The position numbers and the translations under genes are program-made. A DNA stretch of 64,000 nucleotides from Actinomycetota bacterium. Lineage in GTDB: Bacteria > Actinomycetota > Acidimicrobiia > Acidimicrobiales > Ilumatobacteraceae. The first letter of the stretch is position 1, and each line of letters begins with the position of its first letter. The DNA is taken from the NCBI GenBank assembly GCA_026393475.1, contig JAPLAA010000009.1:92659-156658 (forward strand). Reading direction: 5' to 3'. The notes beneath the pieces were generated by a model. The model did no database searches. It was given only the letters and a program-made list of their open reading frames with translations, and was not told the origin of the DNA. Shown here in pieces: positions 1 to 64,000 of the stretch.

Positions 1-657
1 GCACTCACCCGCGCGATCGAAGAGCTCACGCGCCCGGTCGACGCGATCAAGCACCAGGCCAAGACCGTCACGGTCGGCATCAGCCGCAGCGACGAAGGCG
101 TGCTCGATCGTCAGCTGGTGCAGGAGGTGCTCACCGCGGGCGCCGGCCGCGACCGGCTCAACTACCGCACCCTCAAGGTGCTCGCCGATCTCGATCCGGC
201 CGTCGATGCCGTGGTGGGCTTCACCCGTTACCGCATCGAGGGCGATCCGTCGAGCGACGCGGTCATCTCGATCGTCGATCGTGGCGGCCTCTCCCGAGAT
301 GTCACCAGCCGGGTCGAGCGCAACGCACAGCTGCTCGGCACCAAGCGCCGTGTGGCGAGCGATCGTGAGGTGCTCGTCGCCCGCGGCCGCACCGACGGCC
401 GCACCGTGATCTTCGTGCCCGAGGTGAAGGGCGGTACGTGCACCGGCATCACGCTGCTGCACGTCCGCTTCCACGACCGTCTGCCCGCCGCCGTGATGCG
501 CGGCGTGTTGCAGGGCTACGACCATCGCTACGACCGACTGGTCGACTGGGTGTCGGAGACCGAGGGCACCTTCCGCGACGATCGCCTCGCCGATCTGCCG
601 GTGGCCGACCTGCTGATCCTGCCGATCTCCGAGACCGCCGACCACTGGCGTTCGTGA
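1..657 (+). CDS. 3' end of a CDS continuing left of the window; possibly the C-terminal region of a GlmS-like glucosamine-fructose-6-phosphate aminotransferase
   Basis: Frame is open from base 1 (ALTRAIEELTRPVDAIKHQAKTVTVGISRSDE...) to TGA at 657. Position just upstream of acpS/nnr/alr is typical for glmS in Actinobacteria; the catalytic part is not visible. Confidence 0.45.
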   Translation, partial: ALTRAIEELTRPVDAIKHQAKTVTVGISRSDEGVLDRQLVQEVLTAGAGRDRLNYRTLKVLADLDPAVDAVVGFTRYRIEGDPSSDAVISIVDRGGLSRDVTSRVERNAQLLGTKRRVASDREVLVARGRTDGRTVIFVPEVKGGTCTGITLLHVRFHDRLPAAVMRGVLQGYDHRYDRLVDWVSETEGTFRDDRLADLPVADLLILPISETADHWRS

Positions 658-664
658 GCATCTG

Positions 665-1045
665 GTGACGGTCGTCGGGATCGGTGTCGACGCGGTCGAC
701 ATCGATCGCTTCCGTCGATCGCTCGAGCGCACCCCCACGATGCGCGACCGGTTGTTCACCGCGCACGAGCTCGAGTACGTGGCCAACAAGGTCGACCCTG
801 CCCCGTCGCTCGCGGCGCGGTTCGCAGCTCGCGAGGCGGTGATGAAGGCGCTCGGGGTGGGCCTCGGCGCGTTCGGGTTCCACGACGTGTGGGTCACGCG
901 TGCGCCGTCGGGCGAGCCGTCGCTCGCGATCACCGGGCCGGCGCTCGCGCTCGCCGAGGCCGCAGGGATCGATCGGTGGCACCTGTCGATCACGCACACC
1001 GACCTCGTGGCGATCGCGTACGTGGTCGCCAGTCGCACGGTGTGA
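665..1045 (+). CDS. acpS: Holo-[acyl-carrier-protein] synthase
   Basis: MTVVGIGVDAVDIDRF...FAAREAVMKALGVG; classic AcpS motifs (GIG.D, ARF.A.EA..KA). Confidence 0.93.
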   Translation: MTVVGIGVDAVDIDRFRRSLERTPTMRDRLFTAHELEYVANKVDPAPSLAARFAAREAVMKALGVGLGAFGFHDVWVTRAPSGEPSLAITGPALALAEAAGIDRWHLSITHTDLVAIAYVVASRTV

Positions 1046-1121
1046 CGGCCGGGTCGCGCCTCGCCGCCCGGCGTTGTCGGTCACGGCTGGCGCGGAAGGT
1101 CGGCCAGTAGCCTCGGTCGCC

Positions 1122-2492
1122 ATGCTGCCGATCGTGACCCCTGCCGAGATGCGAGCCATCGACGCCGCAGCAACCGACGACGTGCAGGTGCTCATCGAAC
1201 GCGCTGGATCGGCCGTCGCGCGCGCCGCGATCCGCATGATGGGCGGCACGTACGGCCGCGTCGTGAACGTGGTCGTCGGCACGGGCAACAACGGCAACGA
1301 CGGTCGGGTGGCGGCCCGGCTCCTCGCCGATCGCGGCGTGAAGGTGCGGGTGTACCCCGTGGCGCTGTGCCCGGCCGAGTTGCCGCACGCCGACCTCCTG
1401 ATCGACGCCGCCTTCGGTACCGGCTTCCACGGCGTCTGGCGCGCACCCGACGTGGGCGGTGCGCCGGTGTTGGCCGTCGACATCCCGAGCGGGGTCGACG
1501 GGCTCACGGGGGCGGCCGGCCCCTCCGTGCTGGCGGCCGAGCGCACGGTGAGCTTCGTCGCGCTGAAGCCGGGCCTGCTGTTCAGCCCTGGCAGCGAGCT
1601 GGCGGGAGAGCTCGAGATGGTCGACATCGGCCTCGACGTCGGCGAGGTGCATGCCCATCTCCTGCAGGCCGCCGACGTGTCGGGGTGGCTGCCGCCACGT
1701 TCGCGGGTGAGCCACAAGTGGAAAACCGCCGTGCGGATCATCGCCGGCAGCCGCACGATGCCGGGTGCCGCGGCGCTCGCCGCGGCCGGCGCGCAGCGCA
1801 CGGGTGCCGGCATGGTGCAGTGGTCGACGCCGGGCGCCGATCACGCCGACCGCATGCCGTTGGAGGCCGTGCACCGGCCGCTGCCCGCCAGCGCCTGGGC
1901 GGCGGAAGCCCTCCGTTCGTTCGACCGCTTCCACGCGGTGGTGCTCGGGCCGGGCCTCGGCCGGGTCGACGACACGGCCGCCAGCACCCGCGAGGTGGCG
2001 ATCCACACGCCGCTGCCGATCGTCATCGACGGCGACGGTCTGTTCGCGCTGGCGTGGAACGCGCAGGGCGCGGCCGCCCTGCTCCGCCAACGCGAGGCGC
2101 CCACCGTGCTCACCCCGCACGACGGCGAGTACCAACTGCTCACCGGCACGCTGCCGGGCCCCGACCGCATCGCCGCGGCACGCAAGCTCGCCGAGAGCAC
2201 CGACACCGTCGTGTTGCTGAAGGGCGCGACGACGGTCGTCGCCGATCCGGCGGGCGAGGTGCTGGTGGTGCGCGCGGGCGACGAGCGCCTGGCGACGGCC
2301 GGCACCGGCGACGTGTTGGCGGGCATCATCGGTGCCCTGCTCGCGATGCACATCGATCCGTTCGAGGCAGCGGCGATGGGCGCGTGGATCCACGGCAGCG
2401 CGGCGATGCACGGTCCGGCCGTGGGGTTCGTCGCGTCCGATCTCCCCGATCTCGTCCCGCTGGTGCTGTCGAGTCTCCGCGGCGAACCGTGA
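1122..2492 (+). CDS. nnr: Bifunctional NAD(P)H-hydrate epimerase / ADP-dependent NAD(P)H-hydrate dehydratase
   Basis: Start at ATG 1122 inside ORF 900-2492; YjeF_N (GTGNNGNDGRVAARLL) plus carbohydrate-kinase-like dehydratase domain (TAGTGDVLAGIIGALL). TAGCCT lies 8 nt upstream. Confidence 0.92.
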   Translation: MLPIVTPAEMRAIDAAATDDVQVLIERAGSAVARAAIRMMGGTYGRVVNVVVGTGNNGNDGRVAARLLADRGVKVRVYPVALCPAELPHADLLIDAAFGTGFHGVWRAPDVGGAPVLAVDIPSGVDGLTGAAGPSVLAAERTVSFVALKPGLLFSPGSELAGELEMVDIGLDVGEVHAHLLQAADVSGWLPPRSRVSHKWKTAVRIIAGSRTMPGAAALAAAGAQRTGAGMVQWSTPGADHADRMPLEAVHRPLPASAWAAEALRSFDRFHAVVLGPGLGRVDDTAASTREVAIHTPLPIVIDGDGLFALAWNAQGAAALLRQREAPTVLTPHDGEYQLLTGTLPGPDRIAAARKLAESTDTVVLLKGATTVVADPAGEVLVVRAGDERLATAGTGDVLAGIIGALLAMHIDPFEAAAMGAWIHGSAAMHGPAVGFVASDLPDLVPLVLSSLRGEP

Positions 2493-3640
2493 CACCGACC
2501 GCCGACGCCCTGCCGTCGGGCCGCTGGGCGTGGGCCGACGTCGATCTCGACGCGATCGCGCACAACGTCGGTGTGCTGCGCGCCGCCGCTGCACCATCGG
2601 CGCTGTGGGCGGTCGTGAAGGCCGACGCCTACGGACACGGCGCCGTCTCCGTCGCTCGTGCCGTGCTGGATGCGGGGGCCGCGGGGCTGTGCGTGGCGCT
2701 GGTGCAGGAGGCGGCCGAGCTGCGCGATGCGCTCATCGATGCGCCGGTGCTCGTCCTCAGCGAGCAGCCGCCCGCCGCTGCAGCCGACGCGGTGCGGCTC
2801 GGGCTGATCAGCACCGTGTACTCGGTTGGACAGCTCGACGCGCTGGCCGCGGCGGGGGCACACCGCCACCGCGTGCAGGTGAAGGTGAACACCGGCATGA
2901 ACCGGGTGGGATGCGCGCCTGGCGAAGCGCTCGCGCTGGCGCAGGAGATCGAGCGGCGCGACAGCGTCGTGCTCGACGGCGTGTTCACGCACCTGGCCGT
3001 CGCCGACGAACCAGCCGACCCGTACTCCGCGCAGCAGCTCGACCTGTTCGACGAGGTGCTCGGCACGATCCGTGCGGCCGGTATCGACCCGGGCCGTGTG
3101 CACGCGGCCAACTCCGCGGGCGCGCTCGCGCACCCCAGGGCTCGTCACGACCTCGTGCGCGCCGGCATCGCGCTGTACGGCATCCAGCCGGGTCGGGGCG
3201 TCGAGCACCTCTGCCACGACCTGCGGCCGGCGCTGTCGTTGCACGCGTGCGTGTCGCATGTGAAGCAGGTGCACGCCGGCGACCGCATCAGCTACGGGCT
3301 GCGTCACGCGTTCACGGTCGACACCACCGTCGCGACCGTGCCGGTCGGCTACGCGGACGGCGTGCCTCGTCGGCTCTTCGAGACCCACGGCCACGCGCTC
3401 GTGCGCGGCCGTCGGTGCCCGATCGTGGGCGTGGTGACGATGGACCAGCTGATGCTCGACGTCGGCGACCTCGACATCGAGGTCGGCGAGCCGGTCGTGC
3501 TGATCGGCGCCGACGGCACCGAGCGCATCCGTGCCGAGGACTGGGCCGAGCGGCTCGGGACGATCGGCTACGAGATCGTCTGTGGACTCTCCAAGCGGGT
3601 CAGCCGTCACCACCGGGCCGAGCGGCGCACGGTCTCGTAG
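2489..3640 (+). CDS. alr: Alanine racemase
   Basis: GTG at 2489 overlaps the nnr stop (GTGA). AVVKADAYGHGA PLP-lysine motif; C-terminal GTIGYEIVCGLSKRVSR. Confidence 0.95.
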   Translation: MTPTADALPSGRWAWADVDLDAIAHNVGVLRAAAAPSALWAVVKADAYGHGAVSVARAVLDAGAAGLCVALVQEAAELRDALIDAPVLVLSEQPPAAAADAVRLGLISTVYSVGQLDALAAAGAHRHRVQVKVNTGMNRVGCAPGEALALAQEIERRDSVVLDGVFTHLAVADEPADPYSAQQLDLFDEVLGTIRAAGIDPGRVHAANSAGALAHPRARHDLVRAGIALYGIQPGRGVEHLCHDLRPALSLHACVSHVKQVHAGDRISYGLRHAFTVDTTVATVPVGYADGVPRRLFETHGHALVRGRRCPIVGVVTMDQLMLDVGDLDIEVGEPVVLIGADGTERIRAEDWAERLGTIGYEIVCGLSKRVSRHHRAERRTVS

Positions 3641-3650
3641 ACTCCTCGAC

Positions 3651-4145
3651 TTGATGCTGCAGCTGCGCTCGGACTCGCTGGCAACCACGCACGCGATCGC
3701 CGCCGCGCTGGCCGGTCTCGTCCGTTCCGGCGACGTGATCGTGCTGGCAGGCGAGATGGGTGCGGGCAAGACCGCGTTCGCCCAGGGCTTCGGCGCGGCG
3801 CTCGGTGTCACCGACCACATGACCTCGCCCACCTACAACCTCGTGCACAGCCACCCCGCAGGTCGGCTCACGCTCCATCACGCCGACCTCTACCGGCTGA
3901 GCACCCAGCACGAGGTGGCCGACCTCGCACTCGCCGAGCTCGCCGAGGCCGACGGCGTGCTGCTCGTCGAGTGGGGCGACGTCGTGGGTGGCGCGCTCGG
4001 TGAGCACGTACTCGTCCGCCTCGAGGCCCTCCCCAGCGACGACGGTGACGACGATGCCCGCAGCCTCGTCGTGTCGGCGGTCGGTCGGGCGTGGGCCGCA
4101 CGGTGGGAGAAACTCACCAGGGCAGTGGAGGCGTGGACGTGTTGA
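3651..4145 (+). CDS. tsaE: tRNA threonylcarbamoyladenosine biosynthesis ATPase TsaE
   Basis: GEMGAGKTAFAQG P-loop and TSPTYNLVHSH. TTG at 3651 (ATG at 3654 possible), 7 nt after TAGACT. Confidence 0.92.
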   Translation: MMLQLRSDSLATTHAIAAALAGLVRSGDVIVLAGEMGAGKTAFAQGFGAALGVTDHMTSPTYNLVHSHPAGRLTLHHADLYRLSTQHEVADLALAELAEADGVLLVEWGDVVGGALGEHVLVRLEALPSDDGDDDARSLVVSAVGRAWAARWEKLTRAVEAWTC

Positions 4146-4867
4146 TCCTCGGCATCGAGACCGCGACCGAACAGGTGAGCGTCGCGATCGGCGGCCACGA
4201 GGGCGTGCTCGGCCTGTTCGAGGTGTGCCGCGGGCGTCGCCATGCGGAGACCGTCACGCCCGCCATCCAGTTCCTCTGCCGCCAGGCCGACATCGAACTG
4301 GCCGAGATCAGCGTGATCGCCGTCGACGTGGGGCCGGGACTGTTCACCGGCATGCGGGTGGGGCTCTCGGCGGCGAAGGCGCTCGCCCAGGCGCTGCGCA
4401 TCCCGATGATCGGCATGAGCTCGCTCGACCTGCTCGCGTTCCCGTTGCGCCACACCGACCGAACCATCGCCGCCGTGATCGACGCCCGCAAGGGTGAGCT
4501 GTTCTACGCGTTCTACCGGCCGGTGCCCGGTGGTGTGCAGCGTGTGCTCGAACCCCAGTGCGGGCGCGTCGACGACCTCATCGCCGACCTGATGGCCCGC
4601 GGCGACGACGTCGTGTGCGTGGGCGACGGGGCGTTGCGCCACCGCGACGAGATCCACGCCGAGCTCCGCTGCGAGTTCGCCGAGCAGTTCCTCTCCCGAC
4701 CGTCGGCGGCGCCGCTCGTGCAGCTCGCGCACGCACGGGCATTGCGCGAGGAGTGGGTGAACCCGTGGGAGATCCAGCCCATGTACCTGCGGCTGCCCGA
4801 CGCCCAGATCAACTGGAGCACGCGGGCGCAGGGATCCACCGACAACACCGGCGGGTTGGCGCGATGA
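4133..4867 (+). CDS. tsaB: tRNA threonylcarbamoyladenosine biosynthesis protein TsaB
   Basis: MDVLILGIETATEQVSVAIGG...GPGLFTGMRVGLSAAKALAQAL; start overlaps the tsaE 3' end. Confidence 0.93.
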   Translation: MDVLILGIETATEQVSVAIGGHEGVLGLFEVCRGRRHAETVTPAIQFLCRQADIELAEISVIAVDVGPGLFTGMRVGLSAAKALAQALRIPMIGMSSLDLLAFPLRHTDRTIAAVIDARKGELFYAFYRPVPGGVQRVLEPQCGRVDDLIADLMARGDDVVCVGDGALRHRDEIHAELRCEFAEQFLSRPSAAPLVQLAHARALREEWVNPWEIQPMYLRLPDAQINWSTRAQGSTDNTGGLAR

Positions 4868-5409
4868 GCGTCATCTCCCGTCTGCTCGGCCGCACCGACG
4901 GCGATGCGGCGATCGTGATCGAGCCGATGCGCAAGCGCGACCTGTCGGCGATCATGGCGATCGAGCAGGTGTCGTACCCGAAGCCGTGGACCGTCGGCGT
5001 GTTCCAGAGCGAGATCGAGATGTCGCGCCGAGGCGAACGCCACTACGTGGTGGCACGCCGCGATCAGAAGCTCGTCGGCTATGCGGGCGCGATGTTCGTG
5101 GTGGGCGACGCGCACGTCACCAACATCGCCGCGTCGCCCGACGCGCGCCGGTCGGGCGTCGCCACGAGGTTGCTCGCCGAGCTCGCGTGGGAGGCGATCC
5201 GGCGCGAGTGTCAGGCGCTCACGCTCGAGGTGCGCTCGAGCAACGTCGGCGCCCAGTCGCTGTACCGGCGCTTCGGGTTCGCGCCCGTGGGCGTACGGCA
5301 GAGGTACTACGAGAACACGGAGGACGCGATCGTCATGTGGTGCCACGACATCGCCGAGCCGCCGTACCGCGAGCGCCTCGCCGAACTGTGCCCGGAGGCC
5401 GCGCGATGA
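4864..5409 (+). CDS. rimI: Ribosomal-protein-alanine N-acetyltransferase (GNAT)
   Basis: GNAT fold motifs (VTNIAASPDARRSGVATRLLAEL; EVRSSNVGAQSLYRRFGF); between tsaB and tsaD. Confidence 0.9.
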   Translation: MSVISRLLGRTDGDAAIVIEPMRKRDLSAIMAIEQVSYPKPWTVGVFQSEIEMSRRGERHYVVARRDQKLVGYAGAMFVVGDAHVTNIAASPDARRSGVATRLLAELAWEAIRRECQALTLEVRSSNVGAQSLYRRFGFAPVGVRQRYYENTEDAIVMWCHDIAEPPYRERLAELCPEAAR

Positions 5410-6464
5410 CCGATCACCTGATCCTGCGCCCGTCCGGCGAGTTCGCCGGGCCGGTCGACGAGCACACGCTCGTGCTCGGCATCGAGACCAGCTGCGACGA
5501 GACGGCCGCGGCCCTGGTGCTGGGCGGCTACGACGTCGCCTCCAGCGTCGTCAGCACCCAGGTCGACATCCACGCCCAGTACGGCGGCGTGGTGCCGGAG
5601 ATCGCGAGCCGGGCGCATCTCGACATGCTCAACCCGATCATCGCCCGCGCGATCGTCGAGGCCGGCGTGCCCGACAGCCGTATCGACGCGATCGCCTGCA
5701 CGATCGGGCCAGGGCTGATCGGTGCGTTGCTGGTCGGCGTGTCGGCGGCGAAGTCGTTGGCGCTCGCGTGGGACGTGCCGTTCATCGGTGTCCACCACCA
5801 CGAGGCCCACCTGTACGCCGCGTTCCTCGAGGACCCCACACTCGAGTTCCCGCTCGTCGTACTGCTCGTGTCGGGCGGCCACACGATGCTGATCGAGATG
5901 CAGGATCACGGCCGCTACAAGCTGCTCGGCCGCACGATCGACGACGCCGCCGGCGAGGCGTTCGACAAGGTCGCCCGGTTCCTCGGCCTCGGCTACCCGG
6001 GTGGTCCGGCCATCGACCGCGAGGCGGTGCACGGCAACCCGGAGGCGATCCACTTCCCCCGGGCGATGATGCACGAGGGGCTCGACGTCAGCTTCAGCGG
6101 TCTGAAGACGTCGGTGATGAACCATGTGCGCAAGCACCCCGACGTGTCGTCGGAGGACGTGGCCGCCTCGTTCCAGGCGGCCGTCGTCGACGTGCTCGTC
6201 ACCAAGGCCCGCCGCGCGGCGCAACAGGTGGGGGCGAAGGGGCTCGTGCTCGCCGGCGGCGTCGCGGCCAACTCGTTGTTGCGCGAGCAGTTCCTCGACG
6301 CCTGCGTGGTCGATGGGATCCACGGGTTCCTGCCGAGCCGCGAGATGTGCACCGACAACGCGGCGATGATCGCCGCGGCCGGATGGCACCGTCTCCGCAG
6401 CGACGGGCCGACCTCGCTCGACTGCGGGGCGTTCCCGAACCTGAAGATCCCCGGCCTCACCTGA
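5406..6464 (+). CDS. tsaD: tRNA N6-adenosine threonylcarbamoyltransferase
   Basis: LGIETSCDETAAALV, HHHEAHLYAAF, GGPAIDREA; ATGA overlap with rimI. Confidence 0.96.
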   Translation: MTDHLILRPSGEFAGPVDEHTLVLGIETSCDETAAALVLGGYDVASSVVSTQVDIHAQYGGVVPEIASRAHLDMLNPIIARAIVEAGVPDSRIDAIACTIGPGLIGALLVGVSAAKSLALAWDVPFIGVHHHEAHLYAAFLEDPTLEFPLVVLLVSGGHTMLIEMQDHGRYKLLGRTIDDAAGEAFDKVARFLGLGYPGGPAIDREAVHGNPEAIHFPRAMMHEGLDVSFSGLKTSVMNHVRKHPDVSSEDVAASFQAAVVDVLVTKARRAAQQVGAKGLVLAGGVAANSLLREQFLDACVVDGIHGFLPSREMCTDNAAMIAAAGWHRLRSDGPTSLDCGAFPNLKIPGLT

Positions 6465-6534
6465 GCCCTCGATCACGGATCTCCCCGGTCGTGGCCCGTC
6501 GTTCGTGGCCGACGAGGGCGATACCCTCCGACGG

Positions 6535-7674
6535 GTGACGGAGTTGCGGAACTTGCGGATCGGTTCGTTCACCCCGGCGGCGCCGGTGGTGCTGGCACCC
6601 ATGGCGGGTGTCACCAACGCGCCGTTCCGCACGATGTGCCGCGAGTTCGCACCCGGGCTCGTCTACGTCAACGAGATGGTGATGGCCACCGCGGTGGTGC
6701 ACGGCAACGCGAAGACCGAGCGGATGATGACGTTCGCGCCCGACGAGCAACCGCGCAGCCTGCAGGTGTACGGCAGCGATCCGGTGATGATCGGCGAGGC
6801 CATCCGCAAGCTGTGCGCCCGCGGCAGCGTCGACCACGTCGACATGAACTTCGGCTGCCCGGCCGCCAAGGTCACCCGCAAGGGCGGCGGCGCCGCGGTG
6901 CCGGCCAAACCCAACCTCCTGCGGGCGATCCTGCGCTCCGCGGTCGCCGCGGCCTCGCCCTACGGCGTGCCGGTGACGGCCAAGTTCCGCAAGGGTTTGT
7001 ACGACTCGCTGCTCACGTTCGTGAGCACGGGCCGCATCGCCGCCGAGGAGGGCATCGCCGCGATCGCGCTCCACGCCCGCACCGCCGAGCAGCACTACGC
7101 CGGCACCGCCGACTGGGACGCGATCGGCGAACTGAAGGCCGCGGTGCCGGAGATCCCGGTGCTCGGCAACGGCGACATCTGGGAGGCGTCCGACGCGGTC
7201 GAGATGATGCGCCGCACCGGGTGTGACGGCGTGGTGATCGGCCGCGGCTGCCTGGGGCGGCCGTGGCTGTTCCGCGACCTGGTGGAGGCGCTCAACGGTC
7301 GACCGGTGCCGGCGTCGCCCACCCTGGGCGAGGCGTGCGCGGTCATGCACCGGCATGCCACGCTGCTGTTGCCGCACCTCGGTCCGCAGGTGGCGATGCG
7401 CGACTTCCGCAAGCACGCCTCCTGGTACCTCACCGGTTACCCGGTGGGCGGCGACATGCGCCGCGAGTTCGGCATGGTGTCGACGATCGGCGAGCTCGAA
7501 GACCTCATCGCCCGCCTCGATCCCGACACCCGGATCGTGGAGGGCGGCGAGCGCATCCGCCGCGGCCACACCAACGGCCCCATCCGGGTCGCGCTGCCGA
7601 ACGGCTACCTCGACCACCTCGACGACCTCACCGTCCCCGACGACGGCGAGGTCATGGCGCTCAGCGGTGGCTGA
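6535..7674 (+). CDS. tRNA-dihydrouridine synthase (DusB-like)
   Basis: APMAGVTNAPFRTMCREF, MNFGCPAAKVTRKGGGAA, GNGDIWEASDAVEMM. GTG 6535 preferred over GTG 6505 because TACCCT is 7 nt upstream. Confidence 0.92.
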   Translation: MTELRNLRIGSFTPAAPVVLAPMAGVTNAPFRTMCREFAPGLVYVNEMVMATAVVHGNAKTERMMTFAPDEQPRSLQVYGSDPVMIGEAIRKLCARGSVDHVDMNFGCPAAKVTRKGGGAAVPAKPNLLRAILRSAVAAASPYGVPVTAKFRKGLYDSLLTFVSTGRIAAEEGIAAIALHARTAEQHYAGTADWDAIGELKAAVPEIPVLGNGDIWEASDAVEMMRRTGCDGVVIGRGCLGRPWLFRDLVEALNGRPVPASPTLGEACAVMHRHATLLLPHLGPQVAMRDFRKHASWYLTGYPVGGDMRREFGMVSTIGELEDLIARLDPDTRIVEGGERIRRGHTNGPIRVALPNGYLDHLDDLTVPDDGEVMALSGG

Positions 7675-8263
7675 GGTGTCCACCGCCAGCTCGGGTCGCG
7701 CGCCGATCGTGCTCGCCTCGGGCTCGCCTCGGCGGCGCGAGCTGCTCGAACAGCTGGGCCTCGCGTTCGCCATCCGCGCGGCCGACATCGACGAGTCGGT
7801 GCGCGACGGTGAACCGCCGCTCGACTACGTGCAGCGGTTGAGCATCGAGAAGGCCGCCGCGGTCCCGGTGCCGGCCGGCACGCTCGTGATCGCGGCCGAC
7901 ACCACCGTCGACGTCGACGGGGTGATCTTCGGTAAGCCCGCCGACGAGACCGAGGCGCGCTCGATGCTCGCCGCGATCTCGGGGCGTCGGCACCATGTGC
8001 ACACCGGGGTGACGGTCCGACTCGACGACCGATCGGCCACGACGGTCGTGTCGACGGCGGTCGAGATCGCCCCGATCGACGAGGCGACCGCGGCGTGGTA
8101 CATCGCCACCGGCGAGCCGTTCGACAAGGCGGGCGGCTACGCCCTCCAGGGCGCCGGTGGCGTGTTCGTCGCCGGCGTCGAGGGCAGCGTCAGCAACGTG
8201 ATCGGCCTGCCGCTCGCCGAGCTGGTCGAACTGGCGCGACGCGTGGGCGCCGAACTGCTCTGA
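7667..8263 (+). CDS. maf: Maf-family nucleotide pyrophosphatase
   Basis: IVLASGSPRRRELLEQLGL...ADTTVDVDG...FDKAGGYALQGAGGVFV. Confidence 0.93.
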   Translation: MAEVSTASSGRAPIVLASGSPRRRELLEQLGLAFAIRAADIDESVRDGEPPLDYVQRLSIEKAAAVPVPAGTLVIAADTTVDVDGVIFGKPADETEARSMLAAISGRRHHVHTGVTVRLDDRSATTVVSTAVEIAPIDEATAAWYIATGEPFDKAGGYALQGAGGVFVAGVEGSVSNVIGLPLAELVELARRVGAELL

Positions 8264-8285
8264 GTCCGGCTCGTCGCCGGCGAGC

Positions 8286-10010
8286 TCACGGGGCGGCGAA
8301 CAGGTCGAGCGTGGCCACGACGCTCCCGTCGGCGGCCACCACCTCTGCGACGTAGGCGCCGAGGGACACCTGGTCGGGGTCGACGGCGACGACGCCCACG
8401 TGCACACCACTCCACGACGTCCAGAACGACGGGTCGAGGCGGCCCGGTTCGGTCGGCGGGTCGTCGTTCACCGGCAACGGTGTGAGCGGCGTCGAGCGTT
8501 CGGTCCCGTCGGCCATCCGCACGCGCAACGTGGCGCCGTCCTGGTCGATCGCGGCGAGGACCAGCGTCGAGCCGTCGACGACCATCGTGCCGATCGCCCC
8601 GCTCCTGGCCACGCCGACGAGGGCGTCGAACGATGTGTCCACGCCGCCGAACGTCGGGACCTCCAGTGCGATCCGCCCGGTGCGAGGGCCGATGAGGAGC
8701 GCCCACTCGGTGCCGGTGGCGGTGGTGCCGTCGGCGACCGAGACCGGGATCTCCTCGTCCGCCGGGAGCGCCCATGCGCCAGGGTCGGCCCGTGTGGCCT
8801 CGTCGCGGGCGCTCGCCCATTCGTCGCGTGTCACCCGGTGCGCGTCGTCGAGCATCGCGGGGAGCACGCCCGACGACAGCGTGGTGAGCAGCCACACGTC
8901 GTCGTCGCCGACGGACCACCGCACCACGTTGACGTCGATGCCGTCGATCGATCTGGTGCCGGTCTCGAACCGATCGGGCGTGAACCCGTCGAAGGCCGTG
9001 GTGGGATCGAGCCCCAGCGTTCGGGTGAACGTGAGGCCGGCGAGCGCAGGTTCGATCGCATCGATCGGCCGGCGCTGGAGCAGTGAGACATCGCGTCGCC
9101 CCGGTCCGGCGTAGTACACGGTGCTCGTCGACGACGCGCCGAAGAGCGCCGTGTCGACCAGGTCGTCGGGGGACGGGCGCGCCGCCACCATCGTCAGCCC
9201 GTCGTACAACCGGGCGACGGCGGCGTCGTCCGGGTCTGCGAACGGGAGGCGCGCGCCGGTCATCACGATCGAGGCGGCGAGCTCGATCGTCTCCGGCAAC
9301 GAGAAGCCGTACGACTGGATCGCCGTCAGTGCACCGTCGACACCGCCACCGGGGGCCATGCGCAGCTCGAGCACGCCGTCGTGATCCCGGCGCGTCATCG
9401 CCTGCCGACCGTCGGCGTCGACCGCTGCCCACCCGAGCGCGACCGGCTCGAGTTCGCCGCCGGGACGCAATGTCAACGAGAACCACCGGCCCGAGGTGCG
9501 CGTGGCTCCGTCGGTCGCCCACACCTGCGCCCAGCCGTTCCGGCCCGCGGCGGTGTTCTGATCGTCACCTTCGGGGTCCTGGGCGAAGGCCACCGCGGTG
9601 AGGCCGGCCACGGGTGGATCGAAGACCCAGCCCTCGACACCGGATTCGGCGACGAGCGTGCCCGCCGTGACCGGGTCGATCGCACCGATCGACGTCGGAG
9701 GAAGGACCGCAACGGTGGTGGTGGGCGCCGCGCCCGTGTCGCCCGTCGACCAGGGCGATGCGGCGATCACGCCGCCGACGAGCAGGCCCACCACGGCGAG
9801 CCCGGCGAGGGTCGGTGCCCATCGGGAGCGCGGAGCACGGTCGTCGTCTGCGTCGTCCCAGTCGACGGGATCGAAGCCGACGAAGGTGCCGGCGGCGCCG
9901 CCGTCGAGGTCGCCGAACGCGTTGGAGTCTGGTGCGAGGAACTCGATGTCGGTCGACCCGACCGCGGCGCGGCGGCCGGACGGATCGGACGACTCGCGTG
10001 TCGATGGCAC
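8286..10010 (-). CDS. Paralog A of a four-member family: single-pass membrane protein with large extracytoplasmic domain (type 1)
   Basis: IEFLAPDSNAFG...FVGFDPVDWDDADDD..PRSRW then TM helix TLAGLAVVGLLVGGVIAASPW, Thr-rich linker, ATRTSGRW, YGFSLPETIELAAS. GTG start with upstream element shared with paralog D. Confidence 0.85.
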   Translation of the reverse strand: MPSTRESSDPSGRRAAVGSTDIEFLAPDSNAFGDLDGGAAGTFVGFDPVDWDDADDDRAPRSRWAPTLAGLAVVGLLVGGVIAASPWSTGDTGAAPTTTVAVLPPTSIGAIDPVTAGTLVAESGVEGWVFDPPVAGLTAVAFAQDPEGDDQNTAAGRNGWAQVWATDGATRTSGRWFSLTLRPGGELEPVALGWAAVDADGRQAMTRRDHDGVLELRMAPGGGVDGALTAIQSYGFSLPETIELAASIVMTGARLPFADPDDAAVARLYDGLTMVAARPSPDDLVDTALFGASSTSTVYYAGPGRRDVSLLQRRPIDAIEPALAGLTFTRTLGLDPTTAFDGFTPDRFETGTRSIDGIDVNVVRWSVGDDDVWLLTTLSSGVLPAMLDDAHRVTRDEWASARDEATRADPGAWALPADEEIPVSVADGTTATGTEWALLIGPRTGRIALEVPTFGGVDTSFDALVGVARSGAIGTMVVDGSTLVLAAIDQDGATLRVRMADGTERSTPLTPLPVNDDPPTEPGRLDPSFWTSWSGVHVGVVAVDPDQVSLGAYVAEVVAADGSVVATLDLFAAP

Positions 10011-10016
10011 CCGGGC

Positions 10017-10053
10017 ATTGTCCCACCCCCGTCGGCGAGTGGGAACCCGGACG
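10017..10053 (-). promoter_or_regulatory. Promoter-like element of paralog A (CGTCCGGGTTCCCA ... GTTCCC-N19-ACAAT-N6-GTG)
   Basis: Same 14-mer and identical spacing (19 and 6 nt) as upstream of paralog D. Confidence 0.55.
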
Positions 10054-10077
10054 GACAGTCCGTGCAGTCGGCGGCTG

Positions 10078-11577
10078 TCAGTCGGCGGCGATCGGCCGGC
10101 CGGCGTCGTCGTGCCAGGTCACCTCGACCGGCTCGTCCGGCGCGATCTGCACGACCGCGGCCGAGCGGTCGCTGTCGTCGATCGGCGTCAGCCCGGTCTT
10201 CTGACTCCCCGACGGCTGGGTGACCAGCACCGACTGCGCCGTGCCGCCGGCATCGGTGACGAGGACGAAGGCGTCGTCGAAGCTGTGGAACGTGGTGACC
10301 GTCCGTCCCTCCCCCGGAGGCCACGCACGGTTGGTGAAGGAGCTGCCCGCCTCGATGTAGTACCAGACGTCGGTCGCGCCGGCGCTCCACGATCCGTCGA
10401 TCGCGCCGCCGAGGGTGGTCGGGTCCAGCCACGCGGGTGCGAACTCGCCGGCGATGGCATCGGCCCAGTCGCCGGTCGAGGCCTGGCCGAGGTCGGCCGT
10501 GAACCTGACGAGTTCGGCCGTGCCGAGCGCCCCTTCGGCGACCACCTCCAGACCGGTGCCGTCGAACCATCGCGCACCGACGATGCCGGCATCGTGCGCG
10601 CTGGTGAACAGGTCGACGGTGCGGCCCTGCGACGACATCTCGGCGAGCAGTGCACGCGTCGGCCGGTCGAGCGTGTCGACCTCGATCGGCACCCGGAGGA
10701 GGTATTCGTCGACCAGGATCGTGTCGATCGTGAGGCCGGATCGGGCGACGATGATCGACTCGCTCGTCGCAGGGTCGATGAACATCGCCCACGTGTCGGG
10801 TGGATGCGACCGGATCGAGCCCGGCGCCCAGTCGACCTGCCCGTCGAGCACGAACGACACGCCGTCGACCGGCGCACCGTCCGGCTGCGTCCACTCGTCG
10901 GGCACTGCGATGCCGCCGACCGTGCGCTCGACGGAGGCGGCGACGGCGACCAGTTCGTCGAGGCCGAGCCCGAACGCGATCACCGCGTAGTCGTCGCCCG
11001 CCGGAGGGTGCACGCGCAGTTCGGCCACCCCGTCGTCGGACTCGGCGAGCAACCCCGGCCTCCCGCCGACGTCGATCACGGTGGCGTTGCGCACCAGGTC
11101 GCGGTACGCGCTCGCGCCGCGCTGGTCGACCACCACCCACCGGCCGCTGGTGCGCGTGGCGTTGACCGACGTCCACATGAACAGCGCTTCCCCGCCCGGA
11201 ACGACCTCACCGTTGGAGACGGCGCGGACGAGCTCGAAGCGCGAGGGCGAACGGGGGAGCCACCCGGGCGTGCCGGTCGCCAGATCGGGGATCGTGCGGT
11301 CGTCGACGGTCGTGGGTGCGTCGGCCGTAGGGTCGAGCTCCCGATCGACCGTGGTCGCCGGCGGCACGGCTGCGGTCTCGTCGGACTCCCATGGCGCAGC
11401 GGCGAGCACGCCGCCGGCGAGCAGACCGGTGACGCCCACCACGGCGAGGACGGTGAGCCACCTCGAGCGGGGCGGCTCGTCGTCGAAGGCCGTGTCGTCG
11501 GTGTCGTCGAGTCCGACGAAATCGGCCGCATCGGCCTCGCCGAACGCGTGGTCGCGCGGTGGCAGGAACTCGATCAC
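10078..11577 (-). CDS. Paralog B: single-pass membrane protein (type 2)
   Basis: GTG start; VIEFLPPRDHAFGEADAADFVGLDDTDD...DDEPPRSRWLTVLAVVGVTGLLAGGVLAAAPW; NATRTSGRW; IDVGGRPGLL; FGLGLDELVAVAAS. Starts inside the stop of paralog C (GTGA). Confidence 0.85.
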   Translation of the reverse strand: MIEFLPPRDHAFGEADAADFVGLDDTDDTAFDDEPPRSRWLTVLAVVGVTGLLAGGVLAAAPWESDETAAVPPATTVDRELDPTADAPTTVDDRTIPDLATGTPGWLPRSPSRFELVRAVSNGEVVPGGEALFMWTSVNATRTSGRWVVVDQRGASAYRDLVRNATVIDVGGRPGLLAESDDGVAELRVHPPAGDDYAVIAFGLGLDELVAVAASVERTVGGIAVPDEWTQPDGAPVDGVSFVLDGQVDWAPGSIRSHPPDTWAMFIDPATSESIIVARSGLTIDTILVDEYLLRVPIEVDTLDRPTRALLAEMSSQGRTVDLFTSAHDAGIVGARWFDGTGLEVVAEGALGTAELVRFTADLGQASTGDWADAIAGEFAPAWLDPTTLGGAIDGSWSAGATDVWYYIEAGSSFTNRAWPPGEGRTVTTFHSFDDAFVLVTDAGGTAQSVLVTQPSGSQKTGLTPIDDSDRSAAVVQIAPDEPVEVTWHDDAGRPIAAD

Positions 11578-13118
11578 GGCACCGACGTCGGCCCATCGAC
11601 GGGCACGCCGTCGAGGTCGAACCACGAGATCGTCACCGGCAGGTCGCCGTCGATCTCCGCCGCCACCGCGTACACCGGGGTGTCGCCGACCTGGCGCAGG
11701 TCGACCTCCTGCGGCTCGAGTCCTGGCTGCGCGACGACCACCCGCAAGCCGTCGTTCGGCCACGTGTTCGTGACGAGGAGGAACGCCTGCTCCAGCGAGC
11801 GGTACGCCGTGACCGTCGGCCCGCTCACGGGCTCGAACGGGCTGCTGAAGTAGTACTCGTTCGCGCTGATCGAGAACCAGGTCCGGTCGATCTGCGCGTT
11901 CCAGCGATCCATCCCGAGGCCGCCGGTTCCGATGCCCGTGGGCGGCTCGGACTCGAACTCCACCCCCGGGCCGTTCATCGTCTCGAGCGAGGCCTCTCGC
12001 CACGCGTCCGGCTCGGCCAGCTCCAGGAGCGCGCTGAGTTCGAGCGCGTCGGTGAGGTCGGTCGGGCTCGACACCGTCACCAGCTGGCCGTCGGGGAGCT
12101 CGAACCGCACGACGCTGTACGCCGTCTCACGCGAATCGGTCGCGACGACGATCGTGCTGGGGTCGGCGACACCGTCGGTGAGTGCCGCGAGGCCGGCCAG
12201 CTCGTCGGGGTCGAGCGCGGCGACATCGACCGGCACCGACGCCACGAGGTCGGCGAGGAGTCGTTCGGTCGGCGTCGGCCGGTCGACGGTGACCTGGATC
12301 CACAGACCCGTGGCCGGGTCGGCGAAGTAGCTCCAGGCATCGGGCATCCCCACCACACCACCCCACGGGTACCAATCGATGTTCTCGGCGGCGCGCAGTT
12401 CGAGTCCGTCGAACGGCCCGCCCGGGTCGAGCAGATCGCCGTGGTCGATGCCGCGCGCATCGATGGTGACGGAGCCGGCGATGCGGGCGATCTCGGTGAG
12501 CTCGAGGCCGAACGTGGTGATCGCGAACGCCACGCCATCGGTCGGCGGGAGCGTCACCTCGACGACGCCGTCGCTCGCGATGCTCATCAGCGCCTGGCGC
12601 CCGCCCACGTCGATGCGGACGGCACCCTCGCGAAGGGTTTGGAAGTCGCCCATCTGCTCGCGCGAGTCGATCACGACCCAATGGCCGCTCGCGCGGGCAG
12701 CGTCGGGCGACATCCATACCTCCAACGGGTCGCCGACGGAGAAGTACCCCTGGTCGGACTGCGCGCCCGCGAGCTGGAACGGCGAGGGCCCGACGAGCAG
12801 CATCCCCGGAGGATTCGTGTCGTAGCCGGGCGGCAGGGTCGGCTCGGGCGCGTCGGTGGTTGTCGGTCGAGGTGTGGTGGTCGTCGGTGCCGGCACCGTC
12901 GTCGGTGGCGTCGCCACCTCCTCGCCGTCCCACGGTGCGGCGGCGATCACGCCGCCGGCGAGCAGGCCGGTCACGCCGACCACCGCCAGGATGGTGAGCC
13001 AGCGTGAGCGCGGCGGCTCGTCGTCGAAGCCTCGGTCGTCGTCACCGTCGAAGCCGACGAAGTCGACCTCCTCGCCCGAGCCGAAGGCACCCTCACGCGG
13101 TGGCAGGAACTCGATCAC
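11574..13118 (-). CDS. Paralog C: single-pass membrane protein (type 2)
   Basis: VIEFLPPREGAFGSGEEVDFVGFDGDDD...DDEPPRSRWLTILAVVGVTGLLAGGVIAAAPW; DAARASGHW; IDVGGRQALM; FGLELTEIARIAGS. GTGA overlap with paralog D stop. Confidence 0.85.
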   Translation of the reverse strand: MIEFLPPREGAFGSGEEVDFVGFDGDDDRGFDDEPPRSRWLTILAVVGVTGLLAGGVIAAAPWDGEEVATPPTTVPAPTTTTPRPTTTDAPEPTLPPGYDTNPPGMLLVGPSPFQLAGAQSDQGYFSVGDPLEVWMSPDAARASGHWVVIDSREQMGDFQTLREGAVRIDVGGRQALMSIASDGVVEVTLPPTDGVAFAITTFGLELTEIARIAGSVTIDARGIDHGDLLDPGGPFDGLELRAAENIDWYPWGGVVGMPDAWSYFADPATGLWIQVTVDRPTPTERLLADLVASVPVDVAALDPDELAGLAALTDGVADPSTIVVATDSRETAYSVVRFELPDGQLVTVSSPTDLTDALELSALLELAEPDAWREASLETMNGPGVEFESEPPTGIGTGGLGMDRWNAQIDRTWFSISANEYYFSSPFEPVSGPTVTAYRSLEQAFLLVTNTWPNDGLRVVVAQPGLEPQEVDLRQVGDTPVYAVAAEIDGDLPVTISWFDLDGVPVDGPTSVP

Positions 13119-14785
13119 CGGCCCACCTCCTGGTCGGCCATGCCCGCATCGGGTTCCCACGGAGCGAACCGGTGCAGCACGGTGCCGTCGACCGCCACGA
13201 CCTGCGCCTCGAAGCTGCCCGGACGCGTGCCGTCGACGATGCTCGTGCCGTCGACCGCGAGCGCGCCGAACCACACCTGTTCCACATCGTCTGTCGACGC
13301 ACCAGCCACCAGATCCGTTGCACCGAGTCCGAACATCTGCCCGTCGGCATCGCCGACCCGGATCAGCAGCGAACCCGGTTCGGTCGACCGGGCGATCAGC
13401 AACGTGGCCGAGCCCACCGTCACCGGGGTGATCGTCATCGTCGGGCGGCCGAGCGTGCCCTCGTAGGTCTCGTCGCCGACGCGCACCGACAACTCGTCGT
13501 TCGACGCCCAGTGCAGCACCGACCAGACCGTCGCCGGGCCATCGGCGAGGGTGCCGCTGCCGATGGTGATGCCGGGCGGCGTGCGCGGTTCGGTGGTCTG
13601 CGGGAACGCGACGTTGCGCGCCCTTCGCTCGGCCGCAGCCCAGTCCTCCGCCGAAGCGAACTGCACATCGGGGATCGTCGCGAGCAGGTCGATCAGGTCG
13701 CCGGTGGTGAGCAGCGAGACGGCCGTGTCGTCCTCCTGCCAGCGTGCGACGACGATGTCGAAACCGTCGATCGTGCGCCGGCCGACCGTCAGCCCCTCGC
13801 CGTCGAAGTCCTCCTGGGGGCCCCAGCCGTCCGCGAGCGGGATGGCCGTGGTGGCGAGGGCGAGCAGCCGCGGGTCGTCGAGCTCGGCGGGTTGCTCCTG
13901 CACGATCGTGACGTCGAAGCGGTCGGGGCCCGCGTAGAAGGCGCTGGTGCGCGGCGGGCCACCGAGCACGGCGCGGGTGGTGAGCTCGACGTCGGTTCGG
14001 GCGGCCGCGACCTGCTCGAGGCCGTCGAGCAGGTCGGCGTCGAACGACGGCCGGTCGTCCACGAGCTGGGGCCGGTCGTCGACGATGCTCATCGAGTCGG
14101 CCAACTCGATCATGCGGGTGAGGCCGAGGCCGAACGCGTCGATGGTGACGAGGCGCGAGGCGTCGGTCTGGCCGGCGTCGAACGACAGCGAGACCACACC
14201 GTCGGGGTCGACCGACGCGTGGCCGTTCCGGCCGCCGACGTCGACCCGGAACCACTCGGGCGTCGACGGATCCCACGAGGCGAACGGTTCGAGGAGCACC
14301 GAGAACCACCGTCCGCTGGTGCGCGTCGCATCGGCCTCGGCCCACACCTCGCCCCAGCCGATCGAGTCGTCGACCCGGTCGTCACCCCGGGCGAAGAAGG
14401 CGGCGGTCAACCCGGTCGGCACGGGATCGAGGAGCCAGCCGGTGCGAGACGGATCGACCGGCTGCGCCGTCGCGGTCGTCAGCGGCGCCGGGGCGACGAG
14501 CGTGGTCGGCGTGGTCGGCGTGGTGGTGGTGGTCGACGGTGGCGTCGCATCGGTGTCGCCCGACCACGGGGCCGCGGCGACCACCCCACCGGCGAGCAGT
14601 CCCACCACCGCGATCCCGGCCAGCACCGGCAGCCATCGGGACGCCGGCTCGTCGTCGTCGGTGTCGTCCCAGGCGTCGCCGTCGAAGCCGACGAAGACCT
14701 CGCCGGGGCCGTCGACCCCGTCGGCCGGGCCGAAGGCGCGCTCGTCCGGCGGGAGGAACTCGATCAGACCCGGTTCCGGCGGCAC
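13115..14785 (-). CDS. Paralog D: single-pass membrane protein (type 1), first gene of the cluster
   Basis: LIEFLPPDERAFG...EVFVGFDGDAWDDTDDDEPASRWLPVLAGIAVVGLLAGGVVAAAPW; DATRTSGRW; VDVGGRNGHA; FGLGLTRMIELADS. GTG 14785 chosen by alignment with paralog A; ORF track start is ATG 14815. Confidence 0.83.
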   Translation of the reverse strand: MPPEPGLIEFLPPDERAFGPADGVDGPGEVFVGFDGDAWDDTDDDEPASRWLPVLAGIAVVGLLAGGVVAAAPWSGDTDATPPSTTTTTPTTPTTLVAPAPLTTATAQPVDPSRTGWLLDPVPTGLTAAFFARGDDRVDDSIGWGEVWAEADATRTSGRWFSVLLEPFASWDPSTPEWFRVDVGGRNGHASVDPDGVVSLSFDAGQTDASRLVTIDAFGLGLTRMIELADSMSIVDDRPQLVDDRPSFDADLLDGLEQVAAARTDVELTTRAVLGGPPRTSAFYAGPDRFDVTIVQEQPAELDDPRLLALATTAIPLADGWGPQEDFDGEGLTVGRRTIDGFDIVVARWQEDDTAVSLLTTGDLIDLLATIPDVQFASAEDWAAAERRARNVAFPQTTEPRTPPGITIGSGTLADGPATVWSVLHWASNDELSVRVGDETYEGTLGRPTMTITPVTVGSATLLIARSTEPGSLLIRVGDADGQMFGLGATDLVAGASTDDVEQVWFGALAVDGTSIVDGTRPGSFEAQVVAVDGTVLHRFAPWEPDAGMADQEVGR

Positions 14786-14791
14786 CCGGCC

Positions 14792-14828
14792 ATTGTTCCA
14801 CCCGGACCCCGTCATGGGAACCCGGACG
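14792..14828 (-). promoter_or_regulatory. Promoter-like element of paralog D (CGTCCGGGTTCCCA ... GTTCCC-N19-ACAAT-N6-GTG)
   Basis: Duplicate of the paralog A element; 12 bp from CIRCE 1. Confidence 0.55.
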
Positions 14829-14833
14829 AGGCG

Positions 14834-14860
14834 TTAGCACTCTCACCTCCCGGTTGCTAA
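14834..14860. promoter_or_regulatory. CIRCE operator 1 (imperfect HrcA site)
   Basis: TTAGCACTC-N9-GGTTGCTAA versus consensus TTAGCACTC-N9-GAGTGCTAA. Confidence 0.85.
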
Positions 14861-14882
14861 CGGGTGGGTCGAGCGCGTAACC

Positions 14883-14909
14883 TTGGCACTCGCGACGGTC
14901 GAGTGCTAA
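14883..14909. promoter_or_regulatory. CIRCE operator 2 (HrcA site)
   Basis: TTGGCACTC-N9-GAGTGCTAA; one mismatch to consensus; upstream of groES. Confidence 0.93.
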
Positions 14910-14974
14910 CGGCCGTCCACCGTTCAGAACAAACCCCGTACCACCACGTGTACAAGCCAATGGAGGCCTGCACC

Positions 14975-15268
14975 ATGTCACTCAAGCCGCTTGACGATCG
15001 CATCGTCGTGAAGCCCAACGAGGCCGAGCAGACCACTGCGTCCGGTCTGGTGATCCCCGATACCGCCAAGGAGAAGCCCCAGCAGGGTTCCGTCATCGCC
15101 GTCGGCCCCGGCCGCTGGAGCGACGACAAGGGCGCGCACACCCCGCTGACCGTGCAGGTCGGCGACACCGTGCTGTACTCGAAGTACGGCGGCACCGAGG
15201 TCACGATCGACGGCCAGGATCTCCTGATCCTCACCAGCCGTGACGTGCTCGCGATCGTCGAGAAGTGA
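14975..15268 (+). CDS. groS: Co-chaperonin GroES
   Basis: [46 protein letters not shown]. Confidence 0.98.
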
Positions 15269-15273
15269 GCTGA

Positions 15274-16920
<1,647 letters not shown>

Positions 16921-17020
16921 CCCAGGCTCGTTGAGCCGTTCCGCATCCGGACCTCACTGCGGGGCCCGGACGCGGGAATGAAGTGAACAGAGGGGTGGCT
17001 GTCTCGCACATCCCCCCGAA

Positions 17021-17070
17021 CGACACCCCCGGCGCCGCCCACGAGGCAGGCCCGGGGGTGTCGTGTTTTT
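17021..17070 (+). terminator. Rho-independent terminator downstream of groEL
   Basis: Perfect 12-bp stem CGACACCCCCGG (17021-17032) / CCGGGGGTGTCG (17052-17063) followed by TGTTTTT. Confidence 0.9.
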
Positions 17071-17164
17071 CCCGTCGCCTCGATCGCTCGCCTCGATGGG
17101 TCGCCTCGAGCCGTCGCCTCGGTCGGGCCCGGCGCGACACGGCAACGCCAGTAGCCTGCGGGCC

Positions 17165-17653
17165 GTGGCATCGAGCAGCGGATCCGGGAAGCGGCCCTTC
17201 TGGATGCACCAGGCGGTCGAGTACCTGCTCGGCGGCGTCCTCGTCGCCCAGGGCCTGCAGAGCCCCGATCCGCTGGTCCCCACGCTCGCCGGCGTGCTGG
17301 TGCTCGCCAACGCATGCACGGTGCGCGACGGCGCGCTGTCGGCGTTCCGAGTGCTCAGCCGGGCGACGCACCGTGTCCTCGACGTGGTCGTGATCGCGGC
17401 CGTGCTCGTGCTCGCCGTGCAGCCCTGGCTGGCGGTCGACTCGGGCGCCCGGATCGTCATGGTCGGCATCGCCGCGGTCATGGCATTCGTCTGGTGGCAG
17501 AGCAGCTTCGCCGAGAAGGCCAAGCGCGAGGCCACCCGGGCCGCGATGGCCGCCGAAGGCGGCCGCAGCACCGACATCGGCCGCCGGGCGGGACGCCTGG
17601 TGGGCGACGGCATCAACGCGGCCCGACGGTTCGAGCGCCGCAAGAAGACCTGA
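17165..17653 (+). CDS. Small multi-pass membrane protein of unknown function
   Basis: Hydrophobic segments (VVVIAAVLVLAVQPWLAV; IVMVGIAAVMAFVWW); TAGCCT 7 nt before GTG 17165. Confidence 0.7.
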   Translation: MASSSGSGKRPFWMHQAVEYLLGGVLVAQGLQSPDPLVPTLAGVLVLANACTVRDGALSAFRVLSRATHRVLDVVVIAAVLVLAVQPWLAVDSGARIVMVGIAAVMAFVWWQSSFAEKAKREATRAAMAAEGGRSTDIGRRAGRLVGDGINAARRFERRKKT

Positions 17654-17670
17654 CGGTAGCCTCGGACCTC

Positions 17671-17853
17671 ATGGCGTTCGACATCCCCGCACCCGACCTC
17701 AACAAGCTCATCGCCGCGTGGGACGACTGGGAGACCGGCGCCGAGACCCCCGGCAAGGTGCTGTCGAAGCTCAAGACCGCCGGCCTGCCCGCCGTGCTCG
17801 CCCAGCTGCGCGACAGCGGCTGGACGCCGTCGTCCGGCGCAGCCGCCGACTGA
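17671..17853 (+). CDS. Hypothetical 60-aa protein
   Basis: ATG 17671 with TAGCCT 8 nt upstream; MAFDIPAPDLNKLIAAWDDWETGAETPGKVLSKLKTAGLPAVLAQLRDSGWTPSSGAAAD. Confidence 0.65.
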   Translation: MAFDIPAPDLNKLIAAWDDWETGAETPGKVLSKLKTAGLPAVLAQLRDSGWTPSSGAAAD

Positions 17854-17866
17854 GCCGGATCCTCCG

Positions 17867-18574
17867 GTGAGCGGAGGGTCGGTGCCCCGACGCGGCGGCG
17901 AGCAGCACATCCCACGCCCCGACCTGTGGCGCCCCGGCGCCACGGCCCCGTGGGCCGACCGACGCGACGTCATCCGGCTCGATGCACTCCTCGACGTGGT
18001 GCGCGCCCGCGCCCCGCAACGGCTGGCGCCGCCCTTCCCCGTCGCCCGCAACTCGGCCGTGCTCGTCGTGCTCCACGACACGGGCACCGGCGGGATCGAC
18101 GGTGTCGAGGCGCTGTTCACCAAGCGGGCGCAACACCTGCGCAACCACAAGGGCGAGATCAGCTTCCCCGGCGGGCGCATGGAGCCCGGCGAGACGCCGG
18201 TGGAGACGGCGTTGCGCGAGGCCTGGGAGGAGGTCGCCCTCGACCCGTCGCTCGTGACCGTGGTCGGCGAACTCGACCACCTGTCGACCGTGGTGAGCAA
18301 CAGCTACATCGTGCCGGTGGTGGCCACCGTCGACGAGCGGCCCGAGCTGGCGCCGCACGCGGGCGAGGTCGACCGGATCCTGTGGGTGCCCCTCGACGAG
18401 CTCGCCCGCGGCGACACCTATCGCGAGGAGTGGTGGGGGATCGGCGACCTCGAACGACCGATCCACTTCTTCGAACTCGACGACGAGACGATCTGGGGTG
18501 CCACGGCGCGGATGCTGCACCAGTTGCTCCGGCTCGCCCACGGCGTGGACGGGCCGGAGCCACCTGCCTGGTGA
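17867..18574 (+). CDS. NUDIX hydrolase (CoA pyrophosphatase-like)
   Basis: SFPGGRMEPGETPVETALREAWEEVALD Nudix box. Confidence 0.88.
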   Translation: MSGGSVPRRGGEQHIPRPDLWRPGATAPWADRRDVIRLDALLDVVRARAPQRLAPPFPVARNSAVLVVLHDTGTGGIDGVEALFTKRAQHLRNHKGEISFPGGRMEPGETPVETALREAWEEVALDPSLVTVVGELDHLSTVVSNSYIVPVVATVDERPELAPHAGEVDRILWVPLDELARGDTYREEWWGIGDLERPIHFFELDDETIWGATARMLHQLLRLAHGVDGPEPPAW

Positions 18575-18614
18575 GTCGCCCAGCCGGCTCGGCCGACGAC
18601 GATCGGTCGTCCCG

Positions 18615-19109
18615 TCAGGGGCCGCCGGCAACTCGCACCGCGGCGTAGAAGGTCTCGACCCACCCGAAGCACGTGGGGCGATCGCTCCAGCGTCGGGCGC
18701 GACAGTGCGCCGACATGTCGGCGTACAGCTGACGATCGACCCGTCGTCGACTGGTGGCGTTCCAGAACGTGGCGCCCGACCCATATCGACGCTCCATCAG
18801 CTGGAGGTTGCGATAGCCGAAATCGTGACGGCGACAGGGAGCCCGGAAGTCGAACGTGCGGCCGGTGGAGCCGACGAACGGCGCCGAGCACCAGTCGGTC
18901 GTCCAGTCGAACCAGGGGTCGCCGTGGTCGGCGATCCACGTGAAGTCGGCGATGGACGTGTGGAACAGCACCTGTTCGACGTAGGCGAGGTCGCCGCCGG
19001 CGGAACCGCTGGCAGCCTGGACGGCACGGACGACGGGATCGGCGACCGCCGACGACAGGACGGTCAGGACGCTCGTGACCGCGACGAGCACTCGGGTCGT
19101 GGACCGCAT
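18615..19109 (-). CDS. Secreted prokaryotic phospholipase A2 (Streptomyces-type)
   Basis: Signal peptide followed by CSAPFVGSTGRTFDFRAPCRRHDFGYRN, matching the prokaryotic PLA2 C...HDFGYRN motif; AAGGAG RBS before ATG. Confidence 0.8.
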   Translation of the reverse strand: MRSTTRVLVAVTSVLTVLSSAVADPVVRAVQAASGSAGGDLAYVEQVLFHTSIADFTWIADHGDPWFDWTTDWCSAPFVGSTGRTFDFRAPCRRHDFGYRNLQLMERRYGSGATFWNATSRRRVDRQLYADMSAHCRARRWSDRPTCFGWVETFYAAVRVAGGP

Positions 19110-19198
19110 GGTGCTCCTTGGCCCGCCCGCCGGATCGGCCCGGCGGTGGGGTGGGCGGAGTCAACCGGGCGCGGTTCGGCGACGCAACCCGAGAACGA

Positions 19199-19672
19199 TC
19201 AGGCCGGGTTGCGCAGCGTCCGCAGGAGGGTCGCCATCTCGATCGCGCCGATCGCGACCTCCTCGCCCTTGTTGCCCGCCTTGGTGCCGGCGCGCTCGAT
19301 GGCCTGCTCGATCGTGTCGACGGTGAGCACACCGAACATCACCGGGACGCCCGTGTCGACCTGGATGCCCGCGAGGGCGGAGGCACAGGGACCGGCCACA
19401 TATTCGAAGTGTGCCGTCGCGCCGCGGATGACGGCGCCGAGGGTCACCACGGCGTCGTGGCGTCCCGACTCGGCCATCACCTTGGCGACGAGCGGGATCT
19501 CGTAGGCGCCGGGTACCCAGGCCACCTCGACGTCGTCGTCGGCGACGCCGTGGCGGCGCAACCCCCGGCGGGCGCCGGCGAGCAGCGACTCGACGACGAA
19601 TTCGTTGAATCGGCTGCAGACGATGGCGATCCGGAGTCCGGCTCCGTTCAGGCTTCCTTCGTGCTCGGTCAT
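19199..19672 (-). CDS. ribH: 6,7-dimethyl-8-ribityllumazine synthase
   Basis: [21 protein letters not shown]...VPGAYEIPL...[14 protein letters not shown]. Confidence 0.96.
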
Positions 19673-21081
19673 GCGTGTGCTCCTCGTGAGACGGTGCCGG
19701 TCATGGCGGTGCTGCTGGTGCTGCTGGTGGTGGGGGTGGTCAGGGTGGTGGCGGACGGCTCGTCGAGGTCGAGCAGGTGCCCGAGTCGATCGCGCTTGGT
19801 CCGGAGGTAGTGCACGTTCTCGGGGGTGGTGATCGTCGGTATCGCGACCCGCTCGACGACGCGCAGCCCGTACCCGTCGAGCCCGCCGTACTTCGCCGGG
19901 TTGTTGGTCATGAGCCGGAGATCGGCGACGCCGAGGTCGGTGAGGATCTGTGCACCGATGCCGTACTCGCGGCTGTCGACGGGCAGGCCGAGGCGGAGGT
20001 TCGCGTCGACGGTGTCGAGGCCCTCGTCCTGGAGGGAGTAGGCCCGGATCTTGTGCCCGATCCCGATGCCGCGCCCTTCGTGACCGCGCAGGTAGACGAC
20101 GACGCCACGGCCCTCCGCGGCGATGCGGGACATCGCCGACGACAACTGCGGTCCGCAGTCGCACCGACGCGAACCGAACACGTCGCCCGTGAGGCACTCG
20201 CTGTGCACCCGCACGAGCACGGGCTCGCCGTCGGCGACGTCACCGCGGACGAAGGCGAGATGCTCGACACCGTCGACCTCGCTGCGGTACGCGACGCAGT
20301 CGAAGTTGCCCCACTCGGTCGGCACGGTCGCCGAGCCGACGCGGGTGACGAGCTTCTCGTGGCGACGTCGGTGTTCGATCAGCTTCGCGATCGACGACAG
20401 GAGCAGCCCGTGCTCGGCACAGAACCGGCGCAGCTCGGGCAGCCGCGACATGGTGCCGTCGTCGTTGGTGATCTCGCAGATGACACCGACCGGTGCACAG
20501 CCGGCGAGGCGTGCGAGGTCGACGGCGGCCTCGGTGTGACCTGCCCGCTTCAGCACGCCACCCTCGCGGGCGCGCAGGGGGAAGATGTGCCCCGGACGAG
20601 CGAAGTGGGTGTAGGTGCGGTCGGGGTCGGCGAGGGCGCGCAGGGTGGCAGCACGGTCGGCCGCGGAGATGCCCGTCGAGGTGCCCTCGATGAGATCGAC
20701 GGTGTCGGTGAACGCCGTCCGATGGCTCTCGGTGTTCTGCTCCACCATCAGCGGCAGTCGCAGGTCGTCGCAGCGGGCGCCGGTGATCGGTGCGCACACG
20801 ACGCCGCTGCTGTAGCGGATGATGAACGCGAGCTGCTCGGCGGTGGCGTGCTCGGCCGCCATGATCAGGTCGCCCTCGTTCTCGCGGTCCTCGTCGTCGA
20901 CCATGACGACCATCTCGCCGCGGGCGATCGCGGCGATGACGTCGTCGATCTCCGCGAACGGATCGCCCTCACCAGCGATGAGATCGCCGTGATCGGTGGG
21001 ATCGCTGTGATCGGTGGGATCGCTGTGATCGGTGGGATCGGTGGGATCGCCGCTGGCGGCGTTCGGGTGCTGGGGGTCCAT
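19669..21081 (-). CDS. ribBA: Bifunctional 3,4-DHBP synthase / GTP cyclohydrolase II
   Basis: DHBPS ([19 protein letters not shown]) and GCHII ([37 protein letters not shown]) domains; ATGA overlap with ribH. Confidence 0.95.
20982..21050. repeat. 18-bp in-frame tandem repeat in the RibBA N-terminal extension
   Basis: (GATCGCTGTGATCGGTGG)n encoding DPTDHS repeats ([22 protein letters not shown]). Confidence 0.85.
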
Positions 21082-21202
21082 GGATGCTCCTGCCGGTTCG
21101 GACCCGGGTGCGGGTGGACGCGCAGGAGCGACGACGAACAGACCCGCGCCCACCATCGGGCATGCCGACGTGCGCGCGGATCAGGACATCCGATCGATTC
21201 CC

Positions 21203-21323
21203 GTGCTCCCATCCGGACTGTGACCGTCGGCCTCGGAGTTCCACCGAGTCGGCCCACGAGTGCGAGCACTCGAGGGTTCGCGGGCTGTACCGCCGGTTGG
21301 GACTTCCACCCGACCCCGCACGG
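21203..21323 (-). ncRNA. FMN riboswitch (RFN element) upstream of ribBA
   Basis: Minus strand GGGGTCGGGTGGAAGTCCCAACCGGCGGTACAGCCCGCGAACC...GACTCGGTGGAACTCCGAGGCCGACGGTCACAGTCCGGATG matches the RFN consensus blocks. Confidence 0.95.
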
Positions 21324-21347
21324 GGGTGTGTTGTTGTGCGGCCGAGG

Positions 21348-22751
21348 CTATGCCAGCGATTCGAGGAGTGCCCAACCGTCCCTGACATGTTCTTCGGTTG
21401 TCGTGCGACCACCGATCGAGAACCGCAGGGCGACCCGGCCGTCGAGCACGGTGCGGGTGAACAGCGCCTGCCCCGTCGCGTTCGCCCGTTCGATCAGCGA
21501 GTCGGTCGCCTGGTCGCCGGCCCGGAGCGCGAGGCAGAGCAGGTTGAGCGGGTGGGGGGCGACGACCTCGAACCGCTCGTCGGCGCGGACGAGGTCGGCG
21601 AGCGTCTGGGTGGCGGCGACGTGGTGGCGGATCATGTCGACGGCGTCGATCGCGCCGCCGGTGCGGATCGTGAACCAGAGCTTCAGCGCGCGGAACCGAC
21701 GGCCGAGCGGGATCTGCCAGTCGCGGTAGTCGATCGCTGCGCCCGACTCGGCGGCCTTCGATCGCAGGTACTCCGGGAGGATGCTGAGCGCGCCGAGCAG
21801 CGCCGCCCGGTCGGCGGTGTAGAACAGGTCGCAGTCGAACACGACGCCCATCCACTTGTGCGGGTTGGTGCAGTAGCTGTCGGCCTGGTCGAGCCCGTCG
21901 TTCACCCAGCGCAGCTCGGGCGCGAGCGCGGCGATGCCGCTCATCGCTGCGTCGACGTGCACCCACATGCCGTGCTCGTGGGCGATCGGCGCGATCGCCG
22001 CCGTGGGGTCGAACGCCATCGAGCTGGTCGTGCCGCGGCTGCAGCACACCCAGAACGGCGTGAGGCCCGCCGCGAGGTCGGCCGCGACCTGCTCGGCGAA
22101 CGCGTCGGGCCGCATCGCGAACTGCTCGTCGTGCGCGACGATGCGCAACTGTTCGGTGCCGATGCCGGCGATGCGCAGACCCTTCTCGATGCTCGAGTGC
22201 GCCTGGCTCGTGGCGTAGGCGACGAGGTGTGTGGTGTCGCCGAGGCGGTTGATCGAACCGTTCGACACTCGCCAGCGAGCGGCGAGGATCGACGCCAACG
22301 TCGCCTCGCTCGCGGACCCGTGGATGACGCCACCGCCGCGTTCGCTCGTCGACCGGAACCGCTCCGGGAGGCCGAGCAGATCGACCATCCAGTCCATCAT
22401 CAGCGTCTCGACCTCCGTGCACGCCGGGCTCGTGACCCAGCTCATGCCCTGCACGCCGAGGCCGGCGGAGGCGAGCTCGCCGAGGATCGACGCGTAGGAG
22501 GAGTTGCCCGGGAAGAACGCGAAGAAGTTCGGGTGCTGCCAGTGGGTGAGCCCGGGCACGATCACCCGGTCCATGTCGGCGAGCACCGCCGCGAACGGCT
22601 CGGCCTCGGTGGGCGGGTGCTCCGGCAGCTGGGCGCGCACGTCGCCGGGCTGAACCGACGACGTCACCGGTCGCGACTCGACGGTCTCGAGGTAGTCGGC
22701 GACCCAGTCGATGAGGGCCTTGCCCTGCTGGCGGAACTCGTCGGCGTTCAT
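21348..22751 (-). CDS. Pyridoxal-dependent group II decarboxylase (aromatic-L-amino-acid decarboxylase-like)
   Basis: GVIHGSASEATLASILAAR...VHVDAAMSGIAALAPE...NPHKWM. Confidence 0.88.
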   Translation of the reverse strand: MNADEFRQQGKALIDWVADYLETVESRPVTSSVQPGDVRAQLPEHPPTEAEPFAAVLADMDRVIVPGLTHWQHPNFFAFFPGNSSYASILGELASAGLGVQGMSWVTSPACTEVETLMMDWMVDLLGLPERFRSTSERGGGVIHGSASEATLASILAARWRVSNGSINRLGDTTHLVAYATSQAHSSIEKGLRIAGIGTEQLRIVAHDEQFAMRPDAFAEQVAADLAAGLTPFWVCCSRGTTSSMAFDPTAAIAPIAHEHGMWVHVDAAMSGIAALAPELRWVNDGLDQADSYCTNPHKWMGVVFDCDLFYTADRAALLGALSILPEYLRSKAAESGAAIDYRDWQIPLGRRFRALKLWFTIRTGGAIDAVDMIRHHVAATQTLADLVRADERFEVVAPHPLNLLCLALRAGDQATDSLIERANATGQALFTRTVLDGRVALRFSIGGRTTTEEHVRDGWALLESLA

Positions 22752-22827
22752 CGGTGCATGGTGGCACGGGCTCCGCTCGCCCGCCGAACGAACCTCGCGC
22801 CGTTGCACCTCCGGTATGGTCCGCGGC

Positions 22828-23763
22828 GTGCGCCCCGACATCGATCCCGACCGCTTCGCCGTCCACCGTGCGTCACCGCGCGGGTTCGCCCAGGCCTTCG
22901 TCCGCGAAGGCGCCCGCGAGGGCGTCGGTGGGGTACCGCTGGTGTGCGTGCACGGCTGGCCCGAGAGCAAGCGGGTGTTCTGGCGCGTGATCGAACCCCT
23001 CGCCGCAGCCGGCTTCGAGGTGATCGTCCCCGACCTGCGCGGCTTCGGCGACAGCGAGGTCGGCCCCGACGGGTTCCACGACGTCGCGAGCCACGCCCGC
23101 GACCTGTACGCGCTCGTCCACGACGTGCTCGGCCACGAGCGCGTCGTGTTGCTCGGCGGCGACCTCGGCGGTCCGGTGATCCAGGACCTCGCGCTGCGCT
23201 ACCCGGACTGGGTCGACCGGATGGTGCTGTTCAACTCGCCGTTGCCGTATCTGAAGGAGGCGATGGCCGGCATCCCCGGCACGCGGCCGCCTCGCGAATC
23301 GAGCGACTACTTCCTGCGCCAGGGGCTCGACCCGGACGGCCTCGCGGCCGAACTGACCACGCCGGAGATGCGCCGGCGCTACATCGCCACGTTCTACACG
23401 AGCCGCTTCTGGGCGCATCCCGGCGCGTTCGCGATCCCCGACGAGGTGGCCTTCCACACCGAACCGTTCGGCGACGCCGCCTCGCTGCGGGCGAGTTTCG
23501 GCGGGTACGAGAGCAGCTTCCACGAGCACGCCCGCAGCGAGCCGACGCTGCTGGGGCCCAACGACCACACGTCGACGCTCGTGCTGTTCGGTACCAGCGA
23601 CCACGTCATCTATCCGGCGTTCGACCGGATGGCCGCAGCGGTGTTCGCCCGCCACGTCGGGCCGTTCCTGCTCCGCGACTGCGGCCACTTCGTGCCGTGG
23701 GAGGCGCCGCACGCCCTGGTGAGCGGTACCACGTCGTTCTGCGGCGACCTGCTCCGCGGCTGA
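22828..23763 (+). CDS. Alpha/beta hydrolase (haloalkane dehalogenase / epoxide hydrolase-like)
   Basis: VCVHGWPESKRVFWRVIEPLAAAGFEVIVPDLRGFGDSE; LLGGDLGGPVIQD. GTG 22828 preferred; ATG 22816 lies within the TATGGT -10-like box. Confidence 0.82.
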   Translation: MRPDIDPDRFAVHRASPRGFAQAFVREGAREGVGGVPLVCVHGWPESKRVFWRVIEPLAAAGFEVIVPDLRGFGDSEVGPDGFHDVASHARDLYALVHDVLGHERVVLLGGDLGGPVIQDLALRYPDWVDRMVLFNSPLPYLKEAMAGIPGTRPPRESSDYFLRQGLDPDGLAAELTTPEMRRRYIATFYTSRFWAHPGAFAIPDEVAFHTEPFGDAASLRASFGGYESSFHEHARSEPTLLGPNDHTSTLVLFGTSDHVIYPAFDRMAAAVFARHVGPFLLRDCGHFVPWEAPHALVSGTTSFCGDLLRG

Positions 23764-23873
23764 GCAGCTGCGGCCTCACCGGACGCCACCCGACCGGGTG
23801 GATCTGCCTCCCTGCACGGCGTCTTGACGGTTGTTGACTGTTGTCGCCGCCGACGGTGGCCGATGATCTCTTC

Positions 23874-26129
23874 GTGACCCGTCTCCGTCGTGCCTGTCGC
23901 ATTGCCGTCGTCCCCCTGGCGTTCGCGGGTGCACTCGTGGTGCCCGCCGGCGCTCACGTCGCCGATGCGGCCCCCGGGTGCGGGCGGGGTGGACTGAACG
24001 AGGCGCAACTCGATGCGGCGTTCGCCTCGCCCGGACTCGGTGCCACGGGCACGACGCAGGGCTTCGGCGGCGGCGACTACCCGCACGCCTACCCGCTCCC
24101 CGACGGCCGCGTCTTCTGGATGTTCCAGGACCTCCACTTCAGCAACGACGAGAGCCTGCTGAACGACGTGCCCGACGGCAGCCCCACGAACGCGGCGCAC
24201 AACGCCGGCATGGTGCAGCAGGGCGAGTGCTTCACGATCCTCGGCGACCGCGGCCGCGACCTCATCGGCGACGCGCAGACGATCGACGGGCGCACCTGGT
24301 TCTGGCCCCTGGACGGCGAGATCGGCGTCGACGGGAACCTCTGGATCTTCATGGTCGAGATGAACAACCCGAGCGGCGGCGGTGCCGGCTACGGAGCGTT
24401 GCCGGTGCGGACGTGGGTCGCGATCCTCGACCGCACCACCCTCCGGCAGCTCTACTTCGAGCCGGCGCCCGACACCTCGAACCGGCTGTACGGCTGGTCG
24501 GTCGCGTCGAACGACCGGTGGAGCTACCTGTACAGCCACTGCTACCGGCAGTACGCCAACCCGGGGAACTCGATCGCGCAGTTCGACGCGTCGTGCATGC
24601 CGAACACCTATCTGGCACGCGTTCCGAAGGGGAACTTCGTGGCGGCACCGGAGTACTGGAACGGCTCGGCCTGGACGGCGAACGCCGCGGCCGCGGTGCC
24701 GATCACCTCGCGCAACGTCGCCAACCCGATGAGCGTGCAGTGGTTCGGCGACGTGTTCGTGAACGTCACCAAGGAGAACGAGTGGTGGGGCACGCGGCTG
24801 ATCGTCGATCGAGCGCCCGCACCCCAGGGGCCGTGGACGACGGTGACCACACGGTCGGTGTTCGCCGACATGAAGTGCAGCACGTGCGGCAACTACGGCG
24901 CGTTCCTGATGCCGTGGCTCGACCAGAACGGCAAGATGATCGTGGCGCTCTCGAGCGGCGGCGACTTCGACCTGTGGCGGCAGAACGCACGGCTGTACCG
25001 ACCCACCTTCCACACCTTCGACGTGCCCGCCGCGCCGTCACCGCTCGCTGCGGCGACGCCACCGGCGTTCCCGCCGGGCAGCGCCGACGCCGGCTTCGTG
25101 CCGGTCGATCCGGAACGTCTCGTCGACACCCGAGACGCGGGAGCCGCGTTCGCCACGCTGCACGGTGGATCGGTGTCCGTGCTCGACCTGCGCGGACGGA
25201 TGCCGGCCGGCGCGACCGCGGTCGCGCTCAACCTCACCACCGATCGATCCGCCCAGGCCGGGTGGGTGCGGGCCTTCCCGTGCACCGCGACCGAACCGCC
25301 CACCTCGAACGTGAACCCCGTTGCCCGACGGGTCGTCACCAACGCAGCGATCGTGCCCGTGGGTGACGGCCGCGTCTGCTTCACGTCGCTCGGCACCACC
25401 GACCTCGTCGTCGATCTCAACGGGTGGCTCACGACCACGTCGTCGACAGGCCTCGTCGCCGCGACCCGCCGGCTCGCCGACACCCGCACCGGCGAGGGTG
25501 GGGTTGCCCGCCTCGCGGCGGGCGGGGTGATCGAGGTGCAGGTGACGACGGCCGGTTCGTCGACGACGGCGGTCGCGCTCGGCGTGACGGCGGTCGATCC
25601 AGGGGCCGCCGGCTACCTGACGGCGTGGCCGTGTGGCAGCGCCCGGCCCACCGTGTCGAACCTCAACCCCGAAGCGGGGGTGACGCGCCCGAACCTCGTG
25701 AACGTGCGGGTGGGCGTCGGTGGTCGAGTGTGCCTGTTCTCGCTGCAGCCGACCGACCTCGTCGTCGACCTTCTCGGTGAGTACCGCACCGGCAGCGGGG
25801 CGAAGTACGCCGCGCTCACGCCCCAGCGCCTGCTCGACACCCGCGAGGGCGGCCGCCCGTCGCACCAGTCGAACCTCTCGGACGTGATCGCGCTCGGCAC
25901 GCTCACCGCGGCCCAGGTGAACCTGACCGCGACGCAGACCGAGGCCGCCGGCTACCTGACCGCGTACTCGTGTCTGAGTCAGCCGTGGCCGGGGACGTCG
26001 AACGCCAACTTCGAGGCGGCGGAGACCACGGCGGGCGCCGCACTGATGAGCTCGTCACGCGGCTACGGGTGCGTCTACTCGTCTGCGGTCACCCAGGTCG
26101 TCGTCGACCTGTTCGGCGTGTGGCGCTGA
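23874..26129 (+). CDS. Secreted protein: N-terminal beta-propeller/glycoside-hydrolase-like region plus three C-terminal repeat domains
   Basis: Signal peptide from GTG 23874; repeats of [RLxDTR ... AVALNLT ... AxPC ... TSNxN ... VCxFS ... TDLVVDLxG]. Confidence 0.75.
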   Translation: MTRLRRACRIAVVPLAFAGALVVPAGAHVADAAPGCGRGGLNEAQLDAAFASPGLGATGTTQGFGGGDYPHAYPLPDGRVFWMFQDLHFSNDESLLNDVPDGSPTNAAHNAGMVQQGECFTILGDRGRDLIGDAQTIDGRTWFWPLDGEIGVDGNLWIFMVEMNNPSGGGAGYGALPVRTWVAILDRTTLRQLYFEPAPDTSNRLYGWSVASNDRWSYLYSHCYRQYANPGNSIAQFDASCMPNTYLARVPKGNFVAAPEYWNGSAWTANAAAAVPITSRNVANPMSVQWFGDVFVNVTKENEWWGTRLIVDRAPAPQGPWTTVTTRSVFADMKCSTCGNYGAFLMPWLDQNGKMIVALSSGGDFDLWRQNARLYRPTFHTFDVPAAPSPLAAATPPAFPPGSADAGFVPVDPERLVDTRDAGAAFATLHGGSVSVLDLRGRMPAGATAVALNLTTDRSAQAGWVRAFPCTATEPPTSNVNPVARRVVTNAAIVPVGDGRVCFTSLGTTDLVVDLNGWLTTTSSTGLVAATRRLADTRTGEGGVARLAAGGVIEVQVTTAGSSTTAVALGVTAVDPGAAGYLTAWPCGSARPTVSNLNPEAGVTRPNLVNVRVGVGGRVCLFSLQPTDLVVDLLGEYRTGSGAKYAALTPQRLLDTREGGRPSHQSNLSDVIALGTLTAAQVNLTATQTEAAGYLTAYSCLSQPWPGTSNANFEAAETTAGAALMSSSRGYGCVYSSAVTQVVVDLFGVWR

Positions 26130-26141
26130 GCCGATCGGCCG

Positions 26142-26564
26142 TCAGGCGGTGGGAGGCGGCGTGCCCGTGCCCGTGCCCGTGCCCGTGCTCGCGTCGGGTC
26201 GCGGTGCGTCGGGTCGCGGTGCATCGGGTCGCGGTGCATCACGACGCCTGACGCTGCGGGCGATCCGCCAGCCGATGAACGACAGACCGGCGACGAGCAC
26301 GGCGAAGGTGAGCATGGCGTGGCCGTCGCCGCGGATCTCGTTGCCGCAGCCCGGGCGCGGCAGCGAGCTGACGCAGTCGCCGATGTTCACGTCCTCGGGG
26401 ATGAACGGGTTCGTGCTGAGCGTCTCCGCCGCCGCCCGCTGATCGACGGTGATCGGCGTGGCCGCCTCGTCCCGGCCGCACCCGGCGGCGAGCACACCGA
26501 ACGTGAGTGCGGAGATCGCGACGGCGAGCCGGCGGGACCGGCGAGGGCGGAGAGGTTCGGACAC
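26142..26564 (-). CDS. Small putative lipoprotein with a TM helix and repeat tail
   Basis: Lipobox [30 protein letters not shown]-terminal [30 protein letters not shown]. Confidence 0.6.
26160..26246. repeat. Short tandem repeats (6-bp CCCGTG x4; 15-bp TCGGGTCGCGGTGCR x3)
   Basis: Direct reading; encodes the (DAPRP)n and (TG)n tail. Confidence 0.85.
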
Positions 26565-26734
26565 GATCCCATCGTGCCAGCACGACGGCCGTGACGCCCG
26601 GTCGCCCCGATGTGACCACCGGCTCGCCCCGATCGCGCCAGATCGTGATGCGGTCTCACGACGTTCACACGGCGTTCGCCGATGAGCGGGTCGGGGATCT
26701 GCGCGCCCGCACGCCCACCACGTACCATCGGGCG

Positions 26735-28330
26735 ATGCCCTCCGGTCAAGCCTCCGGCCCTGTCGTCTCGAATGTCGACCAGACGGTCGAACGCCCTGTC
26801 CTCGTCGTCGACTTCGGTGCTCAGTACGCACAGCTCATCGCTCGCCGCGTGCGCGAGCACCGTGTGTACTCCGAGATCGTCCCGCACCGCATCACCGCGG
26901 CGGAGGTGCAGGCGAAGAACCCCGGCGCGATCATCCTCTCGGGTGGCCCGAAGAGCGTCCACGTCGACGGCGCGCCGTCGCTCGACCCGGCCATCTACGA
27001 CCTCGGCGTGCCGATCCTCGGCATCTGCTACGGCGCTCAGCTCATCGCGCAACAGCTCGGTGGCACGGTGGGTCGCGGGCTCCGCGGCGAGTACGGCCGG
27101 GCGAAGCTCACGCGCATCGAGGGCTCGACGTCCACGCTGCTCCACGACGGCATCCCCGCCGAGCAGGACGTGTGGATGAGCCACTTCGATGCGGTCACCG
27201 AGGTGCCCGACGGTTTCGTCGCGACGGCGAGCACCGGAGACGCACCGGTCGCCGTGCTCGAGAACCCCGAGCGCCGCATCTGGGGTGTGCAGTACCACCC
27301 GGAGGTCGTGCACTCGCCGTTCGGGTCGCACGTGCTGGAGCAGTTCCTGCACCGCCTCGCGGGCTGCGAGCCGAACTGGACCATGGCGTCGATCATCGAG
27401 GAGCAGGTCGCCCTGATCCGGGCCCAGGTGGGCACCGGCCGGGTGATCTGCGCCCTCAGCGGTGGCGTCGACTCCGCCGTCGCCGCCGCCCTCGTCCACC
27501 GCGCCATCGGTGCACAGCTGGTGTGCATCTACGTCGACACCGGTCTGATGCGGCTGAACGAGAGCGACCAGGTGGTCGAGACGTTCAAGCGCAACATGGG
27601 CATCGAGCTCATCCACGTGAGCGCCGGACCGCGCTACTTCGAGAAGCTCGCCGGCGTCACCGATCCCGAGAGCAAGCGCAAGATCATCGGCGAGTTGTTC
27701 GTGCGCATCTTCGAGGAGCACACCGGCGGCCTGAGCGACGCCGAGTGGTTGGTGCAGGGCACGCTCTACCCGGACGTCATCGAGAGCGGTGGCAGCGACG
27801 GCACGGCCGCGGTCATCAAGAGCCACCACAACGTCGGCGGGTTGCCCGAGGACATGACGCTGAAGCTGGTCGAGCCGCTGCGGCTGCTGTTCAAGGACGA
27901 GGTGCGCAAGCTCGGTCACGAGCTGGGCCTGCCCGACGAGATCGTGCTCCGCCAGCCCTTCCCCGGACCGGGCCTCGGCGTGCGGATCATCGGCGAGGTG
28001 ACGCCCGAGCGGGTCGCCATCCTGCAGCACGCCGACGCGATCGTGCGCGAGGAGATCGCCAACGCCGGCCTCGAGCGAGAGCTGTGGCAGGCCTTCGCCG
28101 TGCTCGCCGACATCCGCTCGGTGGGCGTGATGGGCGACGAGCGCACCTATGCGCACCCGATCATCATCCGCGCGGTCACGAGCGACGACGCGATGACCGC
28201 CGACTGGGCGCGCCTGCCGTACGACCTGCTCGAGACGATGTCGAACCGGATCATCAACGAGGTGCGCGGGGTGAACCGGGTGGTGTACGACATCACGAGC
28301 AAGCCGCCGGGAACCATTGAATGGGAGTGA
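26735..28330 (+). CDS. guaA: GMP synthase (glutamine-hydrolyzing)
   Basis: [49 protein letters not shown]-terminal [16 protein letters not shown] 6 nt upstream. Confidence 0.97.
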
Positions 28331-28394
28331 GCGGCGAGGAACGAGCTGCGAACACGAAACTGGGGAGTGAGCGGCGAGGGACGAGCTGCGAACA
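28323..28394. repeat. Direct repeat, 32-bp unit, two copies with 40-bp period
   Basis: GGGAGTGAGCGGCGAGG(A/G)ACGAGCTGCGAACA at 28323-28354 and 28363-28394; copy 1 overlaps the guaA stop. Confidence 0.9.
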
Positions 28395-28576
28395 GGGGCT
28401 GGTTCGACTGACGTGACGGACGACCGCGGCGGGGACACGACGCGGTGGTCGGCGGGCCCGCGAGCGGGCTGACCTGGGGCTCCCCGACCGGGCCCGGCGA
28501 GGTCGCGGTGCCCGCGGGCCGTCACGAAACGGTCGCTTTCGACACGTCTTCGTAACATGGGTACACTCTCGCCGTC

Positions 28577-29764
28577 ATGCGGAGTTGGTCTCGTCTTCGT
28601 GCTGCCGTCGCGGCAGCAGTGCTCGTCACCGTGGTCGCGGGGATCCCCCCGGTCCGCGCCGACGAGGTCGACGATCAGCGCCGTCGGGTCGAGCAGATCG
28701 CCGACGAGCTCGACGCACTCGACAACCAGCTCGGCGAGCTCGAGGAGGCCCACGCCGCGGCCCTCGACCGGATCGACCAGCTGGCCATCGAGATCCAGGA
28801 CGCCCAGGTGCGCGTCGACGCCCAGAGCGCCGAGCTCAGCACCTTGCAAGGACAGCTCGCCGACATCGCGATCGACAAGTTCATGTCGGGCGGCTCGTCG
28901 GGCCTCACCCCGCTGTTCTCGTCCGCCGAAGGGTTCACCGACGATCTCGAGCGCAGCGAGCTCGCCCGGGTCGCGCTCGACCAGGGCGCCGGCACGAGCG
29001 ACGAGATGCAGGTGCTCGTCGAGCAGTTCACCGAGGACAAGGCAGCGCTCGACGCGAAGAAGAACGAGCAGGCGCAGCTGGTCGCCTCCCTCGAGGCCCA
29101 GCAGCAGCAGGGCGAGGCGCTCACGATCGAGCTCCAGCAGAAGTACGCAGCGGCCCAGACCGAACTCGGCCAGGCCATCGTCGAGGAGCAGGAGCGACGT
29201 GCCGCAGCGGCAGCGGCAGCGGCGCAGGCCAGGTTCGCCGCAGCGGCCGCAGCGCAGCAGCAGGCGGCCGCGAGCAGCAACGCACGCGGCGGCGGTGGCA
29301 CCACCACCCCGGCGACCGGTGGTACGACGGGCGGCACCACCGCCCCGTCCGGCGGCTCTGCCGGTGCCCCGGCCGCAGCCCCGCCCCCGGCGGTCTCGGT
29401 GCCGGCGCCGTCGTCCACGGCAGGCATCGCAACCGGCGCGGCCCAGGGTCAGCTCGGGGTGCCGTACAAGTTCGCCGCATCGTCGCCGGGCGTCGCCTTC
29501 GACTGCTCCGGTCTCACGAAGTACGCCTGGGGCAAGGCCGGTGTGTACCTGCCGCACCAGTCGGCGGCGCAGTACGCCTCCACCCCGCACGTGCCGAAGG
29601 ATCAAGCACAGCCGGGCGACCTGATCTTCTACTACTCGCCGATCGGGCACGTGGCCCTCTACCTCGGCGGCGGGATGATGATCCATGCACCCGCCACCGG
29701 CGACGTGGTGAAGATCGTGGCCGTCAACTGGGGCAAGGTCGTCGGGGTCTCCCGCCCCGGGTGA
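28577..29764 (+). CDS. Secreted NlpC/P60 peptidoglycan endopeptidase with N-terminal coiled coil (RipA-like)
   Basis: Signal peptide, coiled coil, Ala/Gln-rich linker, FDCSGLTKYAWGKAGVYLPHQSAAQY...QPGDLIFY...GHVALYLGGG. Confidence 0.92.
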   Translation: MRSWSRLRAAVAAAVLVTVVAGIPPVRADEVDDQRRRVEQIADELDALDNQLGELEEAHAAALDRIDQLAIEIQDAQVRVDAQSAELSTLQGQLADIAIDKFMSGGSSGLTPLFSSAEGFTDDLERSELARVALDQGAGTSDEMQVLVEQFTEDKAALDAKKNEQAQLVASLEAQQQQGEALTIELQQKYAAAQTELGQAIVEEQERRAAAAAAAAQARFAAAAAAQQQAAASSNARGGGGTTTPATGGTTGGTTAPSGGSAGAPAAAPPPAVSVPAPSSTAGIATGAAQGQLGVPYKFAASSPGVAFDCSGLTKYAWGKAGVYLPHQSAAQYASTPHVPKDQAQPGDLIFYYSPIGHVALYLGGGMMIHAPATGDVVKIVAVNWGKVVGVSRPG

Positions 29765-29785
29765 GCTTCACTACGGTGGGCCGCC

Positions 29786-30835
29786 ATGAGTGCTCCCGTC
29801 CCGCCGACCGGTGATCCCCGCGGCATCGATCGCGAACCCGTCACCCGCTGGCTGCTCGAGAACATCGACGGTGCCGAGGGTCCGTTCACGTTCGACCTGA
29901 TCGCCGGCGGCCGTTCCAACCTCACCTACATGGTCACGGGGTCGAACGGCACCCGCTACGTGCTCCGCCGTCCGCCGCTCGGTCACGTGCTCGCCACCGC
30001 CCACGACATGGCCCGCGAGCACCGGGTGATCGCCGCGGTGGGTCGCACCGGCGTGCCGGTGCCGCCGGCGCTCGGGCTGTGCACCGACGTCGAGGTGAAC
30101 GGCGCTCCGTTCTACGTGATGGGTTTCGTCGACGGCGTCGTGCTCGACAGCGTCGACAAGGCGGCCGAGCTGTCGATGGAGCTGCGTCGACCTGCCGCCG
30201 AGCACCTGATCGACGTGCTCGCCGATCTGCACGCCGTCGACATCGACGAGGTCGGCCTCGGCGACTTCGCGAAGCGCGAGGGCTACATCGAGCGTCAGGT
30301 GAAGCGCTGGTCGACCCAATGGGAGAACTCCAAGACCCGCGAATTGTCGGCGATCGACGAGGTGGCGACGGTGCTGCGCACGAAGATCCCCACCCAGCAC
30401 GGCGTCTCGATCGCGCACGGCGACTTCCGGTTCGGCAACTGCCTCACCGACGTCCGCCAGGGCCGCATCGCCGCCGTGCTCGACTGGGAGCTGTGCACGC
30501 TCGGCGACCCGCTCGCCGACGTCGGCTACCTCGGCGTGTACTGGTACGACGGCGAGGCGGCGAACGTCCGAGCGAACGACCCGACTCCCGCCGGCGGCTT
30601 CCCGCGCTACGCGGACCTGCTCGAGCGGTACGCGGCCCGCACGGGGCGCGACCTCTCGGGGATCGACTACTACGTGGCGTTCTCGTGCTGGCGCCTCGCC
30701 GTGATCAGCGAGGGCGTCTACGCCCGGTATCTGCACGGCGCGATGGGCGACCAGCTGGTCGACATCGATCAGTTCAAGGTGGGTGTCGACGGCTTGGCCG
30801 AACGTGCCCTCGCAGCGGTGAGGAGGCTGGCATGA
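29786..30835 (+). CDS. Phosphotransferase family protein (APH-like, ACAD10/FadE-associated type)
   Basis: GGRSNLTYMV, VLRRPP, IAHGDFRFGNCL, AVLDWELCTLGDPLADVG. Confidence 0.85.
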   Translation: MSAPVPPTGDPRGIDREPVTRWLLENIDGAEGPFTFDLIAGGRSNLTYMVTGSNGTRYVLRRPPLGHVLATAHDMAREHRVIAAVGRTGVPVPPALGLCTDVEVNGAPFYVMGFVDGVVLDSVDKAAELSMELRRPAAEHLIDVLADLHAVDIDEVGLGDFAKREGYIERQVKRWSTQWENSKTRELSAIDEVATVLRTKIPTQHGVSIAHGDFRFGNCLTDVRQGRIAAVLDWELCTLGDPLADVGYLGVYWYDGEAANVRANDPTPAGGFPRYADLLERYAARTGRDLSGIDYYVAFSCWRLAVISEGVYARYLHGAMGDQLVDIDQFKVGVDGLAERALAAVRRLA

Positions 30836-31605
30836 GTCCGTCGTCGAGCGGTTCAGTGGCGGGCGGTGACGTCCTGGAGGGATGGCAACGCGGGTCGTTC
30901 ACCGCGGCTGGCTACACCCGCGACACCTACCGGCGCGGCAGCGGTCCGGCCGTGATCGTGGTACACGAGATCCCCGGCATCACGCCGAAGGTGACCCAGT
31001 TCGCGAACGACGTCGTCGCCGCGGGGTTCACCGTCGTGATGCCCTCGCTCGTCGGCACGCCGGGCAAGGACGTGAGCGGCCCGTACCTCGCCCAGTCGGC
31101 GGCGAAGGTGTGCATCTCCAAGGAGTTCACGCACTGGGCGCTCAACCAGACGTCGCCGATCATCGGCTGGCTGCGCGCACTCGCCCGTTCGCTGCACCTC
31201 GAGCTCGGCGGTCCCGGCGTCGGTGCGATCGGTATGTGCTTCAGCGGTGGGTTCGCGCTCGGGATGATGCTCGACGACGTGATGGTGGCACCGGTGCTCT
31301 CGCAGCCGTCGCTGCCGTTCGCGATCGGCAAGGGTCCGCGCGTCGGCGATCTCAACCTGTCGCCGGACGACCGTCAGGTGATCGCCCAGCGCGCCTCGGA
31401 CGGGTGCCAGGTGCTCGGCCTCCGGTTCACCGGCGACAAGCTCGTCGGCACCCGGTTCGCGTCGTTGCGCGAACTGCTCGGCGATGCGTTCATCGCGGTG
31501 GAGCTGCCGAGCAGCTCGCCCAAGGACCACAGCGTGCTCACCGAGCAGCGCGACGAAGCCAGTGTCGCGACGGTGATCGAGTTCCTGCAGTCGAAGCTGC
31601 AGTAG
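30832..31605 (+). CDS. Dienelactone hydrolase family protein
   Basis: VIVVHEIPGITP; GAIGMCFSGGFALGMM nucleophile motif; start overlaps the previous stop. Confidence 0.85.
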   Translation: MSPSSSGSVAGGDVLEGWQRGSFTAAGYTRDTYRRGSGPAVIVVHEIPGITPKVTQFANDVVAAGFTVVMPSLVGTPGKDVSGPYLAQSAAKVCISKEFTHWALNQTSPIIGWLRALARSLHLELGGPGVGAIGMCFSGGFALGMMLDDVMVAPVLSQPSLPFAIGKGPRVGDLNLSPDDRQVIAQRASDGCQVLGLRFTGDKLVGTRFASLRELLGDAFIAVELPSSSPKDHSVLTEQRDEASVATVIEFLQSKLQ

Positions 31606-31612
31606 GAGCCGG

Positions 31613-33238
31613 TCAGGCGATGCCGTCGAGCGCGTGCTGCTTGGCGGCCTTGTAGTCGGCCTTGCCGTTGGGGGCGCGCGGCACCTGGGTCACGAAGACC
31701 ACTCGCTTCGGTGCCTTGAACCCGGCCAGCTGCGTCTTCACGTCGGCGATCACCGTTGCCTCGTCGACCTCGGAGCCCTCGACCCGGGAGGCGACCGCGG
31801 TGACGGCCTGGCCGAACTTGTCGTCGTCGACGCCGACCACGAGGCAGTCCTGCACGCCGGGGACGCGCTTCACGGCCTCTTCGACCTCTTCGGGGAAGAC
31901 CTTCTCGCCGCCGGTGTTGATGACCTGGCTGCCTCGTCCGAGCAGGTTGATGGAGCCGTCCTCGTTGACGGTGGCCATGTCGCCGGGGAACGAGTAGCGG
32001 ACGCCGTCGATGACCCGGAATGTGCGCGCGGTCTTCTCCTCGTCCTTGAAGTACCCGAGCGGCACGTTGCCGCCGGCAGCGACCATGCCCACCTCGCCCG
32101 ATCCGGGCTGCACCTCGCGGCCGTCGTCGGTGAACACCTTCGTGTCCGGCATCTGCGAGAACTTCGCGGTCGAGGGCGGCAAGCCCTTCATCGACATGGA
32201 GATGCCCATGGCACCCTCGGTCGAGCCCATCGCGTCGACGATCACCACCTGCTCGATGCGGTCGAGCACCTGCTCCTTCACCTCGCTGGTGAACATGACG
32301 CCGCTCGAGATGATCATCTTGAGCGACGACGTGTCGTACGGCGAGCCGGCGTCCTTCGCGTCGTCGATGGCCTTGATGATCGGCTTGGCGAAGGCATCGC
32401 CGACGATCGTGAGGTTGGTGGCACGCTCGGTCTGGACGAGGCCGAGCAGTTCGTTCGCGTCGAGCGAGCGGTTCTGCATGGTGACGACCTGGCCGCCGGC
32501 GAGCATCGGGATGAACGCGCCGAGCCAGATGCCGGTGCCGTGCATGAGGGGTGCGCAGGGGATCGAGATCAGGCGGTTGTTCGAGTCGGTCGCCTGCTTC
32601 ACGAGCTCGCCCACCTCGGACGGGCTGCCGGGCACCGGCAGGCCGAGCAGCGGGAAGCCGCTCGTGAGGTAGCCGGCGGTCATGCCGCCGACCGCGTACA
32701 TGACGCCCTTGGGCATGCCGGTGGTGCCACCGGTGTAGAGCATGTAGATGTCGTCCTCGTTGCGGGTGACGCGCGCCATCGGGTCGTGGCCCGCGACGAC
32801 GGTCTCGAACGCATGGGCGAGCGGCACTCGGCCGGCGTCGCCGTCGTCGACCTCGATGAGCAGCTTCAGCTTCGGCAGCCGATCGATCACGCGGGCCACC
32901 CGGTCGGCCAACGACGAGTGGAACACGAGCGCCTCGGAGTCGGAGTTGTCGAGGAGGTACCAGAGCTCGTCGTCGAGGTACCGGTAGTTCACGTTGACGG
33001 CGACGCCACGCATCTTGAACGCGGCGTACTGGGCTTCGAGGTACTCGTTGCCGTTGTAGAGGTAGAGCCCGATCTTCGAGTCGGGACCGAGGCCGGCGCC
33101 GACGAATGCGGCGGCGAGGCGCGCGGAGCGCTCGTCGAACTCGCTCCAGGAGCGGCGGACGTCACCGTGCACGAGCGCGGTGACGTCGCCGATCTGATCG
33201 GTGATGGCTTCCCAGACGGTGGCGAAGTGCAGTTCCAT
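31613..33238 (-). CDS. Acyl-CoA synthetase (FadD-like, ANL superfamily)
   Basis: MLYTGGTTGMPKGVMY; GGEKVFPEEVEEAVKRVPGVQDCLVVG; PRAPNGKADYK. Confidence 0.9.
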   Translation of the reverse strand: MELHFATVWEAITDQIGDVTALVHGDVRRSWSEFDERSARLAAAFVGAGLGPDSKIGLYLYNGNEYLEAQYAAFKMRGVAVNVNYRYLDDELWYLLDNSDSEALVFHSSLADRVARVIDRLPKLKLLIEVDDGDAGRVPLAHAFETVVAGHDPMARVTRNEDDIYMLYTGGTTGMPKGVMYAVGGMTAGYLTSGFPLLGLPVPGSPSEVGELVKQATDSNNRLISIPCAPLMHGTGIWLGAFIPMLAGGQVVTMQNRSLDANELLGLVQTERATNLTIVGDAFAKPIIKAIDDAKDAGSPYDTSSLKMIISSGVMFTSEVKEQVLDRIEQVVIVDAMGSTEGAMGISMSMKGLPPSTAKFSQMPDTKVFTDDGREVQPGSGEVGMVAAGGNVPLGYFKDEEKTARTFRVIDGVRYSFPGDMATVNEDGSINLLGRGSQVINTGGEKVFPEEVEEAVKRVPGVQDCLVVGVDDDKFGQAVTAVASRVEGSEVDEATVIADVKTQLAGFKAPKRVVFVTQVPRAPNGKADYKAAKQHALDGIA

Positions 33239-33322
33239 GCGGCGACTGTAGTGGCGGCGGTCACACCGGTGTCGGGCGGTGCTCGAACTCGATTCCCGTT
33301 TCCCGCGGGAGCCTCCGGCGGG

Positions 33323-33834
33323 TCAGCCGACGGGCTTGCCGTACATCTCGAGCAACGGATCGCTGATCAGCTCGAGCCGTTCGCCGTCGGGGCCGCGGAA
33401 GTACATCGACGAGCCGTCGACGTGTGCGTACTCGACGCCCTGGGCGTCGAAGCGGTCCCTGATCGTCTCCCAGGCGTCGCGCTCGATCGAGATGGCCAGG
33501 TGGTGGTGGCCGCCGAGCACCTCGGCGTACTCACCGAGCGGGAGGCCCGGCAGGTCGAAGTAGGCGAGGGTGTTGCCGTAGCCGATGTCGAAGAAGAAGT
33601 GCGTCGACCCGGCGTAGTCGCGGTTCTCGAACATCTCGATGAGCGGGAAGCCGAGCAGCCCGTCGTAGAACTGGACGGTGCGTTCGACGTCGCTGCAGAT
33701 GAGCGCGACGTGGTGCACCCCTCGGGCGGTGCTCGCCGGGCGTGTCGCCCGGGGGAGCAGGTACTGCTGGGCGATCTCGGCGCGCCGGGCGTCGAACGTC
33801 GCCCGGGTCGCTGCGTCGACGCCGTGTGGCTCGC

Positions 33835-33838
<4 letters not shown>
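33323..33838 (-). CDS. VOC/glyoxalase-family protein
   Basis: GVHHVALICSDVERTVQFYDGLLGFPL...FFFDIGYGN...YFRGPDGERLELI. Confidence 0.85.
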
Positions 33839-34551
<713 letters not shown>

Positions 34552-34649
34552 GGTCTCCTCAACATCATTGCGCCCGCAACAATTCCACACCGACTGTTGC
34601 GACGTCGGATCGGCCGACGAATCGGCCCCCGAACCGTGGTCGGCGAGTG

Positions 34650-34690
34650 CCGAAAAATGGGGAGATCCCGGGGCAGAGCCCGGGATCTCG
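34650..34690 (-). terminator. Rho-independent terminator for the minus-strand HAD gene
   Basis: Perfect 11-bp stem GAGATCCCGGG (34662-34672) / CCCGGGATCTC (34679-34689), followed on the minus strand by CCCATTTTTCGG. Confidence 0.75.
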
Positions 34691-34751
34691 CACCCGTTGG
34701 GTCAGCGCCGGAGGCCTGCCCGGTCCCACACGAGTGGGATCTCTGCGAGCA

Positions 34752-35441
34752 TCATGCGCCCGGGGGCACCCTCGTGCAAGAGGTCAGAAGTCCCGCCAGC
34801 TGGGCGGCCGTGACCCCCGCGAGCGAGTCGAGCCGATGGTGGCCGTGACCGTCGGGCACCGTCACCACGTGGGGGACGGCGATCGTGCAGCACCCGGCGG
34901 CGTCGGCGGAGCGGACGCCCGTGAACGAGTCCTCCAGCGCGATGCAGTCGTGGGGATCGACGCCGAGTCGGGCCGCTGCGGTGAGGTACGGCTCCGGGTG
35001 CGGCTTGCCGTTCACCACGTCGTCGCCGGCCACCACGGTCGCGAACGAGCCGGGGGGCAGCAGCGGGACGATCGCATCGGTGAAGCGGGTCCAGCTCATC
35101 GTGACCAGCGCGCACGGGATGCCGGCGTCGTGGAGGTCGGCGAGGAGCTCGCGAGCCCCGGGCCGCCACGGCACCGAGCGGTGCACCCGCTCGATCACGC
35201 CGTCGAGGAGGAGGTTCACGATCGCATCGATCTCGAGCGGCAGCTCGCCGTGCTCGCGCATGTAGGCGGCCGAGTCGCGGAGGTCCTTGCCGACGATCGC
35301 GTGGCCGTGCGCCTCGCTCCACGACCCGTTGCCGTACTCGGCGACGATCTCGTGCTCGCGCTCGATCCAGTACGGCTCGGTGTCGACGAGGGTGCCGTCC
35401 ATGTCCCACAGCACCGCGCGGAGGAAGCGCCCGCCGGGCAT
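34752..35441 (-). CDS. HAD-superfamily phosphatase/hydrolase
   Basis: AVLWDMDGTLVDTEPYW...CALVTMSW...GKPHPEPYLTAA...ALEDSFTGVRSADAAG. Confidence 0.9.
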   Translation of the reverse strand: MPGGRFLRAVLWDMDGTLVDTEPYWIEREHEIVAEYGNGSWSEAHGHAIVGKDLRDSAAYMREHGELPLEIDAIVNLLLDGVIERVHRSVPWRPGARELLADLHDAGIPCALVTMSWTRFTDAIVPLLPPGSFATVVAGDDVVNGKPHPEPYLTAAARLGVDPHDCIALEDSFTGVRSADAAGCCTIAVPHVVTVPDGHGHHRLDSLAGVTAAQLAGLLTSCTRVPPGA

Positions 35442-35464
35442 GCCCGACGGGGCCGCGGCGTGGC

Positions 35465-36217
35465 TCAACGCGGACCGCCGTCGACGTTGAGGGTGGTACC
35501 GGTGGTGTAGCTGCCGGCGGCGGTCGCGAAGTACAGCGCCGCGCCGACGATCTCGTGCGGCTCGCCGCCACGCTCGAGCGCGAAACCCGCGCGCGCCGAC
35601 TTCTGGAACGACTCCATGTCCCACGCCTTGGAGATGTCGGTGAGGAACGGGCCTGGCACGATGCAGTTGACACGCACCTTGGGGCCGAGGGTGCGGGCGA
35701 GGCCGTAGGTGAGCGCGTTCACGCCGGCCTTGGCGGCGCCGTACACGAGCTCGCTCGGACTCGTGCGCTGCGAGGCGATCGACGACACGAAGATGATCGA
35801 ACCGCCATCGCCCGCAGCCATGCGGGTACCGACGATGGCCGACAGCCGGAACGGGCCCTTCAGGTTGACGCCCATCACCTTGTCGTAGAGGTCTTCGGTG
35901 ATCGCGTCGACCGACGGGTACAACGGCGACATCCCGGCGTTGTTCACGAGCACGTCGACCTTGCCGAACGTGCGGTACGCCGCCTCGGCGAGCTCCTCCG
36001 CTCCCTCCCACGATGCCGCGTGATAGGCGATGGCGAGCGCGTTGCGGCCCTTCTGGCGCACCTCCTCGGCCACGGCCTCGCAGTTGTCGAGCTTGCGGCT
36101 GGCGATCACCACGTCGGCGCCGCGATCGGCGAACGCGAGCACCATCTCGCGGCCGAGGCCACGGCTGCCACCGGTGACCACGGCCACCTTGCCGGTCATG
36201 TCGAAGAGGTCGGTCAT
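35465..36217 (-). CDS. Short-chain dehydrogenase/reductase
   Basis: KVAVVTGGSRGLGREMVLAFADRGADVVI; NNAGMSP; YGAAKAGVNALT. Confidence 0.92.
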   Translation of the reverse strand: MTDLFDMTGKVAVVTGGSRGLGREMVLAFADRGADVVIASRKLDNCEAVAEEVRQKGRNALAIAYHAASWEGAEELAEAAYRTFGKVDVLVNNAGMSPLYPSVDAITEDLYDKVMGVNLKGPFRLSAIVGTRMAAGDGGSIIFVSSIASQRTSPSELVYGAAKAGVNALTYGLARTLGPKVRVNCIVPGPFLTDISKAWDMESFQKSARAGFALERGGEPHEIVGAALYFATAAGSYTTGTTLNVDGGPR

Positions 36218-36319
36218 GCCGGAGTTCTTACCAGCCGTCGGCAGGTCGCGATCAGCCGGGATCGATCAGTCGGCATCAGCCGGGCCAGGACGGTGTCGGC
36301 GTCGCGCTGCGGGAGCGGA

Positions 36320-37612
36320 TCAGTCCTGGAGCTTCGAGAGCTCCGCGAGGGTGTCGTCGAGGGCATCGAGGCCGGCGGCCAACTGGTCGTCGGTGTGGGC
36401 GAGCCCGACGTTCACCATGCCGCGGAAGGCGGTGTACACGCCCCGCTCGAGCAGGCCGAGGAACACGAGTTCCTGCAGCACGTGGTCGCGGGCGAACGCC
36501 TCCTGGACGTTGGTGGGGACGGTGGCGGTGGCGTGCAGTGACATCATCGAGCCGAAGCCGCTGACGCTCATCGGCAGCGGGTGCTTGGCGCACACGGCCG
36601 CGAGCTGCTGGCGGAACTCGTCGCCACGTGCGGTGTGTGCTTCGGCCACGTCGGCGGTGAACACCTGGCCGAGCACGGCCCCGCCCGCGGTCATCGTCGC
36701 GATGTTGTTGTTGAACGTGCCCGCGTGGCTGATCACGTTGGTGCGCGCACCCGGCGTGGTGTCGTACTGGTCGAGCAGGTCGGCCCTGCCGCCGAAGGCC
36801 CCGAAGGAGAAGCCGCCGCCGATGTACTTGCCGTAGGTCGTGATGTCGGCCTCGGCGCCCAGCAGGCGCAGCATGCCCTGGCGTCCGTGTCGTGACGTCA
36901 TCACCTCGTCGGCGATGCAGACGGCGCCCGCCGCGCGAGCCGCGGCGAACACGCCCTGGGCGAATTCGGCCGTGGCCGGCACGCAGCCGCCCGAGCCGAG
37001 CATCGGCTCCATGATGACGGCGGCGAGCTCGCTGCTGTGCTGCTCGATCAACGTCGTGGTGCCGGCGAGGTCGTTGTACGGCGCGATCACGAAGTCGTAC
37101 GGCGCGTTCCACGGTGCCGGACCGCTGGCGAAGTAGAGAACGCCGCCGTGGTAGCCGCCGAGGAACACGAGCAACTTCGAGCGGCCCGTGAACTGGGTGG
37201 CCGTGGTGATCGCCATCAGGTTGGCCTCGGTGCCGGAGTTCGTGAACCGCACCCGATCGATGCCGAAGCGCTCGCACATCAGGCGTCCGAGCACGGCCTC
37301 GGCGGGGTGCACACCGCCGACGCTGACGTTGGTCTGCAGCGCGGCCGTGACGACGTCGAGCACGCGACGCTCGCTGTGGCCGAGGAGGCCGGCCGTGTAG
37401 TCGCCGAGGAGGTCGATGTAGTGGTGGCCGTCGGTGTCGGTGAGGGTCGCCCCTTCGCCGGCGACGAACGCCAACGGGAACGGCGGATGGTTGAGGACGG
37501 TGCGCGTGTGGCCGCCGGGCAACACCTTCGAGGCCTCCTCGAAGTAGCGGCGGCTCCCCGGGTTGCGGTCGGCGAACTGTTGGCGGGCTCGGTCGAGATG
37601 GGCGGCGTCCAT
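36320..37612 (-). CDS. Class III PLP-dependent aminotransferase (glutamate-1-semialdehyde aminomutase-like)
   Basis: LPGGHTRTVLNHPPFPL...RFTNSGTEANLMAI...ADEVMTSR...TYGKYIGGGFSFGAFGG. Confidence 0.88.
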   Translation of the reverse strand: MDAAHLDRARQQFADRNPGSRRYFEEASKVLPGGHTRTVLNHPPFPLAFVAGEGATLTDTDGHHYIDLLGDYTAGLLGHSERRVLDVVTAALQTNVSVGGVHPAEAVLGRLMCERFGIDRVRFTNSGTEANLMAITTATQFTGRSKLLVFLGGYHGGVLYFASGPAPWNAPYDFVIAPYNDLAGTTTLIEQHSSELAAVIMEPMLGSGGCVPATAEFAQGVFAAARAAGAVCIADEVMTSRHGRQGMLRLLGAEADITTYGKYIGGGFSFGAFGGRADLLDQYDTTPGARTNVISHAGTFNNNIATMTAGGAVLGQVFTADVAEAHTARGDEFRQQLAAVCAKHPLPMSVSGFGSMMSLHATATVPTNVQEAFARDHVLQELVFLGLLERGVYTAFRGMVNVGLAHTDDQLAAGLDALDDTLAELSKLQD

Positions 37613-37680
37613 GGAGCGAACTGTACGCCGTACAAGAGGCCGGCAAGAGACCTGATGGAGACCCGCTCGGCCTCGAGTGG

Positions 37681-39526
37681 TCAGAGGGTGCGGGCGGCGC
37701 GCCGTGCCTCGAGCACGGCTTCGAGCACGGTGCGCGGCGCGACGCAGTCGCCCACCTGCACCGAGGCATCGGGGAGGGGGTCGGTCGGCAGGCGGAACCC
37801 GCAGTCGACGACGGCCACCACCTCGACGGTGCGTCGCTCGCCGCTGAAGCGGTCCTCGAGCTCGACCGAACCGGGCCGGACCGTGCGCAGCAGCGAGCGC
37901 TTCTCGATGCGCGCGCCTCGCTGCGCGAGGCGGACGTTCGCCGGGGCGAGGTCGCCGCTGCGGCTGAGCTCGTTGCCGGCGATCTGGTCCTGGGTGATGA
38001 GCACCGCCCGGTCGCCGAGCTCCTCCGCGAGGGCGACGGCGATGGGCCCGCCGATGGGATCGAACAGCGCGACGGGCCCGGTGTCGGGCAGCACTGCGGA
38101 GCCACGGCGGACGTCGACCACGTCGACGACTTCGGCGCCGTCGGCGATCTCGTACTCGCGGCGCCCGGGGCGTCCGCCGGTGGCCTGCACGACGTGCGGA
38201 CCCGTTGCGGTCGCGCCGTCGGTGCCCAGGCGGACCTGCACGCCGGCCCGCTCGCACTCGGCGACGAGCCATGCCGCGAACGGTTGTGCCGGACCGGCGA
38301 TCGCGGCGACACCGCCGAGGTGATCGTCGCGTTCGACGACGGTGACACGGTGTCCGCGCCGCGCGGCGACGCGGGCGGTCTCGAGCCCGGCGACGCCGCC
38401 GCCGACGACGGTGACGTCGATCGCCGACCGCGTGGGCACGTACCAGTCGGGGTCGTCGGTCTCGTGGCCGGCGCTCGGCTCGACGACGCAGGTGATGATC
38501 GGGTTGCGGGCGTCGCGCACCTGGCAGGTCTGGTTGCAGCGGATGCACGGTCGGATCTGCTCGGCCCGACCGTCGCGCAGCAACTGCACGAGGTCGGGGT
38601 CGGCCAGCTGCGCGCGGGTCATCTCCACGCCGTCGGCGACACCATCGCCGAGCGCCACTCGGCCTGGCCCGGATCGACCACCGATCCCTGCAGGAACACC
38701 GGCGTGCCGGCGACTGCGTCGCGCACGCGCCGGCACAGGTCGATGTTGAACCCGGTGGGTTCGTGGAAGTCGGGTCGGGTCTTCTCGGCGGAGAAGATCG
38801 CGCCGCGCACCACGACGAGGTAATCGAGGCCCGATGCGACGAGCAGCGGTGCGAGCTCGACCGCCATGTCGGGCGTGATGCCGGCCCACGGTGCGAGCTC
38901 GTCGCACGACAGGCGCATGCCGACGACGGCATCGCCCACCGAGCGACGGACACCTTCGACGACCGGGTCTGGCCCCACTCGTCGCCGCGTTGGTTGGTGA
39001 GGCCGGAGAGGAACTGGCGCACGAGGCTGTGCTGGCCGGCGTTGATCTCCACGCCGTCGCACCCCGACCGCACCGCTGCGGCCGCGGCCGACGCGAACCC
39101 GGCGACGACCGCCTCGATGTCGCCCGGCTCCATCCACTTCGGCACTTCGCGGGAGTTGACCTCGGGCACGCGCGAGGGCGCCCACAGCGGGGCCTGGCTG
39201 AACGCGCTCGACCCCTGTCCGCCGGCGTGGTCGAGCGAGGCGAACACGAGCGACCCTTCGGCGTGACAGGCCGCGGCGATCGCCGCCCAGCCGTCGGCGC
39301 AGCGCTCGGCCAGCGGTGCCCGCTCGTAGGGCCAGTCGCTCGCGTGGACGCTCGCGCCCTCGGTGACGATCACGCCGGCACCGCCGCGTGCGCGGCGCGC
39401 GTAGAACGCGGTGTGTCGTGCGGTGAAACGCCGCTCGTCGTCGCCGAGGTTGGTGACGATCGGTCCGAACATCACCCGGTTCGGGGCCGTCACCCCGCGC
39501 AACTGCAGCGGCTCGAGAAGGCGCAC
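37681..39526 (-). pseudogene. FadH/old-yellow-enzyme family FAD/FMN oxidoreductase split over three frames (two apparent frameshifts)
   Basis: DVRLLEPLQLRGVTAPNRVMFGP...LSGLTNQRGDEWG | DPVVEGVRRSVGDAVVGMRLSCDEL...VFLQGSVVDPGQAEW | ALGDGVADGVEMTRAQLADPDLVQLLRDGRAEQIRPCIRCNQTCQVRD...; homology is continuous only across frame changes near 38973 and 38658. Confidence 0.75.
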
Positions 39527-39527
39527 G

Positions 39528-39947
39528 TCAGGCGTCGGCGCGCTCGAGCACCAGGACGGGGATGGTGCGGGTGGTCTTCGCCGCGTACTCGGCGAACTGC
39601 GGCATGATCGCGGTCTGCTGGTCGTAGAGGCGCTGGCGCTCGTCGCCGGTGACCTCGACCGCGGTGGCCGCGTAGGTGTCGGTGCCGAGCTCGACGGTGA
39701 CCGTCGGGTTGGCGACCATGTTGTGGTACCAGGCGGGGTGGGTGGGCGCGCCGCCCATGGAGGCGATGATGACGACGCGGTCGCCGTCGGTGCTGCACAC
39801 CAGCGGGGTGGTGCGCTCGACGCCGCTCTTCGCGCCCGTGTGGGTGACGAGCACCATCGGCTTGCCCTCGAAATAGCCACCCACGACACCTGCGTTGGCC
39901 CGGAACTCAGTGATGACCTGGGTGTTGAAGTCGTCGTGCTCGCTCAT
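39528..39947 (-). CDS. Deazaflavin (F420)-dependent nitroreductase/Ddn-family protein
   Basis: MVLVTHTGAKSGVERTTPLVCSTDGDRVVIIASMGGAPTHPAWYHNMVANPTVTVELG. Confidence 0.88.
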   Translation of the reverse strand: MSEHDDFNTQVITEFRANAGVVGGYFEGKPMVLVTHTGAKSGVERTTPLVCSTDGDRVVIIASMGGAPTHPAWYHNMVANPTVTVELGTDTYAATAVEVTGDERQRLYDQQTAIMPQFAEYAAKTTRTIPVLVLERADA

Positions 39948-39974
39948 GGCGGCGACGTTATCCGCAGCGGTGTG

Positions 39975-40628
39975 TCAGTGCGGCTTCGACGCCCGGTCGT
40001 GGGCCGTTCCGCTGGCCGGGCCATGGGTCGTCGCCGCCGACGGGTGCGAACCCTGGCGCGACGCGGAGAGCTCGCTGCCGCGGACCAGCCGCTTGATGTT
40101 GTCCAGGTGGCGGAGGAGCACGAGTGCGGCGAGGCCGACCGTGGCGGCGACCTCCCAGGCCGGGCTGCCGTCGAGCGCGACGCCGATGGGGAGGCCGACG
40201 GCGATCACGAGCGATCCGAGCGACGCCTTGCCGGTGCCCTTGCGGATCGCGACCCAGATGGCCGTCAGCGCGATGAACACCAACGGGTGGAGCACCACGA
40301 GCGCACCGCCCACCGTTGCGACGCCCTTGCCGCCGACGAAGCGACGCGTGACCGGGTACATGTGGCCCACGACCGCGGCGGCGACGAGCGCGTAGGTGGC
40401 CTTCGGCTCGTCGAGGGCGAGGCCGACCCCAGCCGGGATCGCACCCTTCAGTCCGTCGAGGACGAACACGAGGATGCCCCACGGCGTGCCCATCGTGCGG
40501 GCGACGTTCGACGCGCCGGGGTTGCGGGAGCCGACGGCGGTGATGTCGATGCCCTTGCTGCGCGCCACCATCACCGCGCTCGGGAACGTGCCGAGCAGGT
40601 AGGCGACGGGCAGCAACCCCCAGATCAT
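39975..40628 (-). CDS. plsY: Glycerol-3-phosphate acyltransferase PlsY
   Basis: VAYLLGTFPSAVMVAR...GSRNPGASNVARTMG...GHMYPVTRRFVGGKGVAT. Confidence 0.92.
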   Translation of the reverse strand: MIWGLLPVAYLLGTFPSAVMVARSKGIDITAVGSRNPGASNVARTMGTPWGILVFVLDGLKGAIPAGVGLALDEPKATYALVAAAVVGHMYPVTRRFVGGKGVATVGGALVVLHPLVFIALTAIWVAIRKGTGKASLGSLVIAVGLPIGVALDGSPAWEVAATVGLAALVLLRHLDNIKRLVRGSELSASRQGSHPSAATTHGPASGTAHDRASKPH

Positions 40629-40679
40629 GCAGGTACTGTACGCAACCGCTCACGACGGCCCGGGTTCGGGCCGGCCGGA

Positions 40680-41825
40680 TCAGCCGGCGGAGACGGGGAT
40701 GAGCCTGCGGGTGAGGGCCACCGGCTTGCTGTGGTCCATCGCCGGCTTGGGCGTGAGCGAGGTGTTCACCGCGGCCAACGCCTCGTCGGCGTCGCCACCG
40801 ACGCACTCGGGATCGGGCCCGTCGAGCGGCAGGCCGGTGAAGAACTTCGCCGCCATGCACCCGCCCTGGCAGGCGTTCCAGCTGCCGCAACTGGCGCAGG
40901 CACCCGCCGATTGCGGCTCGCGCAGCTCGAGGAACAGATCGCTCTGCTTCCACACCTTGGAGAAGCCGCCCTCGTCGCGGACCGAGCCGGCCTTGAACTC
41001 GTCGTGGATGACGAACGGGCAGGCGTACACGTCACCGATCGGATCGATGAGGCACACCACGCGACCGGCGCCGCACATGTTGAGGCCGGGCAGGGAATCG
41101 CCGAGGGCGTTGAGGTGGAAGAACGAGTCGCCCGTGAGGACGTTCTCGCCGTTGGCCATCAGCCAGTCGTAGATCTGGCGCTGCTGGGCGTTGGTGGGGT
41201 GCAGCTCGTGCCACGTGTCGGCGCCGCGGCCGCTGGGGCGCAGGCGGGTGACGCGCAGCTGTGCGCCGTAGGAGTCGGCGAGCGCCTTGAACTCGTCGAG
41301 CTGATCGACGTTGTGGCGCGTGATGACGACGCTGATCTTGAACGGGCCGTTGCGCTCGACGAAGCCGGCGTCGCGGAGGTGGTCCATGGCCCGGATGGCG
41401 AGGTCGTAGCTGCCGGTGCCGCGGACGGCGTCGTTGGTGGCGGCGTCGGTGCCGTCGAGGCTGATCTGGATGTCGAGGTAGTCCATCGCGGTCAGGCGGC
41501 GGGCCTTCTCGGCGTCGATGTAGGCACCGTTGGTGGAGAACTTCACGCCGATGCCGCGGCCGATGGCGTACTCGACCAGCTCGAAGAAGTCGCGGCGCAC
41601 CATGGGCTCGCCACCGCCGATGTTGATGTAGAAGACCTGCAGGTCGTGCAGCTCGTCGAGCACGGCCTTGGCCTCGTCGGTGCTGAGCTCGCGCGGATCG
41701 CGCTGGCCGCTCGACGACAGGCAGTGCACGCACGCGAGGTTGCACGCGTAGGTGAGCTCCCACGTGAGGCAGATGGGGGCGTCGAGGCCGTGCTTCAGTT
41801 GGCCGACGAGGGAATCAACGCTCAC
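40680..41825 (-). CDS. mftC: Mycofactocin radical SAM maturase MftC
   Basis: CNLACVHCLSSSGQRDPREL...GGGEPMVRRDF...SPASM-like Cys C-terminus (CASCGSWNACQGGCMAAKFFTG); directly follows mftA-mftB. Confidence 0.93.
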   Translation of the reverse strand: MSVDSLVGQLKHGLDAPICLTWELTYACNLACVHCLSSSGQRDPRELSTDEAKAVLDELHDLQVFYINIGGGEPMVRRDFFELVEYAIGRGIGVKFSTNGAYIDAEKARRLTAMDYLDIQISLDGTDAATNDAVRGTGSYDLAIRAMDHLRDAGFVERNGPFKISVVITRHNVDQLDEFKALADSYGAQLRVTRLRPSGRGADTWHELHPTNAQQRQIYDWLMANGENVLTGDSFFHLNALGDSLPGLNMCGAGRVVCLIDPIGDVYACPFVIHDEFKAGSVRDEGGFSKVWKQSDLFLELREPQSAGACASCGSWNACQGGCMAAKFFTGLPLDGPDPECVGGDADEALAAVNTSLTPKPAMDHSKPVALTRRLIPVSAG

Positions 41826-42096
41826 GGACGATCTCCGAGGACTTGAGGGATGCGAACGCCGTCGCGAAGCTCGGCCAGCGCGAGTGTGCGATGTCGCACG
41901 CCTCGAGCGTCGCGGCGAGCGACGGGTGATCTGCCAACTGCTTGGCGACGGCGACGACGTCGCCGTGCTTCATGAACACGAGCCGACGGTTGCCGTAGTG
42001 GTAGGCGAGCGCGCCGAAGGGTTCGGGTCGCAGTGCGACCTGCGGGTGCAGCTCGAGCGCCTGCTCGAGCAGCGCCGTGGCGCCGGCCTGGGTCAT
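41815..42096 (-). CDS. mftB: Mycofactocin biosynthesis chaperone MftB
   Basis: LHPQVALRPEPFGALAYHYGNRRLVFMKHGDVVAVAKQLADHPSL (PqqD-like RRE fold); between mftA and mftC. Confidence 0.9.
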   Translation of the reverse strand: MTQAGATALLEQALELHPQVALRPEPFGALAYHYGNRRLVFMKHGDVVAVAKQLADHPSLAATLEACDIAHSRWPSFATAFASLKSSEIVRER

Positions 42097-42100
42097 CGGG

Positions 42101-42235
42101 TCAGTAGACGCCGCACATGCCGTCGATCGAGATCTCCTCGACCAACAGCTCCTCTTCGATGGCCGGGGCGGCCTCGATGTCGGCGTCGACGAGGGACGAT
42201 GCGGGGGCCTCGGTGGTGACGGTGTCGTTCTCCAT
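42101..42235 (-). CDS. mftA: Mycofactocin precursor peptide MftA (44 aa)
   Basis: Absent from the supplied ORF track. Minus-strand translation MENDTVTTEAPASSLVDADIEAAPAIEEELLVEEISIDGMCGVY*, ending in the diagnostic IDGMCGVY core. TACGAT 7 nt before ATG. Confidence 0.97.
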   Translation of the reverse strand: MENDTVTTEAPASSLVDADIEAAPAIEEELLVEEISIDGMCGVY

Positions 42236-42247
42236 GCGGGCGATCGT

Positions 42248-42282
42248 AGCGGCCGGGAGCGACCGAGGCCCTCCCGGCCGCT
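42248..42282. terminator. Perfect 12-bp stem-loop upstream of mftA
   Basis: AGCGGCCGGGAG (42248-42259) / CTCCCGGCCGCT (42271-42282), 11-nt loop; no T-tract. Confidence 0.5.
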
Positions 42283-42290
42283 GGTTGTAC

Positions 42291-42322
42291 GAGTGCCCGG
42301 CCCTCCCGTGGGCCGGGCACTC
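42291..42322. terminator. Second perfect 12-bp stem-loop between the cupredoxin-like gene and mftA
   Basis: GAGTGCCCGGCC (42291-42302) / GGCCGGGCACTC (42311-42322), 8-nt loop; no T-tract. Confidence 0.55.
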
Positions 42323-42356
42323 GGTCCGAATCGGCCCGATTCGAGCTCGAACGGCG

Positions 42357-43001
42357 TCAGTTCGCGACCGTGATCTCGGCGAACATCCCGTGGGCGATGT
42401 GCGGCGGCCCGCCCTCGACCTGCGGCGGGCCCCCGTTCGACGCAGCCGCGGCGTCCAGATAGACGCCGGGGTCGACGCCGGTCGGGATCATGCACACCAG
42501 GGCGTACCGCCCAGGTGTGGTGAGGACCCCGTCGCCGACGGCCACGATCGGGTCGGCATCGCCCGGCGGTGCCAGCACGACGAACGCCGGCGGGGCCGAG
42601 GTGAGGAGTGCCTCGAGGTCGTCCTGCACGAGCTCGCCGATCGGGCGCGACTCGTCGGAGGCGATCGGGATCGCGACCATCTCGTGCAGCTCGGTCGCCG
42701 CAGTGTTGTCGAGCGTGAATCGCGTCCCGGCCGTCACCGCGGCGGGCAGGTCCTGGAAGGCGAAGTCCACGGCACGGACCGTAACGGTCGGGCTCGCGGC
42801 CGCGGTGGTCGTCGCGGTGCCGGTGGCCGGGTCGTCGTCGCCACAGGCAGTCGCGACCAGGGCGAGGCCGACGAGGCCGACACCGAAGACGCGGCTGGTG
42901 GCGCGCCGGCCACCGGGGGTGCGCCGGCCGGCGGCCGTCGGTGCGGTGCAGCTGGGTGCTGCGATCACCGGCACGGGCCGGTGGTGGATACTGCCGCTCA
43001 C
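42357..43001 (-). CDS. Putative cupredoxin-like lipoprotein
   Basis: Lipobox VGLALVATACGDDD; beta-rich region with ...YALVCMIPTG...HIAHGMFAEITV. Start codon uncertain. Confidence 0.6.
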   Translation of the reverse strand: MSGSIHHRPVPVIAAPSCTAPTAAGRRTPGGRRATSRVFGVGLVGLALVATACGDDDPATGTATTTAAASPTVTVRAVDFAFQDLPAAVTAGTRFTLDNTAATELHEMVAIPIASDESRPIGELVQDDLEALLTSAPPAFVVLAPPGDADPIVAVGDGVLTTPGRYALVCMIPTGVDPGVYLDAAAASNGGPPQVEGGPPHIAHGMFAEITVAN

Positions 43002-43252
43002 GACGCCACCGCCGCGGGGATGCGGTCGAGGCGGGCGGTGGTGGCGGTGACGTCGGCGGATGTGGTGTGGTTCGTCATGTGTTGGGTCATGTGATCGATG
43101 GTGGACGAACGGCCGGATCGGCGTTCCTGAAAGGCGCGTGACGGCGTCCTGAGAAAACCCTCAAGGAACCCTCATCACCGTCGATCGGGTCACCGCCGGG
43201 TCGGTCGAACGGCTCGCAGGGGTGTCCGGTTGGTCTTCTACGATCGATCACC

Positions 43253-43777
43253 GTGGACCGATCCGACGCCACCGCCCGAGAGCGGCCCGACGGGCACGCG
43301 ACCCCGTCGGCATTCGCCAGCCGGTTGCTGGCCATGTTGGATCGCGGTTGCGGCTTGATCGTGGGCGTGACGACCCCCGACGGCGAGCCCCAGGCCGAGC
43401 GGGGGTGGTCGGCCCGAGTGGTCGATGAAGCGACGAGACGCCTGCGCTGCACGATGAGCGCGGACGACGAGCGAGTCGTGGCGGGCCTCGACCCGGGCCG
43501 AACGATCGCGGTGACGGGTGCCGACATTCGCACGGTCGCGGCCGTGCAGGTGAAGGGCCCGATCACCTGGAGCGGACCTGCGGACGAGACCGACCTGGCG
43601 CTGATGGCCCACCAGGTCGACCGGTTCCTGGAGGCCGTCCACGAGGTGGATCGCAACCCGGTGGACCAGCTCCGACGGATGCTTCCGATCGAGGTGGTCT
43701 CCGTCGAGTTCGAGGTGGTCGAGACCTTCGATCAGTCGGCTGGGCCGGAGGCGGGCGCGCGGGTGACGTCGGGATGA
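43253..43777 (+). CDS. Small FMN-binding split-barrel (PNPOx-like) domain protein
   Basis: GLIVGVTTPDGEPQAERGWSARVVDEATRRLRCTM...; TACGAT 8 nt before GTG; overlaps the next PNPOx gene. Confidence 0.6.
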   Translation: MDRSDATARERPDGHATPSAFASRLLAMLDRGCGLIVGVTTPDGEPQAERGWSARVVDEATRRLRCTMSADDERVVAGLDPGRTIAVTGADIRTVAAVQVKGPITWSGPADETDLALMAHQVDRFLEAVHEVDRNPVDQLRRMLPIEVVSVEFEVVETFDQSAGPEAGARVTSG

Positions 43778-45159
43778 GCGGCGGTCGCCTGACCCTGCGC
43801 GATCTCGATCGCTGCTTCGGCGGCGCCATCCCGATGGTGATGGCGACGGCCTCGGCCGACGGCACGCCCAACGTGACCTACCTGTCCCGGGCGCACAAGG
43901 TGGACGACGAGCGGATCGCGATCTCCAACCAGTTCATGTCGAAGACCTCGCGGAACCTCGCGGCCAACCCGCGGGCGAGCGTGCTGCTGATGGACCCGAT
44001 CACGCACGACGAGTACCGCATCTCTCTCGTGTACGAACGCACCGAACGTCGAGGGCACGTGTTCGAGCGGCTGCGCACCGACATCGACGTGCTCGCGTCG
44101 CTCACGGGGATGCAGGACGTGTTCCGGCTGCGCGCCGCCGACATCTTCCGCGTGGTCGACATCCGCGAGCTGCCGCCGAACCCGACGGGTTCGTACGTGC
44201 CGCCGCCTCCGCCGCGGGACCCGGTCGGCGATCTCGCCGCGATGGCGGAGATCTCGGCGCGCATCGCCCGTGCCGGCGACGTCGACGTGATCGTCGACGT
44301 CGCGCTCGATGCGCTCGACCAGTTGCTCGGGTACTCGCACTCGATCCTGTTGCTGGTCGACGAGGAGGGGCGGACGCTGTACTCGATCGGCGCGCGCGGG
44401 TTCGCGAGCGACAGTGTCGGGGCCGAGGTCGCCCTGGGAGAGGGGCTCGTCGGCATGGCTGCCGCTCGGTGCCTGCCGATGCGCGCCGGTCACCTCGGCC
44501 AGATGACGAAGTACTCGAACTCGATGCGTTCCGGCTACGAGGGCTCGGTGCACGCGGGACGCGAGGTGTCGTTGCCGGTGCTGAACGGTGCGCAGAGCCG
44601 TCTGGCGGTGCCGGCCGTGACCGCCGGTGAGCTGGTGGGGGTCCTGGTGGTCGACAGCGTCGACCCGGTCGCGTTCGGACCGTCCGACGAGCACCTGTTG
44701 TCGATCGTGGCGTCGCAGCTCGCGGCGGCGATCGAGCACGAACGGGCGCTCGAGAGCGACGACGGTCCGACCCGCCCGAGCTCGCCGGCGCCGCCGCGGT
44801 CGCAGGGACCGCCCGGGGCGGGACCGGCCGGGCCGGAGCTCGTGTTCCGCTTCTTCCCCGTCGACGGCAGCGTGTTCCTCGGGCCCGACTACGTGATCAA
44901 GGGCGTGGCCGGTCGGATCCTGTGGTCGCTGCTGCGTCACCACGCGAGCGATGGTCGGGTCGACTTCACGAACAAGGAGCTGCGGCTGGATCCGACGCTG
45001 GAGATGCCGGGCTTCAAGGACAACCTCGAGAGCAGACTGATCCTGTTGAAGCGGCGACTCGACGAACACGAGGCGCCGGTCAAGATCGGCAAGACCGGCC
45101 GCGGCCGCTTCCGCCTGCACGTCGCCGGCACCCTGCGGCTCGAGACCACCGACCCCTGA
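43774..45159 (+). CDS. Three-domain protein: PNPOx-like FMN split barrel + GAF + C-terminal winged-helix-like domain
   Basis: IPMVMATASADGTPNVTYLSRAHKVDDERIAISNQFMSKTSRN; GAF-like VDVIVDVALDALDQLLGYSHSILLLVDEEGRTLYSIGARGF; C-terminal GRILWSLLRHHASDGRVDFTNKELRLDPTLEMPGFKDNLESRLILLKRRLDE. Confidence 0.75.
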   Translation: MSGGRLTLRDLDRCFGGAIPMVMATASADGTPNVTYLSRAHKVDDERIAISNQFMSKTSRNLAANPRASVLLMDPITHDEYRISLVYERTERRGHVFERLRTDIDVLASLTGMQDVFRLRAADIFRVVDIRELPPNPTGSYVPPPPPRDPVGDLAAMAEISARIARAGDVDVIVDVALDALDQLLGYSHSILLLVDEEGRTLYSIGARGFASDSVGAEVALGEGLVGMAAARCLPMRAGHLGQMTKYSNSMRSGYEGSVHAGREVSLPVLNGAQSRLAVPAVTAGELVGVLVVDSVDPVAFGPSDEHLLSIVASQLAAAIEHERALESDDGPTRPSSPAPPRSQGPPGAGPAGPELVFRFFPVDGSVFLGPDYVIKGVAGRILWSLLRHHASDGRVDFTNKELRLDPTLEMPGFKDNLESRLILLKRRLDEHEAPVKIGKTGRGRFRLHVAGTLRLETTDP

Positions 45160-45254
45160 GCGACCCGCAACGTCCGGGCCACGCGTCGACCGGGTGGGAC
45201 AATTCGGAAATCGCCGACGGTGCGCGACCCGACGCAAGTAGGGTCGACAGCCCT

Positions 45255-47240
45255 GTGTCGACCTCCGATCCGTTCCCCGAGCTCGACCTCGAGCGAGACC
45301 GTCTGCGGTTCTCGCGCGCCTGCCGCGACGCGATGATCGAGCGGTTCTCGAGCGTCGATCCCGACGCGTCGGCCGACGCGATCACCAAGGAGTACGTCGA
45401 GGTCACCGTGGCCGAGGCGTTGGAGGATCTCCAGACCCCGGGTGCGGGCGACTTCTTCGGCCGCATCACCGAGGAGCTGCCCACCGGCGCGCCCGTGGGC
45501 GCCACACGCGACACGTACTACATCGGTCGGCGGCACATCGAGGACGACCAGCACGAGCCGGTGGTGGTCGACTGGCGTGCCCCGATCGCAGCGCCGTTCT
45601 ACCGGGCCACCGGTGTCGACCCGCTGGGCCTCGCCCACCGTCGGCGGTTCACCCTGGTGGAAGGTGAGCTCGCCGCGTACCTCGACGAGCACCTCGACGA
45701 CCCCGACGCGGCCGAGGCCGCGAGCGGTGTGCCCGACCCCGTGCTCGCCGAGATCGGTGCGGCCCGCACCGGCGCGATGCGCGAGATCGTCGCCACCATC
45801 CAGGCCGAGCAGGACGTGGTGATCCGCGCCCCGATCGACCAGTGCCTGGTGGTGCAGGGCGGGCCCGGCACCGGCAAGACCGCGGTCGGCCTGCACCGTG
45901 CCGCGTACCTGTTGTTCGAGCACCGTCGTCGGCTCGTGCGCGACGGCGTGCTGGTGGTGGGGCCGAACGCAGTGTTCCTCGACTACATCGGCAACGTGCT
46001 GCCGTCGCTCGGCGAGCGCAGCGTGCAGCAGCGCACGGTGCTCGACCTGTGCATCCCGCGACTCGACACGATGGACGGCGTCGACCCCGACGACGTCCGC
46101 CGGGCGAAGGGGTCGCCTGAGATGCTCGCCGCGCTGGAGGCCGCAGTCACCCGCCACGTGCAGTTGCCGACCGAGCCGGTGCGCCAGCCGTTCGGGGCGC
46201 GCACGCTCGTGTTCGAGGCCGACGAGATCGGCGAGTGGATCACGATGGCGCTCAACGGCAACCTGCCGGTCAACCGGCGCCGCGAGTCGCTGAAGCCGAT
46301 CATCGACCGGGTGCTGTTGCAGCGCACGGGCAAGGACGGTGCGTACTCGAAGATGGACGTGCTGCGCCCGTTGCTCACCAAGTGCTGGCCGGCGGTGCAG
46401 CCGGTGAAGCTCGTCGACCAACTGCTCGCCGAGCACGGCTTCGGCCCGTCCGGAAAGAAGCGTCGGTGGACCGCCGCCGATCAGTTGCTGGTCGACGAGG
46501 CCAACACCTTGTTGAACGGCACGCCGTTCACGTTCGGGCACGTCGTGGTCGACGAGGCACAGGACCACTCGGCGGTCGCGCTGCGCGTGATCGGTCGGCG
46601 CAGTCCGACGGGCTCGATGACGGTGCTGGGAGACCTGGCGCAGTCGACCACGCCGGCCGGCCAGGACGACTGGGACGTGGCCCTCGGCCATCTCACCCGT
46701 GCCGCTGGATCGGTGGCCCACCTGACGATCGGCTACCGCGTGCCGGGCCCGATCCTCGACGTGGCCAACCGGCTGCTGCCGCACACCGGTGTGTCGACCG
46801 TGGCCAGTACGAGTGTGCGCGCCGACGGTGGCGAGCCGGCGGTCGTGCGCGTCGACGGCGACCGACTGGCGGCCGCCGTCGCGACCGAGGTGGTGTCGGT
46901 GCGCCACCGGCACCACAACACCGGCATCGTGGCACCCGACCGCCTGTACGACGCGATCGACGAGGCGCTGCGCGCCCGCGGTCTGCGGGCGTGCCGGCGG
47001 GTGCAGCATCTCGAGCGCGACGAGGTGCCGATCTTCGGTGCCGAGGCCGTGAAGGGCCTGGAGTTCGACGGCGTGGTGGTGGTGAACCCGGCCGAGATCG
47101 TGGCCGACGGCGGCGAGCACCGTGGCGCCCGCCTGCTGTACGTGGCGATGACGCGCGCCGTGCAGGTGCTGCACCTGGTGAGCGACCGCGACCTGCCCGC
47201 TGAACTCGGCGGCTGGCGGCCCGCTGCGCCGATGGTCTGA
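45255..47240 (+). CDS. HelD/HelR-like UvrD/Rep superfamily ATPase (RNA-polymerase-associated)
   Basis: YIGRRHI.D...PVVVDWRAPIAAPFYRAT; GPGTGKTAVGLHRAAYLL; VVVDEAQDHS; YVAMTRAVQVLHLV. Confidence 0.88.
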   Translation: MSTSDPFPELDLERDRLRFSRACRDAMIERFSSVDPDASADAITKEYVEVTVAEALEDLQTPGAGDFFGRITEELPTGAPVGATRDTYYIGRRHIEDDQHEPVVVDWRAPIAAPFYRATGVDPLGLAHRRRFTLVEGELAAYLDEHLDDPDAAEAASGVPDPVLAEIGAARTGAMREIVATIQAEQDVVIRAPIDQCLVVQGGPGTGKTAVGLHRAAYLLFEHRRRLVRDGVLVVGPNAVFLDYIGNVLPSLGERSVQQRTVLDLCIPRLDTMDGVDPDDVRRAKGSPEMLAALEAAVTRHVQLPTEPVRQPFGARTLVFEADEIGEWITMALNGNLPVNRRRESLKPIIDRVLLQRTGKDGAYSKMDVLRPLLTKCWPAVQPVKLVDQLLAEHGFGPSGKKRRWTAADQLLVDEANTLLNGTPFTFGHVVVDEAQDHSAVALRVIGRRSPTGSMTVLGDLAQSTTPAGQDDWDVALGHLTRAAGSVAHLTIGYRVPGPILDVANRLLPHTGVSTVASTSVRADGGEPAVVRVDGDRLAAAVATEVVSVRHRHHNTGIVAPDRLYDAIDEALRARGLRACRRVQHLERDEVPIFGAEAVKGLEFDGVVVVNPAEIVADGGEHRGARLLYVAMTRAVQVLHLVSDRDLPAELGGWRPAAPMV

Positions 47241-47338
47241 CCCGCGACTCGGCGGCCGACGGTGGCCGACTATGGCAGTCGTGCAGTCGACTGGCTAACG
47301 TCCCGATCACTGTCGTCTACGACCTCTGGGGGGTCCAC

Positions 47339-48448
47339 GTGAAGACCAAGGCTGCCATTCTCTGGGAAGTCAACACGCCGTGGAGCGTGGAGGAGATCGA
47401 ACTCGATCCGCCCAAGGCGGGTGAGGTGTTGGTGAAGATCGCCGCGAGCGGCATGTGCCACTCCGACGAGCACCTGACGACCGGCGACCTGCCGTTCGCG
47501 CTGCCGATCATCGGTGGCCACGAGGGCGCCGGTGTGGTGCAGGAAGTGGGCGAGGGCGTCAGCTGGCTCGCCCCCGGCGACCATGTCGTGTTCGGGTTCA
47601 TCCCCAGCTGCGGCCGTTGCCCCAGCTGCTCCACCGGCCATTCCAACCTGTGCGACCTCGGTGCGCTGATGGGCATCGGTCGCCAGATCGACGGCACCGC
47701 CCGCCACCACGCCAAGGGCACCGACCTCGGCCTCATGTGCATGCTCGGCACCTTCGCCCACCACACCGTGGTGAACGAGGCCAGCTGCATCAAGATCGAC
47801 AAGGACGTCCCGCTCGACCGCGCCTGCCTGCTCGGCTGCGGTGTGGTCACCGGTTGGGGTTCGGCGGTGTACGCCGCCGAGGTGAAGCCCGGCGACACCG
47901 TGGCCGTCGTGGGCGTCGGTGGCATCGGCTCCAACGCCATCCAGGGCGCCAAGCTCGCCGGCGCGAAGCGCATCATCGCGATCGACCCCGTCGAGTTCAA
48001 GCGTGAGAAGGCGATGGAGTTCGGCGCCACCCACACGTTCTCGTCGATGGAAGAGGCGCTGCCCGGCATCCAGGAGCTCACCTGGGGCACGATGGCCAAC
48101 AAGGTCATCATGACCATGGGCGTCGGTTCCGGCGAGGTGATCGGTTCGGCGATGGCGTTGGCCTCCAAGCGCGGCCGCGTGGTCGTCACCAACATCCACC
48201 CGGCGCTCGAGTACTCGGCGTCGATGAGCCTGCTCGACCTCACGCTGATGGAGAAGCAGCTCGTCGGGTCGCTGTTCGGTTCGGGCAACCCCCGCGCCGA
48301 CATCCCGAAGCTCATCGGTCTCTACCGTGAAGGTCAGCTCGACCTCGACGGTCTGGTCACCACCGAGTACACGCTCGACGGCGTGAACGACGGCTACGAC
48401 GCCATGCGGGCGGGCACCAACATCCGCGGCGTCATGAAGTACGACTGA
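47339..48448 (+). CDS. NDMA-dependent-type zinc alcohol dehydrogenase (copy 1)
   Basis: MKTKAAILWEVNTPWSVEEIELDPPKAGEVLVK...MCHSDEH...GGHEGAGVV...CGRCPSC...GVGGIGSNAIQGAKLAGA; resembles mycofactocin-associated Rxyl_3153-type ADHs. Confidence 0.88.
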   Translation: MKTKAAILWEVNTPWSVEEIELDPPKAGEVLVKIAASGMCHSDEHLTTGDLPFALPIIGGHEGAGVVQEVGEGVSWLAPGDHVVFGFIPSCGRCPSCSTGHSNLCDLGALMGIGRQIDGTARHHAKGTDLGLMCMLGTFAHHTVVNEASCIKIDKDVPLDRACLLGCGVVTGWGSAVYAAEVKPGDTVAVVGVGGIGSNAIQGAKLAGAKRIIAIDPVEFKREKAMEFGATHTFSSMEEALPGIQELTWGTMANKVIMTMGVGSGEVIGSAMALASKRGRVVVTNIHPALEYSASMSLLDLTLMEKQLVGSLFGSGNPRADIPKLIGLYREGQLDLDGLVTTEYTLDGVNDGYDAMRAGTNIRGVMKYD

Positions 48449-48459
48449 GCCGTCGCCTC

Positions 48460-49410
48460 ATGACATCGACGTCGGCGGGGCTCGTCGACCGGCTGCTCGG
48501 GCAGGTCGTCGGGCGTCGTCGCGAGCTGGAACTGGTGGTGGCGGCACTGGCAGCCGACCGCCACATCGTGTTGGAGGGGCCCCCGGGCACGGGCAAGAGC
48601 ACGCTGCTGCGTGCGGTCGCGCACGAACTCGGCATCGGGTTCGAGTTCGTCGAGGGCAACGCCGAGCTCACGCCCGCCCGTCTGGTGGGTCACTTCGATC
48701 CGGCCCGGGTGCTCACCGACGGGTACACGCCCGACGTGTTCGTCGACGGTCCGCTCGTGACCGCGATGACCGACGGCTCGCTGCTGTACGTCGAGGAGAT
48801 CAACCGCATCCCCGAGGAGACCCTCAACGTCCTGATCACGGTGATGTCCGAGCAGGAGCTGCACGTGCCGCGCCTCGGCAAGGTGGCGTGCGCTCCCGGG
48901 TTCCGGCTCGTCGCGGCGATGAACCCGTTCGACGCCGTCGGCACGGCCCGCATCTCCAGCGCGGTCTACGACCGCATGTGCCGGCTGTCCATGACGTACC
49001 AGAGCGCGCCCGACGAGGTCGCGATCGTGCAGCAGGCCGTCGCTGCGCTGGGTGTGGCGGCCGCCGATCCCGAGTGGCTCGGCAAGGTGGTCGAGCTCGT
49101 GCGGCGCACCCGCGATCACGCCGACCTGCGCGTGGGGTCGTCGGTGCGCGGCGCGATCGACATCGCGCTGGTGGCCAAATCGCTGTCGGAGCTGCGCGGC
49201 CAGCTGCCGCAGCAGCCGAGTGTCGGGCTCGACGCGGCGATCGTGTCGCTGTCGGGTCGGGTGCGGTTGCGCGAGGGATCGCAGCGCACCAGCGAGGGCA
49301 TCATCACCGAGCTGTGGGAAGAGATCTTCGGCCGGGTCGCAGGCGACGGCGACGGTGTGGGTGATGAGGGAAAAGATGGAGCCCCGACCGGGGCCACCAA
49401 CTCCCGCTGA
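48460..49410 (+). CDS. MoxR-family AAA+ ATPase
   Basis: IVLEGPPGTGKSTLLRAVA; SLLYVEEINRIPEETLNVLITVMSEQEL; AAMNPFDAVGTARISSAVYDR. Confidence 0.92.
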   Translation: MTSTSAGLVDRLLGQVVGRRRELELVVAALAADRHIVLEGPPGTGKSTLLRAVAHELGIGFEFVEGNAELTPARLVGHFDPARVLTDGYTPDVFVDGPLVTAMTDGSLLYVEEINRIPEETLNVLITVMSEQELHVPRLGKVACAPGFRLVAAMNPFDAVGTARISSAVYDRMCRLSMTYQSAPDEVAIVQQAVAALGVAAADPEWLGKVVELVRRTRDHADLRVGSSVRGAIDIALVAKSLSELRGQLPQQPSVGLDAAIVSLSGRVRLREGSQRTSEGIITELWEEIFGRVAGDGDGVGDEGKDGAPTGATNSR

Positions 49411-49454
49411 AGCAGCCGCCGCGGGCGAAGGAGGGCACCGAGGCCGAGGAGGCC

Positions 49455-50345
49455 GTGTCCCAGGCGCAGAAGAAGACCACGTCACGGCGTGAGCTGGCGC
49501 GCAACCCGCGGTTCGAGCAGGTGTCGCCCGAGGTGGGCGAGCTCGACGAGGCGGCGATCGACGAGTCGATGCGCGACGACCCGGACGAGACGATGGCGAT
49601 GCTCGCCGACCTCACCGCGGCCACCGACCCCAAGCTGCGCGAGCTGGCCAGGCGGTTGGCGGGTCGGTTGTTCCTCGAGATCAGCCGGCGTGGACCCACC
49701 CGGCCGAAGGGCGTCGGCAAGCTGGTCGAGCAGCGGTACCGGCCCGACGCGGGCGACCTCGACATCGACGCCAGCATGGAGGCGATCGTCGACGCCGGTG
49801 GCGATCCCCGCCGCGTCGACGCCGAGCGCCTGCGCATCCGCGGCTGGGTGCAGCCGGGCACGGCGCTGTGTCTGATGGTCGACCGCAGCGGGTCGATGGG
49901 CGGCAAGCCGCTCGCCACCTCCGCCGTCGCCGCGGCCGCCGTCGCCTGGCGAGCGCCGGTCGACTACAGCGTGCTCGCGTTCGGCAAGGACGTGGTGGTG
50001 GCCAAGAGCCAGGACGTGCAGAAGTCGGGCGAGCAGGTGGTGAACGACGTGCTGTCGCTGCGCGGGTTCGGCACGACCGATCTCGCCGGCGCGCTGATGG
50101 TGGCGAGCGAGCAGCTCGGTCGCAGCCGAGCCGGCCGGAAGGTGGCGATCCTGCTGAGCGACTGCCGCTCGACCGTCGAGGGCGATCCGCTGGTGGCCGC
50201 TCGCGGGCTCGACGAGCTCGTGATCGTGGCGCCCGAGGGCGACAGCGACGAGGCCGAGGCGTTCGCTCGTCGGGTCGGCGCACGGCTCACGACCGCGTCG
50301 GGCCCGAGCAGCGTGGTGCAGGCGCTGGCCGACGTGCTCTCCTGA
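49455..50345 (+). CDS. VWA-domain protein (MIDAS)
   Basis: ALCLMVDRSGSMGGKPLATSAVAAAAVAW...GTTDLAGAL...AILLSDCRST. Confidence 0.88.
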   Translation: MSQAQKKTTSRRELARNPRFEQVSPEVGELDEAAIDESMRDDPDETMAMLADLTAATDPKLRELARRLAGRLFLEISRRGPTRPKGVGKLVEQRYRPDAGDLDIDASMEAIVDAGGDPRRVDAERLRIRGWVQPGTALCLMVDRSGSMGGKPLATSAVAAAAVAWRAPVDYSVLAFGKDVVVAKSQDVQKSGEQVVNDVLSLRGFGTTDLAGALMVASEQLGRSRAGRKVAILLSDCRSTVEGDPLVAARGLDELVIVAPEGDSDEAEAFARRVGARLTTASGPSSVVQALADVLS

Positions 50346-50403
50346 GCGCTGTCAGCCGGGCTCGCCCGTGCTGGCGTTGATCAGGCGATCAGCACCCGCG
50401 ACG

Positions 50404-51831
50404 TCAGCACTCCACGTCCTTCGGGGGGACGATGCCCTTCACGTTCTCCTCGGGGCCGGCCACGGTGGAGACCGGCACCTCGTCGACGACCGTGGTCGTG
50501 GTGGTGGTGGACGACGTCCCCCGGGTGGTGGTGGTCGGACCCGACGCCACGGTGCTGCTGGTGGTGGGGGCCGCCGTCGTGGTGGTGTCGAACACCTGCA
50601 CCGGTGCGCCCGCCAGCTCGGCCTCGCCCTTGAAGATCGCGAGGATCGCCTGCATGTTGTCGCCGTTGATGCGGGGGAGCAGGACCGAGTTGCCACCGAC
50701 GTTCGCGCCCTCGGCCTCGATCTGGTAGGTGGCGATGCCGCCCGGCTCGAAGTTGCGCAGCACGCCGACGAACTCGAGCATCTTGCTGAGCGTGAGGTTC
50801 CGGTCGACGAGGATGTTCTCCTGCGCCGCTTTGATCAGGCTGCGGGCGACATCGGGATCGGTGACGCCACGGTCGAGCGCTGCCGAGAGCACGCGGCGGA
50901 GGAAGTCCTGCTGGCGCGACACACGGCCGAGGTCGGACACGCCGTCGGTCTTCCACTGCCCGTTCACCTGGTACTGGTACTTGCGGGAGCGGACGTAGGC
51001 GAGCGCGTGGTCGCCATCGAAGGTGAAGCACCCAGCCGTCGGCACGTTGAGACCGGTGTTCTTGTCGCGCGCCGGGAACTCGAAGGGGACGGCGACGCCG
51101 CCGAGGCCGTCGACGATGGTCTTGAAGGCGCAGAAGTCGATCTGGATGAAGTGGTCGACCTCGATGCCGAAGTTGTTGTAGATCGTGCCGAGGAGGCGGG
51201 TGGGGTCGTCGCGGACGTAGGCGGAGTTGATCCGGTTCTTGCTGTTGCGCCCGGCGATGGTGACCCACAGGTCGCGTGGGAACGACAGCACGGCTGCCCG
51301 CTTGGTGGACGGATCGACCCGCATGATCATGATCGTGTCGCTGCGCTCGCCCATGCTCTCGCGGTTGCCGAAGGCGGCGGCGTAGGGCGAGTTGGGGTCG
51401 ATGCAAGCGTTGTTGTCGGCGCCGGTGATGAGGAAGTTCTTCGCCTCGGGGTCGGCCTCGGGGAACGTCTCGGGCGGCGCACCGACCTCGGTCGTGGCGG
51501 TCTCGTCGATCACGACGGTGCCGACCGGGAGCGTGGCGTCGGAGCCGTCCGACGGTGCGGTGGTACCGACCTGCGTGGAGGCGGTGGGGTCGGCGAGCTC
51601 GACGCGGTTGAGCGTATTGCCGTAGTAGCGGCTCACGACGAGGCCGCCGGCAGCGCCGAAGCAGCCGAGGATCACGACGATGTTGAGCGCGAGGAGGAGG
51701 CGCTGCGGCCAGGTGCGTCGACGGTGATGACGACGCGCCGCCTTCGTGACCACCGGGATCTCGGCGGGCACCGTGGCATCGGTGGAGCTCACCGGGGGCA
51801 TCGGATCGGGGGGAGGGACCGGCAACGACAT
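50404..51831 (-). CDS. LytR-CpsA-Psr (LCP) family protein
   Basis: TM near N-terminus; RSDTIMIMRVDPSTKRAAVLSFPRDLWVTI; ALAYVRSRKYQ...DLGRVSRQQDFLRRVL. Confidence 0.92.
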   Translation of the reverse strand: MSLPVPPPDPMPPVSSTDATVPAEIPVVTKAARRHHRRRTWPQRLLLALNIVVILGCFGAAGGLVVSRYYGNTLNRVELADPTASTQVGTTAPSDGSDATLPVGTVVIDETATTEVGAPPETFPEADPEAKNFLITGADNNACIDPNSPYAAAFGNRESMGERSDTIMIMRVDPSTKRAAVLSFPRDLWVTIAGRNSKNRINSAYVRDDPTRLLGTIYNNFGIEVDHFIQIDFCAFKTIVDGLGGVAVPFEFPARDKNTGLNVPTAGCFTFDGDHALAYVRSRKYQYQVNGQWKTDGVSDLGRVSRQQDFLRRVLSAALDRGVTDPDVARSLIKAAQENILVDRNLTLSKMLEFVGVLRNFEPGGIATYQIEAEGANVGGNSVLLPRINGDNMQAILAIFKGEAELAGAPVQVFDTTTTAAPTTSSTVASGPTTTTRGTSSTTTTTTVVDEVPVSTVAGPEENVKGIVPPKDVEC

Positions 51832-51917
51832 GGCGCGTCCAGGGTACAACCGCTGGACGCGCCGGTGCCGTCAGGCCGCTGCTGCCCGGCGGGCCGACCG
51901 TCGGCCCGCCCGGTGCG

Positions 51918-53066
51918 TCAGTAGACGATGACGCCGCGCAGGTTCTCGCCGTCGCGCATCGCCTGGTAGCCGACGTTGATGTCGTCGAGCGAGTAGCGCT
52001 GGGTGATCAGCTCGTCGAGCATCAACGTTCCCTCGCGGTACATGCCGAGGAGGCGGGGGATGTCGGCCCGAGGGTTGAGCGAGCCGAAGATCGTGCCCTT
52101 GATCTCCTTGTTCCACATCGCGAGCTCGAACAGGTTCACCGACGACTCGGTCTGCGAGATGGGTGCGACGGCCGTGACGACGCAGGTGCCACCCTTGCCG
52201 GTGAGCGACAACCCGAGTGCCATCAGGTCGCCGTACATCACGCCCGGGGTCATGATCACCTTGTCGGCCATCTGGCCCCAGGTGAGTTCGGCGACCGGCG
52301 CCATCGCCTCTTCCATCGAGGAGAACGTGTGCGTGGCGCCGAACTCCATCGCCTTCTCGCGCTTGAACTCGAGCGGGTCGATCGCGATGACGTGCTTGGC
52401 GCCCGCCATCTTCGCCCCCTGGACGGCGTTCACGCCGATGCCGCCGATACCGACCACGACGACGACGTCGCCCGGTCCCACGCCGGCGCGGTTGGCTGCC
52501 GAGCCCCAGCCGGTGGCGACGCCGCACGACACCAGCGCGACGCACTCCAGCGGCAGGTCGTCATCGACCTTGATGAGTGAGTTCTCCGCCACCACCGCGT
52601 GGTTGGCGAAGGTGCCGAGCTTCGCGAACATGCTGACCGGCTGATCGCCCTTCACGAAGTGGCGGTGCGTGCCATCGGTGATCATGCCGCCACCGAAGGT
52701 CGCCGCGCCGTTGTCGCACAGGTTCTGGCGGCCGGTGCTGCAGTAGCGGCAGCGGCCGCAACTCGGCACGAAGCTGGCCGACACGTGATCGCCCGGCTTC
52801 AGGCTGGTGACGCCGGGACCGACCTCGACCACGACGCCGGCGCCCTCGTGCCCGCCGATCAGTGGGAACATGCTGTCGAGACCCATCATCGAGAGCATCT
52901 CCGGTCCGGGCACCATGTCGCCCGTGACCATGTGTTCGTCGCTGTGGCACATGCCCGCGACCTTCCATTCGACGAGGACCTCGCCGACGCGGGGAGGATC
53001 GATCGTGATCTCCTCCACCTGCCACTGCTGGTCCGTCCCCCACAGAACTGCTGCACGTGTCTTCAT
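51918..53066 (-). CDS. NDMA-dependent-type zinc alcohol dehydrogenase (copy 2)
   Basis: MKTRAAVLWGTDQQWQVEEITIDPPRVGEVLVEW...GHEGAGVVVEVGPGVTSLKPGDHV...IAIDPLEFKREKAMEFGATHTFSSMEEA. Confidence 0.9.
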   Translation of the reverse strand: MKTRAAVLWGTDQQWQVEEITIDPPRVGEVLVEWKVAGMCHSDEHMVTGDMVPGPEMLSMMGLDSMFPLIGGHEGAGVVVEVGPGVTSLKPGDHVSASFVPSCGRCRYCSTGRQNLCDNGAATFGGGMITDGTHRHFVKGDQPVSMFAKLGTFANHAVVAENSLIKVDDDLPLECVALVSCGVATGWGSAANRAGVGPGDVVVVVGIGGIGVNAVQGAKMAGAKHVIAIDPLEFKREKAMEFGATHTFSSMEEAMAPVAELTWGQMADKVIMTPGVMYGDLMALGLSLTGKGGTCVVTAVAPISQTESSVNLFELAMWNKEIKGTIFGSLNPRADIPRLLGMYREGTLMLDELITQRYSLDDINVGYQAMRDGENLRGVIVY

Positions 53067-53126
53067 GCCGCGGTTGTAGCAGGCCTGCGCACCCCGATCG
53101 TCAGGGGAGCGTCGTCGGGGAACGAA

Positions 53127-53711
53127 CTACGGAACCACCCACACGACGGTCCCGATCTGAGCCCAGTTCCAGGTGACGATCGCGTCCTCGGTGGCCTGGC
53201 GGACGCAGCCGCCCGAGAGGGGTTCGCCCAACTGGTCGTACGTCTGCATCGGCACGCCGTCGCGCTTGGGGATCTCGTGGAAGCCGATGTTGTCGCCGCG
53301 ACGGCTGTGGGCGAAGCGCACCATGAACCGCATGCAGATGTTCGAGTGCGCGTTCGAGCACGTGAACTCGCTGCGCGACCACACGGTGTACGTGCCGTAG
53401 TTCGGCTGGTCCATGCGACCCGACACCCGGTGGGTGTCGTAGATGGTGCCGTCCTCCTCGATCAGCCACACGCGCTGGATGCCCTTGGAGTAGACGATCC
53501 GTCGACCTCTGCCGGAGTTCGCCGGGATCTCGAGCGAGTCACCGAGCTCGGTGCTGGGCGGCGCCTGTGTGTCGGCCACCTGCACCGCCGTGCCGCGCGT
53601 GGCGGTGCCCGTGCCGTCGGCCGAATCGTCGAGGTCGCCGCCGTACGCGATCGGCGCCGCGACGACGAGCCCGACCACGGCGGTCAGCGCGATGACGCGG
53701 GGGAGACGCAT
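53127..53711 (-). CDS. Secreted L,D-transpeptidase (YkuD)-like protein
   Basis: Signal peptide; IVYSKGIQRVWLIEEDG...IGFHEIPKRDG...LGEPLSGGCVRQATEDA catalytic motif. Confidence 0.85.
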   Translation of the reverse strand: MRLPRVIALTAVVGLVVAAPIAYGGDLDDSADGTGTATRGTAVQVADTQAPPSTELGDSLEIPANSGRGRRIVYSKGIQRVWLIEEDGTIYDTHRVSGRMDQPNYGTYTVWSRSEFTCSNAHSNICMRFMVRFAHSRRGDNIGFHEIPKRDGVPMQTYDQLGEPLSGGCVRQATEDAIVTWNWAQIGTVVWVVP

Positions 53712-53769
53712 TCGTCGGATCGTAGTGAGGGTGGCCGGCCGTGGTGAGCGACCGGGCGGACGCGAGACG

Positions 53770-56367
53770 TCAGGACGCGGGCGTGTCGGCGACGGGCGCG
53801 AGGGTGACCTCGCACACGATCTGCTCGCCTGCAGCGAACGCGACGGACGCGATCGAGCCGGCGTCGCGAAGGTCGGCGAGCGCCGCCTCCACCGCGGTGC
53901 GTGCGGCGTCGGGAGCGTGCACCACGAGGGTGTCGATCGCGGCGCGCTGGCTGACCTTGGCCTCGGTCTTGGCTCGCCGCACCTGGGCGAGCACCTCCGA
54001 CACGGGCTCGATGGCCGCCGCCGAATCGGATGCCGAGATGCCGGCCCCGAGCTCGTCGGCCGTCGGCCACGCAGCGGCGTGAACCGATCCCGGCTGCCAC
54101 CAGCGCCACACCTCGTCGGTGACGAACGGCAGGAACGGTGCGAACGCACGCGTGACGGCCGACAGTGCGAGCCGCAGCGCGGCGCGGGCCGATTGGGCGC
54201 CGGCCTCGTCCTGGGTGCCGTAGGCGCGGGCCTTCACCAGCTCGACGTAGTCGTCGCAGAACCACCAGAAGAAGCCTTCGGTGCGCTCGAGCGCACGTGC
54301 GTAGTCGAAGCCGTCGAACGCCGCGGTGGCTTCGTCGAGCACACCGGCGAGACGGCCGAGCATCGCCTGGTCGATCGAGGCACTGACGGTGGCACCCGCG
54401 GCGGGCTCGCCGAAGCCGAGCACGAACTTGCTGACGTTGAGCAGCTTGAGCGCGAGCTTGCGGCCGATCTTCATCTGGCCCTCGTCGAGCGCGGTGTCGA
54501 CGCCCGGGCGGCCGGACGCCGCCCAGTAGCGGATGGCGTCGGTGCCGTACTGCTCGAGCATCGCCATCGGGGTGACGGTGTTGCCCTTGCTCTTCGACAT
54601 CTTCTTGCGGTCGGGGTCGAGGATCCAGCCCGACAGCGCGGCGTTGCGCCACGGCGGCGTGCCGTGCTCGTGGTGGCTGCGCACCATGGTGGCGAACAGC
54701 CACGTGCGGATGATGTCGTGACCCTGCGGCCGCACGTCCATCGGGAACACCCGGTCGAACAGTTCGTTCGAGTCGCCCCAGTCGCCGGCGATCTGCGGGG
54801 TGAGCGAGGAGGTGGCCCAGGTGTCCATGACGTCGGGGTCGCCGATGAAGCCGCCCGGGACGTTGCGCTGATCGGTGGTGTAGCCCTCGGGCACGTCGGT
54901 GCTCGGGTCGATGGGCAGCTGGTCTTCGCGGGGCACGAGCACCGTGGCGTAGTCGGGGTTGCCGTCGGCGTCGACGCCGTACCAGACAGGGATCGGCACG
55001 CCGAAGTAGCGCTGACGGCTGATGAGCCAGTCGCCGTTGAGGCCGCCGACCCAGTTGTCGTAGCGGTGTTGCATGTAGCCCGGGTGCCACGTGAGCTCGT
55101 TGCCGCGCTCGACGAGCTCGTCGCGCAGGTCGTTGTCGCGGCCACCGTTGCGGATGTACCACTGGCGGGTGGCGACGATCTCGAGTGGGCGGTTGCCTCG
55201 CTCGTAGAACTTCACCGGGTGCGAGATCGGGCGGGCGTCGCCGAGCATCTCGCCGCTCGCCTGCAGCAGCTCGACGACCTTCTTCTGCGCCTGCTTCGGC
55301 GCGAGGCCGGCGATGTGCGCGTAGGCCTCGCGACCGGCGTCGGAGGTGATCCACTCGGGCGCCTCGGCGGCGAAGCGACCGTCGAAGCCGATGAGCGCAC
55401 GCGACGGCAGGTTGAGCTCGCGCCACCAGGTGACGTCGGTGATGTCGCCGAAGGTGCAGATCATCGCGATGCCAGTGCCCTTCTCGGGGTCGGCGAGGTG
55501 ATGGGCGAGCACGGGCACCTCGACGCCGAACAGCGGCGTGCGCACCGTGGTGCCGAACAGGGGCTGGAAGCGCGGGTCGTCGGGGTGGGCGACCATGGCG
55601 ACGCAGCTGGCGAGCAGCTCGGGGCGGGTGGTGTCGATGACGAGATCGGCGGGGCCGCCGTCGCTGGTGTCGACCCGGTGGAACGCGAGCTGGTGGTAGG
55701 CGCCGGGGACGTCGCGGTCCTCCATCTCGGCCTGGGCGACGGCGGTGCGCTCGTCGATGTCGTAGAGCGTGGGGGCGTCCTGCTGGTAGGCCTCGCCGCG
55801 GGCGAGGTTGCGCAGGAAGGCCCGCTGGCTGACGCGGCGGGCGCGGTCGCCGATGGTGGTGTAGAGCAGCGACCAGTCGACCGACAGGCCGAGGCGGCGG
55901 AACAGCTCCTCGAACGCCTGCTCGTCGAGATGGGTGATCTCGCGGCACAGCTCGACGAAGTTGGGGCGGCTCACCGGGGTGGCGCGATGGTCCTTCGGGA
56001 CGTCGCCGTGGAACGGGGCGCTGAAGCCGTCGTCGTAGGGCAGCGACGGGTCGCAGCGGACGCCGGTGAAGTTCTGGACGCGGCGCTCGGTGGCGAGGCC
56101 GTTGTCGTCCCACCCGATCGGGTAGAAGACGGCCTTGCCGCGCATGCGTTGGAAGCGGGCGACGGTGTCGGTGTGGGTGTAGCTGAACACGTGGCCGATG
56201 TGCAGCGAGCCGCTGACGGTGGGCGGCGGCGTGTCGATCGCGAACACCTGGTCGCGGGCGGCCGACCGGTCGAACCGGTAGACGCCCTCGGTCTCCCACT
56301 GCGCTACCAGCGACGACTCGATGCCGTCGAGGGAGGGCTTGTCGGGGATGCCGGCTGGACTGTTCAT
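53770..56367 (-). CDS. valS: Valyl-tRNA synthetase
   Basis: PPPTVSGSLHIGHVFSYTHTD; GGLNGDWLISRQRYFGVPIPVWY; KKMSKSKGNTVTP. Confidence 0.96.
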   Translation of the reverse strand: MNSPAGIPDKPSLDGIESSLVAQWETEGVYRFDRSAARDQVFAIDTPPPTVSGSLHIGHVFSYTHTDTVARFQRMRGKAVFYPIGWDDNGLATERRVQNFTGVRCDPSLPYDDGFSAPFHGDVPKDHRATPVSRPNFVELCREITHLDEQAFEELFRRLGLSVDWSLLYTTIGDRARRVSQRAFLRNLARGEAYQQDAPTLYDIDERTAVAQAEMEDRDVPGAYHQLAFHRVDTSDGGPADLVIDTTRPELLASCVAMVAHPDDPRFQPLFGTTVRTPLFGVEVPVLAHHLADPEKGTGIAMICTFGDITDVTWWRELNLPSRALIGFDGRFAAEAPEWITSDAGREAYAHIAGLAPKQAQKKVVELLQASGEMLGDARPISHPVKFYERGNRPLEIVATRQWYIRNGGRDNDLRDELVERGNELTWHPGYMQHRYDNWVGGLNGDWLISRQRYFGVPIPVWYGVDADGNPDYATVLVPREDQLPIDPSTDVPEGYTTDQRNVPGGFIGDPDVMDTWATSSLTPQIAGDWGDSNELFDRVFPMDVRPQGHDIIRTWLFATMVRSHHEHGTPPWRNAALSGWILDPDRKKMSKSKGNTVTPMAMLEQYGTDAIRYWAASGRPGVDTALDEGQMKIGRKLALKLLNVSKFVLGFGEPAAGATVSASIDQAMLGRLAGVLDEATAAFDGFDYARALERTEGFFWWFCDDYVELVKARAYGTQDEAGAQSARAALRLALSAVTRAFAPFLPFVTDEVWRWWQPGSVHAAAWPTADELGAGISASDSAAAIEPVSEVLAQVRRAKTEAKVSQRAAIDTLVVHAPDAARTAVEAALADLRDAGSIASVAFAAGEQIVCEVTLAPVADTPAS

Positions 56368-56597
56368 AGCGGCCCAAGGCTACCGGCGGGGCGTCGATCA
56401 GCCCGGCGTGTTTCGCCTCGCCAACGCAGGTCGGGGGACGCGAACGGGCCCGGATCGGCCTGCGGAGCAGACCGATCCGGGCCGGTGGGGAGTTGCCGGC
56501 CGGACTCGGGAGGGAGGGGAACCCGAGCCCGGCCGTGCGACCTGGATGTCGACCGGGCGACGTTCGTTCGCCGGTCGGAGTGCTGATCCGAGAGGGA

Positions 56598-57242
56598 TCA
56601 GAGGTCGATCGGACGCAGCACCCGGTCGACGCCGTGGATGTAGCCGTTGGCCAGCTCGCCGCCACCGACGTTGATCTTGTTCAGGTAGGCGTTGCGGGCG
56701 TTCGGGTCGCCGTCGACGAACTGCACGAACGCCGCGCGCTTGCTGATCACGTCGACCGCGAAGGTGCCGCCGCCGAGGGTGGTGATCTGGGCGTTGTCGC
56801 TGGCCAGCACGGTGGCGGGATCGAGCTTCGCCCCGATGATGTGGTACGTGAGGACTGCCTTGACGGTGTCGGTGCCCAGGCTCGCGACGGCGGCGAACAC
56901 CTCGGCCTCGGTGCGGTAGTGCTTCTTGGTGAGCTGGGTGGCGAGCGTGCGGAAGGCCTGGTCGTTGGGTGCGAGCACCGTCAGCGAGGCGCCGGCGTTG
57001 CTCGCCGCGGCCACGAGGTCGGGGAAGAGCAGGACCGCTTCGGTGACGATGTCGTAGTCACGCCAGTTGCGGTCGAACAGGTTGGGGTCGCTGGCGTCCT
57101 TGCCCTTGTCGTCGGAGAGCAGGACGTCGGCGATGGTGAGGGTCTTCGAGTCGGCAGCCGACACCGGTCCGACGGCTGCGATGGATGCGATGGTGGAAGC
57201 GGCGACGGCGATGCCGACGGCCGCGAGGGCGCGCTTGTACAT
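56598..57242 (-). CDS. Secreted fasciclin (FAS1) domain protein
   Basis: Signal peptide; LTVLAPNDQAFRTLA; VLTYHIIGAKLDPATVL; ANGYIHGVDRVLRP. Confidence 0.92.
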   Translation of the reverse strand: MYKRALAAVGIAVAASTIASIAAVGPVSAADSKTLTIADVLLSDDKGKDASDPNLFDRNWRDYDIVTEAVLLFPDLVAAASNAGASLTVLAPNDQAFRTLATQLTKKHYRTEAEVFAAVASLGTDTVKAVLTYHIIGAKLDPATVLASDNAQITTLGGGTFAVDVISKRAAFVQFVDGDPNARNAYLNKINVGGGELANGYIHGVDRVLRPIDL

Positions 57243-57382
57243 GGGGGGCTCCTTCGGGGTTTCCCGGCGATCGGCCGGTGCGAGTGCCGTGAGGCATGGG
57301 ATCCGCTCCTGTTCCGAGCGGCTTGTCATGTCTACGGAACCCACCGGGGAGCGGATGACGATTCCTCGTAGGATCTCCGCCC

Positions 57383-58738
57383 ATGTTGCACCTGTACGAC
57401 ACCGCCTCACGGGAAGTTCGCGAGCTCGCGCTCCGCGAACCCGGCACGGTGAGCATGTACCTGTGCGGACCCACCGTCTACGGCCCGCCCCACCTCGGTC
57501 ACGGTCGGGCGACGCTCGTCTACGACGTGCTGCGCCGCTACCTCGAGTGGACGGGGCTGCGCGTGCGGCTCGTCAGCAACATCACCGACATCGACGACAG
57601 CATCATCAACCGCGCCAACCGCGAGCAGCGGCCGTGGCAGGAGATCACCCACAAGTGCGAGGCCGTGTGGTTCGAGGCGATGGGCAAGATCAACGTCGCA
57701 CGCCCCACCGATGTCCCGCACGCCACCGAGTACGTGGTCGAGATGGTCGAGATGATCGGCCAGCTGATCGACAACGGCACCGCGTACCTCACCGACGACG
57801 GGGTGTACCTCAGCGTCGAGAAGGTGCCCGACTACGGCCTGCTCGTGCACCAGAGCCTCGACGACATGCTCGCCGGTGGCGGCGACCGCGACGTGTTCGG
57901 CGCCGACAACAAGCGTCATCCCGCCGACTTCGTGCTGTGGAAGTTCTCCAAGCCGGGCGAGCCGTCGTGGCCGTCGCCGTGGGGCGAGGGCCGGCCGGGC
58001 TGGCACAGCGAGTGCGTGGTGATGAGCCTCGACCTGCTGGGCGAGGGCTTCGACCTCCACTGCGGTGGGCAGGACCTCAAGTTCCCGCACCACGAGAACG
58101 AGCGCGCCCAGGCCGTCGCGCTCGGCCGCACGTTCGCCAACCACTGGATGCACCACGGGTTCGTGGTCGACGGTGAGGGCGAGAAGATGTCGAAGAGCCT
58201 CGGCAACGTCGCCAACCTGCTCGACCTCATGGAGCACTACGACCCGCGTGCGTACCGCATGCTGTTGTTGCAGTCGCACTACCGCGGCCCGGTCGCCGTC
58301 AATCAGGACAACATCGACGCGTCGGTGAAGGCGCTCGCCGGGCTCGACGCGTTCGCCGCCCGCACCTCATCGGTGGCGACCGCCGAGCCCGACGCCGACG
58401 TGCTGGCCGGCTTCCGCGAGCGGATGGACGACGATCTCGACACGCCTGGCGCCACCGCGATCATGTTCGACACGGTGCGCCGTGCGAACGCCGCGCTCGA
58501 CGCCGGCGGCACCGAGGCCGGAGCGCTGGTGGCCGCGGTGCACCAGATGTGCACGGCGTTCGGTCTGGTGCTCAACACCGGTGGCGACGTGCCCGCCGAG
58601 GCCGCGGCGAAGGCGGCCGCGCTCGATGCCGCACGCGCCGCGAAGGACTTCGCCGCCGCCGATGCCCTGCGCGCCGAACTGCAGGCCGACGGCTGGACCG
58701 TCGAGACCACCAAGGCCGGCACCACCCTCCGCCGATAG
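57383..58738 (+). CDS. cysS: Cysteinyl-tRNA synthetase
   Basis: MYLCGPTVYGPPHLGHGRA; WHSECVVMS; GGQDLKFPHHENERAQ; EKMSKSLGN. Confidence 0.96.
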   Translation: MLHLYDTASREVRELALREPGTVSMYLCGPTVYGPPHLGHGRATLVYDVLRRYLEWTGLRVRLVSNITDIDDSIINRANREQRPWQEITHKCEAVWFEAMGKINVARPTDVPHATEYVVEMVEMIGQLIDNGTAYLTDDGVYLSVEKVPDYGLLVHQSLDDMLAGGGDRDVFGADNKRHPADFVLWKFSKPGEPSWPSPWGEGRPGWHSECVVMSLDLLGEGFDLHCGGQDLKFPHHENERAQAVALGRTFANHWMHHGFVVDGEGEKMSKSLGNVANLLDLMEHYDPRAYRMLLLQSHYRGPVAVNQDNIDASVKALAGLDAFAARTSSVATAEPDADVLAGFRERMDDDLDTPGATAIMFDTVRRANAALDAGGTEAGALVAAVHQMCTAFGLVLNTGGDVPAEAAAKAAALDAARAAKDFAAADALRAELQADGWTVETTKAGTTLRR

Positions 58739-58839
58739 TTCCGTGAGCCAAACGCCGCGTGACGCGGCCGTTGGCTCACGCGCACGATCGGTCCGTGAGC
58801 GAAACGCCGCGTGACGCGGCGTCTGGCTCACGGAACTCA
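58737..58839. repeat. Nested palindromic element: two tandem ~40-bp hairpins inside a 12-bp outer inverted repeat
   Basis: Outer AGTTCCGTGAGC (58737-58748) / GCTCACGGAACT (58826-58837). Hairpin 1 CGTGAGCCAA/TTGGCTCACG; hairpin 2 CCGTGAGC/GCTCACGG with inner ACGCCGCG-TGA-CGCGGCGT. Confidence 0.9.
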
Positions 58840-59511
58840 GACGCCGTCGCCCCAGCCGGGGGTTCTCGTGGTGTCGATCGCGATGAAGGTTGCCTTCGAG
58901 CGGACGCACACGTCGCCTTCGGGGGTGATCAGTTCGCCGGTCATGAACAGCTTGCGACCCTCGCGGGACGCGAGGCGCACTCGGCACACGAGCGGGACGT
59001 GCAACGGCGTGCCGCCCTCGTAGCGGATGCTCAGTTCACCGGTGAACCCCGGCGTGCGGGTGATCGCGAGCACGAAGCCGTAGACGTCGTCGAAGAGTGC
59101 CGACACCACGCCGCCGTGGCTGCGTCCCGGCGCGCCTTCGTGCGCGGACCGCAGCGTGACCGTCGCCTCGATCTCGTCGCCGACGCGGCGGATCACCGGG
59201 TCGAGGCCCCATGGGCTCGACCGCCCGCTCACCGGTCGGTCGTCGAACCCGGTGAACTCGGTCTGGTCGGGCTCGGCGCCCCAGTCGTCGCCGCGCTGGA
59301 ACGAGTTCGGCTGGCGGCTGCGCACGGGACCCGCCGTGAGCCGGGCCGTGAGCGCGTCGAGGGTGTCGGCCACCTCGTCGACGAGTGCGTCCTCGGCGTG
59401 ATGGCCGATCAGCGCATGACCCACGTCGCGAACGGCACGACCGGCACGAGCCCGCCGATCGAGGTGCTCGGGGGTGTGGAAACGGTCGTCCGTCGGGGCG
59501 TCATCGGTCAC
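58837..59511 (-). CDS. Hotdog-fold thioesterase (PaaI-like)
   Basis: EGAPGRSHGGVVSALFDDVYGFVLAITRTPGFTGELSIRYEGGTPLHVPL...; GTG start at 59511. Confidence 0.85.
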   Translation of the reverse strand: MTDDAPTDDRFHTPEHLDRRARAGRAVRDVGHALIGHHAEDALVDEVADTLDALTARLTAGPVRSRQPNSFQRGDDWGAEPDQTEFTGFDDRPVSGRSSPWGLDPVIRRVGDEIEATVTLRSAHEGAPGRSHGGVVSALFDDVYGFVLAITRTPGFTGELSIRYEGGTPLHVPLVCRVRLASREGRKLFMTGELITPEGDVCVRSKATFIAIDTTRTPGWGDGV

Positions 59512-59666
59512 CGGGCGGATGCTACGAGTGGCCCGGGCCGGTGGACGAATGGCGGGGCCCGCCGGTGATCGGGCCTGGTCAGAGCCGGTGGGAACGGTCA
59601 TCGAACCGCCGGCGTGACACGTGTGAGGGTGTCGGACGGGCGATCGGCTGCGACAATGGACGCCCC

Positions 59667-61853
59667 GTGACGTCGCCGACCGATCCCACCTCGCCCACGC
59701 TGGAACGCGCCCAACCGAGTGGCCGCGCCACCGGGCCGCTCGCACATCGACCGATGGGCTATCAGCCCAGCCTCGACGGCGTCCGGGCCGTGTCGGTGAT
59801 CGCCGTGCTGCTCTACCACGGCGGGTTCTCGTGGATGCACGGCGGGTTCTTCGGCGTCGAGGTGTTCTTCGTGGTGTCGGGCTTCCTCATCACCTCGCTG
59901 CTGCTCGACGAGCGCGAGAAGACCGGCGGGGTGTCGCTCGGTCAGTTCTGGCTGCGGCGCGCCCGTCGACTGCTGCCGGCGCTCGTGCTCGTACTCGTGG
60001 CCACCGGCGTGTACGCCACGTTGTGGGGCGACGCGCAGATGCAGTCCGACCTCCGCCGCGACTTCCCGTGGGCGATCTTCTACGCCGCGAACTGGGGTCA
60101 GATCGTCGGCGGTGCGCAGTACTTCGGCAACCTGTCGCCGCTGCGCCACCTGTGGAGCCTCGCGGTGGAGGAGCAGTGGTACCTCCTGTGGCCATTGCTG
60201 TTCCTCGGCCTCACGACCGTGTTCACCCGGGCGCGAGTGCGCGCCGGCCTGTTGCTCACCGTCGCTGTCGGGGTGATGGTGCTGACGTGGTGGATGGCGC
60301 GCGACCCGCAGCTCACCGACGACCGGGTGAACTTCCTCTACCTGTCGACGCTCACCCGTTCGAGCGGGCTGCTGCTGGGTGCTGGCGCGGCGTTCGTGTG
60401 GCGCCCGTGGCGCAACCGGCGGGCCGGTGAGATCCGCGCGTGGTGGCTGCTCGACGTGATCGCGGTGGCGGCGGTCGGCGTGCTCGGGTGGCAGTTCGTC
60501 GACTCGCTGCTCACCGACCGTTCGATCTACCGGTGGCAGTTGGCGACGGTGACGGTCGCGTCGCTCGCACTGGTGCTGGTGGTGGTGCACCCGGCGTCGC
60601 GGCTCGCCCGCCCGGTGTTCGCGTTCCGCCCGGTCGCCGAGATCGGCAAGCGCTCGTACGGCCTGTACCTGTGGAGCTGGCCGGTGTCGGTGGCGTGCGA
60701 GGCGTACACCGGCTCGTGGTCGCGCTTCGGCGTGGCGATGGGCATCACGGTCGTGTTGTCGGAGCTGTCGTACCGGTTCGTGGAGACGCCCATCCGGCGC
60801 GGCGCGTTGGGTCGTTGGTTCGCCGTTCGCCGCCTCGGCCCGTCGGGGCACTGGCACGTGATCACCACCGCTGGTGCGATCACGGTGATCGCGCTGCTGG
60901 CCCCGCTCGCGGTCTTCTTCTCGCGTGTCGAGCACGTCGACCCCGCGGCGGGTGGGGCCGAGGCGGTGTTCGTGTTGCCGGCCGCGGGCGATGTCGCTGC
61001 AGCTGATGCGGCGTTGGCGGAGACGGTGGCGCCGCCGACGACCGCCGTCACCGGCGTGGCCGGTGCGACCGAATCGAGCGCGGCGGCGAGCGAGTCCACG
61101 TTGGCCACGACCGCCGGTGCGCTCGCCACCGAGATCGCGACGACCACGGTGCCGGCCCCGCCGGTCACCGCGCCCGTGTTGCCGCGCCGCATGGTGGTGG
61201 TGGGCGACTCGATGGCCCATTCGTTGGCGATCAACCTGCCCGACGGGATCGAGTCGACGTTCGCGATCGAGAACGGCTCGGTCGAGGGGTGCAGCGTCTA
61301 CGACACGGGCGACGTGCGGTCGCAGCGGAGCAGCTTCTCGAGGTCGTTCGCGAACTGCGAGGGCTGGTCGGATCGATGGGTCGAGGCCGCGGTCGACTCA
61401 CAGTCGAACCTTGCGCTCGTGGTGATCGGCGCGTGGGACGTGTTCGACGTCGACGTCGACGGCCGGCGCATCCCGTTCGCGAGTCTCGAGGGCGACGCCA
61501 GGTTCCTCGCCGGGTTGCAGCAGGGCATCGACGCGCTCGTCGAAAATGGCGTGCACGTGGCGCTGTTGGAGGTGGCGTGCATGCGCCCTGCCGACGTGAA
61601 GGGTGCGGGCGTGCCCGCGCTGCCCGAACGTGGCGACGACGCACGTGTGTCGCACCTCAACGATCTGTTGCGCCAGGTGGCGGCGGAGCAGCCCGGGTCC
61701 GTCTCGTTCGTGCCGGGCCCGGTGCAGTGGTGCACCGACGAGGCGATCGCCACCGACCTCGGCTACCGCTGGGACGGCGTGCACGTCTACAAGCCGGGCG
61801 CGAACCTCATCTACACCACCATCGCCCAGTCGCTGCTCGACATCCCGCTCTGA
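59667..61853 (+). CDS. Acyltransferase 3 (OafA/YrhL-like) membrane protein fused to a C-terminal SGNH-hydrolase-like domain
   Basis: YQPSLDGVRAVSVIAVLLYHGGFSWMHGGFFGVEVFFVVSGFLIT; C-terminal VVVGDSMAHSLA...VVIGAWDVFD...WDGVHVYKPGA. Confidence 0.92.
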   Translation: MTSPTDPTSPTLERAQPSGRATGPLAHRPMGYQPSLDGVRAVSVIAVLLYHGGFSWMHGGFFGVEVFFVVSGFLITSLLLDEREKTGGVSLGQFWLRRARRLLPALVLVLVATGVYATLWGDAQMQSDLRRDFPWAIFYAANWGQIVGGAQYFGNLSPLRHLWSLAVEEQWYLLWPLLFLGLTTVFTRARVRAGLLLTVAVGVMVLTWWMARDPQLTDDRVNFLYLSTLTRSSGLLLGAGAAFVWRPWRNRRAGEIRAWWLLDVIAVAAVGVLGWQFVDSLLTDRSIYRWQLATVTVASLALVLVVVHPASRLARPVFAFRPVAEIGKRSYGLYLWSWPVSVACEAYTGSWSRFGVAMGITVVLSELSYRFVETPIRRGALGRWFAVRRLGPSGHWHVITTAGAITVIALLAPLAVFFSRVEHVDPAAGGAEAVFVLPAAGDVAAADAALAETVAPPTTAVTGVAGATESSAAASESTLATTAGALATEIATTTVPAPPVTAPVLPRRMVVVGDSMAHSLAINLPDGIESTFAIENGSVEGCSVYDTGDVRSQRSSFSRSFANCEGWSDRWVEAAVDSQSNLALVVIGAWDVFDVDVDGRRIPFASLEGDARFLAGLQQGIDALVENGVHVALLEVACMRPADVKGAGVPALPERGDDARVSHLNDLLRQVAAEQPGSVSFVPGPVQWCTDEAIATDLGYRWDGVHVYKPGANLIYTTIAQSLLDIPL

Positions 61854-61909
61854 CCCGACCCGCTCTGACGGTCGGCGTCGACAGCGGTCAGGCGGCGGTC
61901 GGGTGGTGG

Positions 61910-64000
61910 TCAGTCGCGTGCGTCGGCGGTGCAGGCTTCGCCGTCGCACACGTCGACGAGGGTGTCGTCGAACAGGAAGCCCGCCTTCTGCGTCCGCACG
62001 TCGGCGTCGGCGCGTGGGTCCTCGTGGGAGTCCCGGCTGGTGCTCGGCGGCACGTTGGCGAAGGGGATCGGGTCGCTGCCCGAGTCCCAGATGACGAGGC
62101 CGGAGCCGTCGCTCGGGTACTCGATCGAGTCGAGGTCGAAGCCCGGCTGCACCTCTCCGCTGCGTCCGTCGGCGGTGACCGGACGGTGGATCGGGACGTC
62201 CATCGTGCGTGCCGCGATCATCGCCGTGAGCTCGGTGACCTGCCAGTCGCCGAAGGCGACATGGAGCAACACGTCCTTGGCCTCGGTGCCGGGGTAGGGG
62301 TCGGCCGTCACGTGCTGCACGTAACCGGCGCCCTCGCCGCGGTCCCAGAGCATCTGGGCCAGCGCGATCACGAGCACGCGGTCGAGGTCGTTCGGGTAGG
62401 CGGGTTCCATGATCGCCTCGTACGTCTCGAAGTCGACCGACCGTTCGAGCAGCACGCTGTAGTTCATGCCCATCACGCCCAGCACCGAGCGCTCGATGTC
62501 GGGCGACACCGCCGTGAGCATCAAGCCCATGATCCCGCCCTGGCTGTTGCCGTCGTAGTCGAGGTGGGCCGTGTCGATGAGCGGCGAGCCGTCGTCGAAC
62601 GCGAATGCTGTGTCGCTGACGAGGCCGTCGGCGTGGATCATCAGGCGGCCGAGGAAGATCTGGTTGAGCACGCCCTGCTGCAGCCGGTCGGCCATCGTCG
62701 GGAAGTTCGAGAACTCGGCGAGGGTGGCTGCGGCGTTGCCGATGTCGTCCTCGCTCATGCCGGCCCACTTCGTCGCGCAGAACACGACGTTGTGCTCGTT
62801 GGCGAACGCGCGCACGTTGCCGGCGTTCACCTCCATGTTCGAGCCGAGCAGGCCGTGCCCGTACTGGACGAGGTGCGCCGGCTCGCTGCCGTCGATCGTG
62901 GCGGCGCTGATGTTGCAGACGAACGGTGCCTCGACGGTGCCGTTCTGTACCGGCAGCTCGTCGCCGGTCGGCGTGACCCCGTCGCCGTAGGTGAACCGGT
63001 TGCCCGGCCCGCCGTCGCCGGTGAGGTAGTTGGGCACGGTGTAGGTGCCGACGACCTGTCGGGCGATGTCGCTGTCGGCATCGCCCGGCGTGACCGACGT
63101 GATCGTGAATGCCGGCGCCGCGTCGCCGAGTTGATCCAGCGCGTCGTCGCGGATGTGGAGCATGCGGCCCGCGAGGTTGTCGGTGCTGGCGGTGGTGAAG
63201 TCCCAGGCGATCACGAGGTCGCTGCGCTCGCCGCCGGCAGCGCCGAGCGCGGCGAACGTCGACTCCATCGCGTCGCGCCGGTCCTCGATCGCAGCAAGCT
63301 CGGTGGTGAGACGGTCGCGGTAGGCGACGAACACGTCGCTCGGCTCGATCGGGTCGCCGGCGGTGTCGACGAGGCCGCGCAGGCCGACCGCGTAGGTGGC
63401 GCCCTCGTCGAGCGCGATCGCCGGGTGGATGGCGAGCAGCCGGTCGGCGTCGGCGTCGGCCTTGCTGTCGAGCTCGGCCCACAGCGGCACGCGTGCGCCG
63501 GTGGCGACGTCGACGACGACCACGGGTGAGTCGTCGGTGAGCGACGCTGCCAGGTCGGTCCACGGCGGCAGGATCGCCGGGTCGACGTCGGGCAGGTGGA
63601 CGAGGATCGGGGTGTTCGGGCTGAAGCCGTCGTTGCGGTTCCACTCGGCCGGATCGATGGCCACGTCGCCCGTGTTCACCGGCATGCCGTCGGTGGGCAG
63701 GGCAACCCGACCGTCGACCCGGTAAGCGTTGGACGGGAACGGCAGCAGGCAGTGCCGGGTGTCGAGCGGATCGCACCCTTCGGCCGCGCCGTCGAGCGCC
63801 TCGGTGATGGATGCGACGAGGTCGGCATCGGCCGGACCTGCCTCGATGGCGGCCTCGGTGGTGGCGGTCGCGTCGCCGTCGGTCGTCGCCGGTGTGGTGG
63901 CCGCCACGGTCTCGTCGGTGGCCGGTGCTGCGGGCGCCGTCGTCGCGGGTGTGGCGGTCGTGTCGTCGTCGCCACCGCTGCAGGCGCCGATCACGAGGAC
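61910..64000 (-). CDS. Large lipoprotein with alpha/beta-hydrolase-like nucleophile elbow (5' end beyond the window)
   Basis: Lipobox ..VIGACSGGDDD at the right edge; Thr/Ala-rich linker; DYDGNSQGGIMGLM (GxSxGG). Start codon not in window. Confidence 0.7.
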   Translation of the reverse strand, partial: VLVIGACSGGDDDTTATPATTAPAAPATDETVAATTPATTDGDATATTEAAIEAGPADADLVASITEALDGAAEGCDPLDTRHCLLPFPSNAYRVDGRVALPTDGMPVNTGDVAIDPAEWNRNDGFSPNTPILVHLPDVDPAILPPWTDLAASLTDDSPVVVVDVATGARVPLWAELDSKADADADRLLAIHPAIALDEGATYAVGLRGLVDTAGDPIEPSDVFVAYRDRLTTELAAIEDRRDAMESTFAALGAAGGERSDLVIAWDFTTASTDNLAGRMLHIRDDALDQLGDAAPAFTITSVTPGDADSDIARQVVGTYTVPNYLTGDGGPGNRFTYGDGVTPTGDELPVQNGTVEAPFVCNISAATIDGSEPAHLVQYGHGLLGSNMEVNAGNVRAFANEHNVVFCATKWAGMSEDDIGNAAATLAEFSNFPTMADRLQQGVLNQIFLGRLMIHADGLVSDTAFAFDDGSPLIDTAHLDYDGNSQGGIMGLMLTAVSPDIERSVLGVMGMNYSVLLERSVDFETYEAIMEPAYPNDLDRVLVIALAQMLWDRGEGAGYVQHVTADPYPGTEAKDVLLHVAFGDWQVTELTAMIAARTMDVPIHRPVTADGRSGEVQPGFDLDSIEYPSDGSGLVIWDSGSDPIPFANVPPSTSRDSHEDPRADADVRTQKAGFLFDDTLVDVCDGEACTADARD

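Follow-up and report, generated by a model that had tools for sequence, protein, structure and literature searches.

Leaderless mRNAs transcribed from a −10 element located near the start codon are common among the actinobacteria (PMC3898074, PMC3160421). In M. tuberculosis, 26% of the genes with a primary transcription start site (TSS) are leaderless, and most of these have a TANNNT −10 element with no −35 consensus; a TGN stands before 7% of TANNNT promoters, where it raises activity (PMC3898074). TA-type signals located ~10-12 nt before start codons likewise mark leaderless genes across actinobacteria (PMC3160421).

In this report we describe two candidate promoters of a related type in an uncultured member of the Ilumatobacteraceae. 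They are located in a stretch of 64,000 nucleotides, hereafter the window, that contains the following paralogous genes.

8286..10010, minus strand: paralog A, type 1, 574 aa; predicted leaderless GTG start at 10010-10008
10078..11577, minus strand: paralog B, type 2, 499 aa; GTG 11577 overlaps the stop of C (GTGA)
11574..13118, minus strand: paralog C, type 2, 514 aa; GTG 13118 overlaps the stop of D (GTGA); lacks a promoter of the A/D kind
13115..14785, minus strand: paralog D, type 1, 556 aa; predicted leaderless GTG start at 14785-14783; the GTG is conserved

The proteins encoded between 8286 and 14785 have an acidic N-terminus with the sequence IEFLPP, one predicted membrane helix, a Thr-rich linker and a large C-terminal domain, and none of them matches a Pfam family. 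Members of this family are present in 5/5 genomes of the genus and weakly in 5 other genomes of the family. L010 in genome G055, which is distantly homologous to the membrane and C-terminal part, has an N-terminal sigma-70 region 4-like domain (PF08281, E 1e-8), which hints at a link between the A-D family and ECF-sigma-like proteins; L007 resembles L010 by eye and has no Pfam match. An AlphaFold model of D had a mean pLDDT of 50, which is too poor for use, and an Rfam search of positions 8000-15600 returned nothing at E <= 1.

Candidate promoter elements upstream of paralogs A and D

On the minus strand, GTTCCC-N19-ACAAT-N6-GTG precedes both A (GTG 10010) and D (GTG 14785), with CGTCCGGGTTCCCACTCGCCGACGGGGGTGGGACAATGCCCGG directly before the GTG of A and CGTCCGGGTTCCCATGACGGGGTCCGGGTGGAACAATGGCCGG directly before that of D. 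The GTTCCC is part of a 14-mer, CGTCCGGGTTCCCA, present at 10040-10053 and 14815-14828 and nowhere else in the window; allowing up to 2 mismatches returned the same two window sites only, with ~1.3 loose matches expected by chance. The 14-mer, the box coordinates and the N19 and N6 spacings had been reported for A and D in a first-pass annotation of this DNA and are all exact, as is its statement that B and C lack the element and instead use GTGA coupling. The GTGA overlaps are at GTG 11577 (B) and GTG 13118 (C), and the arrangement is also found in the related genomes G037 and G018. Parsed as GTTCCC-N19-ACAAT, the element is cut one base away from its natural hexamers. Shifted by one base, the element reads TTCCCA-N17-RACAAT with TGG immediately 5' of RACAAT. 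If the G of GTG is taken as +1, TTCCCA occupies −35 to −30, TGn −15 to −13 and RACAAT −12 to −7 with a spacer of 17 bp. Given this predicted +1, these positions are the textbook sigma-70 coordinates with an extended −10. The predicted promoters, P_A and P_D, have the following elements.

10040..10045, minus strand: −35 TTCCCA of P_A, within the 14-mer 10040-10053; unchanged in the A ortholog of G037; TTCCCC at equal spacing in G018
10017..10025, minus strand: extended −10 of P_A, TGG 10023-10025 plus GACAAT 10017-10022, at −15 to −7
14815..14820, minus strand: −35 TTCCCA of P_D, within the 14-mer 14815-14828; unchanged in G037
14792..14800, minus strand: extended −10 of P_D, TGG 14798-14800 plus AACAAT 14792-14797, at −15 to −7

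TTCCCA matches TTGACA at only four of six positions. A −35 with an initial TT at a spacing of 17 ± 1 bp is nevertheless present throughout: the two paralogs and their G037 orthologs all have TTCCCA-N17-RACAAT, and G018 has TTCCCC. The −10 hexamers depart from the strict TANNNT consensus, as GACAAT and AACAAT have A2 and T6 without T1, the −12 base being G in A and A in D. A TGn adjoins the hexamer in each case, as TGG in both paralogs and as TGC in G018. The hexamer ends exactly 6 nt before the GTG in both A and D, within the genome-wide peak at 6-8 nt described below, and no Shine-Dalgarno site is apparent before either GTG.

P_A and P_D are like the leaderless TANNNT promoters of M. tuberculosis and other actinobacteria (PMC3898074, PMC3160421) in having a −10 a few nucleotides before an RTG start codon, at which the TSS is expected, a weak or absent general −35 and no Shine-Dalgarno site. 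They differ in that the hexamer begins with G or A and not with T, that it is preceded by a TGn, and that the −35 TTCCCA is conserved across paralogs and species. They are also like extended −10 (TGn) sigma-70 promoters in the location of the TG at −15/−14, the hexamer at −12 to −7 and the 17-bp spacer.

The sequences upstream of A and D are identical at 14/14 positions from −43 to −30, comprising 8/8 upstream of the −35 and 6/6 in the −35, as well as at 8/9 positions of the TGn plus hexamer and 5/6 from −6 to −1, versus 4/14 in the spacer. Placed in register by their start codons, the two upstream sequences agree at 33 of 50 bases, a value exceeded by one of 208,335 same-genome gene pairs, and a 14-base identical run occurs in 0 of 100,000 sampled pairs. 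The upstream similarity of A and D is therefore far above chance.

Conservation of the candidate promoters in related genomes

Both the A and D orthologs of G037 carry GTTCCC-N19-ACAAT-N6-GTG, and the start of A is conserved. D and its G037 ortholog differ at 9 of 200 upstream bases with 7 of these located between −40 and −1, none of which falls in the 15 box positions (p ~0.026). Additionally, G037 has ACG in place of the ATG at 14813-14815 while the GTG is kept and the bases between vary freely. This supports GTG 14785, as opposed to ATG 14815, as the predicted start of D, in agreement with the first-pass annotation; the A of the rejected ATG is the last base of the D copy of the 14-mer.

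G018, which is more distant, has GTTCCCCCGTGGCGGCGCAGGTGCGACAAT-N7-GTG before its single type-1 gene, whose protein is 42-44% identical. This sequence reads as TTCCCC-N17-(TGC)GACAAT-N7-GTG, so that the hexamer is located 7 nt and not 6 nt from the GTG; an in-frame GTG is also present upstream. Within the G018 genome, TTCC-N16-TGNRACAAT matches once only, at this type-1 gene. Thus G037 (A and D) and G018 both keep the boxes with their 19-nt spacing and a GTG close by, while the spacers diverge. This recurrence supports the first-pass view that constant spacing around a diverged spacer reflects selection, here on a promoter, and by its conservation the element is functional. The gene in G066 is without its 5' end (contig end), and G053 has a short, diverged homologue that lacks the motif. 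In G018, in-frame tandem repeats (GAGTTCCTCCGC-like, encoding RNFLRNFLRN) are present directly 5' of the promoter (L078:4085-4200) and resemble its −35 sequence.

As paralogs with 39% identity, and with 73% identity in part of their coding DNA, A and D could owe their upstream likeness to a functionless leftover of gene duplication. However, the boxes are identical next to a near-random spacer, those of G037 D are free of substitutions while the spacer changes, and G018, although more distant, keeps the spacing, all of which makes this reading extremely improbable.

The identity of A and D does extend upstream of the −35 into CGTCCGGG, which is more than a sigma-70 promoter alone needs. If the promoter is otherwise ordinary, a transcription factor bound to CGTCCGGGTTCCCA, and so overlapping the −35, would explain identity that reaches 8 nt upstream of the −35. 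The loose inverted repeat that GTTCCCA and TGGRAC form across the spacer and the proximity of D to a CIRCE-like element common to D and groES also speak for this reading. In contrast, G018 retains only GTTCCC and not CGTCCGGG, its inverted repeat is poor, D of G037 has CGTCCGAG, and A has no CIRCE. We consider co-regulation of A and D by such a factor rather unlikely.

D and groES (ATG 14977) are divergently oriented across this CIRCE-like element (TTGGCACTCG...CGAGTGCTAA, 14883-14909). Between the two genes there is also another inverted repeat, CGTTAGCA...TGCTAACG at 14832-14862, located just upstream of the D −35. The D/groES arrangement is kept in G037 and G018, and D might be under shared heat-shock (HrcA) control.

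Promoter classes and motif occurrence across the genome and family

To place P_A and P_D in a genome-wide context we analyzed 659 genes called by codon usage in 741 kb of stretches from the same genome (L024-L077). Gene starts were uncurated, and counts at other distances served as the control for composition effects. Ahead of candidate ATG/GTG starts, TAnnnT is present at 39 sites at a distance of 6 nt, 48 at 7 nt and 41 at 8 nt, versus 3.9 per other distance, which sums to 128 sites where ~12 are expected. TGn[ACG]AnnnT, the form found at A and D, occurs 28 times at 6 nt before RTG versus 2.1 expected, and 47 times at 6-8 nt with ~6 expected, next to 129 TANNNT sites. In the same 741 kb, the control patterns in which [AC]Gn or TCn replaces TGn show no enrichment at 6 nt (10 vs 9.5 and 0 vs 2.4, respectively). 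There is also a mild enrichment of TT dinucleotides at the −35 position that a 17-18 bp spacer implies. Only 7% of TANNNT promoters carry a TGn in M. tuberculosis (PMC3898074), whereas here it occurs mainly with hexamers that lack the first T. Judged from these counts, leaderless-type promoters are common in this genome, and P_A and P_D are two members of a broad predicted class. The geometry of both promoters predicts leaderless mRNAs, as the first-pass annotation had suggested, and the abundance of such promoters in this genome is consistent with that prediction.

The peaks are reproduced in 400 kb from a second genus of the family (G012, L125-L144), where TAnnnT occurs 38 times at 7 nt versus 2.3 and the TGn class 17 times at 6 nt versus 1.5. 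The [AC]Gn control is also somewhat raised there at 6 nt (18 vs 5), which indicates that the TG requirement is less strict in this genus. TGn-[ACG]AnnnT-N6-RTG, in which the first T is absent, is thus a likely leaderless class that is common in the family.

The first-pass annotation had raised the possibility that the GTTCCC...ACAAT pair belongs to a dedicated sigma factor. In this reading, an alternative (ECF-type) sigma recognizes the pair and controls the type-1 genes. There are 37 Sigma70_r2 matches in the genome, so many ECF sigmas are available; additionally, the −35 box is conserved beyond the needs of an extended −10 promoter, and within the genus the strict motif is restricted to type-1 genes. 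However, GTTCCC-N19-ACAAT has exactly two sites in the 4.49 Mb genome, A and D, and a search for GTTCCC-N19-ACAAT-N6-GTG with 1 mismatch allowed returned no other site in this genome. One −35/−10 pair before several unrelated genes, as expected of a regulon, was therefore not found in the 4.49 Mb, and no regulon is visible beyond the two paralogs.

Usual ECF promoters have a GGAAC −35 and a CGTC or GTT −10. P_A and P_D are like ECF promoters in their conserved −35 block and constant spacing but differ in the absence of these boxes from the minus strand. Read as TTCCCA-N17-(TGn)RACAAT, they instead resemble dozens of others in the genome, with spacing and positions that suit a primary sigma and a −10 class that is widespread. 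A dedicated ECF-type sigma is thus not supported and appears quite improbable. We likewise think it unlikely, if not to the same degree, that either an alternative sigma or a regulator in contact with GTTCCC and its upstream flank co-regulates both transcription units of the cluster through a type-1-specific signal.

Family-wide matches to TTCC-N16-TGNRACAAT outside the genus mostly have no long open frame that starts 6-8 nt downstream in the stretches examined, which gives no support for a wider regulon. In one group, from genera g4, g14, g22 and g2, a frame of 66 codons does begin at 7 nt, within a conserved, coding-looking stretch. Two other readings of the A and D sequences were rejected. 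A SigF/SigB-like GNNT-N15-GGGT is present in both A and D but is lost in G037 D and G018, and an opposite-strand ECF reading (GGGAAC) has no conserved partner box.

Predicted transcription of the paralog cluster

From the sequence, spacing, genome-wide context and conservation of P_A and P_D we infer the sigma factor, the exact TSS and the operon structure. P_A and P_D are most probably leaderless, extended −10 promoters of the primary sigma that were copied along with the gene when it was duplicated and that selection has since maintained. The primary (housekeeping) sigma would read the −35 TTCCCA, the 17-bp spacer, the TGn and GACAAT or AACAAT, with the TGn compensating for the absent first T of the −10 hexamer. 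Region 3.0 of sigma, with its HxxE motif, reads the extended −10 in E. coli. The primary sigma gene of this genome (L115:650-1957) encodes regions 1.2, 2, 3 and 4, with PVHMVE (HxxE) in region 3.0 and RERIRQIE in region 4.2, the latter as in well-studied primary sigmas. RNA polymerase would initiate on the G of GTG or within 1-2 bases, giving an mRNA with neither a 5' leader nor a Shine-Dalgarno site that would be translated from its 5' end.

D, C and B are joined by GTGA overlaps, and a 67-nt gap separates B from A, which has its own copy of the promoter. P_D would drive D followed by C and B through GTGA-coupled translation, so that B is probably co-transcribed with D and C, and P_A, located in the gap, would drive A separately. 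G018 has a type-1 gene followed by two type-2 genes, again overlapping by GTGA, and a single promoter. The tie of the motif to type-1 genes would thus follow from their place at the head of transcription units. Duplication of a type-1 gene along with its promoter, followed by selection on the boxes and drift of the spacer, would account for the pattern observed at A and D.

P_A and P_D are further examples of a promoter type that is already known and is ordinary for actinobacteria. For this gene family without a Pfam match, the analysis provides a corrected start for D and predicted transcript 5' ends for two genes. More broadly, this lineage appears to have a sizeable set of likely leaderless genes with TGn-[ACG]AnnnT instead of TANNNT, which surveys that use TANNNT only would overlook.
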